Positions 1 through 64,000 of a stretch of 64,000 nt of DNA are shown in pieces. A model generated the notes under the pieces. It did no database searches. It was not told the origin of the DNA and saw nothing but the letters and a program-made list of their open reading frames with translations. Position 1 is the first letter of the stretch, and every line of letters starts with the position of its first letter. The stretch is taken from assembly GCA_021158055.1 (NCBI GenBank), contig JAGGVJ010000019.1, forward strand, positions 25,660-89,659. Reading direction: 5' to 3'. Source of the DNA: Candidatus Iainarchaeum sp. GTDB taxonomy: Archaea; Iainarchaeota; Iainarchaeia; JAGGVJ01. A program made the position numbers and the translations under genes.

Positions 1-2
1 TG

Positions 3-119
3 CCTAGCGGCTTGATTTCACTTGTTGGTGTGGTTTACTTTTTGGTCAACGAAAAAATTCTTGACAAGCTTATTTTTTTCATGGTTTCTTTTGCAGCCAA
101 ACGGTCTTTTGATTTGTGA
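3..119 (+). pseudogene. Fragment resembling the N-terminal part of a ZIP metal transporter
   Basis: An open frame runs in from the left edge and stops at TGA 117-119. Its residues (LISLVGVVYFLV, then KLIFFMVSFAA) resemble the first membrane helix and the 'VSFAAGALLGDAF' segment of ZIP-family metal transporters. Directly after VSFAA the frame changes to KRSFDL and ends, where an intact ZIP would continue through several more helices. A neighbouring frame reads GLLICDVVF, closer to the expected continuation, so a frameshift is likely. The upstream part lies outside the window. The family call rests on a short match and is tentative. Confidence 0.35.
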
Positions 120-310
120 TGTGGTTTTTTAATTTGCTATGCCATATTAATTTGTTATATTTGTTATTCTTTTAATATTACTTTTGTTTAATTATTACAG
201 GTAATGTTTGTGCGTTAAACTGTTATTTTGCAGGCAGAAGCATTGCATGGTGAGGTATATTGCATTTTTGAGTTTGTTATTCTCTTGAAAATTTTTTAAG
301 GTGGGTGTGT

Positions 311-1759
311 ATGAAAAAAAGGTTTGTTTTTGTGTTGAGCGCTGTTTTTGTGTTGATGTTTTTGTCTTTTGCTTTAAGTGAAAGTGTGCGGGAGTGGAGT
401 GCTTCCGAAGAAGAGTATCGCTTTAGAAGTGAAGGCAAGACTTTTGAAGCGGAGTTTCTTTTTGAAGACATTTCAGACCACATTCAGATAGATGCGCTGG
501 TAACTGATGTTTACCTTGAAAGAATCACGGAAACAGAAGGGGCGTTGATTGAATTCAACCAGACGATATGTTACGCGCCTATAGGTGAAAAGTACAGTGA
601 TTGCCTTGGACTTGACATTGAAACGGATGTGCTTCGGGGAACTATCCACGAGGAGTTTTACCCGCTGCAGTCAAAGTCTTATTCTTACAACAAGGGAATC
701 ACGGGTGAACGAGGGACGTTTTTTGTGGATGCTTCAGAGGGTTTGAAAGTGAAAGTTATTCTTACTTCTTTGACAGACGATGATTTCAAGTTGATTGAGC
801 AAAACGAGATTTACCCTGACAATAACGATGACCCTGAAGACGATGTGCTTTATACTATCATACTTTGGGTTCGCGGGGAAACAATTCACGAGCCTGAAAC
901 AGATTTGTATTTTCAGGAGTATGATTTTGACGGAAATGTGTCAACAGAGTTTACGGTTCCGATCAGGGTGGTAAATGATGACCCTGAAGATGACATAAAA
1001 GACGTTGAAATTTCTTTTGACAAAACCGGTTGCGTGATTCTGGACACGGACGACCTTTTCATATTTGACAAGGTAAGCGCGAACAACTACAGGAAAGTTG
1101 ATGTGCAGATGCGCTGTGACGAGCCCGGAACGTATTTTTTGAACAACCTTAAAATGTCTTTTTTGAGTTCTGAGGACAATTTGTTTGAAAAACAGGCAGG
1201 CAAGGACAAAAACGTAACCATTGTCATTCCTGAGCCCCCGAAGCCGGTGATTTTAACAAAAATAACAAAGGTTTCAGTGGAAAACGAGTATCCGATCAGG
1301 CTTGACTTCAGTTTTAAAAACGAAGGCGATGCGGCTGCGAAATCAATAGCGGTTGTTGAAAACTCTGACCTGATTGATTTTGAGGAAATAAGTGTTACCA
1401 CGCATTCAGTTAGCCCGGGCGAAACCGTGACTTTTTCAGTGAAAGTGGTTCCTTTGAAAGACAAGGTTGAATTGGTTGATTCAATATCAGTTGAATTCGA
1501 GGACTTGTCCGGAAACAAGTACAGTTTAGGTTTGCCTCCTCTCATAGTCAACTATGAAAAAATTGAGGAAATCAAGGCAGGGCAGATAGAAAATCCCGAG
1601 GAAGAGCAGCAGTACATTCCGCCTCTTCAGACGTTCCTGGTAAAAAACGAGTCAAACATACCTTTGTTTTTGATTGCTGTGCTTTTGGCTTTTGTTGTTT
1701 ACGCCGCATACGAAAAGAAGAAAAAGCAAAATCCAACAGGCCTTAATGTTTTCAGGTGA
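311..1759 (+). CDS. Secreted, membrane-anchored surface protein with acidic repeats
   Basis: I do not recognise a named family. The 482-residue product starts with a clear signal peptide (MKKRFVFVLSAVFVLMF, residues 1-22) and ends with one hydrophobic helix (NIPLFLIAVLLAFVVYAA, about 448-466) followed by a basic KKKK tail, so most of it should face outside, anchored at the C-terminus. The body is beta-rich and acidic. The motif NDDPEDD occurs twice, near residues 172 and 226, each before a predicted strand, which suggests repeated Ig/CARDB-like units that might bind divalent cations. ATG 311 is preferred to the in-frame GTG 305 because it puts the lysines at the start of the signal peptide. 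It lies upstream of two membrane-anchored proteins in the same direction. Confidence 0.75.
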   Translation: MKKRFVFVLSAVFVLMFLSFALSESVREWSASEEEYRFRSEGKTFEAEFLFEDISDHIQIDALVTDVYLERITETEGALIEFNQTICYAPIGEKYSDCLGLDIETDVLRGTIHEEFYPLQSKSYSYNKGITGERGTFFVDASEGLKVKVILTSLTDDDFKLIEQNEIYPDNNDDPEDDVLYTIILWVRGETIHEPETDLYFQEYDFDGNVSTEFTVPIRVVNDDPEDDIKDVEISFDKTGCVILDTDDLFIFDKVSANNYRKVDVQMRCDEPGTYFLNNLKMSFLSSEDNLFEKQAGKDKNVTIVIPEPPKPVILTKITKVSVENEYPIRLDFSFKNEGDAAAKSIAVVENSDLIDFEEISVTTHSVSPGETVTFSVKVVPLKDKVELVDSISVEFEDLSGNKYSLGLPPLIVNYEKIEEIKAGQIENPEEEQQYIPPLQTFLVKNESNIPLFLIAVLLAFVVYAAYEKKKKQNPTGLNVFR

Positions 1760-1862
1760 GTTGCGATAGTGCACTGATAAGGGTCGAGTCACTGGCTTAG
1801 CGGATGATGCACAAGGTCAGTGGCGCAGTAGACAGCGCGACAGGTTAATGTTGAAGCAGCAG

Positions 1863-1882
1863 TGCAATAAGTTGTTATTGCA
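1863..1882. terminator. Hairpin between convergent genes
   Basis: TGCAATAA (1863-1870) and TTATTGCA (1875-1882) form a perfect 8-bp stem with a 4-nt loop. It overlaps the stop codon of the sec61-beta gene (minus strand) and lies 100 bp past the end of the convergent surface-protein gene. It could stop transcription or protect 3' ends in either direction. Confidence 0.4.
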
Positions 1883-2042
1883 GCGGGATCGTGTGGAGAA
1901 TCAGCACTACGCCAATGAGAATTCCGGCCGCGACAATAACAATTTCAGGGCTTATCTGAGGCCCTGCGGCATCTCCGTCAAAAAATCTCATTATCCCGAT
2001 TGAAGTGTTCGGCTGCTGGACGCTTGTTTTTTTTATTTTCAT
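1875..2042 (-). CDS. Preprotein translocase subunit Sec61-beta (SecG)
   Basis: This is the small beta subunit of the archaeal Sec translocon, which sits beside SecY and SecE in the cytoplasmic membrane. The 55-residue product has the family layout: a short basic N-terminus, the signature GIMRFFDGD followed by GPQISPEIVIV, and a single C-terminal membrane helix (IVAAGILIGVVLILH). The start is ATG 2042, because GGTG lies 9 nt upstream and a longer in-frame extension to 2069 would add a sequence without family resemblance. The gene stands alone, convergent with the surface-protein gene and divergent from the gene at 2167. Confidence 0.88.
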   Translation of the reverse strand: MKIKKTSVQQPNTSIGIMRFFDGDAAGPQISPEIVIVAAGILIGVVLILHTIPLQ

Positions 2043-2166
2043 TTTATTGCACCTTAAAATTTTTTGCAATTGTTAGTGTTGTTTATTTTTTTATTTATTT
2101 GATAACTCGTTAATTTTTCATTTGTTACCATTATTAATATAAATCAATGGATTAATATTATTTACT

Positions 2167-3096
2167 ATGAAATTGTCTGGCGCGATAAACAAGAATTTTT
2201 CAAGAATACTTATTCTTGGTTTATTGATCTTTGTCCTTGTGCTGATTCTTGTAAGCACTCACATCGTGTCGTGCAGGGCAATTCCCGGATTTTGCGGGGT
2301 TTATGAGTCTTTTTTTGGAAAGCCTGATGTTCTGATTGTCTACGGCGACGATGGGATGGGTGACGAAAGGGTTTTGTATGATACTTTTGTCAAGAGGCTG
2401 AATGTGTTTCCCGAATCAATGCATGTGAAGATAATCAGTCCGGGTTATCTTGAAAAATACGAGCTTGTTATCGTGACCCATGCAAAGACCATGAGTGTCC
2501 AGCAGATAAAGTCACTGATGGATTATGCTCTGAAGGGAGGGCGGCTTGTTTGGATAGGGGATGCAGGAACGGGTTTTCCGCAGGGTGAATCTCCGGTTTA
2601 TCTCGATGACATCGAGCAGTGCGTGCAGGAACCCTCAAAACCATTGGACTGCCCTGAACACGAACTGCTTAACCCGTGGGTCAGAAAAGATTCAAACAGG
2701 GTTTACAGGCTTGATTATCTTTTGAATTCCGAGGTAATCGGTTATTTCTCGCAGGATCCGAATTATTTTTCAGGCAAGATGCAGATACCGGACAGGTCAG
2801 ACCCGCTTGTAAAAGGCATTTCTTCAGACCTTTCGCTTAAAACAAACTTTCTGGTAGTCAAACTGACTGACGTCGGCCAGTTTGAGGCAGGGCGCAAAAT
2901 AGTCGCCACAGTTACAACGAACGCTTCTTTTGAAAAAGACGGTTTAAAGTACTCTGACCCTTTCCCTGTGATTATTTCAAGCGGGGTCGGGGGCGGAAAA
3001 AGAGTTGTCTATTATGCCTTTTCACCTGAAGAACTTGTAAAATCGCAGAAATGGTACTCGTTTATAGAAAGCATTTACTATGCAATGGTTTACTAG
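2167..3096 (+). CDS. Membrane-anchored protein with GATase-like Rossmann domain
   Basis: The 309-residue protein has one N-terminal membrane helix (ILILGLLIFVLVLILVS, residues 14-30). An extracellular or periplasmic-side domain follows that starts with KPDVLIVYGDDG and contains YELVIVTHAKT and GGRLVWIGDAG, the alternating strand/glycine pattern of class I glutamine-amidotransferase-like or DUF4350-like folds. No catalytic Cys-His-Glu set is evident, so an enzyme activity is not implied. Cysteines at GFCGVY and in the 150-165 region could form disulfides outside the cell. The next gene (3277) has the same layout with weak sequence similarity and looks like a paralogue. Function unknown. Confidence 0.7.
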   Translation: MKLSGAINKNFSRILILGLLIFVLVLILVSTHIVSCRAIPGFCGVYESFFGKPDVLIVYGDDGMGDERVLYDTFVKRLNVFPESMHVKIISPGYLEKYELVIVTHAKTMSVQQIKSLMDYALKGGRLVWIGDAGTGFPQGESPVYLDDIEQCVQEPSKPLDCPEHELLNPWVRKDSNRVYRLDYLLNSEVIGYFSQDPNYFSGKMQIPDRSDPLVKGISSDLSLKTNFLVVKLTDVGQFEAGRKIVATVTTNASFEKDGLKYSDPFPVIISSGVGGGKRVVYYAFSPEELVKSQKWYSFIESIYYAMVY

Positions 3097-3276
3097 TAGC
3101 AGTTGCACCGTATTTTTGGCACTAACAGGACTTTTTTTAGGAAAGTATTTAAATATACCGTCGCTATTCTATATTCTATAATCAGTATTTATGCAATAAT
3201 TTTATATTTTGTATTGACCTTATTAGAAAGTTGATTTTATTATAAATGGGGATAAATAAAAAAACGGTGTGTAAAA

Positions 3277-4110
3277 ATGGATCAAAATGAACGTCAGGAT
3301 AACGGAAGAAGTGGACTTTCATACCACATGGAAGGTTTTATACCATTGCTGATTGTATTGGTTTTGGTTGTGTTGATTTTGTCAAGCCAGGGAATGATAA
3401 ACCTTGGCGGCATTCCTGTTTTGGGTGCTTTTTTCCCGTCAGCCGGCGGGATGAATGTTCTTGTTCTGGGCGAGTCAAACGCTAGCATGATGGATATACT
3501 TAATTCCAGTGACGCAAAAGCAATGGGGATACAGGTAACTCCTTTTTCAGACCCTAACTCACTTTTCCCGAATTATCTTGACGGTTTCGATGTTGTAATG
3601 CTGCACCAGACAGGCGCAGACAAAACGGTTGACAGGAAGTCAAGGGAAGAAATTGCAAGAAGGGTGAAAAACGGGGGAAAGTTGATTGTGATACAAAACG
3701 CCGGAACAAAGGTTACAGACGATGCATCTGTGCTTGGATGGGGACTTGGCTACGGTGAAGTAATTCCTGTCGAGTGCGTCAACGTCCTGAACCCGGGTGA
3801 AGCATCCTGCGACACACCGATCAGTATTTCAGGTGTTTTTCAGCCTGCAAAACCAAACCACAAGGTGCTTGAAGGGATTGTTAAGTATCCTGCACAAGGC
3901 ACAAGGCACTTCAACATTTATGGCGTGAGGCCAAAAGGAGAGGTTTTGGCGTATATTTCCGAGACATCAACAGGAACACCTTACCCGGCAGTTGTTGTTG
4001 GAAGCGTAGGGTTTGGCGGCGCGACAGTTTACTTTAACTTTGACCCGTCAACTGACCAGAGAATGCCCCAGCTTTTGCTGAACTCAATTTCCTACCTGAC
4101 AGGGTACTAG
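3277..4110 (+). CDS. Paralogous membrane-anchored GATase-like protein
   Basis: The 277-residue protein has an N-terminal membrane helix (FIPLLIVLVLVVLILSS, about residues 21-37) and a soluble domain built as in the preceding gene: GMNVLVLGESN, then FDVVMLHQTGAD, then GGKLIVIQNAG, ending with a strand and helix (ATVYFNF... LLLNSISYLTGY) that matches the end of its neighbour (RVVYYAF... IESIYYAMVY). Tandem duplication followed by divergence is the simplest explanation. AT-rich sequence with TATA-like elements precedes it (about 3141-3160 and 3238-3246). A hairpin terminator follows. Function unknown; a role in surface assembly is inferred only from membrane topology and neighbours. Confidence 0.7.
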   Translation: MDQNERQDNGRSGLSYHMEGFIPLLIVLVLVVLILSSQGMINLGGIPVLGAFFPSAGGMNVLVLGESNASMMDILNSSDAKAMGIQVTPFSDPNSLFPNYLDGFDVVMLHQTGADKTVDRKSREEIARRVKNGGKLIVIQNAGTKVTDDASVLGWGLGYGEVIPVECVNVLNPGEASCDTPISISGVFQPAKPNHKVLEGIVKYPAQGTRHFNIYGVRPKGEVLAYISETSTGTPYPAVVVGSVGFGGATVYFNFDPSTDQRMPQLLLNSISYLTGY

Positions 4111-4151
4111 GTGCCCTGGCCGGTTTTAGGAAAAATGTTTTGATCCACCAG

Positions 4152-4188
4152 GCCTGCAGGGAATTTTCCCATGCAGGCACACCGTTTT
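4152..4188 (+). terminator. Hairpin plus T-run terminator
   Basis: GCCTGCA (4152-4158) pairs with TGCAGGC (4172-4178), extended inside by GGGAA/TTCCC with one bulged A. A T5 run follows at 4185-4189. It lies about 40 bp after the stop of the gene ending at 4110. Confidence 0.6.
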
Positions 4189-4310
4189 TGTCCCGTTTAA
4201 CTTTTTTTCAAGCGTGGTTTATATATTTCATTTGGTTAATTGTTATTTTAAGTGTTTTTGCCGACAAACTTAAACGCTTGTTTTGAAATATATTTAGCGG
4301 GGCAGGCAGT

Positions 4311-4808
4311 GTGAAAGCAGTAATTTGTGAAGAGTGTGCAAGAAGCGGAAATTTCTGCGACAAGTGCATGGAAAAGATTGAAAAAAATGAGGTTTCAGAC
4401 ATTGATATTAGTGTTACCCGTGCACTTTACAAGGCATCGGAAAGGTTTTTTTTAAAAGATGTCGAGTTTGTCAAGGCATTTGAATTCCCTGATTTTGTAG
4501 TGGTGATGGTTGGCGGAAACGTGGGTTCGCTTATTGGGAAAAGCGGCAGGGTTGTTCATTTGCTTTCCTTGGAGTTTGGCAAGACTGTCCGGGTAATAGA
4601 AAAAACCGGTGACTTCAAAAAGATGGTTCAGGACATTTCAGGCCGCGCGAGGGTTGTTTCTGTTAATGTGCTGTTTAGTGCCGGTGAAGAACTCATTGAA
4701 GTCGTGGTTCCTGAAAAAGACAAAAAAAAGCTTTTTGCAGACCACGTTCTTCTTGAACAGATGATTGAAGAAATAAGCGGGAAAAAAGTGAGGTTTGTAT
4801 TTGTTTAA
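4311..4808 (+). CDS. Zinc-ribbon plus KH-domain RNA-binding protein
   Basis: The 165-residue protein starts with a zinc-binding motif, C-x2-C-x6-C-x2-C at residues 6-19 (CEECARSGNFCDKC). A KH domain follows with the signature loop LIGKSGR near residues 70-76, preceded by a VVVMVGGNVG strand. The C-terminal third (VVPEKDKKKLFADH) may form part of a second KH-like fold. It resembles archaeal NusA-like and other KH proteins that bind single-stranded RNA; the exact family is not certain. The start is GTG 4311. It lies 116 bp upstream of aspS in the same direction, which suits a role in translation or RNA metabolism. Confidence 0.75.
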   Translation: MKAVICEECARSGNFCDKCMEKIEKNEVSDIDISVTRALYKASERFFLKDVEFVKAFEFPDFVVVMVGGNVGSLIGKSGRVVHLLSLEFGKTVRVIEKTGDFKKMVQDISGRARVVSVNVLFSAGEELIEVVVPEKDKKKLFADHVLLEQMIEEISGKKVRFVFV

Positions 4809-4926
4809 ATACTGAAAAGTTATTTATGTTGTGCCTGGTATTTATATTGTTTAACAGGTCTTTTTGTTGATTTAATTTATTTTTGGCGTTGTGATTGATT
4901 TTTTATAATATTTTGAAGGTGATTTG

Positions 4927-6237
4927 ATGTTTATCAGACAGGATTATGCAGTGGAAGTGACATCCGAAAGGGATGGTCAGGAAGTTGTCGTTGCAGGGTG
5001 GGCTCATGAAATCCGTGACCTTGGCGGGATAAAGTTCATTCTTGTCCGGGACAAGACAGGTATTGTTCAGCTTGCACTGCCAAAGAAAAAAGTTTCTGAA
5101 AGCATCTGGAACGTGCAGATATCAAAGGAAGACGTTTTGCAGGTGAAAGGCGTTGTCAAAAACTCGCCGAATGCCCCGAACGGAGTCGAAGTGATTCCGT
5201 CAGAAATCAATGTTTTAAGCAAGGCCGTTTCCCCTCTTCCTCTTGAAGTCACCGGAAAGGTGGAGTCAGAGTTTGACACGCGTATAAAATCCAGGTTCAT
5301 GGACCTTAGAAAACCGGACATAGCCGCAATATTCAAGGTCAGGGATGCTGTTTTGACCGGTGTGCGTGACTTTTTTGAGTCGGAAAAATTCATTGAAATC
5401 AACTCGCCGAGAATCATCGGTGCCGGCTCTGAAGGAGGGTCTGAACTTTTTCCCCTTCCTTATTACGGAAAGGAAGCGTTTCTTGCGCAGTCCCCGCAGC
5501 TTTACAAGCAGATAATAATGGCGTCGGGTTTTGACAGGATTTATGAAATCGGCCCTGTTTTCAGGGCGGAAAAGTTTGACACTACAAGGCACATAAGTGA
5601 AATAATCATGGTTGACTCGGAAATGTCTTTTATTGAAGATGAGTCAGCTGTCATGGATGTTTTAGGCAAGATGCTTGTGTCGGTTCTCCGACACGTGAAG
5701 AAGGTCTGCTCAGAAGAACTTGAGCTTCTTGGAATTGAGCTGGGAATACCCAACTTGCCTCTGCGCCAGGTAACTTATGATGAAGTAATCGCGCTTTTGC
5801 AGGAGAACGATGAAAAAATAAGCTGGGGGGAGGACTTGAGTGATCCCCAGGAAAGAAAGCTTGGCGAGCTCATGGCAAAAGAGGGCTTTGAAGCGTATTT
5901 CATAACCAGGTATCCGAGTGACATAAAAGCTTTTTATATCATGGAAGATGATTCAAATCCAAAGTATTCAAAGGCCTTTGACCTTGATTACATGGGAATT
6001 GAACTTGCTTCCGGGGGCCAGCGTGAACACCGCGTTGACAGGCTTGTTGAGCGCATAAAGAAAAAAGGCATGAGTCCTGAACAGCTTGGTTTTTACATTG
6101 AAGCATTCAAATACGGGATGCCTCCGCACGGCGGGTTCGGACTTGGGCTTGACCGCATGGTGCAGCTGATTTTGAGGCTTCCAAACGTAAAAGAGTCTGT
6201 TCTTTTCCCAAGGGATATCAAGCGCCTTATCCCTTAA
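4927..6237 (+). CDS. aspS: Aspartyl-tRNA synthetase
   Basis: This class IIb synthetase charges tRNA-Asp, and possibly tRNA-Asn if the enzyme is non-discriminating. The 436-residue length is typical of the archaeal form, which lacks the bacterial insertion domain. The N-terminal OB-fold (VVVAGWAHEIRDLGGIKF) binds the anticodon; the catalytic domain shows motif 2 (GPVFRAEKFDTTRHISE) and motif 3 (GFGLGLDRMVQ near the C-terminus), with QSPQLYKQ in the aspartate pocket. The start is ATG 4927: GGTGAT at 4918-4923 is an ideal binding site, and the TTG 4924 just before it is less likely. Whether it is discriminating cannot be settled by eye. Confidence 0.95.
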   Translation: MFIRQDYAVEVTSERDGQEVVVAGWAHEIRDLGGIKFILVRDKTGIVQLALPKKKVSESIWNVQISKEDVLQVKGVVKNSPNAPNGVEVIPSEINVLSKAVSPLPLEVTGKVESEFDTRIKSRFMDLRKPDIAAIFKVRDAVLTGVRDFFESEKFIEINSPRIIGAGSEGGSELFPLPYYGKEAFLAQSPQLYKQIIMASGFDRIYEIGPVFRAEKFDTTRHISEIIMVDSEMSFIEDESAVMDVLGKMLVSVLRHVKKVCSEELELLGIELGIPNLPLRQVTYDEVIALLQENDEKISWGEDLSDPQERKLGELMAKEGFEAYFITRYPSDIKAFYIMEDDSNPKYSKAFDLDYMGIELASGGQREHRVDRLVERIKKKGMSPEQLGFYIEAFKYGMPPHGGFGLGLDRMVQLILRLPNVKESVLFPRDIKRLIP

Positions 6238-6272
6238 ACGGCAAGGCATTTTTTGTTTTTTGCAGAAACATT

Positions 6273-6839
6273 TTAAAGCTTGAATTCCATGTCCACTGCG
6301 TTGTGGCTGAAGTAAGCCGTAAAGCTCACCAGAAAAATCATTGTGCTAAGCAGCACCATGACTGATTCGTCTGGAGTTGTGCCTGAGTATTCAGCTATTT
6401 TTTCAAATGAAAAGTAATAGATTGTAACCGCAACCAGGCTGTAAATAATTGCCGCGCGTATTGTGTGGGTGAAGCCCCTATGCCTTGGCTTGAACAGCGT
6501 GATTGCGACAAAGGTTATCACAAACCCTGCCACAGCAGCAACAGCCGCAGTTGCCAGGTCGTCGGTGTGCATTAAGGCTGCTGAAAACAAGGCGATTGCA
6601 ATCAATACGCACAAAAAGTTTCTTGTCTGCTTGTAGATGTTTGATCTCCTGTGGTCAATGTCCGGAAGAATGCTTCCGAGAACGGAAAATACAAGGGCAA
6701 AAAGTCCTGTTGCGGTGATGAGGGTTGACTCAAAGATGTTTTCTGTAAGTCCGAGGTCTGACGCAAACATGAAAAGAACCAGTGCAAACATGAAGAAGAT
6801 CATTATTCCTATGAGTGCATGAACTTTTCCGGACGCCAT
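6273..6839 (-). CDS. Membrane-bound metal-dependent hydrolase, YdjM/DUF457 type
   Basis: The 188-residue integral membrane protein shows the histidine/aspartate motifs of the YdjM (LexA-regulated) or DUF457 family: GKVHALIG near the start, LPDIDHRRS around residues 58-66, HRGFTHT around 119-125 and SHNAVDM near the end. Four or five hydrophobic helices separate them. The family is thought to bind a metal and act on membrane-located phosphate esters, but the substrate is not known. It is convergent with aspS and lies 39 bp downstream of the Nudix gene on the same strand, so the two may be cotranscribed. Confidence 0.8.
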   Translation of the reverse strand: MASGKVHALIGIMIFFMFALVLFMFASDLGLTENIFESTLITATGLFALVFSVLGSILPDIDHRRSNIYKQTRNFLCVLIAIALFSAALMHTDDLATAAVAAVAGFVITFVAITLFKPRHRGFTHTIRAAIIYSLVAVTIYYFSFEKIAEYSGTTPDESVMVLLSTMIFLVSFTAYFSHNAVDMEFKL

Positions 6840-6878
6840 TTAAAAACAACCCTGTTGTTACTTTGTTTGTTTTTGTTT

Positions 6879-7322
6879 TTAATTGTTTTCGAGTTTTTTG
6901 AGGCACTCAAGGAGTGCCGGGTGAACGGATGTCGTGAAGTGGTCAGTCACTTTTGTTGGTTTCACCCACTTTGTCTCTTTGAATTTCTCCCCGGCTTTTT
7001 CAGTCCCGCTTGTTGGTTCGCACAAGAAGTAAATTGAAAGAAACTCCCGTTTTTCAGGGTATGTTTTTGCAAAAACGACATTGTTTATTTGTATCTCAAG
7101 GCCTGTTTTCTTTTTTACTTCGCGCTTTAAGTAAAACTCAAGTCCTTTTTCATATCCTGGTCTTCCGCCCGGAAATGTCCAGGAAAGCTCTTTTATGAAC
7201 GGGTCGTTTTCGCGTTTTCCAATGAGTATTTTTTTGGTTTTTTTGTCAAATATTATTGCAAGCACGTTTACAAGAAATGCTCCCCTGTCAAACTGCGCGA
7301 AATCAACGTTTGTTTTGTCCAT
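6879..7322 (-). CDS. Nudix-fold protein with degenerate Nudix box
   Basis: The 147-residue protein has the Nudix fold: an early strand (VNVLAIIFDKKTKKILIGKR), the turn SWTFPGGRPGYE, the box helix ending REVKKKTGL, and a C-terminal WVKP segment as in ADP-ribose or (d)NTP pyrophosphatases. In the canonical box G-x5-E-x7-REUxEExGU the two metal-binding glutamates of REUxEE are both lysine here, and the earlier E aligns with K. The DNA clearly encodes lysines. The enzyme may therefore be catalytically impaired or bind rather than cleave its ligand. ATG 7322 gives a normal length. Confidence 0.8.
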   Translation of the reverse strand: MDKTNVDFAQFDRGAFLVNVLAIIFDKKTKKILIGKRENDPFIKELSWTFPGGRPGYEKGLEFYLKREVKKKTGLEIQINNVVFAKTYPEKREFLSIYFLCEPTSGTEKAGEKFKETKWVKPTKVTDHFTTSVHPALLECLKKLENN

Positions 7323-7539
7323 GGATTAATTGTGATTTAAGCCACATAAATTCTTTTTCAAAAATCAGGGGAAAAATTCCCAAAGATTAACCGGGTTTTA
7401 TTCCTTTTTTTGGCCAAATAATACCGGAAGTGTGGGGGGTGGTATTTTTGGATTTCAACCGGGTTTAATATTTGATTTCAGAAGAATTTAGACAGCTAAA
7501 GCTGATAATAAGTGGAATTAAAAGAATTTAATTTTTTAA

Positions 7540-7588
7540 GCGAAGAAGTGCAGAATCGGGGGGCGATTCTGCGGGGGGATTTCTTCGC
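7540..7588. other. Nested hairpin with G6/C6 loops
   Basis: The outer stem GCGAAGAA (7540-7547) pairs with TTCTTCGC (7581-7588). The inner stem GCAGAATC (7550-7557) pairs with GATTCTGC (7565-7572). Both stems are perfect 8-bp matches. A run of six G sits in the inner loop (7558-7563) and another in the 3' side between the stems (7573-7578). It lies 18 bp beyond the stop of the minus-strand regulator gene (stop at 7606). On that strand the unpaired runs are C-rich and AT-rich sequence follows, as for a terminator or stable RNA 3' end. The rest of 7323-7605 shows only AT-rich sequence. Confidence 0.6.
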
Positions 7589-7605
7589 CTTGGTCATTTG
7601 ACCGG

Positions 7606-8118
7606 TCACCGAACGCCTTTTTGGGGGGATGGAATAAAATAGAATACTTTTTTTCCAAACCGTTCTTTGGTGAGTAGGAATTGGGCGGAAAGCTTGTTCA
7701 GTCGTGCGCAGGCGGCGTTTGTTCCTTTATAGCCAAGCGCCATCTGAACTTCCTTTGCTTCTACACGCCCTTTTTTCCTTGCTATGGCAAGGATTGCCTT
7801 GTCCTGTTCGGGCAAAAGTTCAACAAGCAATGTGTTGTCCCTTGCTTCTTCTGCTTTTTTTGAGTATTCACTCGTGTTGGTTTTTGAATTCTGCGTCACG
7901 GTGTTGATTTGTGCTTCGAGTTCGTGTATCCTTTCTTCAAGCAACATCAACTGATCTATTTTTGCATTGAGTTCTTTCAAGATCAGGTTTGTTGACGCTC
8001 GTTCCTCTGCCAATCTAAAGAGAAGCGACCCGATATAGACAGGGTTTTCAAATTTTTCCATATCAGACCTAACATCACTTGTAAGGTCCTCATATTTTTT
8101 TTCGTGATGATTTTTCAT
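7606..8118 (-). CDS. Coiled-coil plus winged-helix transcriptional regulator (putative)
   Basis: I do not recognise a named family. The 170-residue protein has a helical, heptad-rich middle (LKELNAKIDQLMLLEERI, LEAQINTV) that should form a dimeric coiled coil. The C-terminal 70 residues are helix-turn-helix-like: LPEQDKAILAIARKKG, VEAKEVQMALGY, then ACARLNKLSAQFLLT, then a wing (FGKKVFYFIPSP). The DNA upstream of its start contains four TCATGA palindromes and another inverted repeat, so the protein probably controls its own promoter. A nested hairpin follows the gene. It stands alone on this strand. Confidence 0.7.
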   Translation of the reverse strand: MKNHHEKKYEDLTSDVRSDMEKFENPVYIGSLLFRLAEERASTNLILKELNAKIDQLMLLEERIHELEAQINTVTQNSKTNTSEYSKKAEEARDNTLLVELLPEQDKAILAIARKKGRVEAKEVQMALGYKGTNAACARLNKLSAQFLLTKERFGKKVFYFIPSPQKGVR

Positions 8119-8216
8119 TCATTCACCGAAACGTTTATGAATGGCATTTCACTTTGTTGTATTCAGTTTTGTGCATTCACGACCTAAAATTGTAAGGCAT
8201 TTGACTGCAACTGACC

Positions 8217-8299
8217 ATCATGATTAACACGGGTTGAGCCCGTGATTGTGTCATGACCGTTCACAAACATATCATGATAGTATCATGACATATAAAAAG
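8217..8299 (-). promoter_or_regulatory. Operator cluster and TATA box upstream of the regulator gene
   Basis: TCATGA palindromes lie at 8218-8223, 8251-8256, 8272-8277 and 8283-8288; three of them are extended to ATCATGA(T). A separate perfect inverted repeat, CACGGG (8228-8233) and CCCGTG (8239-8244), lies between them. Read on the minus strand, CCTTTTTATATG at 8299-8288 is a good archaeal BRE/TATA candidate for the gene starting at 8118, which would give a leader of about 140 nt. The palindromes would flank or overlap the transcription start. The regulatory role is inferred. Confidence 0.5.
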
Positions 8300-8369
8300 G
8301 TTTCTGTCTTTTAAATTCTGATTTTTTTTGTGGCTTATTTGCTGAAAGGTTGAAAAACCGGCGGGTAAG

Positions 8370-8829
8370 CTAGATTTTTTTCAGGGATGTTTCACTGATA
8401 ACATTAAAACCCATTTTTTCGTAAAACTGTCTGGCGTTTTTGTTTGCTTTATAGTAGTTTACTGAAATTGATCTGCGGTTTTTTTCTTTGAACTGTTTTG
8501 TAAGTTCTGTCATTAATTTTTTGCCAACGCCTTTTTTATGGTATTCTTTTTTTATGTAGATGTCAAAATTGCCTTTTTTCTGGTTGACTCCTTTTTGACT
8601 TTCGCCTACTGCAAAACCCACTAAGTTTTCATTTGTTTTTGCAACCAGCACAGTGATGTTGTCTGAGTGCAGATACCGGGTAATTTCTGCGGTGGTTTTC
8701 TTTTTTTTCATAATCTGCCAAAATATCCCTGATTTTTTTGCCATGCAGGGAAATTTCAAACTCTCTTAAATCATCATACATTTTTTTAATGGATTTTACA
8801 TCAGACCTTTTTGCTTTTCGTATTTTCAT
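8370..8829 (-). pseudogene. GNAT acetyltransferase interrupted by a frameshift
   Basis: The start (MKIRKAKRSDVKSIKKMY, from ATG 8829) and the rest (VLVAKTNENLVGFAVG, YIKKEYHKKGVGKKLMTEL, NARQFYEKMGF) of a GCN5-related N-acetyltransferase are in different frames. They would join at an A8 run (plus-strand T8, 8701-8708). The whole span is 460 nt, one more than a multiple of three, so one extra A explains the break and an intact gene would encode 152 residues. KKGVGKKL is the acetyl-CoA-binding loop. It may be a real pseudogene, a slippage-controlled gene or a sequencing error in the homopolymer. The substrate is unknown. Confidence 0.75.
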
Positions 8830-8895
8830 AAGGGCCAGCTTTTAAATATCTTTATAACTGCAACATTTTTATAAGTTGTCTTCCATTCACCTGTT

Positions 8896-9180
8896 ATGGA
8901 ACAAAAATCACTTACTGTAGTTTTGGTTTTCCTGGCGGTATTGATTGTCGGTTCGGCTGCGTGTTATCTCGGATATCTTGATGCCGGCACACCAAAAGAA
9001 AGTCCGGCTTCGGGTGGGGCTTCGGAAGAAGAATGCGGCCGGTATTCTGAACTTGAATGCCCGTCAGCTTGTGCTGTGTGCCCGCCGTGCAAGGCATGCA
9101 GTTCTATATCCTGCCATTCAGTTGACTTCTGCGAAGAGATCGGATTTTCAAAGGACTGGTATCAAAGCCTTGCCGATTAG
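8896..9180 (+). CDS. Small membrane-anchored cysteine-rich protein
   Basis: The 94-residue product has one N-terminal helix (SLTVVLVFLAVLIVGSAACY, residues 5-24), a Ser/Gly/Glu linker and a cysteine-rich segment from about residue 47 to 79 with nine cysteines (pattern C-x7-C-x3-C-x2-C-x2-C-x2-C-x3-C-x5-C style, including CPPCKAC). The cysteines should lie outside the membrane, where they could form disulfides or bind metal. It is preceded by an AT-rich promoter region (TTTTTATAAG at about 8869) that would give an almost leaderless mRNA. No family recognised. Confidence 0.65.
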   Translation: MEQKSLTVVLVFLAVLIVGSAACYLGYLDAGTPKESPASGGASEEECGRYSELECPSACAVCPPCKACSSISCHSVDFCEEIGFSKDWYQSLAD

Positions 9181-9328
9181 CTAATTTTAGAACAGTGGCG
9201 GGTCTAAGAAAAATTTTATGATTCCGGGGTGTTTGTTTATTGCGCGGAAAAATAAGGCAAAGTGATTCGCGTCAGGGCAAGACAATAGTTTGGGGACGTT
9301 TTTTAAAGCCGGCTTCTTTAATTAAAGC

Positions 9329-10054
9329 ATGGGAAATGAGTTGTTGTACACGGATCTTGCAAACTATTACAATTTGATCTATTCGCACAAGGACTACAAA
9401 AAAGAAGCAGTCAAGGTAAAAAAGTTGATTTTAAAGTACAAAAAGTCAGGCGGGTCTGACTTGCTTGAAGTCGGGTGCGGTGCAGGAAAACACCTGGATT
9501 TTTTTAAGGACAGTTTTTGTTGCACTGGAATTGACTTGAACAAGGGGATTCTTTCCGTTGCAAAGAAAAATGTAGAGGGAGTTGTCTTTAAACAAGGCAA
9601 CATGATTGATTTTGATCTGAAGAAAAACTTTGATGCAATCACCTGCCTGTTTAGTGGGATTGGTTACGTGAAAACGTATTCAAACCTGAAAAAAACAATT
9701 AAAAACTTCTCAAGGCACTTGAAACCGGGTGGAGTGATGATAATTGAGCCGTGGTTTTCCAGGTCGGCGTTTAAGCAGGGTTCGGTTCACCTGACTGTTT
9801 GTGACAGGGAAGAAAACATAAAAATAGCCAGGTTAAGTGTTTCAAAGGTAAAGGGAAACATTTCAGTTGTTGACATGCATTATCTTGTTGGCGAAAAAGG
9901 AAAGGGAGTAAGGCATTTCGTGGACCGGCACGAACTTGGATTGTTTGAGGTTGACAAGATTTTGGATTGCATGGAAAAAGCAGGGTTGAAGGCAAAGTTC
10001 CTGAAAAACGGTTTAACGAAAGACAGGGGTCTTTTCATTGGAGTAAAAAAGTGA
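9329..10054 (+). CDS. Class I SAM-dependent methyltransferase
   Basis: The 241-residue protein shows motif I of Rossmann-fold methyltransferases (LLEVGCGAGKHLDFF, residues 45-59), motif II acid (CTGIDLNKG), the motif IV region (FDAITCLFSGIGYV) and a post-IV LKPGGVMIIEPW strand. The C-terminal half is typical of the family that includes small-molecule and sugar methyltransferases. The substrate cannot be told. A TATA-like TTTTTTAAAG about 28 nt before ATG 9329 suggests a leaderless transcript. Confidence 0.85.
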   Translation: MGNELLYTDLANYYNLIYSHKDYKKEAVKVKKLILKYKKSGGSDLLEVGCGAGKHLDFFKDSFCCTGIDLNKGILSVAKKNVEGVVFKQGNMIDFDLKKNFDAITCLFSGIGYVKTYSNLKKTIKNFSRHLKPGGVMIIEPWFSRSAFKQGSVHLTVCDREENIKIARLSVSKVKGNISVVDMHYLVGEKGKGVRHFVDRHELGLFEVDKILDCMEKAGLKAKFLKNGLTKDRGLFIGVKK

Positions 10055-10130
10055 GATGTTTAAAGGTTTCTGTTGAGTCATGATTGTTCTTTTTGAATAG
10101 TTATTTAACCTATTTTCACTTATACGTATC

Positions 10131-11285
10131 ATGGCAAATTATTCGCATTCGCGGCTTTCCACGTTTGAGCAGTGCAGGTACAGGTACAAGCTTCAGTACA
10201 TTGACAGGGTAAAAGTGGATGTCCCGACGACAGTCGAGGCTTTTTTGGGCGATCTGGTTCACAGGGCGCTTGAAAAGCTTTACGTTGACCTTGGCTTTCA
10301 AAAGATGAATTCGGAAAAAGAGATTCTTTCTTTTTACGACAATCTTTGGGATCGGGAGTGGACAGACAGTATCCTCATAGTGAAAAATGAGTACAGGGCT
10401 GAAAACTACAAAAAGATGGGCCAAAACTATATTTCTGATTACTACACTCACTATCACCCGTTTGACCAGATGACTGTTATCGGCATTGAAACCCAGGACA
10501 TGCTCACTCTCCCTGACGGGAACAAGTACCATGTGAGGATTGACCGGCTCGGGTGCAGGGGGAGCACTTATTTTGTCTGCGACTACAAAACCAACTCGCG
10601 CATGAAAAACAAGGCAGAATTAGATGAGGACAGGCAGCTTGCGATGTACTCTCTCTGGGTTAAAAACATGTTTCCTGATGCAAAAAAAGTGGTTCTCTTG
10701 TGGCACATGCTTGCCTTTGACAAGGAAGCAGTTTCTGAAAGGACGGAAGAGCAGCTTGAAAAACTCCAGCAGGACACAATGAAGATCATAAGCGAACTTG
10801 AATCATGCACGGAATTTCCAACCAGCGTAAGCGGGCTTTGCAAATACTGCTCTTACAAAAAAATTTGCCCTTCTTTCAGCCACAAGGTTGAGCTTGAAGA
10901 GAAAATGCTCAAAAAATTCAAGGAAGACGACGGCGTAAAACTAGTCGACGAATACTCAAAGCTTTTGGCTGAAAAAAACATGATTGAAAACAAGGCAGGA
11001 GAAGTCAAAGCAGATCTTGTTGAATTTGCAAGGCAAAAAGAGATTGATATGGTTTACGGGAGCAACGAAAAAGCTTCAGTCAAAGAATACAAAAAAATTG
11101 TGTACCCGCAGGACAAGGAAAAGATCACAAGAGTGCTGAAGGAAAAAGGTTTGTATGACGAAAACTCAATGGTTTGCTATTCAAAGCTGAATTCAAAAAT
11201 ACTCAAAAACGATATTGACAAGCAGATAATCGGCATGGTTGAAGAAGAAAAGGACTACAGGGTTTCACTCTCGAAAAAACCGTGA
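10131..11285 (+). CDS. PD-(D/E)xK nuclease with iron-sulfur staple (RecB/AddB/Cas4-like)
   Basis: The 384-residue protein begins SHSRLSTFEQCRYRYKLQY, the typical start of PDDEXK_1 (RecB-like) nucleases. It continues with GDLVHRALEKLY, the catalytic D-x(n)-DYKT site (HVRIDRLGC, then FVCDYKTNSR, about residues 125-155), and a C-terminal three-cysteine group GLCKYCSYKKICPSF. Together with Cys16 these make the four ligands of a 4Fe-4S 'staple' as in AddB, Dna2 and Cas4. It should trim or cut single-stranded DNA ends. No cas genes, spacers or helicase are adjacent, so repair is more likely than CRISPR adaptation. The coiled-coil C-terminal 100 residues are not recognised. Confidence 0.85.
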   Translation: MANYSHSRLSTFEQCRYRYKLQYIDRVKVDVPTTVEAFLGDLVHRALEKLYVDLGFQKMNSEKEILSFYDNLWDREWTDSILIVKNEYRAENYKKMGQNYISDYYTHYHPFDQMTVIGIETQDMLTLPDGNKYHVRIDRLGCRGSTYFVCDYKTNSRMKNKAELDEDRQLAMYSLWVKNMFPDAKKVVLLWHMLAFDKEAVSERTEEQLEKLQQDTMKIISELESCTEFPTSVSGLCKYCSYKKICPSFSHKVELEEKMLKKFKEDDGVKLVDEYSKLLAEKNMIENKAGEVKADLVEFARQKEIDMVYGSNEKASVKEYKKIVYPQDKEKITRVLKEKGLYDENSMVCYSKLNSKILKNDIDKQIIGMVEEEKDYRVSLSKKP

Positions 11286-11303
11286 TTTTTCTGCTTTTAA
11301 CAG

Positions 11304-11609
11304 TTATATTTTTGATATATAAAATTCCAAAACTTTTTTTGCAGCTTCAAGTTCTTCTTTTCCTTGCGCGGTTATGGTGTAGTAGACAAATTTTCCTTTT
11401 TTTTGCGGTTTTACGTAACCGCTTCTTTTCAGCAGGTAAAGGACTTTGTATGCGGTTACGTTTCCGTACACAAACCCAAACCTTTCAGTTATCAGTGACC
11501 TGAGCTCGCTTCCTGATTTTTTTCCTTTGTGTTGAAGCAGGCTTAATATGAAGAGCCACAGGTTTTCCTTTTCAATCTTTTTTTTCAGCCTTTCAGACGG
11601 TTTTTGCAT
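11304..11609 (-). CDS. PadR-family winged-helix repressor
   Basis: The 101-residue protein matches the PadR layout: LWLFILSLLQHKGKKSGSEL, then the recognition region NVTAYKVLYLLKRSGYV, a wing (KKGKFVYYTITAQGKEEL) and a C-terminal dimerisation helix. It is divergent from inositol-1-phosphate synthase. A 34-bp near-perfect palindrome lies between them and is the likely operator, so this protein probably represses itself and the ino1 gene. The gene is convergent with the nuclease gene, whose stop lies 18 bp away. The effector ligand is unknown. Confidence 0.85.
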   Translation of the reverse strand: MQKPSERLKKKIEKENLWLFILSLLQHKGKKSGSELRSLITERFGFVYGNVTAYKVLYLLKRSGYVKPQKKGKFVYYTITAQGKEELEAAKKVLEFYISKI

Positions 11610-11659
11610 ACAATCACGTAAGGTATGTATATCCGATAACTATAAATAAAGATAGGTTG

Positions 11660-11693
11660 TTTTACAATATAGTAAATTTACTATACTGTAAAA
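11660..11693. promoter_or_regulatory. 34-bp palindromic operator between padR and ino1
   Basis: The left half TTTTACAATATAGTAAA (11660-11676) is the reverse complement of the right half (11677-11693) except for one base. It lies 23 bp before the TTG start of ino1 and 50 bp before the padR start, in the position expected to block transcription or initiation. It matches the long dyads bound by PadR-type dimers. Confidence 0.7.
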
Positions 11694-11715
11694 CATAATT
11701 TTGCTGGTGATTTTT

Positions 11716-12819
11716 TTGGAAAAGATAAGAATAGCAATTGCAGGAATTGGAAACTGTGCGAGTTCTTTGATTCAGGGAATTTATTATTACAAAGACAAGA
11801 ATGAAAAAGATGCAATTGGCCTCATGCACTGGGATATTGGAGGTTTCACGCCTTGTGATATTGAGGTTGTTGCTGCTTTTGACATTGACAAAAGAAAAGT
11901 GGGAAAGGAAGTTAACGAGGCGGTGTTTGAGTTTCCAAACAACACAACGGTTTTCTGCAAAGACCTGCCCAGGACAGGGGTCATGGTCAAAATGGGAAAA
12001 CTGCTGGATGGTTTTTCAAGCCACATGCAGGACTTTGATGAAAAGTACAGGTTTGTTTTGTCAGGTGAAAAAGAATCCACAAAAGAAGAAGTTGTGCGCG
12101 GGTTAAAGGACTCAAAAGCAGAGGTTTTTTTGAATTATCTTCCAGTGGGCTCTGAAGAGGCTGTAAAGTTTTACGCCGAGTGTGCCCTTGAAGCGGGGGT
12201 TGGTTTCATAAATAATATGCCTGTTTTCATTGCAAGCAAGGGTGATTGGGCGCAGAGATTCAAGGAAAAAGGAATTCCGATTATCGGCGATGACATCAAG
12301 GCGCAGCTTGGGGCCACGATTACTCACAGGACTTTGACTGACCTTTTCAGGAAAAGAGGTGTGAAGCTTGAGCGCACTTACCAGTTAAACACCGGCGGGA
12401 ACACTGATTTTTTGAACATGCTTAACAGGTCAAGGCTTGAATCAAAAAAAGAGTCAAAGACAGAGGCAGTGCAGGCTGTTATTGGCGAGAGGCTTGACCC
12501 TGAAAATATTCACATCGGCCCAAGCGATTACGTGCCATGGCAAAAAGACAACAAGCTTTGTTTTATCCGTATGGAAGGGAAACTTTTTGGAGATGTGCCG
12601 ATGAATATTGAATTAAGGCTTTCTGTTGAGGACTCGCCGAATTCAGCAGGCGTTGTAATAGATGCAATAAGGTGCTGCAAGCTTGCGCTTTTAAGAGAGG
12701 CTGGTGGTGTTTTGGAGTCTCCTTCGTCGTATTTCATGAAACACCCGCCAAAGCAGTTTTCTGACGATGAAGCCTGCAAAAGGACAAACGAGTTTATTGA
12801 AGGAAAAAGGGAAATCTGA
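11716..12819 (+). CDS. ino1: Inositol-1-phosphate synthase
   Basis: The enzyme converts glucose-6-phosphate to myo-inositol-1-phosphate using NAD, the first step toward archaetidylinositol and related solutes. The 367-residue length suits the short archaeal form. Visible features are the Rossmann start IRIAIAGIGNCASSLIQG, NYLPVGSEEA, and the substrate region GDDIKAQLGATITHRTL followed by NTGGNTDFLN and SVEDSPNSAGVVIDAIR. The start is TTG 11716, because GGTGA at 11706-11710 sits 5 nt upstream; the in-frame TTG 11701 lacks such a site. It is probably regulated by the divergent PadR. The CDP-alcohol transferase at 32.7 kb would use its product. Confidence 0.93.
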   Translation: MEKIRIAIAGIGNCASSLIQGIYYYKDKNEKDAIGLMHWDIGGFTPCDIEVVAAFDIDKRKVGKEVNEAVFEFPNNTTVFCKDLPRTGVMVKMGKLLDGFSSHMQDFDEKYRFVLSGEKESTKEEVVRGLKDSKAEVFLNYLPVGSEEAVKFYAECALEAGVGFINNMPVFIASKGDWAQRFKEKGIPIIGDDIKAQLGATITHRTLTDLFRKRGVKLERTYQLNTGGNTDFLNMLNRSRLESKKESKTEAVQAVIGERLDPENIHIGPSDYVPWQKDNKLCFIRMEGKLFGDVPMNIELRLSVEDSPNSAGVVIDAIRCCKLALLREAGGVLESPSSYFMKHPPKQFSDDEACKRTNEFIEGKREI

Positions 12820-12876
12820 CGAAAAACAGATTTTGCATAGGCAAAGTTTTATATGTGAAAGTTGGCATAGGTGCTT

Positions 12877-12939
12877 ATGGGTTTTCGTTTTATTGTGTTG
12901 ACTTTGCCATTGGTTTTAGTTGCATTTAGGTTGAGATAA
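12877..12939 (+). CDS. Possible leaderless hydrophobic micropeptide
   Basis: A 20-residue frame (start MGFRFIVLTLPLVL) begins 22 nt after a good TATA element, TTTTATATG at 12847-12855, so it could be translated from a leaderless mRNA. It is mostly hydrophobic with basic ends. No homologue can be recognised and it may be chance; the promoter could instead serve the gene at 13071. Confidence 0.2.
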   Translation: MGFRFIVLTLPLVLVAFRLR

Positions 12940-13036
12940 ACTGGAGATGCACGGTGTGTTATAGCTGGTTTCTGGAAAAAATAGCTGTGGCTGTTGTTAT
13001 TGTTTTATTTGCAGGTTATCAGAATGATTAATTTGT

Positions 13037-13070
13037 GGGTTTGCGGTATTTGCGGGTTTGCGGTATTGTG
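13037..13070 (+). repeat. 17-bp tandem duplication
   Basis: GGGTTTGCGGTATTTGC at 13037-13053 is followed directly by a second copy (13054-13070) identical in its first 14 bases. It ends at the start codon of the nucleotidyltransferase-like gene, so it lies in its 5' leader. Confidence 0.7.
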
Positions 13071-13586
13071 ATGGATTTTCAGGAATTGGCCGAGGTATTA
13101 AGTGTTTTGGAAGAGATGAAAGTTCCGTATTATATTCACGCGGGTATCGCTTTATCGCTTCACGGCATGGACGGTGAGTTGGATGACTGTGATATATGGA
13201 TTTTTCATCATGACATAAGGCAGTTTTACAAAACATTTAAAGATTATTTCCCGGGAAAAGTGCGGTTAAGAAGTCCTGTTGCGTATTCCCGGGGAATTTA
13301 TAACAATTATTGCGTGTTGTTTTCAGGCGACATGAAAATAGATATTTGTGCGGAGATGGTGGCTGATTGTGACATTGGCATGTTTGAATTCCCGCTTGAT
13401 GAATCTGCTTTTAAGGATGCTGATTTTTTTGACTGCGGGTCGTTGAACCTGCCTGTCGCTTCAATAGAAAATCTTTTTCTTTACTATCTTGTGTTGAGGC
13501 GGACAAAGTATCATGACGAAAAAAAAGATGAGTTTCACGTGAAAGAAATGTTGGGCAGTGGAAAGTTTGATGAAAAAAATTCATGA
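13071..13586 (+). CDS. Nucleotidyltransferase-fold protein (MNT/AbiEii-like)
   Basis: The 171-residue protein has the minimal nucleotidyltransferase motif: YYIHAGIALSLHGM then DDCDIWI (residues about 20-45), the hG[GS]-x9-13-D-x-D pattern with the first glycine pair weakened to GI. A third acidic residue is expected at KIDICAEM. Such proteins include antitoxin and toxin nucleotidyltransferases and kanamycin-type enzymes, so the target is unknown. The start is ATG 13071, just after a tandem repeat. The frame ends soon after an A7 run; a frame overlapping the stop (ATGA at 13583) encodes a plausible C-terminal continuation to 13654, so the gene may be frameshifted near its end. Confidence 0.6.
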   Translation: MDFQELAEVLSVLEEMKVPYYIHAGIALSLHGMDGELDDCDIWIFHHDIRQFYKTFKDYFPGKVRLRSPVAYSRGIYNNYCVLFSGDMKIDICAEMVADCDIGMFEFPLDESAFKDADFFDCGSLNLPVASIENLFLYYLVLRRTKYHDEKKDEFHVKEMLGSGKFDEKNS

Positions 13587-13760
13587 ACATAGTTGAAGCT
13601 CATTGTTTGGCTGATAATGTGCTGGCTCTTTACAGGGACCGGATTCAGAAATGATAAAAATTAGCTGTATTTTTAAATGGAGTGAAATATATTATTGATG
13701 TATAACGTGGTTTTTTATATTTTTCAAGGCAAAAGCAGTTGATTGTGATATTGTGATATT

Positions 13761-14993
13761 ATGATAGAAACCCAGATATTGATTTTGATTGTGCTGATTT
13801 TATTCTCGGCGTTTTTTTCCGGGGTGGAAACGGCTTTGATTTCCCTTAACCGTGTTAAAGTCAAGTCACTTTTGAAACAAAAAAAGAGGGGTTCAGAAGC
13901 ATTGTATCGTTTGAAAGAGAATCACCACAAGCTGTTGATCACCATACTTATAGGGAATAACATTGTGAACATAGGGGCTGCTTCTTTTGCAACTGTAATA
14001 TTCATTGATTTGTTTGGCTCAAGCGGTGTTGGTATTGCAACGGGAGTAATGACTTTTTTGATCCTGGTGTTTGGAGAGATTACTCCAAAGACATTTGCAG
14101 CGCAAAACGCCGAGAGAATTTCTTTGTTTGTGGCAAGGCCGATTGAATTGTTGTCTTTTGTCTTGAGCCCGTTTGTAGCTGTTTTTGAGGTCATATCAAA
14201 ATTCGCGGTAAAATTAACAGGTTTAAAGCATGAAAATGAAGTTTCGGAAGAAGAGTTGAAGACAATTGTCACAATGGGGAGGGACGAGGGCATTCTCAGC
14301 AGGGAGTCTGCTGAAATAATGCATAACGTGCTTGAGTTTGAAGGAACTAACGTGGTTGAGATAATGACTCCGAAAGTTGACGTGGAAATGATTGACGGTA
14401 ACTTGAAGCTTAAAAAAGTGATTGATTTTCTTATAAAAACCCCTTATTCAAAATACCCTGTTTACTCGAAAACCCCTGATAAAATAATTGGTATATTGGA
14501 TGTGGATGATGTTCTTAAGTATGTGAAAGATGCCAATCTGGATGTGCGGGTAAAAGAACTTGTAAATCCGGTGTATTTTGTTCCGGAGTCAAAGGAAATA
14601 GATGATTTGCTTACTGAATTTGAGGGAAAAAAGATTCCAATGGCTGTTGTTGTTAGTGAGTACGGTTTTGTTTCGGGCCTTGTTACTGTTGAAGATATTT
14701 TGGAGGAGATTGTGGGGGACATTTTCGACAAGAGCAGGCGAAACAGCGTTTACATCAGGAAAATAAATGACAAATTAGCCAAGGTTGATGCAAAAGTTTC
14801 AATTGAAGAAATAAACAAAGTGCTTAATCTGGGCCTTAAAGAAGGCCACTTTGACACTATTGCAGGTTTTATCGAACACAAGCTTCAGAAAATCCCGAAG
14901 AAAGGAGAGAAAATTATTTTAAAGAAGTTTACGATTGAAGTGGATGAGGTTACTGACCAGGGAATAGCAATAGTCAACATCATTAAAACCTGA
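13761..14993 (+). CDS. CNNM/CorC-type membrane protein with CBS pair
   Basis: The 410-residue protein has the three parts of the CNNM/HlyC/CorC family. These are an N-terminal DUF21 membrane domain (LILIVLILFSAFFSGVETAL, then GNNIVNIGAASFATVIF, GEITPKTFAAQNAERI), a central pair of CBS domains (MTPKVDVEMIDGN, KYPVYSKTPDKIIGILDVDD, SGLVTVEDILEEIVGDI) and a C-terminal CorC domain (YIRKINDKLAKVDAKVSIEE). The family exports or balances Mg2+ or other divalent cations, with ATP-Mg sensed by the CBS pair. It stands alone. The start ATG 13761 follows GTGATATT. Confidence 0.92.
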   Translation: MIETQILILIVLILFSAFFSGVETALISLNRVKVKSLLKQKKRGSEALYRLKENHHKLLITILIGNNIVNIGAASFATVIFIDLFGSSGVGIATGVMTFLILVFGEITPKTFAAQNAERISLFVARPIELLSFVLSPFVAVFEVISKFAVKLTGLKHENEVSEEELKTIVTMGRDEGILSRESAEIMHNVLEFEGTNVVEIMTPKVDVEMIDGNLKLKKVIDFLIKTPYSKYPVYSKTPDKIIGILDVDDVLKYVKDANLDVRVKELVNPVYFVPESKEIDDLLTEFEGKKIPMAVVVSEYGFVSGLVTVEDILEEIVGDIFDKSRRNSVYIRKINDKLAKVDAKVSIEEINKVLNLGLKEGHFDTIAGFIEHKLQKIPKKGEKIILKKFTIEVDEVTDQGIAIVNIIKT

Positions 14994-15266
14994 TTTTCTG
15001 CATGGTTTCAGTTTTATTTTCAGTTATTAAAACAGGTTTGTCCGCCTGTAAAAATGCATTGTGTTTAAGCACGTTGTATTTAAATGCATTGTATTTATAT
15101 ACTTTGGCTGTCTATTTAGATAGTTTGTTGTATTGTTTCAATACTGCAAAAAGGCACTAGTCTGTTTTTAAGAACGATATCTTAGATAGTTATTGTTTTG
15201 GACGTGGTGTTAGTTAATAACATAAGAACTTTGGTTTTTTGTGTTGTTTTAAGGAGTTGAAAGTAT

Positions 15267-15452
15267 ATGAGTGAAGAATCAAACGAAGGTGGCTTCAAAA
15301 GGGATTTTGGACCACGCGAAATGCACAAAGCGATTTGTTCTGAATGTGGAAACGAATGCGAAGTCCCGTTCAAGCCAGTTGATGGCAGACCTGTTTATTG
15401 CAGAGACTGCTACCAGAAAAGAAGGAATAACTTCAAAAGAGACAGGTATTAA
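15267..15452 (+). CDS. Small zinc-ribbon protein (CxxC-x(~20)-CxxC)
   Basis: The 61-residue protein is built around one zinc ribbon, ICSECGNECEVPFKP... YCRDCY, followed by a basic tail (QKRRNNFKRDRY). This CxxC-x17-CxxC pattern is typical of small 'CxxCxxCC/zinc-ribbon domain' proteins found in many bacteria and small-genome archaea, thought to bind nucleic acid. A strong site, AAGGAGTTGA at 15251-15260, lies 6 nt upstream of ATG 15267 and a hairpin terminator follows, so it is a highly translated single-gene unit. The 270 bp before it hold AT-rich promoter-like sequence and nothing else I can identify. Confidence 0.75.
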   Translation: MSEESNEGGFKRDFGPREMHKAICSECGNECEVPFKPVDGRPVYCRDCYQKRRNNFKRDRY

Positions 15453-15471
15453 TTCTTTTTACTTGCAAAAA

Positions 15472-15500
15472 GCGGCTGTGTTTGCAGCCGCACAGTTTTT
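15472..15500 (+). terminator. Hairpin plus T-rich terminator
   Basis: GCGGCTG (15472-15478) pairs perfectly with CAGCCGC (15485-15491) across a 6-nt loop, followed by long T-rich runs from 15496. It ends the zinc-ribbon gene. Confidence 0.75.
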
Positions 15501-15722
15501 TATTTTTTATTTTTTATTTTTTTCTTTTTATTTCTTATTTTTTAAATTTTCTATTTTTTAAGGTCCTCTTAACTTGTTGTTGATGAGTTAACGATTAAAA
15601 TCTTTATTTCATTTGCCTTTTTTATGCTGGTAGGTTCATAAAACTTTAGGCAAAACTGGTCTCCGATATCAGAGATTAGAAAGAGCATAAGTTGATTGTG
15701 ACGCCAAGGGTTAATATTATCA

Positions 15723-15952
15723 AACGCAGGTGGTTGTCTTTTTTTGGATGATCATTCCCGATTTCTTGTTGGAACGGATTTGTTCAGGAAGTTATCACTG
15801 ACCACGGTTCATAATATTATTCTGTTCGCAAAGCCACTTTTTTGTTTGTTCAATGACCTGAACAAATTCAAAGAATACTGCAACTTCAATGAACTACACG
15901 GGGGAATATGTTATAAAAACCCCGGAGGACTATCTTACAGCAAGTGAGGCCT
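15723..15952 (+). pseudogene. Remnant of an rve-type (DDE) transposase
   Basis: In one frame the sequence encodes LDDHSRFLVGTDLF (about 15744 onward), the first-aspartate region of rve-core transposases of the IS481/IS3 kind. In another frame it encodes EVITDHGS (about 15790-15815), the second-aspartate region. HGGICYKNP followed in a third frame by PEDYLTASEA and TGA (to 15952) matches the end of such proteins. The spacing is too short and at least two frameshifts are needed, so this is a decayed, internally deleted copy. Clear terminal inverted repeats were not found. Confidence 0.6.
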
Positions 15953-16022
15953 GAGTGGTGGGAATTACATTCCCTATTCATTAATATATAATGCTAAATA
16001 TTCATTTATAGGGGTAAAATAT

Positions 16023-17399
16023 ATGAATGCAAAAAGAGGATTAAAAACAAAATATAGTGTAATTGTAATTGGCGGCGGTCCGGCGGGCGTTATCAGTGCA
16101 GTGACTGCAAGAAAGTATTATCCCGGCAAGAGAATTTTGTTGATAAAAAGCGTTGGCTCGGGAGTGATCCCTTGCGGGATTCCATATATGTTTACTTCAT
16201 TGAAGAAACCAGAGGATAATGCTCTTGGAAATGCCCCGCTTAAGAAAAATAATGTTGATGTGGAAGTTGATGAAGTTATCAGCATAAATGCCGGCGATAA
16301 AAAGATTCAAACAAAGTCCGGCGAAGCATTTGAATATGAAAAGCTTATCCTTGCTACAGGTTCAGAGCCGGTTATGCCTGTTATAGAAGGAAATGACAAA
16401 AAAGGTATATATTATATCCTCAAAGAAATGGATTACTTGAAAAATTTAAAGCAAGACATTCTTAAAGCCAAAAATATTGTCATTATCGGAGGCGGATTTA
16501 TAGGTGTTGAATTTGCGGATGAGCTTTCCGGGCTTAAAGGCGCGAATGTTTCTCTTGTAGAGATGATGCCTGAAATTCTGGTGAATTCATTTGATGAAGA
16601 GTTTTCAAAGTTAGCAAGAGAAAAACTGACCGAGAAAGGAGTCAATATAATTACCGGGAAAAAGGTTGTTCGATTTACCGGGAGCGAAAGAATAAAATCA
16701 GTTAAGCTTTCTGACAACAGCGAACTTGCTGCTGAAATAGTTATTTTGGGTGTAGGTGCAATCCCTAATTCTTCAATAGCCAAAAAAGAGGGTTTGGAGA
16801 TAGGGAATGGCGGCGGGATATTGGTGGATGAATATTTGAGAACATCACAACCGGATATATTTGCAGTAGGGGATTGCGCTGAGAAAAAAGATTTTTTTAC
16901 AAGGAAAAGGATTAATATTATGCTTGCCTCCACTGCGACAGCAGAAGCAAGAATTGCAGGGGCAAATTTGTATAAAATAAATCTTCTGAGAGAAAATAAA
17001 GGAACCCTTGCTCTTTGTTCAACACAGGTGGGCGATTTGAGTTTGGGTTCAGCTGGCCTGACAGAAAAAACTGCTTTGGAAGAAGGGTTTGAAATCGTTG
17101 TCGGCAATGCAGAATGCCCGGATAGGCATCCCGATGCAATGCCTGGTGCAAAAAAACTTAAAGTCAAGTTGATTTTTTCCAAGCAATCAGGGATTCTCCT
17201 TGGCGGCCAGGTTGCTGGTGGAAGTTCCGCAGGCGGGGTAGTGAATATAATTGGTCTTGCGCTTCAAAAAACAACTTCAATGACAGAGCTGGAAACTTTG
17301 CAGGTAGCGACCCACCCGAAACTTACACCTTCCCCGACAGTTTACCCGCTTATTACGGCAGCGCAGGACGCCTTAAGCAAATGCGGATTAGGAAAATGA
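16023..17399 (+). CDS. FAD/NAD(P) disulfide oxidoreductase (NADH oxidase / CoA-disulfide reductase family)
   Basis: The 458-residue flavoprotein has an FAD-binding start (VIVIGGGPAGVISA), the single redox cysteine in VIPCGIPYMF (about residue 51), the ATG motif LILATGSEPV, an NAD-binding fold (IVIIGGGFIGVEFADEL), FAVGDCAEKK and a C-terminal dimerisation domain. The one-cysteine active site is typical of NADH oxidases, CoA-disulfide reductases and NADH:rubredoxin or polysulfide reductases rather than of dithiol lipoamide dehydrogenases. It could detoxify oxygen or maintain CoA thiols. Which activity it has cannot be told from sequence. It is preceded by TATA-like sequence near 15985-16000. Confidence 0.9.
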   Translation: MNAKRGLKTKYSVIVIGGGPAGVISAVTARKYYPGKRILLIKSVGSGVIPCGIPYMFTSLKKPEDNALGNAPLKKNNVDVEVDEVISINAGDKKIQTKSGEAFEYEKLILATGSEPVMPVIEGNDKKGIYYILKEMDYLKNLKQDILKAKNIVIIGGGFIGVEFADELSGLKGANVSLVEMMPEILVNSFDEEFSKLAREKLTEKGVNIITGKKVVRFTGSERIKSVKLSDNSELAAEIVILGVGAIPNSSIAKKEGLEIGNGGGILVDEYLRTSQPDIFAVGDCAEKKDFFTRKRINIMLASTATAEARIAGANLYKINLLRENKGTLALCSTQVGDLSLGSAGLTEKTALEEGFEIVVGNAECPDRHPDAMPGAKKLKVKLIFSKQSGILLGGQVAGGSSAGGVVNIIGLALQKTTSMTELETLQVATHPKLTPSPTVYPLITAAQDALSKCGLGK

Positions 17400-17512
17400 T
17401 ATGGAAACAACTGATGATTGAGATAAAAAAATAATGCCTTAGGTAGTGGTTTATTGTATTTTATGTCTAAACTGATTTTCTATTTTTGCGGTTTTGTTTA
17501 TTTTAGGCAGTT

Positions 17513-18652
17513 TTAATTGTTTTTGCGTCGCATTTGCTCCATGTTTTTTGTTTTGTCTTTTTTGACTCGTTCTTCAAGTTTTGATAACGAGTCGCACAAT
17601 GCAATTATTAAATCCCGGTCTTCTGCAGTGCTTTTGTAAAACCCTGATTTTGTGTCAAGATGTGTTTTGACAATGTATATGCGGTCGTTGTGGATGTTGT
17701 GTTGTCTTTTTACGTGAATGCTGAAATCAATGATTTTTGTAAGGATCTCCAGTTTTTCTTCCCGGTTTTCTGCAGTTGATATCACTTTATTGATGATAAA
17801 AGGGTCTTCGTTTTTTATTCCCGAGATCTTGACTCTTATTTCGTTTCGTGTGGATTTTCTTACAAGGTAGCGAAGAATGTCTTTTGTGGTCACTATTCCG
17901 ACAAGGTTTTCCTTGTCAAGTACGACGCTGCTTGATACAGTTTTTTCTATGAATTTTTTTGCAACGTCTTGGACAGTGTCTTGCGGTGAGCAGTGACTGA
18001 CAAGTTTGCTCATGAAATCACTGACAGGCAGGGAACCGAAGTCTTCCTGTTCACCTTTTACTTCTCCGATTGTCATTTTTTCGGTTTTGAATTCCTTGTT
18101 TTTGATTATGTCAAACGCGGAAACCAGCCCTTCAACTGTTTCGTTGTTTTTTAAAACAGGAAGGTGGTGGATTGATTCTTTTTTCATTATACTGATTGCT
18201 TTTTTTATTGCGTCTGTCTGGTTCACTGTAAGCACGGGGCTGACCATTAATTCAGCAACGCTTGAATTGTCTCTTATTTCTGACACGGTTTTTACAAGGT
18301 CATATTCGGAGATTATGCTTACAAGTTCGTTTTCCCTGACCACGGGCAGACCGCGTGTATCTGAAGAAATCAACAGGGCTGCAGCGTCAATGATTCCTTT
18401 GTCAGGTGAAATTGTCGGCGAGTGCTTGACAAACCCGGTAATTTTAGTGGTGGAAGTGTCTCTTATGCTTGAATACAAAAGGTCTTTGTGGGAAATCGTG
18501 CCTTTTATTTTGTTGTCTTCAGTCACTATCAACTGGTGGATATTGTTTTTTTTCATTTCAGAAAGTGCATCTGACACGGTTTTGTCGTTTTCGATAGTTA
18601 TGGGGCTTTTCCCTGACATTGATTCTCCGACTTTTAAATCATTGAAATTCAT
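17513..18652 (-). CDS. Four-CBS-domain protein with HPF/RaiA-like C-terminal domain
   Basis: The 379-residue protein has four CBS domains at about residues 12-62, 72-126, 134-188 and 208-266 (for example KIKGTISHKDLLY, ELVSIISEYDLVK, NLVGIVTTKDILR). CBS pairs bind adenine nucleotides and sense energy state. The last 110 residues (EIRVKISGIKNE, FSIHVKRQHN, RIYIVKTHLDTKSG, TAEDRDLIIALCDSLSKLEE then VKKDKTK) follow the beta-alpha-beta3-alpha order and end pattern of ribosome hibernation factors (HPF/RaiA, S30AE fold). An energy-gated ribosome hibernation factor is an attractive reading. The HPF match is by pattern only. The start ATG 18652 lies behind AGGTGAACTGAAA. Confidence 0.75.
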   Translation of the reverse strand: MNFNDLKVGESMSGKSPITIENDKTVSDALSEMKKNNIHQLIVTEDNKIKGTISHKDLLYSSIRDTSTTKITGFVKHSPTISPDKGIIDAAALLISSDTRGLPVVRENELVSIISEYDLVKTVSEIRDNSSVAELMVSPVLTVNQTDAIKKAISIMKKESIHHLPVLKNNETVEGLVSAFDIIKNKEFKTEKMTIGEVKGEQEDFGSLPVSDFMSKLVSHCSPQDTVQDVAKKFIEKTVSSSVVLDKENLVGIVTTKDILRYLVRKSTRNEIRVKISGIKNEDPFIINKVISTAENREEKLEILTKIIDFSIHVKRQHNIHNDRIYIVKTHLDTKSGFYKSTAEDRDLIIALCDSLSKLEERVKKDKTKNMEQMRRKNN

Positions 18653-18920
18653 TTTCAGTTCACCTCAATAGTGCAAAATTATTATGTCCTTTGACAGCGT
18701 GTTGATTTCAAGAGTTTTTTGTTTGTTTAATAATTTTTATTTGTTTATTAATAAAGTGTCAACTCTTTAATTAACTTTGTCAAATAAGCAATGGGTTTGT
18801 CACGGGCTAAGTGATGTAAACAAGTAACTTATTTAATGCTGAAAGAGTTTATTTTATTGTTTTTACCTTCCCCGGTTAAAGAAGAAATATGCATGTATCT
18901 TTTGTGTTTCAGGTGAAATT

Positions 18921-21611
18921 ATGGTCAATGATTATGAAATAAAAGAAAAGCTTGAATTGCTTGAGTCCCCTGGCCAGGATGGCTTTTTTATAGGCATGAA
19001 AAAAAGCGCGGTTTCTCAAGGTGCCACGCAAACTTCTCTTTTTGTCGGAAAAACAACGGAAAGTTCGCAGGACATGGAAAAAATCAGTCTTGATTCGTCT
19101 TCCCCGCACGTTGTTTTTATCTGCGGTATGAGGGGTTCTGGAAAGTCTTATTCTCTGGGAGTGATTGCCGAAGAACTTGCGCTAAAGAACAAGAACATAG
19201 GGATAATTTTAATTGACCCCATAGGGGTTTTCTGGAGCATGAAATACCCGAACAGCGAGGAAAAAGAGATAAAGCGGCTTGCTTCCTGGGAGCTGATGCC
19301 GAAAGGTGTTGACGGGGTAAAGGTGTTTGTTCCGCTCGGGGCTTCAAAAAAAGTTCCGAAAGAAACAATCGACAGGACTTTTTCGGTTTCCCCCGCAGAG
19401 CTCACGGTTGACGAATGGTGCCTTACTTTTGGCATGGACCGGTTTTCTCCGGGCGGTTTGTTGATTGAAAAAGTGCTTGAGCGGGTAAGGGAAGGCTACA
19501 AAACAAAGACAGGCACGGCTCCTGCAAAAGGAAATTCTTACGGCATTGAAGATATGCTTTCGTGCATTGATGAAAGCGATGACATTACAAGCGCAAGAAG
19601 GGGTTATAAGCAGGAAACCAGGCGTTCGGTTATGTCAAGGCTTGAAGCGGCCAAGTCATGGGGGATTTTTTCAAGTTCCGGAACCCCTCTTAGCGAGCTT
19701 TCAAGGGAAGGCCAAATCTCGGTTGTTGACACGAGTTTTCTTGAAGAAAACGTGGCTGCTCTTCTCATAGGGATACTTGCAAAAAAAATTCTTGCTTCAA
19801 GGAAGCTTGCTGCAAGGTCAAGTGCCATGAGCCGGCTTAGCTCACTGGAAGTGAACGAGTTAATGGAGTCAGATATTCCCCCGACATGGCTTTTTTTGGA
19901 CGAAGCCCATACTTTGATTCCGAGCGGCACAGGGAAAACTGCCGCGACAGATGCATTGATTGAGTATGTCAAGCAGGGCAGGCGCCCGGGCTGTTCTCTT
20001 GTGTTTGCTACCCAGCAGCCGTCGGCAATTGACATGCATGTGCTTTCCCAGGTGGACATAATGATGGTTCACAAGTTGATTTTTGACGATGACATAAAGG
20101 CAGTTTACAAGAGGATGCCGTGCGTTATGCCTAAAGAAATCACAAAACAAAACATCATAAAGTCGCTTCCGGTTGGCATTTCGATAATCGGTGACAGGAG
20201 AGAGGAGACTTCACGTGCGTTTTTGCTTGAGATTCGCCCCAGGCTTAGCCAGCACGAGGGCCGGGACATGCAGACAGGTGAATCAACGCAGGTTCTTGGG
20301 ACAGAGGGGGTCAAAGACCTTGTTGAGACCATGCTTTTGAAAAAGCTTGAACAGTCACGGATAAGCGAGGCAAAGCTGAAAGAGTTGATTTCCACTTTGA
20401 ACAAGCGTTACAATGTGTCTTTGACTGAAAAAAAGATCATAAAAAGCCTTGTTGATTCAAAACAAGCTGTTTTTGAAGGCGGTTTCCTGATGCTTCCCGG
20501 AAAACAGCGTTTTGCATTGTCGTCTTCCGCGAAGAAAGGGGCTGTTGATGAAAATCCTTCCGGTGTTGAAAGTGAAGCTGAAGTGGACACAAAGCTAAAA
20601 TTGATTTCAAAAAAAATCAGGAAAAAAGGTTTAAGCGGAGAGCCGGATGAAAAAAATGATGGGGGTTTGGATTCAGGAAAAAATGTTGATTCTGTAAAAA
20701 CAATACTGGAAAAAGAAAACAAAAAACCGGCTTCTTTAGAAAAGAGTCTTTCTTCAGCGCTTGAAACCGTGAATTCTGCTTCAGGCAATGAATTTGATGT
20801 GGTTTCTGAAAACACTGAAATGGTATCGTTTGTAATAGGCATCTCAAAGGAAAAGGTGCGCAGGATAATTGAAAAGGTGCGCAGGAAAAAAACTTTTGGG
20901 GTTTTTGGCGATGAAGAAGAGATCGAGGAAATCGACCAGGTGTTTTTGCCTGTCTGGAAAATCCAGTTCAATCATTTCAGGGAACCGAAAAAGTTCAGGA
21001 AACTTGAGTGTTTTGTTGACGCCTTAAACGGAGAGTTCTTGTTTTACGGGGGCCCTCAAAAAGGGTTTTTTCATTCAAGCGGTTTTGCCGTGATGGCTTC
21101 CCTTAATTATAACAAGCAAAGGGTGCTTTGGCTTTTAAGCGAGAACTTAAACGGTTTATCATTCAGTCAGGGGAAAGTTGATTTGGCTGCATTGTCAGAA
21201 AAAATAGACATGAAGGAAGAGTCGTTGAAATCCGTATTGAACCAGCTCATTGAAAACGGGCTTGTGGAAAAAAACGAGGAAAAAGACGCTTATTTCCTTT
21301 CGCATGAAATATCTGTTCCGAAAGACCCTGATTCAAAAATTGTTTCAAGCCCGCAAGACATTATTTTTATGGAGACGGAGCCGGAGGGTTCTTTTGTGAA
21401 GCATCCGGAAACAAGGTCAAAGGACATCGCGCTGCACTTGAGGCAGATCTGGCCGAATGTTTCCGTGAAAAAAGTCGAGACGGTTTTCAGGCCCATGTGG
21501 AGGGTCACCCTTGACCTTCTCGGAAGGAAACGCGAGGTTTACGTGGACGCGGTCACAGGCAAAACTTACCTTGAGAAAAAGAACGTGGGGCTCAGGAAAA
21601 GAATTGAGTGA
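18921..21611 (+). CDS. HerA-like (DUF87/DUF853) ATPase with extended C-terminus
   Basis: The 896-residue protein has a HerA/FtsK-like ATPase in its first 520 residues: Walker A GMRGSGKSYSLG (about 70-81), Walker B WLFLDEAHTLIP (about 322-333), and GRRPGCSLVFATQQPSAID, the sensor region of HerA-type hexameric DNA pumps. A Lys/Glu/Ser-rich disordered linker follows (about 535-640). The tail holds two related beta-hairpin motifs, VFLPVWKIQFNHF...DALNG and VFRPMWRVTLDLL...DAVTG, either side of a winged-helix-like segment. No NurA is adjacent; the next gene is an RQC-UvrD-HRDC helicase in the same direction. The start ATG 18921 follows AGGTGAAATT. Confidence 0.85.
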   Translation: MVNDYEIKEKLELLESPGQDGFFIGMKKSAVSQGATQTSLFVGKTTESSQDMEKISLDSSSPHVVFICGMRGSGKSYSLGVIAEELALKNKNIGIILIDPIGVFWSMKYPNSEEKEIKRLASWELMPKGVDGVKVFVPLGASKKVPKETIDRTFSVSPAELTVDEWCLTFGMDRFSPGGLLIEKVLERVREGYKTKTGTAPAKGNSYGIEDMLSCIDESDDITSARRGYKQETRRSVMSRLEAAKSWGIFSSSGTPLSELSREGQISVVDTSFLEENVAALLIGILAKKILASRKLAARSSAMSRLSSLEVNELMESDIPPTWLFLDEAHTLIPSGTGKTAATDALIEYVKQGRRPGCSLVFATQQPSAIDMHVLSQVDIMMVHKLIFDDDIKAVYKRMPCVMPKEITKQNIIKSLPVGISIIGDRREETSRAFLLEIRPRLSQHEGRDMQTGESTQVLGTEGVKDLVETMLLKKLEQSRISEAKLKELISTLNKRYNVSLTEKKIIKSLVDSKQAVFEGGFLMLPGKQRFALSSSAKKGAVDENPSGVESEAEVDTKLKLISKKIRKKGLSGEPDEKNDGGLDSGKNVDSVKTILEKENKKPASLEKSLSSALETVNSASGNEFDVVSENTEMVSFVIGISKEKVRRIIEKVRRKKTFGVFGDEEEIEEIDQVFLPVWKIQFNHFREPKKFRKLECFVDALNGEFLFYGGPQKGFFHSSGFAVMASLNYNKQRVLWLLSENLNGLSFSQGKVDLAALSEKIDMKEESLKSVLNQLIENGLVEKNEEKDAYFLSHEISVPKDPDSKIVSSPQDIIFMETEPEGSFVKHPETRSKDIALHLRQIWPNVSVKKVETVFRPMWRVTLDLLGRKREVYVDAVTGKTYLEKKNVGLRKRIE

Positions 21612-21660
21612 TTTTTCCTGTGTTGTTTCGAAGACCGGCTTGCAGTTTTAAGTAAATGAC

Positions 21661-21700
21661 GGTTGAATGGATTATTTGATGGTTGAATGGATTATTTGAT
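21661..21700 (+). repeat. Perfect 20-bp tandem duplication
   Basis: GGTTGAATGGATTATTTGAT occurs at 21661-21680 and again at 21681-21700. The second copy contains the start codon (ATG 21687) of the RQC-UvrD-HRDC gene; the first copy holds an equivalent ATG in another frame, so the duplication rebuilt the initiation region. Confidence 0.9.
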
Positions 21701-23888
21701 TGTTTTAAATGCGTTGAAAGAGATTCCTTTTGGTGTCGGAAAAAATCTTTTGATAGATTTTTTGACTGGGAACAAAACCAATGCTTCAGTTGTGAAAAAC
21801 AGGCTGCACCTGAAAAAAACTTTCGGTTCCATGAGTTATGGCAAAGACGAGTTGAATGCAGTCATAGACAGCCTTATCCTGAACGGCATGATTCGGGTTG
21901 TTTCTCTTCCGGGCAACAGGTTTTGGAGAGTGCTTGAGTTGAGTTCAAGGGGAAGAAAAGAAATCCTTGAGCCGACAATGCATAAGAGGAAACTTTCCTT
22001 TAATTTTAAGGAGACAAAAACAGAAATCACTGAAAATGACAGAAAATTGTTTGAAAAATTCAGGGGATTTCTTTCCGGCTTCAACGACGAACAAAAAAAA
22101 TCCATAACATGCGGTAAAAAGCAGGTTTTGTGCATTGCGGGGCCCGGTTCCGGCAAAACCACGGTTCTTACAAAAAGAATCGAGTTTTTTGTAAAGCACT
22201 GTTGCGTGGACCCGAAACGCATTCTTGCAATCACTTTCACAAGGAAAGCAAGACAGGAGATGGAATCAAGGATTAAAGAACTGTCCGGGGATAAGGGTCT
22301 TGATTTGGCGCGTGTTGAAACGTTCAATTCTTTTTGCGAGAAGATCTTAAGGCACCACAACAATATTGTCTACAGCAGGCCTGTCAAGGTGCTCAATTAC
22401 AGGGACAGGATATCCCTTGTCAACAGGGCTCTTTCAGGCAACGGGCTGAACATGCATCAGGCCGTAAGCAATTATTTCAGCCCCGCGCAGAGAAGGGGGA
22501 AAACACAGGACCAGTTGGCAAACATATTTGTGAATGACTGTTTTTTCATAAGGGATTTTTTCAAATTCAAAAACAAGCCGATTACCGGGTCTTTTTTTGA
22601 CGTGCTGAACGCAGATCACAAGAAAACCGTGAAGATAGTTTTGACTGTCTGTCATTTTATTGAGAAAGCAATGCAAAAACAGGGCCTTCGGGATTTTGCA
22701 GACCAGCTTGTTGACACGATAGGCCTTTTTGAAAAGCACAGGGAATTGATCCCAAGCTTTGACCATGTGCTGATTGACGAGTACCACGATGTAAATTCAA
22801 CCCAGATAAAACTTGTTGATTTGTTGTCCCCCAAAAACCTGTTTTGCGTGGGGGACCCGAGGCAGTCGATTTACGGGTGGCGCGGTTCAGACATCAAGTA
22901 CATATTGAATTTTGAGGAAAAGTACCCTGACTGCGAAATAATCACCCTTAAAAAGAACTATAGGTCAACAAAACACATTGTGGATTTTATAAACACGTCA
23001 ATCAAGGGCATGGGTTTGCCTGATTTGGAATCCGTGCTCACGGGAAAAAAGGACATTTTTCTTTTGAAATGCGGTTCTGCGGAGTCAGAGTTTGATTTTG
23101 TGGCGAAAAGAATAATTGCCTCACGTGTTCCAAGAGAGGAAATATTTGTGCTTGCAAGGACAAATAAGCAACTGAACGAATTGTCCCAGGCAATGAATGT
23201 ATATGGAGTAAGTCACATTGTCAGAAGCGACGAATTAAGAAAAACCACTTATTTAAGAGAAGGGAACGTGACGCTTGCAACAATTCATGCGATAAAAGGG
23301 CTTGAAGCGGAAATGGTTTTTGTCATGGGCTGCAACGGCGCAAATTTTCCCTGCAAGGGAAGTGAGCACCCGGTAATTGAAATTTTGAACCTGAACGATT
23401 ATGACAAGGAAGAAGAGGAAAAGCGTCTTTTTTACGTTGCATTGAGCAGGGCGAAAAAGTCCATTTGTCTGACGTATTCAGGTAAAAAGCCGACGAATTT
23501 TATCACAAAAGACATGCTTGAATTGATTGGGAAAGATTCAGTTGAAAAAAATTTGGTTTCGCGCGCTAAAAAGCAAAGCGGCAAAGCAGGCAATGCGATT
23601 GCGTCGAAAGTTGTGAGAGCCGGCGGCGGAGCAGTTTCAGGTTTATATGGAAAAAAAGGCGGTGAAACAGGCCATGTTGCAAGCTTGATGAAAAGGCTTA
23701 AGGATTGGAGGCTTGCGTTAAGCAAAGAACAGGGGGTCCCTGCATTTATGGTGATGCATGACCGCACTTTGTTAAACATTGTGCAAATGAACCCGGCAAC
23801 ACTTGTTGACCTGAAAAACGTGCATGGTCTTGGCCCTGCAAAAATAGAAAAATACGGCCAGAAGATTTTAGATATTGTTAACGGTTGA
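21687..23888 (+). CDS. SF1 (UvrD/Rep-type) helicase fused to RQC and HRDC domains
   Basis: The 733-residue protein joins three parts. Residues 1-95 resemble the RQC winged helix of RecQ (FGVGKNLLIDFLTGNK, YGKDELNAVIDSLILNGMI). Residues about 125-620 are a UvrD-type core: FNDEQKKSI, Walker A AGPGSGKTTVLTKRI, AITFTRKARQEM, motif II DEYHDVNSTQ (usually DEFQDxN), GDPRQSIYGWRGSD, NYRST, TIHAIKGLEAEMVFV and LFYVALSRAKK. Residues about 660-733 look like HRDC (WRLALSKEQGVPAFMVMHD... LKNVHGLGPAKIEKYG). It should unwind DNA 3'-5'. RQC and HRDC normally belong to RecQ (SF2), here placed around an SF1 motor. It sits 75 bp after the HerA-like gene, probably cotranscribed. Confidence 0.88.
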   Translation: MDYLIVLNALKEIPFGVGKNLLIDFLTGNKTNASVVKNRLHLKKTFGSMSYGKDELNAVIDSLILNGMIRVVSLPGNRFWRVLELSSRGRKEILEPTMHKRKLSFNFKETKTEITENDRKLFEKFRGFLSGFNDEQKKSITCGKKQVLCIAGPGSGKTTVLTKRIEFFVKHCCVDPKRILAITFTRKARQEMESRIKELSGDKGLDLARVETFNSFCEKILRHHNNIVYSRPVKVLNYRDRISLVNRALSGNGLNMHQAVSNYFSPAQRRGKTQDQLANIFVNDCFFIRDFFKFKNKPITGSFFDVLNADHKKTVKIVLTVCHFIEKAMQKQGLRDFADQLVDTIGLFEKHRELIPSFDHVLIDEYHDVNSTQIKLVDLLSPKNLFCVGDPRQSIYGWRGSDIKYILNFEEKYPDCEIITLKKNYRSTKHIVDFINTSIKGMGLPDLESVLTGKKDIFLLKCGSAESEFDFVAKRIIASRVPREEIFVLARTNKQLNELSQAMNVYGVSHIVRSDELRKTTYLREGNVTLATIHAIKGLEAEMVFVMGCNGANFPCKGSEHPVIEILNLNDYDKEEEEKRLFYVALSRAKKSICLTYSGKKPTNFITKDMLELIGKDSVEKNLVSRAKKQSGKAGNAIASKVVRAGGGAVSGLYGKKGGETGHVASLMKRLKDWRLALSKEQGVPAFMVMHDRTLLNIVQMNPATLVDLKNVHGLGPAKIEKYGQKILDIVNG

Positions 23889-23974
23889 GGGAGAGAACTT
23901 TTGGAAAAGATAAATCAAATTTTTTCAAGGCGTCTCTAATCTGTAATTGTAATCTTTGATTTCTTTAATTTAGT

Positions 23975-24493
23975 TCACCATTTTTCAAAGTGAATGATTT
24001 CCTCAATTTCAGTCAGTTTTTTTGAGGTTGGTTTTGAAGCTGGGTAGCCGACAGGAATCATGCACAATGCATTAATGTGTTCCGGGATGCTTAATGTGTT
24101 TTTTACTTTTTGTTCAATTTCCGGTTCGTTGTAATCTTTTATGTAAACCCAGCATGTCCCGAGCCCGAGCGAGTTTGCGGCAAGCAATATATTTTCAGCT
24201 GCAACTGAAGTTGTTGCAATGTTTGAGGGTGAGAGATTGAGTTTGTTTGAATCAAAACAAACAACGATTACAACAGGAGCATCTTTGATAAAACTGCACC
24301 AACGGTGTGCTTCGGATAGTTTTTCTTTTGTTTCTTTGTTTCTTATTATGATAAATTCCCATGGTTGTGTATTGCAGGATGAAGGGGCGTGTATCGCACA
24401 GTCGATCAGTTCTGTGATCAATTTGTCAGGAACGTCCTTTTCCAAATAGGTGCGTATTGACCGTCTTGATTTTAAGCACTTTATTGTGTCCAT
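23975..24493 (-). CDS. Nitroreductase-family flavoprotein
   Basis: The 172-residue protein matches small FMN-dependent nitroreductases: KSRRSIRTYLEKDVP at the start (FMN phosphate contacts), HAPSSCNTQPWEFIII, a central helix AAENILLAANSLGLGTCWV and a C-terminal IPVGYP motif. It likely reduces a quinone, flavin or nitro compound with NAD(P)H as a homodimer; the physiological substrate is unknown. A tiny zinc-binding gene ends 15 bp upstream on the same strand, so the two are probably one transcript. Confidence 0.88.
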   Translation of the reverse strand: MDTIKCLKSRRSIRTYLEKDVPDKLITELIDCAIHAPSSCNTQPWEFIIIRNKETKEKLSEAHRWCSFIKDAPVVIVVCFDSNKLNLSPSNIATTSVAAENILLAANSLGLGTCWVYIKDYNEPEIEQKVKNTLSIPEHINALCMIPVGYPASKPTSKKLTEIEEIIHFEKW

Positions 24494-24508
24494 GTAATCA
24501 ATTGTTAA

Positions 24509-24649
24509 TTATTGTTTTCCGATTCTTGACATGCATCTGCTGCACAACCGCGTTTTAGGGTCAAAGCATTTTAGGCAAACTTGTGTGCCGCATGCCTGGC
24601 ATACATTCAGTTCTGCTACTGCACCGCATATTCCGCAAATCCCTTCCAT
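24509..24649 (-). CDS. 46-residue zinc-finger protein
   Basis: This short frame encodes 46 residues with eight cysteines in four CxxC-like pairs (CGICG, CQACG, CLKC, CSRC), the pattern of two B-box or treble-clef zinc sites. It starts at ATG 24649 behind GGGAGTGATT and ends 15 bp before the nitroreductase gene on the same strand. The dense, regular cysteine spacing and good ribosome site argue that it is real. A regulatory or protein-interaction role is possible; none can be assigned. Confidence 0.7.
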   Translation of the reverse strand: MEGICGICGAVAELNVCQACGTQVCLKCFDPKTRLCSRCMSRIGKQ

Positions 24650-24803
24650 AAAAAATCACTCCCAATGTTATTAATTAAAGTTCGTGTTTAAAAAACAATT
24701 GTTTAATAAATTCACTTAGATTAGTAATAGGTAATAGTTTACTGATAGATGGCAATGTATTTATGTGTATAAATTGTGGTTTATCTGACAAGAGAGTGGT
24801 TGT

Positions 24804-25871
24804 TTGAAGACATCATTTCGGTTATTTACGCTTTTTGGAATAGAGGTCCAGTTGCACTTCACTTTTTTGTTTTTATTGTTTCTCATGGCTCTTTTGGGGC
24901 TGACTCCTCTTATTTTTTTTATTGTGTTGTTTGCGTCAGTTATTGCCCACGAGTTTTCCCATTCTATTGTTGCAAAATACAGGGGCCTTGAAGTAAGCAG
25001 GATCATTTTGACTCCCATCGGGGGAATCGCATTCACGGAAGACATTACAACAGATGCGAAAACCGAGCTGATGGTCTCTTTTGCAGGACCTGGCTTCAAT
25101 TTTCTTGTTGTGGCAGTGGTTTGGATGTGGGGGGTTTTTTCCGGAAACACGCAGTTGTTGATTTCAAGCCTTACGGCCGGGGAAATACCTGAAAGCATTT
25201 TCGGGATGATTTTCTACTCAAACTTTGTGCTTGGGGTGTTTAACTTCTTCATGCCTGCTCTTCCTCTTGACGGCGGGCGTTTTTGGCGCTCGCTTTTGGC
25301 ATTGAAGATAGGTTATCTGCGTGCAACAAGAGTTTTGATAAACGTAAGCATGATGGTTGCTTTTCTCATGTTTTTGGCAGGGGTCTTGTTGCCGAGCTTT
25401 TGGCTGATGTTAATTGCTGTGTTTATTTACTTTTTTGCTTCAATTGAATACCAGACAATTCTTTTGCAGAATTGCCTCAGCAGTTCAACTGTCAAAGATG
25501 TCATGCAGGAGCATTTTTTGGAGTTTGATGAAGATGTGTTGTTTGAGAGGGCAGTCAATGAACTTCACGAAAAACGCATGTATTTTGCAGTGATAAAAAA
25601 AGGCAGTGAGTTTTTTGTTTTTGATGTGAATAATTTTGAAGTTCTAGACGATACCGTTGAGCTGTGGCAGGCAAAAATAATTGACTTTTCAGTTCCGGTT
25701 GAGCCGTTGTCGCCTGATGAAAGCGCGATGGATGTTTTCAAGAAAATGGCGAAACAAGGATTGAATGTTGTTCCTGTCCAGTCAAGAGGAAAAGTTTTGG
25801 GGATTGTAACGCGCGAAAGTCTCAGCCTTGAGCTCAAGTTCAAAAGGATTTTGAACGCGGAAAACGAGTGA
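24804..25871 (+). CDS. Site-2 protease (M50) with C-terminal CBS-like domain
   Basis: The 355-residue membrane protein carries the zinc-protease motif HEFSH (about residues 49-53) in a hydrophobic helix and the third ligand motif PLDGGRFWRS near residue 155, plus the GGIAF... strand motif of rhomboid-like S2P enzymes. The C-terminal 130 residues (VKDVMQEHFLEFDED, VVPVQSRGKVLGIVTRESL) form CBS-like domains, as in many archaeal and bacterial M50B proteases, where nucleotides regulate cleavage. It cuts membrane proteins within the bilayer. The start is TTG 24804, giving MKTSFRLFTLFGIEV, close to the normal family start. Confidence 0.9.
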   Translation: MKTSFRLFTLFGIEVQLHFTFLFLLFLMALLGLTPLIFFIVLFASVIAHEFSHSIVAKYRGLEVSRIILTPIGGIAFTEDITTDAKTELMVSFAGPGFNFLVVAVVWMWGVFSGNTQLLISSLTAGEIPESIFGMIFYSNFVLGVFNFFMPALPLDGGRFWRSLLALKIGYLRATRVLINVSMMVAFLMFLAGVLLPSFWLMLIAVFIYFFASIEYQTILLQNCLSSSTVKDVMQEHFLEFDEDVLFERAVNELHEKRMYFAVIKKGSEFFVFDVNNFEVLDDTVELWQAKIIDFSVPVEPLSPDESAMDVFKKMAKQGLNVVPVQSRGKVLGIVTRESLSLELKFKRILNAENE

Positions 25872-25947
25872 TCTAATCCTGCTGTTGCAGGAGCCCCACT
25901 GAACCCATGTCTTGTGTGATTCCCGCGATGCAGTCAAATGCATGCTT

Positions 25948-26329
25948 TTACTGGTATTCAGTGTATTTTTTGCACGAACCCCTTGATTTTTCAACAGGGT
26001 ATTTCTGGTTGTTTTCAATCATTTTTTTGTCAAATTCAGTTACAAGGTCAATGTTGTATTTTTGAGCCATCCTCAAGATGCAGTAAAGGATGTCTGCGAG
26101 TTCCTTGCAGATCTCGTTTCTTGCAGATCTCGTTTCTTGTTTTCGGGGAGTCAAACAGTTCTTCGCATTCTTTTTCTGTTTTGTATCGAAAGTGTTCCAA
26201 AAGTTCTGCGCATTCAATGATTGTTGTTATTGCAAGCTCTTTTCCGCTGTGAAACTGGTCCCAGTCCCGTTCTTCACAAAATTCCCTGACTCTTTCCTTC
26301 AGTTCTTGCACGTTTGTTTTTGAGTCCAT
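25948..26329 (-). pseudogene. MazG-like nucleotide pyrophosphohydrolase broken by a tandem duplication
   Basis: The N-terminal half, from ATG 26329 behind GGTGT, reads RVREFCEERDWDQFH, then ECAELLEHFRYK. The C-terminal half in another frame reads NEICKELADILYCILRMAQK, then KKMIENNQKYP. Together they are a typical all-alpha NTP pyrophosphatase (MazG/dCTPase type, EExxE and ExxD motifs) that removes unwanted nucleotides. The break is exactly a 16-bp direct duplication at 26105-26136. Removing one copy leaves 366 nt, a full 121-residue frame. The gene is therefore recently inactivated, variable between cells, or misassembled. Confidence 0.85.
26105..26136 (-). repeat. Perfect 16-bp tandem duplication inside the MazG-like gene
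   Basis: TTGCAGATCTCGTTTC is present twice in direct tandem (26105-26120 and 26121-26136, plus strand). Because 16 is not a multiple of three it shifts the reading frame of the gene on the minus strand. Confidence 0.95.
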
Positions 26330-26494
26330 CAAAGACACCTTTTTCAATGGTTTTTGATTTTTTTAAGAGGCGGTTTGATTGCTTTGCCTTCAGGTTGGCA
26401 ACCGGCATTTTTACTACTTTGTCATTTGAAGTTTTAGTACTTTTTGATTGCTTTTGATTGGCGGGTCTCATTTGAACTTTCAGCTTCGGCACCG

Positions 26495-26583
26495 GCACTG
26501 TTGCGAATGCAAAGGGAGCACCGTTGCAAATATACGGGGGCACCGTTGCAAATATACGGGGGCACCGTTGCGAATATAAAGGA
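26495..26583 (+). repeat. Tandem array of about four 22-bp repeats
   Basis: Two identical copies of GCACCGTTGCAAATATACGGGG (here 22 bp; positions 26518-26539 and 26540-26561) are flanked by a diverged copy on each side (26495-26517 and 26562-26583). Each copy holds GTTGC(A/G)AATATA. The last copy ends in a TATAAAGG-like element just upstream of the TIM-barrel gene, so the array may multiply a promoter or protein-binding site. Confidence 0.85.
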
Positions 26584-26610
26584 TTGCACCCTTATATGTT
26601 GTGTGAAAAT

Positions 26611-27444
26611 ATGTTTCGGATGGGCGTGAACAATGCAGTAAAGTTTGAAAATCCGGTTGAAGAGTTCCTGGATTTTATAAAGACAGATTTTAGCGCAGCT
26701 GAACTTGTTTGCGATTCCCCTGGAAATCTTCCTTCTGATTTTGATTCCGAAAGAATAAAGATTATTCGCGACTTAAGCGAGTCCCGTGATATCAGGATTT
26801 CTTTGCATGCCATTTATCTGGACATAAATCCTGTGAGCGTGGTTCCCCAGGTGCGCGAGTTTGCTGTTGATGAGTTGAAAAAATCAATTGAGCTTGCATC
26901 AGACTTGGGTGCGGGTGTTGTTACAATGCACGCCGGGTATTGTTTTCACTGGTGGAGAATTGACCCGGCCAAAAAGCGCATCTTTGACGAGCACGCAGCA
27001 GATGTTTTTTGCATGTTAGGGGATTTTGCGCAGGACTGCGGTGTTGTGATCGGGATTGAAAACGGTTCCTGGTTTCTTGGAACCCCGAAAAAAAACCAGT
27101 TGGGTGATGGCTTGACCCCCATGCATTTTTGCATAGATGCCAGGGAGCATTTTGACTTTATAAAAAAAATAGACCATTCTTGTGTCGGCGTCACCTTTGA
27201 TATCACAAAAAGTTTTTGCTCCGGAAACGATGTCATAAAACATTTTAAACTGCTGTCAAAAAACATTGTAAACGTGCATTTGGCAGACCTTTCAGCCATG
27301 GAATTTGACAAAAAAGCATTGTTTGCATATCTTGCAAAAAACTATTCCGGAAACATTATCTCCGAAATATGCAATTATGATATTGCCCTTTCAAACAAGC
27401 TGCAGGTTGAATCCTTTATTGCCACCGGCGCTGATTTTACTTAA
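26611..27444 (+). CDS. Sugar-phosphate isomerase/epimerase-like TIM-barrel protein
   Basis: The 277-residue protein follows the xylose-isomerase-like/AP-endonuclease-2 barrel: a first strand GVNNAVKFENP, metal-site residues in ISLHAIY, VTMHAGYCF, GVVIGIENGS, GVTFDITKS and VNVHLADLS, and a last GNIISEICNYD. The enzyme probably binds one or more divalent metals and acts on a sugar or on damaged DNA; the exact class is not clear. ATG 26611 follows GTGTGAAAAT and gives a family-like start. The in-frame extension back to 26524 would translate the tandem repeats and is unlikely. It ends with a 4-bp overlap with the convergent transporter gene. Confidence 0.8.
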   Translation: MFRMGVNNAVKFENPVEEFLDFIKTDFSAAELVCDSPGNLPSDFDSERIKIIRDLSESRDIRISLHAIYLDINPVSVVPQVREFAVDELKKSIELASDLGAGVVTMHAGYCFHWWRIDPAKKRIFDEHAADVFCMLGDFAQDCGVVIGIENGSWFLGTPKKNQLGDGLTPMHFCIDAREHFDFIKKIDHSCVGVTFDITKSFCSGNDVIKHFKLLSKNIVNVHLADLSAMEFDKKALFAYLAKNYSGNIISEICNYDIALSNKLQVESFIATGADFT

Positions 27445-28520
27445 TGAAGCAGGAAAATAACTATCAAGGGCAGGATGAAAAACGCAAAGATAACAAATGA
27501 CACCGGGTATATTCTGGATCTGAACGACAAGTGAGCAAGGGATTTAGACAGGCCGATTGGTATTTTTCTGATCGGATAAATCATAACAGAGCCAAAGGTG
27601 TTGAGCAGCACGTGGGCAAGTGCAAGTGTAACCCCTGCCGGTGACCCTGTTACCATGGCTGCCATCAATGCCGTGAACGTGGTGCCGATGTTTGCGCCGA
27701 GAATATACGGGAATATGCTTTCGATAGTCAGGATTCCGACTCCCGCCAGTGGGACTATTAAAGACACGCAAACTGAACTGCTTTGGATTAAGGCAGTCAA
27801 AAACAAGCCGGTGAAAAAACTTCTCATAGGAGTCCTGAACACGTGCTTGTTCAGCAGGTGATTGAACTCGGATTTAGCCAGTGGCTTTATTAGTTTTATA
27901 AAACATTTCAGTGAAAAAAACAGCATGGCCAGTGACAAAACAAAAATGATCACCGGGTTGTTTGACAGAAGATTCTGGATGAAGTGGGTTGTGGGGTCAG
28001 TAAAGTAATTCAGCGGGCTTGAAAAAGAAATGTTCATATTTGAGCCCAGCAAAAATTGTGTCAGCAACAACGCGCTTTTTTCCAGGACATGGAAGTATAT
28101 TTCCAATGGAAGCAGGACTATTACAATCATGATATTAAACAGATCGTGAACGGTCGCCACTTCAAATGCTTTCTTGAATTCTTCTTTTCGCGTGATGTGC
28201 CCTAAAGAGACGATTATGCCAGTGATGCCTGTTCCTATGTTGGCACCCATCAGTATTGGTATTGCTCCGGTGATTGTCAGGGCCCCGCTGGCAGTCAACC
28301 CGACCAGTATGGAACTGGTAACTGAAGAACTCTGGATAATGGACGTTGCAAGGATCCCTATAAAAAGCCCTGCAATGGGGTTTGTTGTGAATGAAATCAG
28401 CTGCTGCGCAAAATCGGTTCCAAGCAGTTTAAAAGAACCGGTCATTAGTTTAATGCTTAACAGGAAAAGAAACAGGACTGCTGCCAATAAAATAAGTCTG
28501 AAGATTATTTTTTTTTTCAT
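27441..28520 (-). CDS. Na+/phosphate cotransporter (PF02690 family)
   Basis: The 359-residue membrane protein has the two inverted repeats of the Na/Pi cotransporter family, each with the QSSS signature: TSIIQSSSVTSSILVG (about residues 58-73) and TALIQSSSVCVSLIVP (about 245-260), each followed by a GANIGT glycine loop (MGANIGTGIT and LGANIGTTFT). Eight to ten helices are expected. It should import phosphate with sodium across the cytoplasmic membrane. It lacks the C-terminal PhoU-like domain seen in many bacterial members. Promoter sequence is likely in 28521-28600. Confidence 0.92.
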   Translation of the reverse strand: MKKKIIFRLILLAAVLFLFLLSIKLMTGSFKLLGTDFAQQLISFTTNPIAGLFIGILATSIIQSSSVTSSILVGLTASGALTITGAIPILMGANIGTGITGIIVSLGHITRKEEFKKAFEVATVHDLFNIMIVIVLLPLEIYFHVLEKSALLLTQFLLGSNMNISFSSPLNYFTDPTTHFIQNLLSNNPVIIFVLSLAMLFFSLKCFIKLIKPLAKSEFNHLLNKHVFRTPMRSFFTGLFLTALIQSSSVCVSLIVPLAGVGILTIESIFPYILGANIGTTFTALMAAMVTGSPAGVTLALAHVLLNTFGSVMIYPIRKIPIGLSKSLAHLSFRSRIYPVSFVIFAFFILPLIVIFLLH

Positions 28521-28755
28521 TGAATATGCAAATAGTTATATGCTGTTTAAAAAGTTATCCTGCGTAAAACATGCAGCGACAAAAAGTTTATAGATGCCAA
28601 AAAGTTCATGCAGGAAGTTTTGTGAAAGTTTTGCAAGGTTATAAGGACAGGAAAAGTGCATGGAAAACAAAGAGTTTGAGGAAACTTTTTTTAATCTGTA
28701 AAGACGAATTTACTTTGTCGCAAACCTTGTTTTGCCGCGCTTAAAGAATTGTTTT

Positions 28756-28859
28756 GCGGGGATCGCATAGCCTGGTAGTGCGCTGGTCTCGAAATCGCCC
28801 GAAAGGGCCCAAGGCAGCCAGTGTCCCTGGACACGGGGGTTCGAATCCCTCTCCCCGCG
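28756..28859 (+). tRNA. tRNA-Ser(CGA) with 22-nt intron
   Basis: The acceptor GCGGGGA (28756-28762) pairs with TCCCCGC (28852-28858); G73 at 28859 is the serine discriminator and CCA is not encoded. The D-arm is GCA...TGC. The anticodon stem CTGGT (28783-28787)/GCCAG (28817-28821) encloses anticodon CGA at 28790-28792. A 22-nt intron (about 28794-28815) with a GCCC-GAAA-GGGC hairpin lies at the canonical 37/38 position. The variable arm is long (TGTC/GACA), as in type II tRNAs, and the T-loop is TTCGAAT. Confidence 0.92.
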
Positions 28860-28916
28860 TTTATGCGCAATGAGAATAAGATTTATTAAGCAAATCCAAG
28901 GGTTTTAGACAAAAGC

Positions 28917-29069
28917 ATGGTGGGGAATCAGGAATTTGCAGTTGTTAGTTATTTTGCAAGGAAACTCCTAATTTGCTCTCAAAGCTATTCTGCTTTTGAA
29001 TTGTGGCCTGGACCAGTTAATCTCACCTCTAAGGTTTTGAATGCTTTTTTTGAGTTTGTCTTATTGTAG
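28917..29069 (+). CDS. Possible 50-residue hypothetical protein
   Basis: A 50-residue frame begins at ATG 28917, 57 bp after tRNA-Ser, and ends at TAG 29067-29069, 47 bp before the Fic gene. It has a mixed hydrophobic composition (SYFARKLLICSQSYSAFEL) with no recognised motif and no strong ribosome site, and may be chance. Confidence 0.2.
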   Translation: MVGNQEFAVVSYFARKLLICSQSYSAFELWPGPVNLTSKVLNAFFEFVLL

Positions 29070-29116
29070 AACTTTTAATAATAAAATTTAAATATGTAGT
29101 CCCCTATTAATTATAT

Positions 29117-30058
29117 ATGTTTATAGAAGTACGTAAGGTAGGCAAGAACAAAAAGTATTACGTTGCGCATTCTTTTCGTCATGAGGGAAAGGTTAGGAAA
29201 ATCCGCAGGTATCTTGGACAAAACCTGACAAAAGACCGGATTGAAAAACTGAGACCGGTTGCAGAACAGCAGGTTCTTAACAGGGCCGACGTTTACAAGT
29301 CAATTTGTGATCCCTTTTTAACTGTTTTATCAAACGAAGAACAGGAGATACTTAAGAACTTGGAGAAAAAAGCAGACTTCAAGTTTTTCCATTTGTCTGA
29401 GGAAGAATGGTGTAAATTCTCTGAAATATTCACTTACAATACTAATGCAATAGAAGGCTCTGAGATAACGCAGAGTGAAGTTAAGCAAATAGTTGAAAAA
29501 GACAAATGGCCGACTGATAAAACAAAAGAGGACATATCTGAAATTTACGGCGTGATGGAAGCAGTCGATTACATAAGAAAAACAAAGGACGCTTTGGCGA
29601 TTGGATTAATTAAAGAGCTGCATAAAATTGTTTTCAAAAATTCAAAGTCTTTTGCAGGACAGCTGCGAAGAAAAGGAGTTGAAGTGGTTGTCAGAGATAG
29701 CCATGGCAACGTTGTACACCAGGGAGCCCCTGCTGAAAAAGTACTTAGTTTGTTAAAAGAGCTTATTTGTTGGTATAATAAGTACAAAAAGAAATATTCT
29801 CCACTGGTCTTAGCAGCGGTTGTCCATAACCAGTTTGAGAATATCCACCCGTTTGCAGACGGCAATGGCAGAGTTGGAAGATTGTTGCTTAACAGTATTC
29901 TAATCAAGCACGGTTTGCCCCCTGTAAATATTGACTTCGAGAAACGGCGGGAATACTACTCTGCTTTGCAGGAGTATGAAAATAATCATAATTTAAGGCC
30001 AACAATAGAATTATTGCTGTCAGAGTACAAAATATTAAGAAGGTTGCTGAAGAGATAG
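29117..30058 (+). CDS. Fic-family AMP-transferase-like protein, class II
   Basis: The 313-residue protein carries the full Fic motif HPFADGNGRVGRLL (about residues 240-253), so it should transfer AMP or a related group to a hydroxyl of a target protein, or remove it. The self-inhibitory helix TNAIEGSEIT, matching (S/T)xxxE(G/N), lies ahead of the core, which places it in class II. The N-terminal 60 residues (KNKKYYVAHSFRHEGKVRKI) form a small basic domain of unknown role. It lies near tRNA-Ser and is followed by a 10-bp hairpin. It could be a stand-alone regulator or part of an accessory insertion; target unknown. Confidence 0.92.
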   Translation: MFIEVRKVGKNKKYYVAHSFRHEGKVRKIRRYLGQNLTKDRIEKLRPVAEQQVLNRADVYKSICDPFLTVLSNEEQEILKNLEKKADFKFFHLSEEEWCKFSEIFTYNTNAIEGSEITQSEVKQIVEKDKWPTDKTKEDISEIYGVMEAVDYIRKTKDALAIGLIKELHKIVFKNSKSFAGQLRRKGVEVVVRDSHGNVVHQGAPAEKVLSLLKELICWYNKYKKKYSPLVLAAVVHNQFENIHPFADGNGRVGRLLLNSILIKHGLPPVNIDFEKRREYYSALQEYENNHNLRPTIELLLSEYKILRRLLKR

Positions 30059-30088
30059 GTGACCACAAACCATGCAAGTGTGGTCACC
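30058..30088 (+). terminator. 10-bp hairpin after the Fic gene
   Basis: GGTGACCACA (30058-30067) and TGTGGTCACC (30079-30088) are perfectly complementary with an 11-nt loop. The stem begins at the last base of the Fic stop codon. No T-run follows directly, so it may act as a terminator, an mRNA stabiliser or a protein-binding dyad. Confidence 0.5.
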
Positions 30089-30255
30089 CGAAAATGCCTG
30101 TTAAGCAGGATCATGGATAACGGGTTATATGCCGTTTCAAATATCCTGCACAGCATTGAAATTGATACTTTTATATTTCTTTGAGTTAAATATATTATTA
30201 CGCTGAACTGTTTTTTGCAGGTTTGGCAAAATCGGATGCAATGAGGTTAAATGGT

Positions 30256-31614
30256 ATGACAGGCAGTAAAATCAATTATTACAGCACCAACCGCAACTCA
30301 GAGCCTGTTGATTTCAAGGAGGCGTTGATGCGCGGCCAGGCAGAAGACAAGGGCTTGTATTTGCCTGACAGGATACCGAAGATATCTTCTGAAATGATTG
30401 ATTCAATGAAGGACATGTCTTACCCTGACATTGCGTTTACTGTTACCAGAGAGTTCCTGAAAGATGACATTGATGAAGCTGATTTGAAAAGCATAACCAG
30501 GTCGGCTTACAATTTTGACATTCCTTTGGAGAAAGTTTTTGGCAGCAATTACCTGTTGAGGATGGACAGGGGCCCTACGGCTTCTTTCAAGGATTTTGCG
30601 GCGAGGATGCTTGCACGGCTCATGCAGCATTATTCAAAAGACAAGGAAAGCGAGCTTGTGGTATTGACAGCCACTTCCGGGGACACGGGAAGTGCTGTTG
30701 CCAATGCGTTTTTTGGCATGGATAATATCCGGGTTGTGGTCTTGTTCCCGAGAGACGAGGTAAGCGACCGGCAGAGGAAACAGATGACTACTCTTGGAAA
30801 AAACATTTCTGCCATTGCAGTTGACGGAAAGTTTGACGACTGCCAGGCAATGGTAAAAAAAGCTTTTTGTGACAAGGATCTGGAATCTATTGACATGACT
30901 TCTGCGAATTCCATTAATTTCGGACGCCTGGTTCCGCAGTCTGTCTATTACTTTTATTGTTATTCAAGGGTTGTGAAAAGCAACAATGAAAAAATGGTGT
31001 TTTCTGTCCCGTCAGGAAATTTCGGAAACCTTACAGGAGGAATTCTGGCAAAAAAAATGGGCCTTCCGGTACACAAGTTTGTGGTTTCGGTCAATGAAAA
31101 CGACGAGTTTCCAAAGTTTTTGGAGACGGGAAATTATTCCCCCATATTGCCTTCAAAAGCGTGTTTGTCAAGCGCCATGAATGTGGGTCACCCGAGCAAT
31201 TTTGCAAGAATAATTGATTTTTACGGCGGCCAGATTGACGAGAAAGGAAGCATGGTAAAAGCGCCGGACATGAATTTAATGAAGCATGACCTGTATCCTG
31301 TAACTGTTTCAGACAACGAAACAGTGATGACGATTAACAATGTTTACAACAATTACGGCGTTGTTCTTGAGCCTCACGGCGCGGTTTCGTGGGCCGGTTT
31401 GGAGCACTTTTTGTCAGAAACCAGTATGCCTGTTACTGCTGTTTCTTTTGAAACCGCTCACCCTGCAAAGTTCAACAGCAAGCTCAATGAAATTCTCGGC
31501 ATTGAAGTTGATTTGCCTGAAAGCATGCGCGGTCTGGAAAACAAAAACGAGTCTTTTGAAAGCATTCCTGCAGACTATGGGACGTTTAAGAAATTTTTGA
31601 AAACTTCTTTTTGA
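30256..31614 (+). CDS. thrC: Threonine synthase
   Basis: The PLP enzyme converts O-phosphohomoserine to threonine and phosphate. The 452-residue product has the PLP-lysine motif PTASFKDFAARML (about residue 112), the phosphate-binding loop TSGDTGSAVA, SVPSGNFGN and EPHGAVSWAG near the C-terminus. It belongs to the longer threonine synthase class with the N-terminal domain MTGSKINYYSTNRNS. ATG 30256 is chosen because GAGGT lies 8 nt upstream; the in-frame TTG 30223 has no clear site. A TATA-like stretch CTTTTATATTTC lies at about 30170. No other threonine genes are adjacent. Confidence 0.93.
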   Translation: MTGSKINYYSTNRNSEPVDFKEALMRGQAEDKGLYLPDRIPKISSEMIDSMKDMSYPDIAFTVTREFLKDDIDEADLKSITRSAYNFDIPLEKVFGSNYLLRMDRGPTASFKDFAARMLARLMQHYSKDKESELVVLTATSGDTGSAVANAFFGMDNIRVVVLFPRDEVSDRQRKQMTTLGKNISAIAVDGKFDDCQAMVKKAFCDKDLESIDMTSANSINFGRLVPQSVYYFYCYSRVVKSNNEKMVFSVPSGNFGNLTGGILAKKMGLPVHKFVVSVNENDEFPKFLETGNYSPILPSKACLSSAMNVGHPSNFARIIDFYGGQIDEKGSMVKAPDMNLMKHDLYPVTVSDNETVMTINNVYNNYGVVLEPHGAVSWAGLEHFLSETSMPVTAVSFETAHPAKFNSKLNEILGIEVDLPESMRGLENKNESFESIPADYGTFKKFLKTSF

Positions 31615-31646
31615 AAAAGTTCATGCATTGAGTTTGTGAACCGGTT

Positions 31647-31949
31647 TCATTTGAACTTGTGCAGATAGCGCGGCAGGTCTATTATTCTGTTGTTTTTGAT
31701 CCGGAGTCCTTCTTTTTTGAGAAGAGTAGTTTTTTTTCTTTGCCTTGCTGAGTAGCCCCCTATTTTACCTGTTTTTTTCACCACGCGATGGCATGGAATT
31801 GTTATTGGCTGATTGTTTTTGTTGAGTGCGTTTCCTATTGCGCGGCAGGCCATTGGGTTGCCCAGGGCTTTTGCAAGTTCCTGATATGTTGTGATTTTTC
31901 CTTTTGGTATTTGTCTTGTAAGCTCCAGTACTTTTTCTGAAAATCTCAT
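31647..31949 (-). CDS. Methylated-DNA cysteine methyltransferase, catalytic domain only
   Basis: The 100-residue protein is the C-terminal catalytic domain of O6-alkylguanine-DNA alkyltransferases: TRQIPKGKITTYQELAKALG (DNA-binding helix-turn-helix with the arginine-finger region ACRAIGNAL) and the active site PCHRVV with its acceptor cysteine, then GKIGGYS. The cysteine is intact, so it is a repair enzyme rather than an Atl-type binder. The N-terminal domain of full-length Ogt is absent, which is seen in some archaeal forms. It is divergent from the Ham1 gene. Confidence 0.9.
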   Translation of the reverse strand: MRFSEKVLELTRQIPKGKITTYQELAKALGNPMACRAIGNALNKNNQPITIPCHRVVKKTGKIGGYSARQRKKTTLLKKEGLRIKNNRIIDLPRYLHKFK

Positions 31950-32015
31950 GTGTTAACCTGATTGTTTTTATGAAATGCATTGTGTATAAATATAAGCTTA
32001 TCGAATCATATAATT

Positions 32016-32660
32016 ATGAAAGAAGTGTTTTTTGCTTCCGGAAACAAAGCCAAGGTGAACCAGTTCCAGTTTGTGGCTGATTCAACGGATCTGCAGGATG
32101 AAGTGTGTGTTGTTTCTGTTTATGAACGGTTTCCGCAAATAAAAAAGTACAGCGAGGATTTCAAGACCCAAAGGGAAATTGCAGAAAACGGCGCAAGATT
32201 TATTTTTAATCAGGTGCAAAAGCCGGTTGTCACAGAAGATTCAGTGATTGAGATTCACGCTTTTGGAAACAAACCGGGCATAAGGTCAAATGCTTATCTA
32301 AAGGAAAAAGGCCTTGAGGGTCTTCTTGAAGACATGAAGACAAAAACAGACAGGAAAGCTGAAATTGTTTCAGTTGTTGCGTTTTTTGACGGTGTGGACA
32401 TGCTTGTTTTTGAAAACAGGGTTTCAGGTTCAATTGCGCAAAAGCTTTCTTTTTGTCAAGGGGAACCTGACTGGATAGGGCCGTTGTTTAACAAGTTTGG
32501 CGGCGGGTATAACGCGGTTTTTTTGCCTGATGCCGTGAATGAAACCGGCTCAAATGCAGGTGAAAAGGTAACTCTTGCTGATTTGACAGCAGGGGACGGG
32601 CTAAAATTTGGTTACAGGGAACTGAATTTCAGGAGATTGCTGAAAAAACTTTTTGGTTGA
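32016..32660 (+). CDS. Non-canonical purine NTP pyrophosphatase (Ham1/RdgB)
   Basis: The enzyme removes ITP, dITP and XTP from the nucleotide pool. The 214-residue protein begins FASGNKAKVNQFQ, the family's triphosphate-binding SGNxxK motif, followed by VTEDSVIEIHAFGNKPGIRS and KFGGGYNAVFLPD. The usual SYR-x-KA motif is less clear. ATG 32016 lies about 28 nt after TATAAATATAAG (31985-31996), so the mRNA is probably leaderless. The CDP-alcohol transferase follows 47 bp later on the same strand. Confidence 0.88.
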   Translation: MKEVFFASGNKAKVNQFQFVADSTDLQDEVCVVSVYERFPQIKKYSEDFKTQREIAENGARFIFNQVQKPVVTEDSVIEIHAFGNKPGIRSNAYLKEKGLEGLLEDMKTKTDRKAEIVSVVAFFDGVDMLVFENRVSGSIAQKLSFCQGEPDWIGPLFNKFGGGYNAVFLPDAVNETGSNAGEKVTLADLTAGDGLKFGYRELNFRRLLKKLFG

Positions 32661-32707
32661 TCAGAACATAGAGCATGTAAAACACATGTAAAACGGGGTT
32701 AATTGTT

Positions 32708-33340
32708 ATGCTGGGTAAAAAATACAGGGATTTGGCGCAGGAAAAAGTACTTTTTCCGATAGGCAGGATTATCGCAAAAACAGGTGTTTCTCCAAACCAG
32801 ATCACTCTCGCGTCTGTTCCGCTGGCGCTTGCAAGTGCGTGGTTTATCATAAACGGGAATTTGGTGCCTGCTCTTTTTTTCATGGTGCTTTCAATATTTT
32901 TTGACAATCTGGACGGCGCGGTTGCAAAATCAACAAACCAAACGACTTTGTTTGGAAATTACCTTGATGCGATGATGGACAGGTATGTTGAACTGATTCT
33001 CATAAGCGCGTTTGCTTTCACAGGGCTTTGGTTTGAATCCATTCTTGCACTGGGCGGGAGTTTGCTTCCAAGCTATGCAAAAGCAAGGGTTGGCTTGATA
33101 ATCCCTTCAGACAACAGTGACTGGCCTGCAATAGGGGACCGCGCAGACCGGCTTTTGATTCTTATAACAGGCACTGCAGCTGCAGTGATCTATCCGGTTG
33201 TTTTTGGGTATTCAATGCTTGGCATCACCCTCTTGGCTATCGCGTTTGTTTCGCACGTTTCAACGCTTCAGCGTATGGCTTATGCCGCCGCGTTGATAAG
33301 TAAGCATGAAGAAACGCTTCAGCAAAAAAGTAAAAAATAA
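32708..33340 (+). CDS. CDP-alcohol phosphatidyltransferase, probable archaetidylinositol-phosphate synthase
   Basis: The 210-residue membrane enzyme shows the family motif D-x2-D-G-x2-A-(R/K)-x8-G-x3-D-x3-D as DNLDGAVAKS followed by FGNYLDAMMDR; the usual arginine is lysine here. About six helices are expected, with the catalytic site at the cytoplasmic face. It moves a CDP-activated archaeol to an alcohol. Because an inositol-1-phosphate synthase gene lies in the same window, inositol-1-phosphate is the favoured acceptor, but glycerophosphate or serine cannot be excluded. Confidence 0.85.
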   Translation: MLGKKYRDLAQEKVLFPIGRIIAKTGVSPNQITLASVPLALASAWFIINGNLVPALFFMVLSIFFDNLDGAVAKSTNQTTLFGNYLDAMMDRYVELILISAFAFTGLWFESILALGGSLLPSYAKARVGLIIPSDNSDWPAIGDRADRLLILITGTAAAVIYPVVFGYSMLGITLLAIAFVSHVSTLQRMAYAAALISKHEETLQQKSKK

Positions 33341-33434
33341 GTGGCTGAATAATTCAAGTTTGTTTTTGCAAAAAACGTTTACTTTTTGAATTTGTTTTTG
33401 TGCGTTTTGCACCTGGGATTTTGAAAAATAGTCA

Positions 33435-34334
33435 CTATTTTAGTGAGTGATGTCTTTCAAGAATGTTGCCTGCAAGCTTAAAGTTTCCGAAAGGCATTAT
33501 GTGCGCGCCTGCAAAGCCCAGCTTTTTTGCCTTTTCCAGCATTTCATTGGAAAATTTCAGGTTGCTTTGTGTGTCTTCTATTTCTGAAATGACTTCTTCG
33601 GGAATTGTTATTCCAGGCACATGTTCATTAAGGAACTTTGCTGTTTTTGCAGAGGTGAGCAAAAGGATTCCGGGAAGGATTTTGGTGTTGATGTCTTTTG
33701 TTGCTTTAAAGAATTCTTCAAGCAAAGTTAAGTCAAAAAAAGGCTGGGTCTGAATAAATTGCGCTCCAAAAAGTGCTTTTTGCCTGATTCTTTTTATTTC
33801 AGGGTTTTTTGCTGTTGCAAAAGATCCTCCGCCTATGAATGCATCAAACTTGTTTTCAAGGGGGTTTCCGGCAAAGTCAGCTGAATTTTCAATCATGGTG
33901 TTTACTTTTGAGATCAGTTCAATTGAGTTCATTTCAAAAACTGCTTTGGCTTTGGGGTTGTCCCCGAGTTTCGGGGGGTCGCCTGTTAAAAGCAAAAAGT
34001 TGTCTATTCCTTTTGCTTTTGCGCCAAGCAAGTCGGATTGTATTGCAATTGAGTTCCTGTCCCGGCATGTTATCTGCATAATCGGTTCAAACCCAAGCGA
34101 AACAAGTTCAATTGACGGCACAAGCGAGTTCATTATGACGTTTCCCATGGGACAGTCCACTACATTCACTGCGTCTGCAAGCACGCAGGCTTTCAGAGCA
34201 CTGTTTGTGAACTGGAAGGAGGGGGACTTCATAGGGTCTATTTCAATTGTGAGTGCAAACTGATTGTTTTCAAGTTTTTCCCGGAAAGTCTGGATTTCCT
34301 TAAGATCGTGGTTTTGAAAGTTGTTTTTTTTCAT
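33435..34334 (-). CDS. metF: Methylenetetrahydrofolate reductase-like protein
   Basis: The 299-residue TIM-barrel protein matches the MTHFR family: the catalytic-glutamate region ALTIEIDPMKSP, ITCRDRNSIAIQSDLLGAKAKGIDN, then LLLTGDPPKLG (the FAD/folate region), GAQFIQTQPFFD and a final PFGNFKLAGNIL. It would interconvert methylene- and methyl-tetrahydrofolate (or methanopterin) using a flavin. It is the last gene of a minus-strand run mtrA-mtrH-thyA-DUF4346-metF, which fits supply of a methyl-pterin to MtrH. Several archaeal members act without NADH, using a partner protein; none is adjacent. Confidence 0.88.
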   Translation of the reverse strand: MKKNNFQNHDLKEIQTFREKLENNQFALTIEIDPMKSPSFQFTNSALKACVLADAVNVVDCPMGNVIMNSLVPSIELVSLGFEPIMQITCRDRNSIAIQSDLLGAKAKGIDNFLLLTGDPPKLGDNPKAKAVFEMNSIELISKVNTMIENSADFAGNPLENKFDAFIGGGSFATAKNPEIKRIRQKALFGAQFIQTQPFFDLTLLEEFFKATKDINTKILPGILLLTSAKTAKFLNEHVPGITIPEEVISEIEDTQSNLKFSNEMLEKAKKLGFAGAHIMPFGNFKLAGNILERHHSLK

Positions 34335-34390
34335 GTTATCCTTGGTTTGCTTTTGTTTTACGTTAAAGATTGTTTTCGTTTTTACTGAAA

Positions 34391-34798
34391 TTATTTTTGG
34401 CTTTTTGAAATTTCAATGGGTTTGTCCTGAGTATATTGCAGACCGAATTTTAAAGACATTTCTGCCTTGTGCAATTCTTTTCCAAGGTATGCGTAGTGTT
34501 CGGGAAGAGACGCTTTTTCGTTTTCGATTATTGCCTGGTATACTGCAGTGGCGGTTTTTCCTACTATTGTGCTTGTCAGTTTTCCTGTAAGCATGGCACC
34601 GCCGTCAAGCACATTTTCGTAGTGTTCTGCTATAATTTGCTTTTTTTCCAGGTCATTGTGGATTACAAAAAACCCGTTCGGATCGTATTCAATTGATTTG
34701 CGTTCTTTTGCCTTGATTAATCTTACGTTATTGTCGTCGTTTTTGTTTTCTTCTGTTATTTTGAATTGTCTTTTGAGGAATTCTATTTGTTCACTCAA
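34391..34798 (-). CDS. DUF4346-type protein
   Basis: The 135-residue protein contains YDPNGFFVIHNDLEKKQIIA, a region with AEHYENVLDGGAMLTGKLTS and a C-terminal LPEHYAYLGKELHKAE-MSLKFGLQY segment. This matches what I know of the DUF4346 domain, which occurs beside or fused to archaeal thymidylate synthases and MtrA-like proteins. Its function is unknown. Here it is separate, and its start overlaps the end of thyA by 8 nt, so the two are translationally coupled. A role in the folate/corrinoid methyl pathway is inferred from this context only. The family name is moderately certain. Confidence 0.65.
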   Translation of the reverse strand: MSEQIEFLKRQFKITEENKNDDNNVRLIKAKERKSIEYDPNGFFVIHNDLEKKQIIAEHYENVLDGGAMLTGKLTSTIVGKTATAVYQAIIENEKASLPEHYAYLGKELHKAEMSLKFGLQYTQDKPIEISKSQK

Positions 34799-35477
34799 TA
34801 TTCAACACCTCTTTTACGTTTTCCCAGTTGTGGTCATAGATGTGGGCTGAACCGGAAACACAAGTGATGCTGCCGGTTTCAAAACCGCTTCCGTCTGCGA
34901 CTTTTTTCATAAGGTTGGCAAGGCCGTACATATTTGCGGGCCAGGCTCCAAAACAGTCGTGAGAGCGAAAGTAAAGGTGAAGATGCAGCTTGCTGTCTCT
35001 TACCTGGAAATGAGTGAATATGAGGCAAGGCGCTTCATCGGATTCGGTGTCAATTGGAGGAATCCAAGTGTGGCATATTGCTCTTCTTGTGTTTGATGAA
35101 GCTTTCAGTTTTTTTATCACCCAGTCAATCTGGTTTAATTCATTGTTCCATTTGTGCAGGCGGTTCCCGTAAGTGTATTTGAATTCTCCCGGGTCGCTTG
35201 AAAGAATCGTCTGGTTTGTGTACTGTTCAAGCCGTTCTTTTGACCAGGGAAACCCTTTTGGTGTCATTGGCTCTTCAAGCGGGTTTTCTATGTATGCCAA
35301 AAGCTGGAGTATTTCTTTTGTGTCGTTGTCGTACTCGCTGTGAAGAATGTGCCCCCGTTTCCATATTGCCTTGATTACTTTTGGCCAGGTTTCCCCGATT
35401 GTTTTTCCTTTGACAAAAGTTCCGATTTTTGTCGGCTTTCCTGGTTCATTGCTTTCAAAAGTCAAGTGTGTCCCCAT
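34791..35477 (-). CDS. thyA: Thymidylate synthase, archaeal ThyA type
   Basis: The enzyme methylates dUMP using methylene-tetrahydrofolate (or its pterin equivalent). The 228-residue protein is of the short archaeal type: RRAICHTWIPP, the catalytic-cysteine and ligand region EAPCLIFTHFQVR, then LHLYFRSHDCFGAWPANMYGLA with the nucleotide-binding asparagine, and SGSAHIYDHNWE. It stands between mtrH (66 bp upstream) and the DUF4346 gene (overlapping by 8 nt). Placement in the one-carbon operon suggests that thymidylate and methyl synthesis are coordinated. Confidence 0.9.
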   Translation of the reverse strand: MGTHLTFESNEPGKPTKIGTFVKGKTIGETWPKVIKAIWKRGHILHSEYDNDTKEILQLLAYIENPLEEPMTPKGFPWSKERLEQYTNQTILSSDPGEFKYTYGNRLHKWNNELNQIDWVIKKLKASSNTRRAICHTWIPPIDTESDEAPCLIFTHFQVRDSKLHLHLYFRSHDCFGAWPANMYGLANLMKKVADGSGFETGSITCVSGSAHIYDHNWENVKEVLNIE

Positions 35478-35543
35478 CTATTCTTGTTTTTTTGTTCATT
35501 TATAGTTTGCGTAGGTTTCGTGAAGTTTGTGTTTTTTGTTTTT

Positions 35544-36440
35544 TTATTTATAGATATTTAACCCGAAATCGTTTTCCGCTTCTTTTTGCATCTCGTGCAC
35601 GAATGCTGCTGCGGGAAACACGTTTTCTGCGAGTTCGATTGGTCCGAAAAGCAAAAAGTTTGAACCAAAAGCCATCTGCATTGAATTTGCAGCTACATTG
35701 CATTCGTTTTTGAATTTTTTGTGGTTTGAGTCTGAAAGCCATTCCCACGACGATATCGCATTGTGTATTCCGTTTCCGGATGGAAGCCCGAACTTTGCTT
35801 TAACTGAAGAAACGGCGCGGACAGATGCCGCGGCACCATGGCCCAGCGGAGTGGTTGCCGTGTCAATCAAAAAATTCTGCACCCCTGCTTCTTTTGCAAT
35901 ATCAACAAGGCTTTTTTTAAGGAGATTGTCTTCGCAGAGCAGGTTTAGCTTCCCGGCAAGCGATGAATCCTTTGGATTGTATAAGAGGATTATCGCCGAT
36001 TCAACGTCTGTGTTTTTGAGTTCGGTTATTTCTTTTTCAGTTACTGAAAAATTTATGGAGTTATAAATCATTTGGTCGCTTACGCCTGTTTCTGTTGCGT
36101 ACTCGGCGCCGTAAAGGCGTGTTTCCGATTCTGTTGAGTCAATTATAATTGGGCCTTCAAAGAGATTGCATGCAAAATCAATGCGTTCTTCCATTGACTG
36201 CGGGCTGTCTGCAAATATTTGTATTGCGCCGGGTATTCCTGTTGAATCTGATGCTTCAAGCTGTTTGTTTATGAGGTCTTCAGCGCGTTTTGAGTCAAAT
36301 GAACCTGATTCGCCGGTGAGTATGTTGTGTTTTGAATAAAAAATTGTTCCGCAAAGCATGGTTGGTGTTTGCCCTGGCTGGCCACCGATTTTTGTTCCGG
36401 CAATGTCAAAAATTTTTTGTGGTTTTGAAAAAACAAACAT
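35544..36440 (-). CDS. mtrH: Methyl-pterin:corrinoid methyltransferase MtrH-like
   Basis: The 298-residue barrel protein resembles MtrH, the subunit that moves the methyl group from methyl-tetrahydromethanopterin to the corrinoid of MtrA in methanogens. Matching segments are IAGTKIGGQPGQTPTMLCG, IFYSKHNI, PGAIQIFADSP, FLIDTATTPLGHGAAAS, AKFGLPSGNGIHNAIS and GSNFLLFGPIELAENVFPA. The start ATG 36440 follows GGTGAAGTAA. It lies 17 bp after mtrA. The membrane subunits MtrB-G are not in the window, so this is probably a soluble MtrA/MtrH pair acting outside methanogenesis. Confidence 0.9.
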   Translation of the reverse strand: MFVFSKPQKIFDIAGTKIGGQPGQTPTMLCGTIFYSKHNILTGESGSFDSKRAEDLINKQLEASDSTGIPGAIQIFADSPQSMEERIDFACNLFEGPIIIDSTESETRLYGAEYATETGVSDQMIYNSINFSVTEKEITELKNTDVESAIILLYNPKDSSLAGKLNLLCEDNLLKKSLVDIAKEAGVQNFLIDTATTPLGHGAAASVRAVSSVKAKFGLPSGNGIHNAISSWEWLSDSNHKKFKNECNVAANSMQMAFGSNFLLFGPIELAENVFPAAAFVHEMQKEAENDFGLNIYK

Positions 36441-36457
36441 TTACTTCACCGTTTTTA

Positions 36458-37069
36458 CTATGCTGTCTGGTTTGCCTCACTGGATTTTTCACCTATCACG
36501 CCTGTTTCGGGATCGAAAACTATTTTGTTTTCCGCGTCAATAACTGCGATATTTTCGCCGAGATTTAGGTTTATTTTTTTTTCTTTTTCTTTTTTTGTCA
36601 CAAAAAACGGTTCTCCAAAATACCCCTGGTTTTCAAGTGCGCATCGTTTGATTTCTTTTATGATTGTGTCTTTGTTTTGTGTTCCCGTTAAATCAATGAC
36701 CTGGACCTGTTCCCTGAAACGGTTCACTGCTTCCTGCGGAAGGTTTTCAAGAAACGGGATGGCTCCCTTTGAATTTATGATGCGTTTGTTTTCGTCCAAC
36801 CCAAACCTGCTAAGTGAAACAATTGATTGTCCTGTAAAGTGTCCTGTGACTTCTTCCCCGCACACAATTAAAAATCTTATGTTCGGGTTTGCAATCAGGT
36901 TGGTTACGACGCGCTCTATTCCAAGGTTTTCTGTGAGAGCGCGCCCGTACAAGGCAACTTCGTTCAAGTCAAGTTTTATGTCTGAAAAAAGAGTGAGTAC
37001 TGAAATGCTTGCGTTTGGATTTACAACAGTATAGCTCCCCTGCAGCACAGGCCATTTTTGTTTTTCCAT
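36458..37069 (-). CDS. mtrA: Soluble MtrA-like corrinoid protein
   Basis: The 203-residue protein matches MtrA of the methyl-H4MPT:CoM methyltransferase: IRFLIVCGEEVTGHFTGQSI, in which the GH histidine is the expected axial ligand of cobalt, then INSKGAIPFLENLP and VQVIDLTGTQ. It ends GVIGEKSSEANQTA with no hydrophobic helix, so unlike methanogen MtrA it is not membrane-anchored. It would carry the methyl group delivered by MtrH to an acceptor. A TATA-like CTATAAAAG lies about 27 bp before ATG 37069, so it is the first, leaderless gene of the operon. Confidence 0.9.
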   Translation of the reverse strand: MEKQKWPVLQGSYTVVNPNASISVLTLFSDIKLDLNEVALYGRALTENLGIERVVTNLIANPNIRFLIVCGEEVTGHFTGQSIVSLSRFGLDENKRIINSKGAIPFLENLPQEAVNRFREQVQVIDLTGTQNKDTIIKEIKRCALENQGYFGEPFFVTKKEKEKKINLNLGENIAVIDAENKIVFDPETGVIGEKSSEANQTA

Positions 37070-37347
37070 CACTATGAATATGGCAACGGATTCTTTTATA
37101 GATTTACTTTGCTTTGTTTGTTTGGTTTTATACCTGGTTTTTGTTTAGCTTTAATGCAAATTTTGTTCTCAAAAGGCTCCTTCAAGAAGCCCTTATTTTT
37201 TACAGGGATGCACTATTATTTGATGAAAATATAGTGGTTTAGAGGATTTATTTTTTTGAAAAAAACAAAAATGTATGTTTTTTCGACAATAAGTTTAAAA
37301 ATAAGTTCTGTAAGTAAAATTAATTACAGTTTATGAGTTATTTTGGC

Positions 37348-37386
37348 ATGCATCAGAAAACCTTGTTTTTAGTTATTCTGATGCAT
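37348..37386 (+). promoter_or_regulatory. Leader hairpin upstream of the ATP synthase operon
   Basis: ATGCATCAGAA (37348-37358) and TTCTGATGCAT (37376-37386) form a perfect 11-bp stem with a 17-nt loop, followed by GGGTTTTTTG at 37389-37398. It lies about 100 bp before the first gene (37483). The stem plus T6 run looks like an attenuator, or the end of a short leader RNA. Downstream, TATTATTTGC-like motifs repeat three times (about 37409-37456). Confidence 0.5.
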
Positions 37387-37482
37387 AAGGGTTTTTTGTT
37401 ACCGTGTGGTTATTATTTGCGGCGTGTATTTATTATTTGCAGTACTTTATTATTTGGTTTTGAAAATTTAAAATGTGATTAT

Positions 37483-37809
37483 ATGAAAACTCATGAAATC
37501 ATCTTGGACATAAAAAAGGCAGAAGAAGAATCAGATAAAGTTTTGGCTGAAACAAGGGAAAAGAAAGAAAAGCTAATTTCGAAGACAAAAATTGAAGCAG
37601 AGGAAATAATTTCTTCTTCTGAAAAAACTTTTGAGAACAAAAAGTCGACAAATTTGAAGGCAGTGTCTAAAAAGATTGAAGCAATGAAAAAGGAGATCAT
37701 TTCTGATGCCGGGTCTGAGATTAAGTCCATGGAAAAATCAGCATTAAAGAACATGGATAAAGCAGTTGATTTTTTGATTGTTCAGTTTAAAAAAAATGTG
37801 GGATTGTAA
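37483..37809 (+). CDS. A/V-type ATP synthase subunit H
   Basis: The 108-residue, almost wholly helical protein (AEEESDKVLAETREKKEKLI, then KIEAEEIISSSEKTFENKK) is the coiled-coil subunit that pairs with E to form the peripheral stalks. It starts at ATG 37483 after GTGATT. A longer frame to 37333 runs through the leader hairpin and is not likely to be translated. It is the first gene of the operon H-I-K-E-C-F-A-B-D, the standard archaeal order. Confidence 0.8.
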   Translation: MKTHEIILDIKKAEEESDKVLAETREKKEKLISKTKIEAEEIISSSEKTFENKKSTNLKAVSKKIEAMKKEIISDAGSEIKSMEKSALKNMDKAVDFLIVQFKKNVGL

Positions 37810-37929
37810 AAATAACAATCTCTAAACTGTAAGATAATTAACTTTGTAGTAATTATTGTTTGTTATGCTTGCGGGTAATTAGTATTTGTTAGATTCATAA
37901 ATCAGTATTTGTCAGGTAAGTTGGATTGA

Positions 37930-39813
37930 ATGATTAAACCAAAAAAGATGAAACGCGTTACGATAGTGGGGTCAAGGAGACTTCTGAAACCGATTGTGGA
38001 AAACCTTTACAATCAAAAAGTGCTTCATATAAATGATTATTCAAAAATCATGTCAGATGAATATCTGGACATCGGTCACTCTCTTAAAAATGCCGATATC
38101 TATTCCGAGTCTCTTGTGAAAATAAAATCTGTGTGCAGTTACCTGAACATTTCTTTTGATAAGGGATTGCAGGGTGTTGATTCAAAGCTTTTGAGCAGGG
38201 ACCTGTCAAAAGAAAACTTACGCGATTTGCGCTCAAAAATCAATAATATAGAAAAAGAAGTTGTTGAAAAAGTAAATAAAAGAAAATCCCTTGAAGAGGA
38301 GCTTTCGGGATTGAGTTCAGTCAGGAAAGAACTTGAACCGTTTACTGCTCTCGCTTTGCCGCTTAACTGTTTTCATGAGTCAAAATCTGTTTCGTTTGCT
38401 GTCGGCTTTACGCCTGTCAACATTGCGGCAAGTGATTTTGAAGACATTACTTCGCGCTTGAAAGTTGTTTCTGCAAAACACGGCAAAAAGCAGGTTGTTG
38501 CAGTGTTTGCTGAATCCGCAAAGATGGCTGCTGTTTTGGAGCGGATTTCTTCAAAGGGTTTTTCTGAAATAAGTATGGAAAACATTGCAAAATTAAGCGG
38601 TTCTGCTAAAGACAACGTCAATTCAATCGAGTCAAATGAAAACAAGATTCTCAGGGAGATTGAAAATCTTAAAGTGGATTTGTTTGCCATAAGACAAAAA
38701 TGGGAAATTCAACTGTTTGAATACAATGATTTTCTTTCGCAGGAAATTGAAAAGGCAAGTGCTCCGCTTAAGTTTGCCGTCACTAAAACTACTTTTATTG
38801 TAAAAGGGTGGATTTTGGAAGAAAATTACAAACATGTCACAAAAGAAATTGAGCGTGCAGGAAAAGGAAAAGTACTTGTTAACATTCACAAGGACGTGAG
38901 AATCAAAGAAGCTCCCATAGCGTTGAAGGACAAGGGTCCGGCAAATTCATTTGAAATGTTTTTGGACCTGTATTCGTTGCCAAGGTATAACGAGATTGAC
39001 CCCACGCTGATAATGGCTTTGGCGTTTCCTTTATTTTTCGGGTTTATGCTTGGAGACATCGGATATGGCCTTGTGCTTCTGGCTTTGACTGTGGCGTTGA
39101 AGAAAATGAAGCCCGAGTTAAACAAGTTTTTGAACGTGCTAATGTTTTCTGCCATAGGCACAATGATTTTTGGATTTGTTTTCGGTGAGTTTTTCGGCGC
39201 CACAGATATTTTTGGAATGCCGTTGTATCACTATATCAACAGGGAACACGACGTAAATTTTATGATGACTCTGTCTATCTTAATCGGGGTCGTGCACATA
39301 AACCTGGGCCTGGTAATCGGCTTTTACAACAAGATGGTTGAGCACGGCATGAAAATGGCATTTTATGAAAAAGGCAGTTGGATCCTTCTTGAGATCGGAG
39401 CCGCGTTGCTTGGGGCATCAATGATGGGGTTGCTTCCTTTAAGCCCTGTTTTTGGAGGAGTAGTGTTGCTTGCGTCAATTGTGTTCATTTACCTGGGTGA
39501 AGGAATAAAAGGGCTTGCAGAACTTCCTTCAATACTCAGTAATATCCTGTCTTACTCGCGTTTAATGGCAGTGGGGCTGGCTTCGGTAAGCCTTGCGGTA
39601 GTCGTGAACGAAATGGCAGGAGACCTTATTGAGTTTGGCGGAATAGGCATGATTCTTGCTTTAATAGTTCTCATACTGGGGCATTTGATAAACCTTGCGC
39701 TTGGCATACTTGGCCCGTTTTTACATTCACTCAGGTTGCATTACGTGGAGTTTTTCGGTAAGTTTTATGAAGGCGGAGGGGAAGAGTACTCTCCGTTTGG
39801 AAAAAATAAGTAG
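37930..39813 (+). CDS. A/V-type ATP synthase subunit I (a)
   Basis: The 627-residue protein has a long soluble, coiled-coil N-terminal half (about 1-335, KKMKRVTIVGSRRLLKPIVE at the start) that contacts the peripheral stalks. The C-terminal half has seven or eight membrane helices that form the ion half-channels (LIMALAFPLFFGFMLGDIGY; then SYSRLMAVGLASVSLAVVVN with the essential arginine; and HSLRLHYVEFFGKFYEG at the end). These motifs are characteristic of the a/I subunit. Confidence 0.95.
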   Translation: MIKPKKMKRVTIVGSRRLLKPIVENLYNQKVLHINDYSKIMSDEYLDIGHSLKNADIYSESLVKIKSVCSYLNISFDKGLQGVDSKLLSRDLSKENLRDLRSKINNIEKEVVEKVNKRKSLEEELSGLSSVRKELEPFTALALPLNCFHESKSVSFAVGFTPVNIAASDFEDITSRLKVVSAKHGKKQVVAVFAESAKMAAVLERISSKGFSEISMENIAKLSGSAKDNVNSIESNENKILREIENLKVDLFAIRQKWEIQLFEYNDFLSQEIEKASAPLKFAVTKTTFIVKGWILEENYKHVTKEIERAGKGKVLVNIHKDVRIKEAPIALKDKGPANSFEMFLDLYSLPRYNEIDPTLIMALAFPLFFGFMLGDIGYGLVLLALTVALKKMKPELNKFLNVLMFSAIGTMIFGFVFGEFFGATDIFGMPLYHYINREHDVNFMMTLSILIGVVHINLGLVIGFYNKMVEHGMKMAFYEKGSWILLEIGAALLGASMMGLLPLSPVFGGVVLLASIVFIYLGEGIKGLAELPSILSNILSYSRLMAVGLASVSLAVVVNEMAGDLIEFGGIGMILALIVLILGHLINLALGILGPFLHSLRLHYVEFFGKFYEGGGEEYSPFGKNK

Positions 39814-39869
39814 AAGTAGTAGAAGTGAGATGAATTTAGCAAAAATAAATAAGATATGGAGGAATTGAA

Positions 39870-40127
39870 ATGGCAGAACCAGTATCAACAGCAATTTCGG
39901 CAATTGCGTCTGACCCGTCGGGAATGATTGCAATCGCAGCGGGTTTGGCAATAGGTTTGAGTGCTATTGCGTCAGCCATGGCAGAAAAAGACATTGGCGC
40001 AGCAGCAGTCGGCGCAATGGCTGAAAACGAAAATCTTTTCGTCAAGGGTCTGATTTTAACGGTTATTCCTGAAACACTTGTGATTTTCGGGCTTGTTATC
40101 GCAATTTTGCTTCTCGGAAAAATATAA
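39870..40127 (+). CDS. A/V-type ATP synthase proteolipid subunit K (c)
   Basis: The 85-residue protein is a single two-helix hairpin that forms the rotor ring. Helix 1 is MIAIAAGLAIGLSAIASAMA, helix 2 is GLILTVIPETLVIFGLVIAI with the ion-binding Glu68 in P-E-T. The Gln of helix 1 and the Tyr after ET, often present in Na+-binding rings, are not evident (Phe follows), so H+ coupling is possible. ATG 39870 follows GGAGGAATTGAA. Confidence 0.93.
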   Translation: MAEPVSTAISAIASDPSGMIAIAAGLAIGLSAIASAMAEKDIGAAAVGAMAENENLFVKGLILTVIPETLVIFGLVIAILLLGKI

Positions 40128-40169
40128 ATTTGCAGGCATCAAAACTGCCGACAATAACGAGGGGTAAAG

Positions 40170-40730
40170 ATGGGATTGGAAGATGTCTTGGAAGACATAA
40201 AAAACACCACTCAAAAAGAAGTGCATGAAATTGAAGTAAATGCATTTGCAGAAAAAAAACGCATTCTTTCAAGAGCAAGGGAAAAAGTTGCTTTGGCAGA
40301 AAAGCGCCTTGAACAGGATATTGCAGATGCATCCGTTTCAATGAAAAAACGCGAAGTTGCAGCTGCAAAGATTGAAGGGAAAAGGCTGCACCTGAACGCG
40401 CGAAAAAAAATAGTGGACAAAGCGTATGCGATGCTCAGGGAAAAGCTCAGTTCCCTTGATAGAGAGGAACGCGCAAAAATTCTTTCAAAGCTTGTTGAAT
40501 CCGCTATTTTGGAAGTTGAGCCGGCATATGCTTATGTGTTAAAGGAAGACACAGAACTTGTAAAAAAGCTTGTTCCGAAAGTAAAATGCATTGAAACCAC
40601 CGGTATTCTTGGAGGCGTAATCCTTGAGAATGCCGACGGTTCGGTCCGCGTTAACAAGTCGTTTGACTCCATACTTGACGAGATGAAAAGCAGTTCTTTA
40701 AAAGAGCTTTCAGAGGTTATTTTTGATTAA
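40170..40730 (+). CDS. A/V-type ATP synthase subunit E
   Basis: The 186-residue protein has the long N-terminal helix (EVHEIEVNAFAEKKRILSRA, AEKRLEQDIADASVS) of peripheral stalk subunit E and a compact C-terminal head (VKCIETTGILGGVILENADG and VRVNKSFDSILDEM) that binds the A/B hexamer. It lies 42 bp after K and is preceded by GAGGGGTAAAG. Confidence 0.92.
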   Translation: MGLEDVLEDIKNTTQKEVHEIEVNAFAEKKRILSRAREKVALAEKRLEQDIADASVSMKKREVAAAKIEGKRLHLNARKKIVDKAYAMLREKLSSLDREERAKILSKLVESAILEVEPAYAYVLKEDTELVKKLVPKVKCIETTGILGGVILENADGSVRVNKSFDSILDEMKSSSLKELSEVIFD

Positions 40731-40750
40731 TTTGTTGATTGGGTGCAAAA

Positions 40751-41830
40751 ATGAAAAAAGAAAGGAATGTGTCTTCAGGTAATTATCCGTACATCAACGC
40801 AAGAGTCAGAGGTATGAAAAGCAAACTCATAAAAAAAGAGGATTATGAGAAATTGCTTCATATGGGTCTTGAAGAATTCATTCATTTTCTTGAGGAAAGC
40901 GACTACAAAAAAGAGATTGATTTTTTTGCTATGCACCGCAGCGGTTGTGCTTTGGCGGAGTTTGCTGTTGCTGAAAATTTTTCAAAGACAATGAAAAAAC
41001 TGAAAAGTATCTCTAAAGGAACTGATGTGAATACGATTGTCAGGGGATACCTGAAACGGTGGAGCATCTGGAACATAAAAATAATCGTCAGGGGAAAATA
41101 CGCGGGGGAATCCCCTGAAACAATTAAGTCATGTGTTTTGGATTTGAGTGACCCAAAAGTAAACATAGACGAACTGGTTGAAGAAAAAGTAACGATTGAA
41201 GATGTCATGGAAAAAACAGGCCTGACAAGAAATTGTTCAAGAATGATTGATTCCATTAAACTTTTCCGTGAAAAGAACAGTCTTTCTTACCTGGAAAATT
41301 GTCTTGACTGGTATTATTACAGCCTTATAACAGAATTTGCAAAAAGGATACCTGCACAGGAAAGTTTTATCAGGAAGTTTATTGAAAAAGAAGTTGACAC
41401 TTTGAATATCAAGATCATACTGAAGATGAAGCGTGAAAAATTTTTAAGAGAAGAGATTTTAAAAAATATTATCCGGTACAGGTCAGCCCGCGGGAAATTG
41501 AAAACATGGGATGAATTTGTTAACGCGCCTGACATGGATTCGTTGCTGGAGCTTTTTTCCAAAACTTCTTACTGGCCGGCAATGGAGCCCGGCGTGAAAG
41601 ATTTCAAAGAGTCAAACCGGCTTTCCATGCTGGAATCTGGTCTTGAAAAGCACGTGCTGGAGCACGCGTTTCTTTTGCTGCACCAGCAGCCTCTTTCAAT
41701 CAGCCCCATAATCGGGTACATGATTGCAAAAAGAGTTGAAATGAAAAATCTCGGAATGCTGGCGCGTTCAAAAGAAGTGAGTCTTGACGAAGATTTTATG
41801 CGCCGCCATTTGGTGATAGCGGGTGCGTGA
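40751..41830 (+). CDS. A/V-type ATP synthase subunit C (d)
   Basis: The 359-residue all-helical protein is the socket that joins the central axle to the rotor ring. Typical features are the start SGNYPYINARVRGMKSKLIK, then MGLEEFIHFLEESDYK, and repeats of DVNTIVRGYLKRWSIWNIK and DTLNIKIILKMKREKF. ATG 40751 follows GGGTGC; an in-frame TTG at 40739 is less likely. It lies 20 bp after E. Confidence 0.92.
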   Translation: MKKERNVSSGNYPYINARVRGMKSKLIKKEDYEKLLHMGLEEFIHFLEESDYKKEIDFFAMHRSGCALAEFAVAENFSKTMKKLKSISKGTDVNTIVRGYLKRWSIWNIKIIVRGKYAGESPETIKSCVLDLSDPKVNIDELVEEKVTIEDVMEKTGLTRNCSRMIDSIKLFREKNSLSYLENCLDWYYYSLITEFAKRIPAQESFIRKFIEKEVDTLNIKIILKMKREKFLREEILKNIIRYRSARGKLKTWDEFVNAPDMDSLLELFSKTSYWPAMEPGVKDFKESNRLSMLESGLEKHVLEHAFLLLHQQPLSISPIIGYMIAKRVEMKNLGMLARSKEVSLDEDFMRRHLVIAGA

Positions 41831-41834
41831 TTGA

Positions 41835-42146
41835 ATGAGCCAAAGAATAATGGTTTTTGGAGACAAGGAATTTACGCTGGGTTTCAGGCTTGCGGGCGTA
41901 AGAGATTGTATTGAGGTTACAGATGAAAACAGAGTGGAAGTGTTCCGGGAACTTGTTAGTTCAAAGGAAAACGGAATAGCTGTTCTTAATCAAAAAGATG
42001 TTGATTTGGTGCCTGAAAGAATCAGGGAAGATGTTGAAAATTCAATATCTCCGACAACTGTAACAATTTCCGATGAATACGGGGCTGAAGAGACCCTCAG
42101 AAAAATGATATTAAAATCGATAGGTGTTGATTTATGGGAGAATTAA
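41835..42146 (+). CDS. A/V-type ATP synthase subunit F
   Basis: The 103-residue protein shows the family start [17 protein letters not shown] and a central [13 protein letters not shown] strand. It is part of the central axle. The gene starts 4 bp after C ends and its last 13 bp overlap the start of subunit A, so translation is coupled. Confidence 0.92.
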
Positions 42147-43915
42147 AGCCAGGGAAAAAGAACGAAAACACAGTTGAATCAAAAGCTTCAGCCGGTAAGA
42201 TTTATCGCATAGCAGGTCCTGTAGTGGTGGCTAAAGGGATTAACGCTAAAATGTATGATGTTGTCAAAGTGGGAAGAGAACAGCTGATGGGTGAAGTCAT
42301 TGAGATGGAGGGTGACAAGACCATAGTTCAGGTTTACGAAGACACCGAAGGGATAAAACCAAACGAGCGCGTTGAAACAACCGGGCAGTCTCTTTCAGTT
42401 TTCCTTGGTCCCGGTCTTTTGACTTCAATCTATGACGGGATTCAAAGACCATTGCCTGTTCTTGCAGAAAAAATGGGCAATTTCATTGAAAGAGGAGTCA
42501 GTGCACCGGGTCTTGATGAAACAAAAAAATGGGACTTTGCTGCAACTGCAAAAGCAGGGGATAAGGTTTCAGGTGGCAGTGTGATAGGGACCGTTGAAGA
42601 AACCGAAGGATTGGAGCACAAGGTAATGGTGCCCCCGAAAATGTCTGGAAAAATAAAAGAGATTTCTTCAGGAAAGTTCACTGTCAATGATGTTGTGGCT
42701 GTTCTTGAAGACGGCTCTGAACTGAAGCTTGCGCACCACTGGCCGATCAGGGTTCCAAGACCTGTCAACAAAAAACTTCTTCCGAATATTCCGTTGATAA
42801 CAGGTCAGCGTATTCTTGACACGTTTTTTCCCCTTGCAAAAGGAGGAACTGCGGCAATACCGGGTCCGTTCGGCGCTGGAAAGACCGTTACTCAGCAGTC
42901 GCTTGCAAAATGGTGTGACGCTGACATAATCGTGTACATAGGTTGCGGTGAGCGCGGGAACGAAATGACTGAAGTTCTTTCAGAGTTTCCGGAACTCAAG
43001 GATCCGAAAACCGGAAACCCATTGATGAACAGGACTGTCTTGATTGCAAACACTTCAAATATGCCTGTGGCTGCAAGGGAAGCTTCGATCTACACAGGAA
43101 TAACGATTGCCGAGTATTACCGTGACATGGGCTACGATGTTGCGCTCATGGCTGATTCCACTTCCAGGTGGGCAGAGGCCATGAGGGAAATTTCCTCGCG
43201 TCTTGAAGAAATGCCCGGGGAAGAAGGATACCCGGCTTACCTTTCAACAAAGCTGGCGGCGTTTTACGAGCGTGCCGGACGGGTAAAAACTCTCGGGGTT
43301 GAAGAGCCGGGTTCGGTTTCCGTAATCGGTGCTGTCTCGCCTCCGGGAGGGGATTTTTCAGAGCCGGTAACCCAGAACACATTAAGGGTTACAAAATCGT
43401 TTTGGGCCCTTGACGCAAAACTTGCTCAAAGAAGGCATTTTCCTTCAATCAACTGGATTAATTCTTACAGCCTTTACCTTGACAAATTAAACGATTGGTT
43501 TTCTTCAAACGTTGCAAGTGACTGGGCAGAATACGTCGAAAAGTCAATGAGGATTTTGCAGGAAGAAGAAAAGCTTCTTGAAATCGTTCAGCTTGTGGGT
43601 TCTGATTCGCTTCCGGACGAGCAGCAGTTGACTCTCGAGGTTGCAAGAATGCTCAGGGAATTTTTCCTGCAGCAAAACGCCTTTCACGAGGTTGACACTT
43701 ACTGCACGCCCCAGAAAAGTTACGCGTTGCTGAAGACGATTCATCAGTTCAGCAGCCTGGCAGAAAGCGCACTTGAACGCGGCATGAAAATAAAAGACAT
43801 TTTGCTTTTGAAGTCAAAAAACAAAGTCGCAAATGTTAAATTTGAAGCGGATTATGAAAAAATACTTAAGGAAATCGAGTCTGAAATGCAGAAAGAGTTT
43901 GAGGGCTTGAGGTGA
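42134..43915 (+). CDS. atpA: A/V-type ATP synthase catalytic subunit A
   Basis: The 593-residue subunit has the Walker A loop [12 protein letters not shown] (about residues 238-249), the non-homologous region typical of A subunits, the Walker B region [18 protein letters not shown], and the C-terminal [18 protein letters not shown]. It hydrolyses or makes ATP at the interface with B. Its start lies inside the end of the F gene, and the N-terminal extension before the first strand ([16 protein letters not shown]) is a little longer than usual. Confidence 0.97.
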
Positions 43916-43919
43916 TTTT

Positions 43920-45398
43920 ATGAAAGAATACAAAACAATAAGCAAGATTGCAGGTCCCCTGGTGTACGTGGAAAAAACCGAACCCGTCGGTTACGGTGAA
44001 CTCGTGAAGGTAACGCTTTCAGACGGCTCTGTTAAAAGGGGACAGGTTCTTGACACTTCAGAGGAAATTGTCGTGGTGCAGATATTTGAAGGCACAAGCG
44101 AGATTGACAAGGATTCAAGGGTCACTTTTTTGGGCGAGACAATAAAGCTGGCTGTTTCAGACGATATGCTCGGAAGGATTCTTTCAGGTTCAGGCCAGCC
44201 GCTTGATAACGGTCCTGAGATCGTTCCGGAAAAAAGGGTGGATATAAACGGTGCCGCAATAAATCCTTTCATGCGTGACTCTCCAGCGGATTTTATCCAG
44301 ACAGGGATTTCGACAATTGATGAGATGAACACTCTTGTCCGCGGCCAGAAACTGCCGATCTTTTCAGGAAGCGGCCTTCCGCACAACGAGATTGCTCTGC
44401 AGATTGCAAGACAGGCCAAAGTTGTCGGGCAGGAAGGGGACTTCGCAGTGGTCTTTGCCGCAATGGGAATCACAAACGAGGAAGCGCAATATTTTATCAA
44501 TGACTTTGAACAGACCGGTGCTCTTGAAAATGCAGTTGTGTTTTTGAACCTGGCAGACGACCCGGCGGTTGAAAGGCTTATCACCCCGAGGATGGCGCTT
44601 ACTGCGGCAGAATACCTTGCTTACGAAAAGGACATGCACGTGCTTGTAATCCTGACAGACCTCACCAACTACTGCGAGTCCTTAAGGGAAATAGGGGCGG
44701 CAAGGGAAGAAGTGCCCGGGAGACGGGGTTATCCTGGTTATATGTACACGGACCTTGCAAATATTTACGAGCGTGCGGGAATGATTAAAGGCAAGAAAGG
44801 GTCTGTTACGCAGATACCCATCCTTACCATGGTCGGGGATGACATAACCCACCCCATACCTGATCTCACAGGTTACATCACTGAAGGGCAGATCACTCTT
44901 TCAAGAGAGCTTCACATGAAAAACATTTACCCCCCGGTTGATGTTTTGCCCTCGCTTTCAAGGCTTATGAATTCCGGGATCGGGCCGGGAAAAACCAGGG
45001 AAGACCACAAGCAGGTTTCAGACCAGCTTTACGCGTTTTATGCAGAGGGCCGTGACCTTCGCGGTCTTGTTGCGATAGTCGGAAAAGAAGCGCTTTCACA
45101 GCGTGACCAAAACTTGCTTGAGTTTGCAGATGCTTTTGAAGACAAATTTGTAAGACAGGACAAAAACGAAGACAGGTCGATTGAAGACACGCTTGCTATT
45201 GCATGGAAACTTCTTTCAGATGTTCCAAGAGACGAGCTCACAAGAATAAAAGACGAGTTCAAAGACAAGTATTATATAAAACAAAAAGAAGACAACAAGA
45301 TTGAGGAAGGTAAAAAGGGAAGCAAAACCGGGGAAGAAAAAGACAACAGCACTGAAGAAGCAAAAGAAGGAGAACAGCGGGCAGAGGAATCTGCTTAA
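43920..45398 (+). CDS. atpB: A/V-type ATP synthase regulatory subunit B with charged tail
   Basis: The 492-residue subunit begins [17 protein letters not shown], has the modified nucleotide loop of B subunits ([18 protein letters not shown] in place of a Walker A), the motif [19 protein letters not shown] and [12 protein letters not shown]. The last 35 or so residues (after [12 protein letters not shown]) are a Lys/Glu-rich, low-complexity tail that most homologues lack. It starts 4 bp after A ends. Confidence 0.97.
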
Positions 45399-45439
45399 AT
45401 CAGGCAGGTAAAATGAATCAGTGGCAGGAGATGGATTAA

Positions 45440-46051
45440 ATGTGCGCGGAAATAAAACCAACACGGTCAGAACTTATGAAGCTTAAGAAAAAAATAAAGC
45501 TTGCTGTTTCCGGGCACAAGCTTCTTAAGAAAAAACGCGACGGTCTTATTCTTGAGTTTTCAGAAATATTGAAAGATGCAAAAACGGTTCGTTCGGAACT
45601 CACTGAAGCATACATTAATGCAAAAAAGTACCTGAAGATTGCGCACGCGCTTGAAGGTGTTGTGATGGAGTCGACAATAATGGCCTTGAAAGAGCACCCG
45701 ACAGTTGAAATAGAAAACAGAAACATAATGGGTGTGGTGGTGCCTAAAATTGAATCAGAAAAGGTTGTAAAACACTTTCCAAAAAGAGGCTATGGTTTGG
45801 TCAGGGGTTCGTCTTCAATTGATGAAGCGGCTTTTGCATACGAAAAGCTTCTTGAAAAAGTGATTGCGGCAGCTGAAATAGAAAACACCATGAAAAGGCT
45901 CTTGTACGAAATAGAAAAAACAAAAAGAAGAGTCAACGCACTGGAATTTTCTGTCATCCCAAAAACAGTCGCTGATTCAAAATTTATAACCTTGCGCCTT
46001 GAAGAAATGGAGCGCGAAAACGTTTTCAGGTTGAAGAAAATAAAATCTTGA
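45440..46051 (+). CDS. A/V-type ATP synthase subunit D
   Basis: The 203-residue protein forms the central axle coiled coil: PTRSELMKLKKKIKLAVSGH and KKKRDGLILEFSEI at the start, and the C-terminal helix RVNALEFSVIPKTVADSKFI. It is the last gene of the operon. The PRPP synthase gene is convergent and ends 58 bp away. Confidence 0.94.
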   Translation: MCAEIKPTRSELMKLKKKIKLAVSGHKLLKKKRDGLILEFSEILKDAKTVRSELTEAYINAKKYLKIAHALEGVVMESTIMALKEHPTVEIENRNIMGVVVPKIESEKVVKHFPKRGYGLVRGSSSIDEAAFAYEKLLEKVIAAAEIENTMKRLLYEIEKTKRRVNALEFSVIPKTVADSKFITLRLEEMERENVFRLKKIKS

Positions 46052-46109
46052 GCTTTGTAAACTTTTTTTCCGCACTGGTTTTTAATCATTTATTCTTGCA
46101 AATTTGCAG

Positions 46110-46982
46110 TCAGTTTTTTATTGCGTTGACAATGGCACTTGTCACATCCACGTTTGCTTCGTTTCTGCAGACACTGTTTGTCAGGTAAAGTTTGGCGTAT
46201 TTGCTTTTGATTCTTTTTATTCCTGCCGGAAGAACGCCGTGCGTGATTAATGCAATGACTTCTTTTGCACCGCATCTCATGCACTCGTCGTGAAAACGAT
46301 CCAGTGTCCCGCCTGTTTCCAGCAGATCGTCGACCACTCCGACCACTTGGCCCCGGACAAGTGTTTTGAATTCTTCGTTGCTTTGAATGTTTGTCAGGTA
46401 AGAGTTTACCCTTTCTTTTTCCGTGCCTTTCAACCCTGTTCTTCTCTGGGAGCCGGCGTCGGGAGCGAGATAAACTGCTTTCGGGTAATCGTTTAAAGCC
46501 GCACGCATCAGCGAGTCGACAACTGAGACATTTGTTACAGGATATTTTTCAAGCCAGCTCTTGCCTGCAAAGTGAGCGTCAAGGGTATAAATCCGCTCGA
46601 CATGATGGTAATCAACCAGTTTTTTAATCAGGTCTTCTGCTGCATTTGTTTCCCCGGTTTCCCAGATGTTGTCCTGCATGCCGTAAGGAAAATAAGTAAA
46701 AAATACTTCAAGCGGATGGATTTTTTGTGATCTGTTCAGGATTGACAGGATCATCTCCAGCTCCACCAAGCCGCTGTTGCAGTCGGGAGCGCCTGAGCAA
46801 AGAACAACGGTTTTTCCGTTTAACTCATTGATTTTTGAAATTCTTGTGTAAACTTCCCGGTCAGGAAAATGCCTTTTTCCTTCCTTGTTCTTATCAGTAA
46901 ACACTACCTGCACTTTGCCTTCGCCGGCTATTTTTGCCCCGATGTGCTCTGCTGACGCAGTCGGTATGATGTTTAGTTGCAT
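46110..46982 (-). CDS. prs: Ribose-phosphate pyrophosphokinase (PRPP synthase)
   Basis: The enzyme makes PRPP from ribose-5-phosphate and ATP for nucleotide and other pathways. The 290-residue archaeal-length protein shows HFPDREVYTRI (ATP site), FTYFPYGMQDNIW, YTLDAHFAGKSW, LAPDAGSQRRT and the PRPP-binding motif VVGVVDDLLETGGTLDRF, with E where many homologues have D (DDLxDTGGT). It is divergent from rpiB, which makes or removes the same substrate, across a 300-bp intergenic region that holds AT-rich, TATA-like promoter sequence on both strands and no visible gene. Confidence 0.9.
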   Translation of the reverse strand: MQLNIIPTASAEHIGAKIAGEGKVQVVFTDKNKEGKRHFPDREVYTRISKINELNGKTVVLCSGAPDCNSGLVELEMILSILNRSQKIHPLEVFFTYFPYGMQDNIWETGETNAAEDLIKKLVDYHHVERIYTLDAHFAGKSWLEKYPVTNVSVVDSLMRAALNDYPKAVYLAPDAGSQRRTGLKGTEKERVNSYLTNIQSNEEFKTLVRGQVVGVVDDLLETGGTLDRFHDECMRCGAKEVIALITHGVLPAGIKRIKSKYAKLYLTNSVCRNEANVDVTSAIVNAIKN

Positions 46983-47281
46983 TGTTTTATATTGGTCGGC
47001 CTGGGATTTAAAACTTTTGAAAACCGGAAATAAACAGGAAAAATTTGAGTTTTAAACAAGGATAATCTTTTATACCAATTTGTTTCTTTTATTCTATGTA
47101 ATTGAAAATTGACAATAAAAAAATATTGTTTCAGGTTTAAAACCGAATTTAAGCAAACCCGTGTAAATTTATTTTGGGAAAATTGCTCAGCAAGAGCGTA
47201 TTTCACTGATTTTTTAAATCACATATCATACTGGGCGCTTGTTTGAAATGAAATAAACGAATAGTAGGAGTTTTGGAAAAT

Positions 47282-47842
47282 ATGAAAACAATTCAACGCG
47301 CTGGAGTAAACATTCCTACCGGTACGCATATCGGCAGGAAGATAGTTATCGGTGCAGATCACCGCGGTTTTGAGATAAAGAAGTTTCTTTTGGGAAAGCT
47401 GAAAGAAAAAAATCACAAAGTTATTGACGTGGGGTCATATGATTCAAAGCGCACGGATTACCCTGTTTTTTCAAAAAAGATAGGTGAGTTGTTGGTCCTG
47501 AACATTCAAACGCATGTCGGAATCGGCATTTGCGGCTCCGGAATCGGAATACAATACCCTGCAACAAAATACCCTGGAGTTATTGCTGCAAGGTGCCTTA
47601 ACAAAGAAGACGCGGTTTCAAGCAGAAAGCACAATAACTCAAATTTTCTCGCGTTGTCAGCAAACGCCACCGACTGTGAAACGGCATTTGAAATAGTTGA
47701 TTCATGGCTTAACAGCCCGTTTTATTCAAATCCGGCGGAAGAAGAGCATTACCTTAAAAGATACATGCAGACAATTTACTGCCACAATGTTCTTCTTGAA
47801 AAAGAAAAGAAAGGAATTTATATATTCAATTCTCATTTTTAG
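47282..47842 (+). CDS. rpiB: Ribose-5-phosphate isomerase B
   Basis: The enzyme interconverts ribose-5-phosphate and ribulose-5-phosphate. The 186-residue protein has the RpiB/LacAB motifs IVIGADHRGFEIKKFL, VIDVGSYDSKRTDYP, and GIGICGSGIGIQ with the catalytic cysteine, and ARCLNKEDAVSSRKHNNSNF. It has an extra N-terminal segment (MKTIQRAGVNIPTGTHIG) and a longer C-terminus than the usual 145-150 residues. ATG 47282 is favoured, with AGGAG at 47266-47270; TTG 47273 is too close to it. Archaea usually use RpiA, so this bacterial-type enzyme may have been acquired. Confidence 0.88.
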   Translation: MKTIQRAGVNIPTGTHIGRKIVIGADHRGFEIKKFLLGKLKEKNHKVIDVGSYDSKRTDYPVFSKKIGELLVLNIQTHVGIGICGSGIGIQYPATKYPGVIAARCLNKEDAVSSRKHNNSNFLALSANATDCETAFEIVDSWLNSPFYSNPAEEEHYLKRYMQTIYCHNVLLEKEKKGIYIFNSHF

Positions 47843-47887
47843 CGGTGCGCAGTTTGCTTTAACAGATATGTGAACGGAGTTGATTTG

Positions 47888-48319
47888 ATGGTCGCAGGAA
47901 AAGGAAACAGGGTAAAAGTTGAGTATGAAGGGACATTGGAAGACGGTTCAGTTTTTGACAGCTCTAAAGCGCACGGCAGTCTGCTTGAGTTTGAGCTCGG
48001 CGCCAAGCAGATGATCCCCGGCTTTGAAAACGCAGTTATCGGTATGAAAAAAAATGAAGAAAAAAAAGTAACTTTGAAACCTTCAGAGGCATACGGCGAA
48101 GCCGACCCTTTGATGACAAAAGAAGTTCCAAAAACCCAGCTTCCGCCTGATTTGGATGTGAAGGTCGGCATGACTTTGGCTGCGAGTCTTCCGGAAGGAG
48201 GGCAGTTGCCGGCAACAGTTGTTGAGGTAAATGAGGACGCTATTATTATCGACCTTAACCACCCGTTGGCTGGAAAAACTTTGACTTTCAAGATAAAAGT
48301 GGTTGAAATATCTTCTTGA
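47888..48319 (+). CDS. FKBP-type peptidyl-prolyl isomerase (SlyD-like)
   Basis: The 143-residue protein is a short archaeal FKBP: GNRVKVEYEGTLEDGSVFDSS, the core PGFENAVIGMKKNEEKKVTL and the end GKTLTFKIKVVEI. An insert-in-flap chaperone domain of about 50 residues (from PSEAYGEADPL to NEDAIIIDLNHPLAG) places it with SlyD. It helps proline isomerisation in folding proteins in the cytoplasm. ATG 47888 follows GGAGTTGATTT. Confidence 0.93.
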   Translation: MVAGKGNRVKVEYEGTLEDGSVFDSSKAHGSLLEFELGAKQMIPGFENAVIGMKKNEEKKVTLKPSEAYGEADPLMTKEVPKTQLPPDLDVKVGMTLAASLPEGGQLPATVVEVNEDAIIIDLNHPLAGKTLTFKIKVVEISS

Positions 48320-48606
48320 TTGTTTTTGTTTTATTTTAACCATAATCATGTTGCATAAAGGCACCATTGAATTAGGTGTCTTTATCGCCCATGGTTTGAT
48401 CAGGTTATATTTTAGTTCTATTTTTTATAAATGTCAGATTACAAAATAATAAGCATCAAAATACAGGATAATACGTATCAAAACAAGAAAAATGAAAGTC
48501 GGCGTAAACGTGAAGGCATATATACAAGTTTATGCATAAATATTATATAATTAACTGAAGCAATACAGTTGTTTTTATAATCTATTTGTAAAAAAAGATA
48601 GTTGAA

Positions 48607-48695
48607 GCCCTTCTTATTTTTCAGGTTTTCAGAAGGCCTGTTTAATGTATTTATCTGTAAACTGTAATTCGCTCTAGTTAGCGTTAGGTTTACAG
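48607..48695 (+). promoter_or_regulatory. Structured leader upstream of the DEAD-box helicase
   Basis: The 440-bp gap 48320-48756 holds two hairpins near its 3' end. CCTTCT (48609-48614) pairs with AGAAGG (48631-48636). CTGTAAAC (48655-48662) pairs perfectly with GTTTACAG (48688-48695) and encloses CGCT (48670-48673)/AGCG (48680-48683). TATA-like sequences occur near 48534-48550. A long structured 5' leader is known for cold-regulated RNA helicases in archaea; that role is inferred here. No gene is visible in the gap. Confidence 0.45.
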
Positions 48696-48756
48696 GAATG
48701 TGCTTAACGTGTTATATTTGATATATTAGATAGCAGTTTAGGAATTGTGATTAATA

Positions 48757-49980
48757 ATGGAAAAATTTAAAAAATTAGGTATTTCAGAGTTTGTTTTAAA
48801 ATCAATTAAAGAACAAAAATTTACTGAACCGACAGAAATACAGGAGAAGTCAATCCCCCTGGTTCTTGAGGGAAAAGACGTTATGGCTGAATCAGCCACG
48901 GGTTCAGGAAAAACACTTGTTTTTGCAGCCGGGATTATACAAAGTTCTGAAAGAGGAAAAGGAATACAGGCATTGATATTGACGCCGACAAGGGAATTAG
49001 CGGAACAGGTTGCAAAATCTTTTGAGTTGTTCTCAAAGTATTCTCCACTATCCATTGTAGCTGTTTATGGTGGGTTATCAATTGGTCCGCAGATCAGGGC
49101 ACTAAAAACAGCAGATGTCGTGGTCGGCACCCCAGGCAGGATCTTGGACCATTTAAACAGGAACACACTTGAGTTAAGTTCAATCAACACTGTTGTTCTT
49201 GACGAAGCTGACCGTATGCTTGACATGGGTTTTGCAGCGGATGTTGAAAAGATACTTAATGAATGTCCTGTGGAAAGACAAACCATGTTGTTTTCGGCAA
49301 CTTTTTCAAAAGACATGATCAGGATTGGAAAAAAACATATGGATTCACCGGTCAGGATTTCTGCAGAACCCCATGTTGATCCAAAAAAATTAACTCAGGT
49401 TTGTTATGATGTAAGAGGCAACATGAAATTTTCACTTTTGGTCCATTTGCTCAAGGAAGAAAAATCACACAGGGTAATGGTTTTTTGCAATACCCAAAGA
49501 AATACTGATTTTGTTGCAAATAACCTGAAATCAGTAGGCATTAATGCATTGCCTATGCACGGCGGGTTTTCACAAAACCAAAGAGGAAAAACAATGGTGC
49601 AGTTTAATTCAAAGGCACAAAAATCATATGCCCTTGTCTGCACAGATGTCGCATCAAGAGGGCTTGACATAAAAGGTGTTTCTCACATCTACAATTTTGA
49701 TTTCCCAAGAGAAATTGATAACTATGTGCACAGGATAGGCCGTACTGCAAGGGCAGGTAAAGAGGGCATGGCCGTAAGTTTGATTGCTGAAAATGACGCG
49801 GATAATCTTAAAGCAACGATTAAAAAAACCAAGTTGAAACTTACCTGGAAAAAAGTTCCTGAAATAGAACGATTGAGAGTAAAAAAAGTTGAGCAAGCAC
49901 CACCAACACGATACAGCAGAAAATTTAATTTTAAACAAAAAAACCATAAAACAGGTTTTAGAAAATACAGCAGACGCTGA
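48757..49980 (+). CDS. DEAD-box RNA helicase
   Basis: The 407-residue helicase has the full set of motifs: Q motif TEPTEIQEKSIP, Walker A ATGSGKT, PTRELAEQ, DEAD (VVLDEADRMLD), SAT (LFSATFSKD), then VMVFCNTQRNTDF, CTDVASRGLDIKGV and YVHRIGRTARAGKEG. A basic C-terminal tail (RYSRKFNFKQKNHKTGFRK) may bind RNA. It probably remodels rRNA, mRNA structure or both. It has a long leader with hairpins and stands alone. Confidence 0.96.
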   Translation: MEKFKKLGISEFVLKSIKEQKFTEPTEIQEKSIPLVLEGKDVMAESATGSGKTLVFAAGIIQSSERGKGIQALILTPTRELAEQVAKSFELFSKYSPLSIVAVYGGLSIGPQIRALKTADVVVGTPGRILDHLNRNTLELSSINTVVLDEADRMLDMGFAADVEKILNECPVERQTMLFSATFSKDMIRIGKKHMDSPVRISAEPHVDPKKLTQVCYDVRGNMKFSLLVHLLKEEKSHRVMVFCNTQRNTDFVANNLKSVGINALPMHGGFSQNQRGKTMVQFNSKAQKSYALVCTDVASRGLDIKGVSHIYNFDFPREIDNYVHRIGRTARAGKEGMAVSLIAENDADNLKATIKKTKLKLTWKKVPEIERLRVKKVEQAPPTRYSRKFNFKQKNHKTGFRKYSRR

Positions 49981-50100
49981 AATGCCAATTGCAGGCGTTT
50001 GTATTTTTATGCATTAAAAAGCCTGCTGTCTGGAGTGGTTAGGTTATGGCAAGATATTTAAACTTTTTAGGTCCTAATTTGGTTTAAGGAGTATTTTGCC

Positions 50101-52356
50101 ATGGAAGAAACTGATTTTGCAAAGAACAACAAGTATGCCTGGCGGGAATTTAAAGGAGGCGCATGGCAAAACGAGATCAATGTGCAGGATTTTATTCAAG
50201 CCAACTATTTTTTTTACTCGGGAAACGAGTCGTTTCTTGAAAAGCCGACTCAAAGGACCCTGGAACTTTTTTCCAAAAAGAAAGAACTTTTGAAAAAAGA
50301 AGCGAAAAGAAACGGGGTTTATGATATCGACGTGAAAACCCCTTCAACGATTATTTCTCATGCTCCCGGCTATGTTGACAGAAAACTTGAGCTCATTGTC
50401 GGCTACCAGACAGACCAGCCTCTTAAAGTCGGAATAAAACCGAAAGGGGGGATAAAGTTTACTGAAAAGGCCTGCAATGCCTACGGTTTTGAGCTTGATG
50501 AAACAGTAAAGGATATTTTTGAAAATTATTCAAAGACACACAACGACGGTGTTTTTTCCGCTTATTCAAAAGACATCAAAAATCTTCGCCACAATTGTCT
50601 GATTACAGGCCTTCCTGACAACTACGGCAGAGGGCGTATAATCGGTGACTACAGGAGAGTTGCCCTTTACGGCGTAAAAAAACTGATTGCTGAAAAGCAA
50701 AAGGACTTTGAAAAACTTTCATTTTCAGACATACAGCTGCGGGAAGAAGTTTTCGAGCAGATAAGCGCTCTTGAAGAACTGATTGAAATGGCTTATTCTT
50801 ACGGGTTTGACCTGACCCGCCCGGCACTAGACGCAAGGGAAGCGGTTCAATGGACCTGGTTTGCATACCTTGCGGCAATCAAGGAACAGGACGGCGCTGC
50901 CATGTCTTTTGGAAGGGTTGATTGTTTTTTTGACATATTTATAGAACGCGACTTAAAAGAAGGAACCCTGACTGAAAGCCGGGCGCAGGAACTTATTGAC
51001 CAGCTTATACTTAAAATGAGGTTTGTAAGGCATTTAAGGCACCCGGAATACAATGCCTTGTTTGCAGGACAGCCGACGTGGATAACTTGCGTGATAGGCG
51101 GCATGACTGTTGCCAACGATGTTGACAAAAAACCCCTTGTGACAAAAACTTCTTTTCGCATGCTTCACACTTTGACTAATCTGGAACCTGCACCTGAACC
51201 CAATCTCACTGTGCTTTGGAGTGAATCCCTCCCAGGTGATTTTAAGGAATATTGCTGCAGGATAAGCATTGAATCAAGTTCCATCCAGTACGAAAACGAC
51301 GACCTGATGAAACCGCTGTTCGGAACCGATTACGCGATTGCCTGTTGCGTAAGTGCCATGAGAATCGGAAAAGAAATGCAGTTTTTCGGGGCACGGTGCA
51401 ACGGCCCAAAACTGCTTTTGCTTGCATTGAACGGCGGAAAAGACGAGCTGACCGGAAACCAGATTGCCCCTGCCAAGCCGGTTCCCTCCGGAGAGTTTCT
51501 GGATTATGCTGAAGTCAGGGAAAAATATTTGTTTTACTGCGACTGGCTTGCAGAGCAATACGTTAACGCAATGAACATAATTCACTTCATGCACGACAAG
51601 TATGCCTATGAAAGTTTGCAGATGGCTTTGCATGACACCAGTGTAAAGAGGTTTATGGCCTTTGGCCTTGCAGGGCTGAGCGTGATTGCCGACTCGTTGT
51701 CTGCCATCAGGTACGCGAAAGTCAAACCTGTAAGGGATGAAAACGGTATTGCAGTTGATTTTGAAGTGCAGGGTGATTTTCCAAAGTTTGGAAACGATGA
51801 TTCAAGAGCAGATGATTTGGCTGTTGAAGCAGTGAATGCATTCATCGGATTTCTGAAAAAATATCCGACTTACAGGAATTCAGAGCACAGCCTTTCAATT
51901 CTCACAATCACTTCAAACGTAGTATACGGGAAAAAAACCGGTGCAACACCTGACACGAGAAAAAGCGGCGAGCCGTTTGCTCCGGGCGCAAACCCAATGC
52001 ATGGAAGAGACACAGAGGGAGCGGTTGCTTCTTTGAACAGCGTTGCCAAAATCCCTTATTCCTCGTGCCTTGACGGCATTTCAAACACTTTTTCCATTGT
52101 TCCCGCGTTTCTTGGAAAAACAGAGAAAGACAGGATAGCCAACCTCAAAGGCCTTATTGAAGGATATTTTGCCAAAAACGGGCATCATCTCAATGTAAAT
52201 GTGCTTGACAGGGATCTTTTGCTTGACGCCATGAAAAACCCGCAGAAATATCCGAATCTCACCATAAGGGTTTCAGGTTATGCCGTTAATTTCACAAGAT
52301 TGAATAAAGAACAGCAAAAAGAAGTGGTTTCAAGAACATTTCATTGCTCGGTTTAA
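50101..52356 (+). CDS. pflB: Pyruvate formate-lyase (glycyl-radical enzyme)
   Basis: The 751-residue enzyme converts pyruvate and CoA to acetyl-CoA and formate under anaerobic conditions. It has the adjacent active-site cysteines in [13 protein letters not shown] (about residue 417) and the glycyl-radical motif RVSGYAVNF near the C-terminus (Gly about 726). The fully conserved start [20 protein letters not shown] and [16 protein letters not shown] are typical of true PFL rather than other glycyl-radical enzymes. The activating enzyme gene follows 51 bp later. PFL is mainly bacterial, so transfer is likely. Confidence 0.96.
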
Positions 52357-52407
52357 TTTATTTGTTTGTTTTGTTAATTTATTTGTTTTGATTTAAGGGT
52401 GCTTTTG

Positions 52408-53154
52408 ATGGATTCTGCCAGGGGAAAAATTGAAGGGCAAATTAACTCTCTCCAGTCTTTTGGAACCCTTGACGGCCCGGGGATACGTTATGTTGTTTTC
52501 ATGCAAGGATGCCCACTAAAATGTGTTTTTTGCCATAACGCCGGTGCGATTGACCTGAAAGGTGGAAAAAAAGTCACTTTGGACAAACTCATGGAAAAAA
52601 TTGACAAATGCATTCCTTACCTTAAGCAAGGCGGAATAACTGTCAGCGGCGGGGAGCCAACTCTTCAGTGGCGGTTTGTCAAGGAGTTTCTTTCAGCGTG
52701 CGGGCAAAGGGGTCTCCACACAGCGCTGGATACGTGTCTTTTCACTAAAAAAGATGTTTTAGTCAACCTTATCCCGGAAGTTGATTTGTTTTTGGTTTCA
52801 GTCAAGCACATGGATGCGGAAAAACACTTTGGGTTGACCGGAAGGGACAACAAGCTGATTTTGGAGAACATCAGGTATGCGGCGTCAAAAAAGCCTGTCT
52901 GGCTGAGGTATGTGTTGATTGAAGGCATAACTGATTCAGAGGAAGACCTGCTTGACCTGATTGGTTTTGCAAAAAAGCTTGAAAAGCTTGAGTTAATTGA
53001 ACTTCTTTCATTTAGTTCAATGGGTGTTGAAAAGCAAAGGGAATTCAAGGGTTTTAAAATCACGAAAACAAAAGATCTCAAGGCGCCTTCCCTGAAAAAA
53101 GTGCTTTGGGCAAAAAAACTGCTTGAAGAGAACGGGTTTAAAGTGGTTGTTTGA
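52408..53154 (+). CDS. pflA: Pyruvate formate-lyase activating enzyme (radical SAM)
   Basis: The 248-residue radical SAM enzyme places the glycyl radical on PFL. It starts with FGTLDGPGIRYVVFMQGCPL and the cluster motif CPLKCVFCHN (C-x3-C-x2-C, about residues 35-42), and has the SAM-binding GGITVSGGEPTLQ. The start ATG 52408 follows GGGTGC; GTG 52399 is an alternative. It forms an operon with pflB. Confidence 0.95.
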   Translation: MDSARGKIEGQINSLQSFGTLDGPGIRYVVFMQGCPLKCVFCHNAGAIDLKGGKKVTLDKLMEKIDKCIPYLKQGGITVSGGEPTLQWRFVKEFLSACGQRGLHTALDTCLFTKKDVLVNLIPEVDLFLVSVKHMDAEKHFGLTGRDNKLILENIRYAASKKPVWLRYVLIEGITDSEEDLLDLIGFAKKLEKLELIELLSFSSMGVEKQREFKGFKITKTKDLKAPSLKKVLWAKKLLEENGFKVVV

Positions 53155-53170
53155 CCGGGGTTTTTTGTGG

Positions 53171-53206
53171 TTTTGAATTGATTACATATTTTGAATTGAT
53201 TACATA
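53171..53206 (+). repeat. Perfect 18-bp tandem duplication
   Basis: TTTTGAATTGATTACATA is repeated in direct tandem (53171-53188 and 53189-53206) between pflA and the interrupted Nudix gene, in what would be the promoter region of the latter. Confidence 0.9.
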
Positions 53207-53241
53207 ATCACATTTATATTTTTGTTTTGCTTATTTATGTC

Positions 53242-53694
53242 GTGGCAGATAAAGAAGATGTAGTCAGGGAATTTTTGTCCACTGTTTACGTGGTGGACGG
53301 TGGAAAAGTGCTGATGACCTGGAACAGGAAAGTCCGTGCGTGGATTCCTGTCGGCGGTCACATAGAGTAAAATGAGCTCCCGTGCAGTTCAGCGATAAGG
53401 GAAGCAAAGGAAGAGTCAGGCCTTGATATTGAACTGGTTTCTCCTTTTGACCGGTCAAATACAGGCAACCTTGTCCAGCCTGTCCACGTTCACCTGGACC
53501 ACATAAAAGACGACCACAAGCACATAAACCTTATTTATTTCGGCGTCGTGAAAGGAGGAACTTTTTTAAAGGAAAGCGACGAGCAAACTCCTTTGAAGTG
53601 GTTTTCAAAGCAGGAAATTGAAAAAGAGGACTTGCTTCCAAGCGTCAGGGAATGGGCGCTTGAATCACTGCACCATCTGGGAAGCAAATATTAG
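53242..53694 (+). pseudogene. Nudix hydrolase interrupted by an in-frame TAA
   Basis: From GTG 53242 the frame encodes a normal Nudix protein of 150 residues, but TAA at 53368-53370 falls inside the Nudix box between GGHIE and NELPC. The rest of the box is intact (SSAIREAKEESGL, all catalytic glutamates present) and the same frame stays open for 107 further codons to TAG 53692-53694, with typical later segments (HINLIYFGVV, TPLKWFSKQEI). One base change (for example from AAA, CAA or GAA) would restore it. It looks like a recent nonsense mutation or a sequence error. Confidence 0.85.
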
Positions 53695-53719
53695 GTTTTA
53701 CAAAAGCATTCAGGGCTTT

Positions 53720-54775
53720 TCACAGCGAATATTCCCATATCCTTTTTTCTTTCGGGCTTCTTATGTCTGAAACTTCGCCGCTGATGTCTTTTAAGAAAAG
53801 CTTTTTTATTTGCCTGATATTGTATTCAGGGTAGTTCCCGAGAATCCACATAAGTTTTGTCATGGCAGTCTCGCTTATCATGTCATGTCCTGGAATGGCG
53901 CCTGCATCCAGTGCTTTTTTCCCGCATTCGTAGAGATACATCCAGGAAAACCCGATTGCGCATTGCGAGGAAATAACAATTGGAACGCCTTTGTTTACGG
54001 CGTTTTTTATCTCCGGTATAAGTGAATTTTCGTCAATCGGAACGTTTCCGGCTCCGAAACCTTCAATGACTATTCCCTTGTAGCCGAGTTCTATGAGTTT
54101 TGAGATGATCTCAGGGTTGAACCCGGGGGTTATTTTTTGGATGCATATTTTTTCTTCAAGCTTGTCAAAGAATTTTAGTTTTGCATCAGCATTGTCGTTT
54201 TGATAGTGTTCTCCTGTGTGCCTTATGTCGTGTTCTATTATTCCAAGCGGAAGCATCCCGACGCTTTCAAATGCCTCAAATTCAACTTCCCTGAATTTCT
54301 TGACGCGGTTTCCCCGCAGTATTTTGCTGTTAAATACAATTATCACTTCGTGAATGTCTGCGTCGGTCGCAACCCTTACTGCATCCAGTACGTTTCTTTT
54401 TGTGTCCGAGCCGAGTTGTTGCGGCGGCACCTGTGAACCGGTCAGGACAATGGGTTTGCTCAGGTTCTGCAGCAGGAAAGACAAGGCGGATGCAGTGTAA
54501 TGCATTGTGTCTGTCCCGTGTGTTATTATGAACCCGTCGTATTCCAGATAATTCTCGTTGATTATTTCAGCAAGTTTCAGCCAGTATTTCGGCTGCATGT
54601 TTGAAGAGTCAGTGTTAAACACAATGACTGTTGTGATTTCAGCTATGTTTTTTATTTCAGGTATAAAATTCAAGAGTTCTTCTTCAGTGAATTCCCCGGG
54701 TTTCCAGCTTCCGTCAATCATTTTGGCAGTTATTGTGCCGCCTGTTCCGATAAAAAGTATTTTCTTTTTGGCCAT
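53720..54775 (-). CDS. L-asparaginase, type I-like
   Basis: The 351-residue enzyme hydrolyses asparagine to aspartate and ammonia. Both catalytic motifs are visible: KKILFIGTGGTITAKM at the start (first threonine) and FIITHGTDTMHYTASALSF (second Thr-Asp), followed by KPIVLTGSQVPP. The C-terminal domain is present (GIVIEGFGAGNVP, IVISSQCAIG). ATG 54775 gives the family start; the longer frame from 54877 adds an unrelated segment. GatD, the glutaminase-like subunit of GatDE, is related, but no GatE is nearby, so asparaginase is preferred. Confidence 0.87.
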   Translation of the reverse strand: MAKKKILFIGTGGTITAKMIDGSWKPGEFTEEELLNFIPEIKNIAEITTVIVFNTDSSNMQPKYWLKLAEIINENYLEYDGFIITHGTDTMHYTASALSFLLQNLSKPIVLTGSQVPPQQLGSDTKRNVLDAVRVATDADIHEVIIVFNSKILRGNRVKKFREVEFEAFESVGMLPLGIIEHDIRHTGEHYQNDNADAKLKFFDKLEEKICIQKITPGFNPEIISKLIELGYKGIVIEGFGAGNVPIDENSLIPEIKNAVNKGVPIVISSQCAIGFSWMYLYECGKKALDAGAIPGHDMISETAMTKLMWILGNYPEYNIRQIKKLFLKDISGEVSDIRSPKEKRIWEYSL

Positions 54776-54898
54776 ACAATCACGGTTTCGATAAGTTTCA
54801 ATAAATAGTGTTTTTGTGTATATGAACATCAAACAACCGGCGGATATATACTTTTTTCCTTTGCAGATTTTACCCAAGCTTTTGGTGCGCTTTTTCGG

Positions 54899-55387
54899 TT
54901 ATTTGAGGTCTTCGAAACCTTTTGTTGTGTGTTCTTTTATGTTTTCAAAGCTTTCCACAAAACGAGTTGCTTGTATGTGGTTGTCGTCTATATAGTGGTA
55001 GTTTCCGCCTCTTGGTTTTCCAAATACTATGCAATGGTATTTGAACCCGCGTTCTTTAAGCCATTTTTCTGTTGTTCTCCTGTGTTCTTCTGTCCTTGCA
55101 GTGAAAAAAGTAATTATGTGGTTTTCCTCAAACCATTTGTTTATTTGCTCTTTTGACCCTGGAATCTCAAAAGCATCCGGCATTCTTTCCGGCTCTTCGT
55201 TTGGTATGTCTTCACATATCACACCGTCAATGTCAATCAAATAGTTTTTTAATCCAGGAAGAAGTTTTGGGCTGCTCTTTTTCCCGTTTTCGGTTAAAGA
55301 TTCTTTTAGGTATCCTGATTGTTTTTCTGCTTCTGTCATGTAATCAACCAAAGTTTGTCTTTTAACAAAATTTACCTTTCCTTTCAT
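54899..55387 (-). CDS. HAD-superfamily phosphatase-like protein
   Basis: The 162-residue protein has HAD motif I (YLIDIDGVICED, about residues 49-60, with the nucleophile Asp), motif II (IITFFTARTEEHRRTTEKWL, Thr) and a motif IV-like YIDDNHIQATRF. This arrangement is shared by LNS2-like, T4 polynucleotide-kinase phosphatase-like and similar small HAD enzymes. The N-terminal 45 residues are not part of the core. ATG 55387 overlaps the TGA of the upstream membrane-protein gene (ATGA), so the two are coupled. Confidence 0.8.
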   Translation of the reverse strand: MKGKVNFVKRQTLVDYMTEAEKQSGYLKESLTENGKKSSPKLLPGLKNYLIDIDGVICEDIPNEEPERMPDAFEIPGSKEQINKWFEENHIITFFTARTEEHRRTTEKWLKERGFKYHCIVFGKPRGGNYHYIDDNHIQATRFVESFENIKEHTTKGFEDLK

Positions 55388-55764
55388 TTTTTCCGGCTAA
55401 GAATGTAGCCTATGGCGATGCTCATAACCGGGATTACAAGGTATCTCAAGCCGATTTGAGCAAAGTAAGTTCCTGTTTCCATTCCTGACATGGGCAGCAG
55501 TATCAGTAAATCCAAAATGAGGTTTGTTGCAAGCCAGGCAAGTCCGACAGCGATTCCTTCGTTTAGGTAGTTTTCCTGCACTTGCCTGAAATAAAACACA
55601 AGCAATGCAGCTCCCGTAGCTGAACCGGTTACTATCATTATTGACTTAAACAGGAAAATATCAATACCCAACTCACCTTGCGGCGAGTAAAACAAAAAGG
55701 CAAACAGGAAGGGAACCAGCCAGGATGCAACCCCGAGCAATGCAATTTTTATGATTCTACCCAT
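55384..55764 (-). CDS. Four-helix membrane protein of unknown function
   Basis: The 126-residue protein has four predicted helices: IKIALLGVASWLVPFLFAFL, SIMIVTGSATGAALLVFYF, GIAVGLAWLATNLILDLLIL and YLVIPVMSIAIGYIL, with a short basic C-terminus. No family motif is recognised. Its stop overlaps the HAD gene start. A GTGA-rich, TATA-like region lies upstream (55770-55800). Confidence 0.75.
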   Translation of the reverse strand: MGRIIKIALLGVASWLVPFLFAFLFYSPQGELGIDIFLFKSIMIVTGSATGAALLVFYFRQVQENYLNEGIAVGLAWLATNLILDLLILLPMSGMETGTYFAQIGLRYLVIPVMSIAIGYILSRKK

Positions 55765-55836
55765 ACTAACATAGGAGTAATAGTTTTATTTATAGGTTTT
55801 TGTTTGGCAACGCTTTGAAATCTACCAATTAAAAAC

Positions 55837-55945
55837 TGGCGGACGGGGAGGGATTCGAACCCGCGATCTGCAGATTAGAAGTCTGCCGCCCTATCTGCCA
55901 ACAATCCCTTTGAAAGGTATTGGTTCCTGGCTAGGCTACCCGTCC
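55837..55945 (-). tRNA. tRNA-Arg(UCU) with D-loop intron, CCA encoded
   Basis: The acceptor GGACGGG (55945-55939) pairs with CCCGTCC (55847-55841), then G73 (55840) and encoded CCA (55839-55837). The anticodon stem GCAGA/TCTGC encloses loop CTTCTAA, anticodon TCT, and has no intron. The D-arm GCCT...GGGC is interrupted after AGCCAGG by about 31 nt whose ends pair (CCAA with TTGG), leaving the normal AGCCAGGATA loop once removed. The T-arm is GCGGG-TTCGAAT-CCCTC. It lies 3' of argS. Confidence 0.88.
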
Positions 55946-56046
55946 ACTGGATTAAGTAATATATCACTTGTTTTATTAAAATTCTTTTCTTTATCGGTTC
56001 TTTTAATATTCTTTTAATGTGCTGTGTTGTTTTTGACGTGAATGTT

Positions 56047-57996
56047 TTACATTTTTTCAGGCACTTCGATCCCCAAAAGCTTCAACGCTGCTTCAAGCGT
56101 GTTTTTGGTTGCAAGGACAAGCGCGAGCCGTGCCTGGCGCTCTTCTTGTTTTTCAGCGTTCAGGACCTGTTTCAGATTGTAAAAAGAACTGAAAGCGCTT
56201 GCAAGTTCTGTTGTGTATTCTGTGAGAATGTTTGGCTTGAGTTCAAGCGCAGTCTTGTCAACTGCTTCGCAAAACCCCCATAGTTTTCTGACAAGGGCTT
56301 TTTCAACTTCGCTTGAAAGAACGCTTGCGTCAAACTTGCTTAAGTTGCTTGTATCGATTTGTTTTTCCTTTGCTTTTGAAAGTATTTTTGAAGCACGCAC
56401 GCACGCGTACTGCAGGTACGGCCCGCTTTCGCCTTCAAAGCTCAAGACCTCATCCCACTTGAAAATGATTTTTTTGTCAGGGCTTACTTTTGCAAGGGCA
56501 AAAATCACTGCTCCAACCCCCACTTTTTCGCTGACGTCAGCCAGTTCTTTTTTGTTCATTGAAAGGCTCGGGTCTGTTTTCGCACGTCCATTGATAAGAG
56601 TTTTCACGCGTTCAACTGACTCGTCCAGCACTTCGTCAGTGCTTACCCCTGCCCCGACCCAAGTGCCTTTTCTTCCGGAAATTTTTGCATCAGGCAAAAC
56701 CACAAACTCGTAAGACAAGTGATGCAGGTTTTCGGCTTCTTTCACAAAACCCATTGCCTCAAGTGACTTTTTAACAACTTTTTGCGGGTATTTTTGCTCC
56801 GAGCCGATCACGTTGATGGCTGCGTCAACAGAGTTGAACTCCGGCTTTTCCTCTCCCCTGCTTTCGTGTTCATGCTCCTGTACGCCTGAATCTTTGCTTA
56901 CCACGCACCATAAGACAGCGCCGTTTTTTTGAACAAGGTGTTTTTTGTATTTGAGCTTGGTGTCGGAAAGCCCGAATTTCCACAAGTGAAACCCGATGTC
57001 TTTTCCAGTGTAAGTGGTTGCGCCGTTTGAGCGCACAATAATTTTGTCAGGGTTTTCCATTCCCCTGAATTCGTCAAGGTGTCCGAGTTTGACCACAAAA
57101 CAACCCTTGTTTGGCCCTTGTTCTTCTTTCACAAGGCTTTTGCCTTTTTTCAGGTGCTCAATGGCTCTTTCAACCACTCCGTTTTTAACAAGGTCTGACT
57201 CGCGGACCATGACATCTGAAAAAACATTCATGCGCTGTGTAGTAATTTTTTGTGCGTCAACTGACTCAAGAGCAATTTTTTCAGCGAAAGTTGCAGTTTC
57301 GTTTCCGCCTTCCTCCATTTTTTTCATGATCCCGTTGACTTCTTTGCTGACTTTCGGGTCATCGATTTTTTTTGCGACTTCAACGTATTGTATTCCCTGC
57401 CAGTAATCAAGTTTCATTGACGGGTCCGGCGTGCCGCAAAGGTTTTGATAACCCCAGACAGTTTGCGCGACCTGCAGCCCAAGGTCGTCAGGGTAATCCA
57501 TCCTGACAACAAGGTTTCCCACAAACTCAAGGGCGTTTGACACGATCATCCCAAGAACAGCATTTCTTGCGTGCCCGATGTGAAGCGGTTTTCCAGGGTT
57601 TACTGAAGGAAACTCGACAGTTATTTTTTTGGTTTTTTTAGCAGGCTTTGGCTTGATTTTTTTCCCGATTGCAGCAGAGACAGTGTCTTTTGCAAACCCT
57701 TCAAATTCAAGGAAAAAATTGACGTACCCTGGCCCGGCTGTTTCAACGCGTTCAAAAGAACTCCCTTTAATCCCTATTTTTGAAGCAAGTTTTTTTGCAA
57801 TGAGTGCAGGCGGTTTTTTGAGCATTTTTGACAAATCAAAGCAAATGGTTGATGAAAAGTCCCCGAGTTTCGGGTCAGGCGGCACTTCAATTGAAGAAAG
57901 TATTTTTTCGCTGTCAAAATCCTTATCAGCTTCAAGGAGTTTTGAAACCCCTAATTTCACAAGTTCCGCTGCCTGTGTTTTGTATTTGTTTGTCAA
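56047..57996 (-). CDS. argS: Arginyl-tRNA synthetase
   Basis: The class I synthetase charges tRNA-Arg. The protein of about 650 residues has the N-terminal tRNA-recognition domain (VPPDPKLGDFSSTICFDLSK), the HIGH motif in PSVNPGKPLHIGHARNAVLG, MDYPDDLGLQVAQ, the KMSK-like KISGRKGTWV followed by STDEVLDESVERVK, and a C-terminal DALR anticodon-binding domain (FCEAVDKTALELKPN). TTG 57996 is favoured because GGTTGAT lies just ahead; TTG 58011 is an alternative. tRNA-Arg(UCG) is only 45 bp or less upstream and three other tRNA-Arg genes lie within 3.5 kb, all on the same strand. Confidence 0.95.
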   Translation of the reverse strand: MTNKYKTQAAELVKLGVSKLLEADKDFDSEKILSSIEVPPDPKLGDFSSTICFDLSKMLKKPPALIAKKLASKIGIKGSSFERVETAGPGYVNFFLEFEGFAKDTVSAAIGKKIKPKPAKKTKKITVEFPSVNPGKPLHIGHARNAVLGMIVSNALEFVGNLVVRMDYPDDLGLQVAQTVWGYQNLCGTPDPSMKLDYWQGIQYVEVAKKIDDPKVSKEVNGIMKKMEEGGNETATFAEKIALESVDAQKITTQRMNVFSDVMVRESDLVKNGVVERAIEHLKKGKSLVKEEQGPNKGCFVVKLGHLDEFRGMENPDKIIVRSNGATTYTGKDIGFHLWKFGLSDTKLKYKKHLVQKNGAVLWCVVSKDSGVQEHEHESRGEEKPEFNSVDAAINVIGSEQKYPQKVVKKSLEAMGFVKEAENLHHLSYEFVVLPDAKISGRKGTWVGAGVSTDEVLDESVERVKTLINGRAKTDPSLSMNKKELADVSEKVGVGAVIFALAKVSPDKKIIFKWDEVLSFEGESGPYLQYACVRASKILSKAKEKQIDTSNLSKFDASVLSSEVEKALVRKLWGFCEAVDKTALELKPNILTEYTTELASAFSSFYNLKQVLNAEKQEERQARLALVLATKNTLEAALKLLGIEVPEKM

Positions 57997-58040
57997 AAAA
58001 TCAACCTGCAAATTCCAGTTTTTAAATTTTTGAATGCATG

Positions 58041-58150
58041 CGGGCCGAGGAGGATTCGAACCCCCGACCTGCGGGTGACTTCAACAGGATTCTTTTTGAA
58101 AAAACCTGTTTCCGAAGCCCGCCGCAATATCCAGGCTATGCTACCGGCCC
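58041..58150 (-). tRNA. tRNA-Arg(UCG) with canonical 35-nt intron
   Basis: The acceptor GGGCCGG (58150-58144) pairs with TCGGCCC (58048-58042), with G73 at 58041 and no CCA encoded. The D-arm GCATAGCCTGGATATTGC is uninterrupted. The anticodon stem GCGGG/CCCGC holds CTTCGG, anticodon TCG, then a 35-nt intron with an ACAGG/CCTGT hairpin at the 37/38 position. The T-arm is GGGGG-TTCGAAT-CCTCC. It lies directly upstream of argS. Confidence 0.9.
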
Positions 58151-58254
58151 ATGTTATGCTGTTTGTAATATAATCAGTATTATTTAATTGTTTTATTATT
58201 TATACAGTTTGTTTCAATAAAAACAATTGGTTTGCTTTTGTTCCGGTTAAAACA

Positions 58255-58320
58255 AGCAGTGATTCTTTTAAAGATAGAGCAGTGATTCCTTTAAAAGCAA
58301 ATCAGTGGATCTTTTAAAAC
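58255..58320 (-). repeat. Three degenerate 20-bp repeats between tRNA genes
   Basis: Copies at 58255-58274, 58278-58297 and 58301-58320 share the pattern (A)GCAGTGATTC(C/T)TTTAAA at 23-bp spacing. On the minus strand each contains TTTAAA(A/G), a TATA-like element, ahead of tRNA-Arg(UCG) and argS. Confidence 0.6.
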
Positions 58321-58344
58321 CATAAAAGCAGTTATTTCAAAACT

Positions 58345-58451
58345 TGGCGGGCCCGGAGAGATTTGAACTCTCGATCTCTGGCTCCGCAAGCCAGCGCCCT
58401 ATTTGCTTATCAAATGCATCCGCAGTTGATTCCAGGCTAGGCAACGGGCCC
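58345..58451 (-). tRNA. tRNA-Arg(GCG) with D-loop intron, CCA encoded
   Basis: The acceptor GGGCCCG (58451-58445) pairs with CGGGCCC (58355-58349), G73 at 58348, CCA encoded at 58347-58345. The anticodon stem CTGGC/GCCAG encloses TTGCGGA, anticodon GCG, no intron. The D-arm is interrupted after AGCCTGG by about 28-29 nt whose inner ends pair (ATCAA/TTGAT), leaving AGCCTGGATA and the D-stem GGGC. The first 15 nt overlap the 3' end of the coding gene upstream. The T-arm is GAGAG-TTCAAAT-CTCTC. Confidence 0.9.
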
Positions 58452-58964
58452 TTCAAGTACTTTTTTCACTTTGTCAAGCGTGTTTTCAAAGTTTTTTATG
58501 AAAATGATGTCGTTGTATTTTTTGCTTACCTTAATCAGCTGGTTTTCTACATTGAAGTCTTTTATGGCACTTTCTTTTTCATTGCTCCTGAACACAAGCC
58601 AGTCTTGTGCATTCGCATCGTATATCAGACTGAATATGTCTTTTGCGTTGTCAATTGTGAGGTAAGTTATAAAACAGCCGTATTTGAATTCAAAATCAAT
58701 GTTTTTTTTCTTGAGTTTTTCCCGCAAGATTTTTTCGTTTCCCCCGCTTATGAGAACGCTCCACCCGTTTTTTAGCTCCGTGAGTTCCAGAACCAGCTTT
58801 ACCGTAAGGTCTTGCGAATAGTTGCGCGAAAGGTAAAGCCATTTTTTTATGAACGGAATCTTTTTCATGGTTCCGATAAAAACAGCTGTTTTGTCTTCAA
58901 GAGACCACATATATCCTTTTCCGATTTCTTTGGCGCAACGGGCATCAAGTTTTATTTTATCCAT
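58437..58964 (-). CDS. Hypothetical protein whose stop codon lies inside tRNA-Arg(GCG)
   Basis: The 175-residue soluble protein is not recognised. It alternates strands and helices (KTAVFIGTMKKIP, WSVLISGGNEKILREKL, DFEFKYGCFITYLTID, WLVFRSNEKES). Its last codons encode LEGPVA-stop, and GGG CCC GTT GCC TAG are at once the first 15 nt of the tRNA: acceptor strand, positions 8-9 and the start of the D-stem. The gene is cotranscribed with the tRNA, and tRNA maturation would cut off its stop codon. The start ATG 58964 follows AAAATGGAT-like sequence without a strong site. Confidence 0.7.
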   Translation of the reverse strand: MDKIKLDARCAKEIGKGYMWSLEDKTAVFIGTMKKIPFIKKWLYLSRNYSQDLTVKLVLELTELKNGWSVLISGGNEKILREKLKKKNIDFEFKYGCFITYLTIDNAKDIFSLIYDANAQDWLVFRSNEKESAIKDFNVENQLIKVSKKYNDIIFIKNFENTLDKVKKVLEGPVA

Positions 58965-59087
58965 TTTTAAATCCCAGCCATCTTTTGTATATAGCTTGTT
59001 TAAAGCTATTTAAACAAGTATTATTCAGTTTATTATCTTATTCTTTTTTTGTCAATTCAGCCATAATTCAATTGTTTTTTTGTTTAT

Positions 59088-59279
59088 TTATGTTTTGTTG
59101 TAAAGGTACAGGCCTGCCGAAAAAAGAACCAGGGCTGCTATTATCGGTGCAAAAATAATCAGGAAATTGACTGTAAAGACTGCGAAAATCAGCAATGCCA
59201 AAAGCATTGCAATAACACCTGCAATCTGGTGTATCCTGTTTGGCTTTTTCGGGCCGCCGACGATTTCTACTTTTATCAT
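59088..59279 (-). CDS. Small two-helix membrane protein
   Basis: The 63-residue protein has a basic N-terminus (MIKVEIVGGPKKPNRIHQ) and two hydrophobic helices (AGVIAMLLALLIFAVF and FLIIFAPIIAALVLFSAGLY). ATG 59279 follows AAGAGAGATTGC. It lies just upstream of the 58437-58964 gene and downstream of tRNA-Arg(CCU). Function unknown. Confidence 0.65.
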   Translation of the reverse strand: MIKVEIVGGPKKPNRIHQIAGVIAMLLALLIFAVFTVNFLIIFAPIIAALVLFSAGLYLYNKT

Positions 59280-59323
59280 GCAATCTCTCTTATAATGTAA
59301 TTCGTTTCTTGTTTGTGTTTTTC

Positions 59324-59452
59324 TGGCGGACCCGGAGAGATTTGAACTCTCGACTTACAGCTTTCACCAACCAAGGCTGGTTGTAGGAGGCTGTCGCCCT
59401 ATTTTCCCACAATGCTTTTAACGGCATTGGCTCCAGGCTAGGCTACGGGTCC
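59324..59452 (-). tRNA. tRNA-Arg(CCU) with two introns, CCA encoded
   Basis: The acceptor GGACCCG (59452-59446) pairs with CGGGTCC (59334-59328), G73 at 59327, CCA encoded at 59326-59324. The D-arm is interrupted after AGCCTGG by about 30 nt with a CCAATGC/GCATTG hairpin, before ATAGGGC. The anticodon stem ACAGC/GCTGT holds CTCCTA, anticodon CCT, followed by a second intron of 21 nt (hairpin AACCA/TGGTT) at the 37/38 position. The T-arm is GAGAG-TTCAAAT-CTCTC. Confidence 0.88.
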
Positions 59453-59588
59453 AGTTTCCGGTCTTTGCGGTTAATGGTTTGGTAGTTTAGGGATTATAGT
59501 TTCATATGTATGGTTCTTTAATATGTTTTTTATGGTATTTTTATTTTACGTTATATTTTTTATAGTTTAATACTTATTTGTTAAATTA

Positions 59589-60056
59589 ATGTTAAATAAC
59601 TTTCTCTCGTTTTTTTCTGAAAACAATGAATTATTGCTTGTTTTGTTTTACGGGTTTGCCCCGATAAGCGAGGTCCGCGGAGCAGCTGCTTATGCTTTTG
59701 CTGTCGGGAGTCCTGAACTCATGGTGCTCGGGGCTCTTGCAAACATTGCTGTTGCACCTGTGTTGATTGTTTTTTGGAACCTGTTGAATTTTGAGTTGAT
59801 AGGGAGAAAAATAATGGGCCACAGGCTTGAAAAAAGAAAAGAGCAGCTGGTCGGAAAATACAAAAAATACGGGGTTTTCGGTCTTGCGTTCTTTATCGGA
59901 ATACCGCTTCCAATCACAGGCGTCTATTCCGGAGTGCTTGTTGCAAAAATCCTCGGGATAGAAAACAAACAAATCCTAATTGGCTCTGTTTTAGGGGTCC
60001 TGATGTCTTCAACAATAATGTTTTTGCTGCTTTCAGGGTTTTTTTCGTTTTTTTAA
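59589..60056 (+). CDS. Small multidrug-export-like membrane protein (PF06695/COG2426)
   Basis: The 155-residue membrane protein has the family motif APISEVRGAAAYAFAVGSP near the start and LAFFIGIPLPITGVYSGVL later, with four helices. The family is named for a weak link to drug export, but its substrate is not established. It is convergent with the fibrillarin gene; the preceding AT-rich region (59470-59588) contains TATA-like sequences. ATG 59589 leads directly into the family start. Confidence 0.82.
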   Translation: MLNNFLSFFSENNELLLVLFYGFAPISEVRGAAAYAFAVGSPELMVLGALANIAVAPVLIVFWNLLNFELIGRKIMGHRLEKRKEQLVGKYKKYGVFGLAFFIGIPLPITGVYSGVLVAKILGIENKQILIGSVLGVLMSSTIMFLLLSGFFSFF

Positions 60057-60078
60057 ATTTTTGCATGCCCTTTGAGTT

Positions 60079-60735
60079 TCATTTCTTTTTGCACAAAATC
60101 AGAACGTGGTCTTTTTCATATGGCTCAAGCGGCACCACCTGGAGAATTTCAAGTTCTTTTCCAAGGTCTTTTTTTGCCTGTTCAAAAACTTGTTTCGGCT
60201 CGGATACCACGTCAACGCTTCTTGATTTTATCACAAGCATCCCAAAGTCGCCTTGTTTAAGGTATTGCCTTGCGTTTTTCAAGAAAATGCCTGCCTGATC
60301 CTTTTGGGCGATGTCCTGAAACAACACGTCGCAGTCAATGACCGTGTCTGAAAATGACTGCGGGTCGCAGGCATCTGCTTTGATGGGTATCATGTTTTCT
60401 TTCCTGGTGCAGACTTCAATGAGCTTGGTCATGACTTTCGGGGCAAAATCAACGCAAAACACTGCCCCGTCTTCTCCGACTATGTCAGAGACGTGAGATG
60501 CGGTGGTTCCTTCGGCTGCCCCGAGGTAAAGGACATAAGACCCTTCTTTTATCGGAAGCTGCTTCAAGCCATTTAGTATGGCGGCACCCAGCTTTGACCT
60601 GTACGGCTCCCAAAACCTGTACTCTTTGCCAAGTATGATGACTCGTTTTTCCCCGTAAACAGAGTACTCTGGGGAATTGTTGAGTGTTGCAATCTTGTCT
60701 TTTATTTTGAATACTCCGGGAAAGTATTTTTTCAA
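60079..60735 (-). CDS. flpA: Fibrillarin (rRNA/tRNA 2'-O-methyltransferase)
   Basis: The SAM enzyme methylates riboses guided by C/D-box RNAs. The 218-residue protein has the short archaeal N-terminal domain and the fibrillarin core: YRFWEPYRSKLGAAILNGL, motif I VLYLGAAEGTTASHVSDIVG, VFCVDFAPKVM, PIKADACDP, DVLFQDIAQKDQ and LVIKSRSVDV (the K-D-K-E-type residues include this lysine). The nop5 gene is 60 bp upstream on the same strand, as usual in archaea. Confidence 0.95.
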   Translation of the reverse strand: MKKYFPGVFKIKDKIATLNNSPEYSVYGEKRVIILGKEYRFWEPYRSKLGAAILNGLKQLPIKEGSYVLYLGAAEGTTASHVSDIVGEDGAVFCVDFAPKVMTKLIEVCTRKENMIPIKADACDPQSFSDTVIDCDVLFQDIAQKDQAGIFLKNARQYLKQGDFGMLVIKSRSVDVVSEPKQVFEQAKKDLGKELEILQVVPLEPYEKDHVLILCKKK

Positions 60736-60795
60736 AAAATCACGTCTTTAAAATCTTCAAAAATAAAAAAACTCCCAAAAAAAAGGTTACAGAAA

Positions 60796-61716
60796 TCAGC
60801 TGTGTATTTCAGCCAGGCGTTTTTCAAAGTCTTTTTTCAGGTTTTTGTCCACTTTTTTGTTTCCGAAGTAGTCCTCGCGTGCGGCAATCGCAAGCTTTCC
60901 TGCCAGTGCCCGCGCGATTTTTCCCCTTTCGTTTGCGGGAGCGCTCCTGATCTGCGGAAACTGGTAGATTATGCCGTGTTTGGGCGGCCGAATCGACTTG
61001 TTTTTCAGGTGCCGGAACAATGCTTTTTCAGCCCCGATTACTTGGATTGTGCTTGCGGGCATCATGGCAAGTTTCCAGAGCGATCCGGCTCTTGCAAGAA
61101 GCTTCGCGCCGACTGTTTCTCCCACAAGAGAGTTTACGTTCGGGGCAACTTCATCCATTTTTTTGCCCAGGTATTTCAGGACAGAATCCCTTTCGTCTTC
61201 AATTGCAAGGACTGTTGAGGCAAACCTTTGCATTTCCTTGAAATCATCCCTGGTGATCTCTATGCCGATTGAGCCTTCTTTTGCTTTTTCAATGCTTTCG
61301 ATTTTTTTGTCGCTCAAGCCCGCAGACGCAAGCTTTTTTGAGGTCATGCTTTTTCTTTCGCCGCATTTTTCAACAAATTCAGTGAACTCGCGGTTGTCTT
61401 TGAGTATTCGCGCGGCTTCGGGAAAATGAACAGAATACCATTCCCGCAGCCTTGTTGCAAACAGGTTGATGTTGTGGTCAAGGTCCTCGTAGAGCGCAAC
61501 AGCTTCTATTGCAAGCCTGTCAGGCCCCACTTCTTCAACGACCGCTTTTTTTGAAGCTGCAATGGCTTTTTTCTTCAGCTCGGAAAGCTTCCTGCGCGAG
61601 TTTCTTTTCTCGTCCCTTGCAGGTGATTTATCAGGTTCTCCTGTTTTTTTTGAGGTTTTTGAAGCTATTTTGCCTGTTTTTTTCTTTTTTTCTCTTTGAG
61701 TCCTTTTAATTGCCAT
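60796..61716 (-). CDS. Nop5/Nop56-58 C/D RNP core protein lacking the N-terminal domain
   Basis: The 306-residue protein keeps the coiled-coil region (ALYEDLDHNINLFATRLREW) and the RNA-binding Nop domain (VGAKLLARAGSLWKLAMMP, ASTIQVIGAEKALFRHL, HGIIYQFPQIRSAP, GKIARALAGKLAIAARED). The usual first 110 or so residues, which bind fibrillarin, are absent. In their place are about 60 Lys/Arg/Ser-rich residues (KRTQREKKKKTGKIASK). Ordinary archaeal Nop5 is about 370-420 residues with the basic tail at the other end. ATG 61716 is supported by GGTGATTC upstream. Confidence 0.9.
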   Translation of the reverse strand: MAIKRTQREKKKKTGKIASKTSKKTGEPDKSPARDEKRNSRRKLSELKKKAIAASKKAVVEEVGPDRLAIEAVALYEDLDHNINLFATRLREWYSVHFPEAARILKDNREFTEFVEKCGERKSMTSKKLASAGLSDKKIESIEKAKEGSIGIEITRDDFKEMQRFASTVLAIEDERDSVLKYLGKKMDEVAPNVNSLVGETVGAKLLARAGSLWKLAMMPASTIQVIGAEKALFRHLKNKSIRPPKHGIIYQFPQIRSAPANERGKIARALAGKLAIAAREDYFGNKKVDKNLKKDFEKRLAEIHS

Positions 61717-61739
61717 TGAATCACCGAAAATATGAACGT

Positions 61740-62016
61740 GCAGTGTATACTGTGCATGAAATGTTATAATATGCTAAATCACAATATGCTAAATTATAAT
61801 ATATTAAAGGTTAATTAATACATATCAAATAATACACATATCAAAGCATATAATATATGCCAAAACATGTCAAAATCTGTAAAGATATAAGATATTAAGG
61901 TGTCAGGTTTATATTAAATTGTTCTTCTTTGTTTCAAAAAGAGCACAAAATTCAACAAAAAGCCGGAAAATGAAACAAACCAAAAGAAAAACAAAAAAAA
62001 ATAAAAAATCAAAATT
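61740..62016. promoter_or_regulatory. AT-rich divergent promoter region with repeated motif
   Basis: The 300-bp region between nop5 and glyS is very AT-rich. ATATGCTAAAT-like units repeat near 61771-61795, and ATATCAAA(T/G) units near 61822-61845. Several TATA-like elements occur on both strands. No coding frame is supported. It must hold the promoters of both genes. Confidence 0.5.
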
Positions 62017-63579
62017 ATGGCAGACGGTGAAAAAATGAAATCAATTGATGAAGTGACTGCTTTTTGCAAACGCCGCGGGTTTGTATTTCCAAGCTGCGAT
62101 ATATACGGCGGACTTTCAGGGTTCTGGGATTTTGGTCCCGTGGGTGTCGAGCTCAAAAACAACATAAAGTCTGAGTGGTGGAACTCATTTGTTGTAAGGC
62201 GGGAAGACGTTGTAGGAGTGGACGGCTCAATCGTCAACTCGCACGCAGTGTGGAAGGCAAGCGGTCACGTGGACGGGTTTACTGACCCCCTCCTTGACTG
62301 CAAAAAATGCAAAAACAGGGTTCGCGCAGACCAGCTGATCGAGGACAAGCTTGAAATCCCGGCTGACGGCATGTCGCTTGAAGAAATCGACAATCTTGTC
62401 AAAGAAAAAAACATCAAGTGCCCGAACTGCGGCGGTGAATTTGGTTTGGTGCACGCTTTCAACCTGATGTTCAAGACTTTTGTGGGGCCCGTTGAAGACA
62501 CCCAGAACACCGCGTACCTCAGGCCTGAAACAGCCCAGCTGATCTTCACCAATTTCAAGCTTGTGCAGGAAAGTTCCCGCATGAAACTCCCGTTTGGAAT
62601 CGCGCAGACAGGCAAGGCGTTCAGGAACGAGATTTCCCCAAGGGATTTTGTGTTCCGGTCAAGGGAATTTGAGCAGATGGAGCTTGAGTATTTCATTCAC
62701 CCGGACACGATAAACGATTGTCCGTTTTTGGATTCTGTTTCGGAAACAAAAATCAGTTTTTTGACTGCGGAAGCACAAAGCACACAAAAGACACAGGAAA
62801 AAGAAGGCAAAGGCAAAAAACAGCAGAAGACACAGGAAATGACAATCAGGGAAGCGGTCAAAAAAGGGCTTTTCAAGACAAAATGGCACGCGTACTGGCT
62901 TGCGACAATGCACAACTGGTTCACAGGCCTCGGCGTAAAAGCAGAAAACCTGAGGGTAAGGCAGCACCTTGAAAAAGAACTTTCCCATTACTCACTTGAA
63001 ACCTGGGACATTGAATACAATTTTCCGTTTGGCTGGAAGGAAATTCACGGCATGGCAAACAGGACAACTTTTGACTTGACGCAGCACTCGAAAGCGTCGG
63101 GTGAAAGCCTGACTTATTTTGACGAAGAGTCAAAAACCAGGATCACCCCTTACGTTGTCTCGGAGCCGTCTCAAGGTGTTGAAAGGGCGTTTTTGACTTT
63201 TATTGTTGACGCATTTGAAGTCCGCGATGGCAAAAATGTTTTAAAAATTCACCCAAAGCTTGCGCCATATAAAGCAGCGGTTTTTCCTCTTGTGAAAAAA
63301 GACGGCTTGCCTGAAAAAGCAAGGCAGGCATTTGAAGAACTCCTTGAAAACGGTCTTGCGTGCGCATTTGACGACAAGGGATCGATCGGCAAAAGGTATG
63401 CAAGACACGATGAAATCGGAACCCCGTTTTGCATCACTTTTGATTCCGACTCTCTCAAGGACAACACCGTGACTTTGCGTGACCGCGACACCGCGCAGCA
63501 AAAACGGGTTGAAATAGAAGAACTGCCATTGTTATTGCTAAACCTTATTTCTGGAAAGAAAATTTTTTCAGAAATTTAA
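62017..63579 (+). CDS. glyS: Glycyl-tRNA synthetase (alpha2 type)
   Basis: The class II enzyme charges tRNA-Gly. The 520-residue protein is of the archaeal/eukaryotic homodimeric type: FPSCDIYGGLSGFWDFGPVG, a zinc-binding pair of CKKCKNR and CPNCGGE, motif 2 AYLRPETAQLIFTNF and IAQTGKAFRNEISPRDFVFR, SREFEQMELEYF, motif 3 VSEPSQGVERAF, and a C-terminal anticodon domain. About 35 residues around 250-285 (after TAEAQSTQKTQEKEG) are a Lys/Gln-rich low-complexity insert. ATG 62017 gives the normal family start. Confidence 0.96.
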   Translation: MADGEKMKSIDEVTAFCKRRGFVFPSCDIYGGLSGFWDFGPVGVELKNNIKSEWWNSFVVRREDVVGVDGSIVNSHAVWKASGHVDGFTDPLLDCKKCKNRVRADQLIEDKLEIPADGMSLEEIDNLVKEKNIKCPNCGGEFGLVHAFNLMFKTFVGPVEDTQNTAYLRPETAQLIFTNFKLVQESSRMKLPFGIAQTGKAFRNEISPRDFVFRSREFEQMELEYFIHPDTINDCPFLDSVSETKISFLTAEAQSTQKTQEKEGKGKKQQKTQEMTIREAVKKGLFKTKWHAYWLATMHNWFTGLGVKAENLRVRQHLEKELSHYSLETWDIEYNFPFGWKEIHGMANRTTFDLTQHSKASGESLTYFDEESKTRITPYVVSEPSQGVERAFLTFIVDAFEVRDGKNVLKIHPKLAPYKAAVFPLVKKDGLPEKARQAFEELLENGLACAFDDKGSIGKRYARHDEIGTPFCITFDSDSLKDNTVTLRDRDTAQQKRVEIEELPLLLLNLISGKKIFSEI

Positions 63580-63620
63580 AAAACAAAAACTTGTGATTTA
63601 GTTTATTTTAAGCCGACTTA

Positions 63621-63869
63621 TTATTTGTATATGTTTTTTCTATGGCTGATCTCAACAACAATAATTAATAATCTCCCGGATTGTATGTCCATAATCACCC
63701 TATAATCACCGGCCCTTAACCTAAAATAAGGAGATGAAACCAGTTTTTTAACATGGGCATACGGCCTGATTCTGCATCTTTCAAGTGAAGAAATAATTCT
63801 TGTTTTATCTTCTTTATTTAATCTCTTTAAAAATTTCTTTGCTTCGCCGGTAAAAAAAAGATCAAACAT
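63621..63869 (-). CDS. RelE/ParE-type toxin
   Basis: The 82-residue protein matches the RelE/ParE fold: LFFTGEAKKFLKRLNKEDKT, HVKKLVSSPYFRLRAGDYRV, and a final strand LLIIVVEISHRKNIYK with the basic and histidine residues typical of mRNA interferases. ATG 63869 overlaps the antitoxin stop by one base. It probably cleaves mRNA at the ribosome when not bound by the antitoxin. Confidence 0.88.
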   Translation of the reverse strand: MFDLFFTGEAKKFLKRLNKEDKTRIISSLERCRIRPYAHVKKLVSSPYFRLRAGDYRVIMDIQSGRLLIIVVEISHRKNIYK

Positions 63870-64000
63870 TATAGCCCTAACTCCTTTTTAACATCTTCAA
63901 GAGAGTATATGTTGCCGGCTTTTATGTCTTTTTCAGCAAGTTTGATTCTTTTTTTAGTTTCTTTTGATAATTCCATTGAATCTTCTAATGCGTCCCAAAT
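63869..64000 (-). CDS. Antitoxin partner of the RelE-like toxin (partial)
   Basis: The frame runs from the right edge to TAA (63871-63869), giving the last 43 residues, including ELSKETKKRIKLAEKDIKAG and a final SLEDVKKELGL. This is typical of small helical antitoxins that pair with RelE/ParE in archaea. The DNA-binding N-terminus lies beyond the window. It shares one base with the toxin start. Confidence 0.8.
   Translation of the reverse strand: MWDALEDSMELSKETKKRIKLAEKDIKAGNIYSLEDVKKELGL

Follow-up and report, generated by a model that had tools for sequence, protein, structure and literature searches.

Which pathway is served by an archaeal gene cluster in which a corrinoid protein (MtrA) and its methyltransferase (MtrH) stand beside a thymidylate synthase (ThyA)? 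In the 64,000-nucleotide stretch of DNA analysed here (the window), a preliminary description had listed five minus-strand genes, MtrA-MtrH-ThyA-DUF4346-MetF, and had read them as a methyl-transfer operon outside methanogenesis. Families were assigned by Pfam/NCBIfam profile matches, and all five open reading frames were recovered close to their described positions, each with a match of its own (Table 1). Five family matches this strong in one predicted directon cannot be put down to chance. The neighbouring genes on both flanks were oriented in the opposite direction, so the five genes form an isolated directon, with intergenic gaps of 17, 66, -8 (an overlap) and 56 bases in the order mtrA to metF; the 8 shared bases are the end of thyA and the start of the DUF4346 gene. 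The start of mtrA is either GTG 37072 or ATG 37069, and the position of the TATA-box-like TATAAAAG would be loosely compatible with a leaderless mtrA transcript, the region being AT-rich. The host genome is 1.15 Mb in size and ~95% complete, and the missing part (about 5%) bounds every genome-wide absence given below. A peptide scan of the genome contigs with poorly conserved peptides returned three loci.

Table 1. Features of the five-gene cluster, in the direction of transcription.
Feature	Coordinates	Strand	Assignment and basis
TATA-box-like TATAAAAG	37093..37100	-	read in the sequence; ~28 bases ahead of the first mtrA ATG
mtrA	36458..37072	-	predicted soluble cobamide-binding methyl carrier; PF04208, E 2e-51
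mtrH	35544..36440	-	methyl-pterin:corrinoid methyltransferase; TIGR01114, E 3e-96
thyA, archaeal type, short	34791..35477	-	TIGR03283, E 1e-63, above cut-off
DUF4346 (PterinBD-DUF4346) gene	34391..34798	-	PF14251, E 3e-24
MetF-type methylene-pterin reductase gene	33435..34334	-	PF02219 (MTHFR), E 5e-25; PRK08645 C-terminal half, E 8e-65

The cobalt-ligand histidine earlier pointed out in the motif GEEVTGHFTGQ was present in MtrA as claimed: His78 (GTG numbering; codon 36841-36839) aligned with His84 of M. fervidus MtrA, the axial Co ligand of the protein whose cobamide-contact residues have been named from PDB 5laa (Wagner, 2016; PMC4915002). Furthermore, Asn64 was retained, as were the TEN loop at 47-49 (Glu54/Asn55 in M. 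fervidus MtrA) and the GAIPF-x-EN meander (GAIPFLEN, 103-110), and no loss was seen among the cobamide-binding features checked. Window MtrA shares 46% identity with the solved cytoplasmic M. fervidus MtrA and resembles such cytoplasmic homologues in axial His, TEN loop and GAIPF meander; as there, the family profile spans only the soluble domain, the PF04208 match stopping near residue 164. We regard it as a predicted cobamide-binding protein. Unlike M. fervidus MtrA, it belongs to a host in which neither Mcr nor MtrB-G was detected, and its gene lies in an operon with mtrH, thyA, the DUF4346 gene and metF. When a canonical mtr operon (G210, L311) supplied the query ORFs, only MtrA had an Mtr counterpart in the host genome (phmmer, E 1e-3) and none of MtrB-G was found; window MtrH was detected by its own model, TIGR01114, and not via these queries. 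The McrA signature motif was absent from all ORFs of the fetched genome in a motif scan. Because neither MtrB-G nor the McrA motif was found in a ~95%-complete genome, methanogenesis and a hidden Mtr complex were ruled out, and the operon lies outside methanogenesis, as the preliminary description had held when it proposed this search for mcr and mtrB-G.

The cluster could then be a horizontally acquired remnant from a methanogen-like donor, with MtrA and MtrH unused or engaged in an unrelated methyl transfer. An intact MtrA was found in only one of the 87 genomes of the phylum, and window MtrA grouped with canonical MtrA, as a remnant of this kind would suggest. However, all five frames are intact, cofactor residues are conserved, and no thymidylate synthase other than this ThyA was detected in the genome; we consider a remnant very unlikely.

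As for the methyl supply, MtrH scored 322 bits against TIGR01114 (equivalog cut-off 271), and its closest solved chains were MtrH (9qtp, 8z9u), followed by MtgA (6sj8). The MTHFR-family protein was most similar to the reductase half of PRK08645. A serine hydroxymethyltransferase (SHMT) gene was found elsewhere in the host genome, and in another genome (G198) SHMT, MtrH and MtrA are encoded in one operon. The earlier suggestion that methyl groups flow from MetF through MtrH to MtrA fits in its order with what these families do. E. coli-type CobS/T/U, BtuR and BtuC had no match in the host genome, so the cobamide would need to be scavenged. The identical gene set could also run in reverse, a scavenged methyl group on MtrA being passed by MtrH to methyl-pterin, oxidised by MetF to methylene-pterin and used by ThyA for dTMP; MtgA, which is related to MtrH, acts in that direction as a methylcorrinoid:tetrahydrofolate methyltransferase. 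However, methylene-pterin is already supplied by SHMT, and no other corrinoid methyl donor was visible in the genome, whose single B12-binding PF02310 domain lies within a large ORF bearing a radical-SAM-like CxxxCxxC motif. Reverse flow would also leave the direct fusion of MtrA with ThyA (see below) unexplained, and appears highly improbable.

For the outlet of the methyl group, the preliminary description had named methionine or another small acceptor, with ThyA just sharing the methylene-pterin pool. A core methionine synthase, MesA, has been proposed to take its methyl group from MtrA (Price et al., 2021; PMC7857596), and in a relative (L022) MetF adjoins a Meth_synt_2 protein. However, Meth_synt_2 (PF01717), as in the core MesA/MesB/MesC route, and homocysteine S-methyltransferase (PF02574) had no match in the host genome, and E. 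coli MetH as query returned nothing, so that no methionine synthase was visible there. Furthermore, the shared-pool view is doubtful because other archaea carry MtrA-ThyA fusions and the MtrA-linked ThyAs group together, both of which a methionine outlet leaves unexplained. The methyl-transfer interpretation thus held for the non-methanogenic setting and the order MetF to MtrH to MtrA; its methionine outlet did not, and we regard that outlet as unlikely.

Gene neighbourhoods in other archaea revealed two kinds of fusion. In several Thermoproteota, MtrA and ThyA form a single polypeptide in which the axial His is mostly retained; the fusions of G462, G432 (two different copies), G301 and G319 keep it, are altered at the Glu54 and GAIPF positions, and carry no DUF4346. 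Two His-keeping fusions lie at 6565-7878 of L175 and 5853-7127 of L181. In MtrA-like-ThyA-DUF4346 triple fusions, found in DPANN relatives of the host, in other archaea (G112/G136) and in viruses, the MtrA-like domain has lost the His and the cofactor motifs, so the ThyAs of these proteins cannot use a methyl-corrinoid route. All MtrA-linked ThyAs, that of the window included, fell together (84/83) and were separated from stand-alone archaeal ThyA (99/96), on a branch in which almost every sampled ThyA is either fused to MtrA or encoded beside it. In Methanothermobacter, an MtrA-like gene, thyA and metE presumably lie near one another as well. Window MtrA, placed with canonical MtrA, was on another branch than the fused MtrA domains; its origin as a split-off domain of an MtrA-ThyA fusion was not supported, and it seems that the pairing arose, or MtrA was replaced, more than once. 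That archaeal ThyA always needs MtrA was rejected by co-occurrence, since it usually occurs without MtrA: PF04208 was present in 18 of 113 ThyA-bearing Thermoproteota versus 96 of 398 overall. Within the operon studied here, ThyA is likely to be the partner of MtrA.

Window ThyA has Cys151 (codon 35027-35025) as its nucleophile, and the equivalents of E. coli Cys146, Arg126/127, Arg166, Ser167, Asp169, Asn177, His207 and Tyr209, which serve dUMP binding and catalysis, were all present. The canonical folate half (E. coli Glu58, Trp80, Phe176 and the C-terminal cap) was missing, the tail past E. coli position 213 having 11 residues versus 52, and nearly all of these positions were also missing in the fusion ThyAs. 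The E. coli folate residues are likewise missing from stand-alone archaeal ThyA, so MtrA was rejected as the cause of the loss. Judged from the alignments, what is specific to MtrA-linked ThyA is only the further loss of archaeal ThyA's own conserved residues, such as a His in the Glu58 column and a Met in the Phe176 column that are invariant in the stand-alone enzymes, a difference inflated by the greater diversity of the MtrA-linked set than of the stand-alone sample. In length, dUMP residues and a score above the family cut-off, window ThyA equals the archaeal/methanogen-type enzymes (TIGR03283); the biochemistry of archaeal ThyA is hardly known (PMC9012536; PMC9931769). Its AlphaFold model (pLDDT 87.7) has the thymidylate-synthase fold, and the nearest folds by TM-score include AfhB (9iqu, 0.76) and MilA (5jnh, 0.78), which share it. 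AfhB, an FAD-dependent dCMP hydroxylase, shows that this fold can work with a non-folate cofactor, although both proteins differ from window ThyA in their chemistry and have no corrinoid partner. Neither dihydrofolate reductase (DHFR, PF00186) nor ThyX (PF02511) had a match in the host genome; ThyX was matched in 56 of the 87 genomes of the phylum. DHFR was found in all three genomes of the phylum with bacterial-type ThyA and in none of the six with MtrA-linked ThyA.

The DUF4346 protein scored 85.9 bits against PF14251 (cut-off 29.6), with D39, G42, H101, Y104, L105, G106, E108 and Q124 invariant. Its model (pLDDT 81.6) gave no Foldseek match below E 0.4, the best VIA Z was 6.2, against ribosomal proteins, and no convincing fold relative emerged; no mention of DUF4346 by name was found in the literature searched. 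MtrA, ThyA and DUF4346 might together be a three-part thymidylate synthase, ferredoxin-linked in some cases, whose carbon comes from methylene-pterin held by DUF4346; MtrA and its degenerate copies would then be a scaffold, and MtrH, MetF and intact MtrA would do something else. The His-less triple fusions point this way, as do ferredoxin-DUF4346 fusions and the occurrence of DUF4346 behind a dihydropteroate-synthase-like domain (TIGR00284). However, the His-keeping fusions lack DUF4346, the presence of MtrH and MetF in the operon is left unexplained, and the fold search gave no pterin-binding relative, so that this scheme too seems improbable.

There are two recognised routes to thymidylate, ThyA and ThyX, and the carbon comes from methylene-pterin in both. 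Our preferred reading, held tentatively and at somewhat below an even chance, is that the operon serves thymidylate synthesis, with a methyl-corrinoid protein supplying the methyl group. SHMT would make methylene-tetrahydropterin from serine, the MetF-type enzyme would reduce it to methyl-pterin, and MtrH would load the methyl group onto the MtrA cobamide in its Co(I) state. dUMP would be held covalently by Cys151 of ThyA, and its C5 carbanion would take the methyl group from CH3-Co(III)-MtrA, giving dTMP and Co(I)-MtrA; as no dihydropterin would be formed, no DHFR would be needed. For DUF4346 we can only guess at a supporting role in the complex, such as pterin holding or help with reduction. 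Methyl transfer up to MtrA would be expected from the established functions of these families and from the residues identified, and we infer the methylation of dUMP from the gene fusions, the phylogeny and the active-site loss. To our knowledge, no enzyme that methylates dUMP from methylcobamide has been described. In favour of the corrinoid route we counted the content and order of the operon, the cobamide residues of MtrA, the presence of SHMT, the lack of matches to DHFR, ThyX, PF01717 and PF02574, the His-keeping fusions, the MtrA-linked ThyA group, the DHFR co-occurrence pattern in the phylum, the SHMT-MtrH-MtrA operon of G198 and the fold precedent of AfhB. Against it we counted the His-less triple fusions, the usual occurrence of ThyA without MtrA, the missing folate half of stand-alone ThyA, the Glu54 and GAIPF changes in the fusions, the lack of detected cobamide genes and the ~5% of the genome that is missing. 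With still more reserve, we raise the possibility of a third thymidylate route beside ThyA and ThyX, in which an intact methyl group would pass from MtrH-loaded MtrA to dUMP on an enzyme that has the ThyA fold but no folate site.

MtrA and MtrH without other Mtr subunits have already been reported outside methanogenesis, in Asgard archaea and Bathyarchaeia, where their authors linked them to the Wood-Ljungdahl pathway or to methylotrophy (Adam et al., 2022; PMC9635834; PMC11291895); MtrAH in a non-methanogen is not new in itself. Unlike those pairs, the one in the window is tied to ThyA and to SHMT-derived C1 units. The MesA proposal has in common with ours that the methyl group of MtrA is used directly for biosynthesis; here no MesA-type protein was found, and the proposed acceptor is dUMP, not homocysteine. 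What is new is the link of MtrA to ThyA, by operon here and by fusion elsewhere. The MtrA-ThyA fusions make the question directly testable, since carrier and synthase are in one polypeptide. Taken as sequence evidence, these results suggest that the thymine methyl group may come from B12 and not directly from folate. If the corrinoid route is real, it would add a new way to make a DNA base, some archaea would use B12 as a cofactor acting directly in DNA synthesis, and the MtrA/MtrH pairs of many non-methanogens would gain a concrete role.

The cluster of five minus-strand genes in the preliminary description proved to be real, all five being strongly matched by profiles (see table), and it stands isolated, with neighbours on both sides lying on the opposite strand. 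The window covers bases 25660-89659 of contig C16 in a genome of 1.147 Mb (45 contigs, 94.9% complete), whose phylum comprises 87 species in one class with mostly small genomes. An operon for an A-type ATPase lies in the window, as does a gene resembling archaetidylinositol-phosphate synthase; together with the small genomes of the phylum, this suggests a DPANN archaeon, perhaps of the Iainarchaeota/Diapherotrites. The genome was retrieved for searching as overlapping stretches; two short contigs (C7 and C44, loci L032 and L069) read as runs of N, with genes there not checkable, and all genome negatives apply to about 95% of the genome, 5% being missing.

Features and loci (L, loci compared; positions in the window unless a locus is named)
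Feature	Position or locus	Strand	Remark
mtrA	36458-37072	-	strong profile match
mtrH	35544-36440	-	score over equivalog cut-off
thyA	34791-35477	-	strong profile match
DUF4346 gene	34391-34798	-	strong profile match; 8-base overlap with thyA
metF-type gene	33435-34334	-	strong profile match
TATA-box-like TATAAAAG	~28 bases upstream of first mtrA ATG		read in sequence; weak, AT-rich region
MtrA-like-ThyA-DUF4346, phylum	L084, L085, L120
MtrA-ThyA, Thermoproteota	L175, L181, L182, L163, L190, L191
MtrA-ThyA-DUF4346	L188, L189, L218
MtrA-DUF4346	L178, L183, L186, L187
SHMT-MtrH-MtrA operon	L173
MtrA-like-ThyA(-DUF4346), viral	L258 4317-5900; L281; L309 60-1463; L310 1994-3397		coordinates: MtrA-like-ThyA-DUF4346
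802-aa protein, G072	L117 13156-15564
Fer4_15 ferredoxin-like-DUF4346	L117 9917-10540; L118 3004-3678; L119 3751-4464; L121 8920-9525		DPANN relatives
PRK14053-like MtrA	L106 6463-7152; L177 6349-7131; L184 6680-7378		axial His kept
MtrA-DUF4346, bacterial plasmids	L306 7350-8729; L307 6683-7864
158-aa MtrA-like, Nitrosopumilales	L107 2497-2973; L108 7938-8414		axial His present

Compared with the solved MtrA of M. fervidus (46% identity), the window MtrA kept the TEN loop with Glu54 and Asn55, Asn64 and the GAIPF-x-EN meander, and His78 matched the axial His84, as expected from the cobalt ligand noticed earlier. A tree built from 43 MtrA domains grouped it with canonical MtrA (96/80), and on paper it would be a good cobamide protein. 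Placement of the operon outside methanogenesis also stood: a motif scan of the genome gave no McrA signature, and a canonical mtr operon of another archaeon used as query found no Mtr counterpart except MtrA. Read from sequence, the genome context argues against methanogenesis. MtrA and MtrH are already known in such settings, with their role unexplained (PMC9635834, PMC11291895), and MtrA was proposed as methyl donor for methionine synthesis (PMC7857596). The methionine outlet suggested for this operon found no counterpart, as neither PF01717 (Meth_synt_2), PF02574 (homocysteine S-methyltransferase) nor, with the E. coli query, which could miss divergent archaeal versions, MetH was found in the genome. 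In a relative (L022) a MetF-like gene adjoins a Meth_synt_2 gene, and the window operon therefore departs from that arrangement. The sole B12-binding domain (PF02310) of the genome lies inside a large ORF carrying a radical-SAM-like cysteine motif.

The likely partner of MtrA is ThyA. Intact MtrA was found in the phylum only in the window genome; elsewhere in the phylum MtrA-like, ThyA and DUF4346 form one protein, in one case near genes identified by eye as thymidylate-kinase- and dCMP-deaminase-like. PF04208 (MtrA) occurred in 96 of 398 Thermoproteota genomes, and the loci inspected included several fusion types and an SHMT-MtrH-MtrA operon (see table). Viral contigs also encode MtrA-like-ThyA(-DUF4346) proteins; in L309 a 1207-aa tape-measure-like protein follows just downstream. 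The axial His was retained in the MtrA-ThyA fusions of genomes G462, G432 (two different copies), G301 and G319, was Tyr in that of G364 and was lost in the triple fusions. Even the His-keeping fusions had altered Glu54 and GAIPF positions, so the full residue set exists only in the window's own MtrA. One 802-aa protein contains degenerate stretches resembling MtrA and DUF4346, along with repeated ones resembling ThyA.

In the ThyA tree the MtrA-linked enzymes, including that of the window, formed one group (84/83), which also took in a single long-branched stand-alone ThyA (G074) and was set apart from 24 stand-alone archaeal ThyAs (99/96). MtrA domains fused to ThyA did not form one clade and the window MtrA was placed elsewhere again, from which one ThyA branch seems to have gained MtrA more than once or had its MtrA replaced. 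Compared with E. coli ThyA, the enzymes of the window and of the fusions retained the nucleophilic Cys and the majority of the dUMP residues; Glu58, Trp80 and Phe176 were absent, with scattered exceptions, as was the C-terminal cap (window tail 11 residues versus 52). By this comparison the canonical folate half is lost. Stand-alone archaeal ThyAs also lack these three residues and have their own invariant ones nearby (e.g., His at 58, Met at 176), which the MtrA-linked set has not kept; mean identity was 31% in that set versus 53% in the stand-alone set, so part of the loss is expected from its diversity. AlphaFold gave a confident model for the window ThyA (pLDDT 87.7, pTM 0.85); this has the thymidylate-synthase fold, and its best TM-score matches include MilA and the phage dCMP hydroxylase AfhB, which shares the fold but is FAD-dependent, indicating that this fold is known to have adopted another cofactor. 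DHFR was present in 3/3 phylum genomes with bacterial-type ThyA versus 0/6 with MtrA-linked ThyA, a small sample with some incomplete genomes. In the window genome neither DHFR nor ThyX was found, and SHMT was present.

Our leading, though tentative, reading is that this ThyA is fed by a corrinoid. SHMT would form methylene-pterin from serine, MetF would convert it to methyl-pterin, and MtrH would pass the methyl to give CH3-Co-MtrA; the route this far is established knowledge. For the final step we infer that the C5 carbanion of Cys-bound dUMP would accept the methyl while Co(I) leaves; we know of no described enzyme methylating dUMP from a methyl-corrinoid protein. Such a ThyA would explain the shared operon of MetF, MtrH, MtrA and ThyA, the missing DHFR and the MtrA-ThyA fusions. 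Against it, the His-less MtrA domains of triple fusions must have another job, and archaeal ThyA is often without MtrA (PF04208 in 18 of 113 genomes bearing TIGR03283, versus 96/398 overall). Cobamide supply may also speak against it: E. coli CobS/T/U, BtuR and BtuC queries, like FolD, GcvP/H/T and FolP, matched nothing in the genome, where divergent archaeal versions could escape.

This reading has a serious rival: the synthase would consist of three parts, with the pterin held by DUF4346 and, in some lineages, ferredoxin taking part. The ferredoxin-like fusions would be consistent with DUF4346 acting in redox chemistry close to pterins. DUF4346 has invariant Asp, Gly, His, Tyr, Leu, Gly, Glu and Gln, and occurs alone, after MtrA, ThyA or ferredoxin, or behind a dihydropteroate-synthase-like domain; its model (pLDDT 81.6) gave no convincing match in structure comparison.

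Other related proteins were observed. A separate PRK14053-like MtrA subfamily ('PPEDGxYLRGNDYSPVAV') adjoins genes read by eye as arsenic/heavy-metal-like (ACR3, ArsR, ArsP-like permease, P-type ATPase), and these loci might encode a system that methylates or exports metals by means of a corrinoid. Plasmid MtrA-DUF4346 fusions have an N-terminal cysteine-rich domain and largely kept cobamide residues; that of Planococcus directly follows annotated ArsR/SmtB, cation transporter and heavy-metal P-type ATPase genes, and that of Paraburkholderia lies near a MerR-like regulator. The Nitrosopumilales protein overlaps an aminotransferase-like gene, and a similar short stand-alone form occurs in many other Thermoproteota genomes; DUF4346 was not found in the two Nitrosopumilales genomes tested. 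In many phylum genomes (within G001-G084), ORFs of ~450-590 aa contain two stretches resembling ThyX in the same frame and may form a family of tandem ThyX proteins.

Within the open-licence literature we found nothing naming DUF4346 or tying MtrA to thymidylate synthase. The operon as an object is a new arrangement of known parts; if methyl transfer from corrinoid to ThyA is true, the mechanism would be categorically new.
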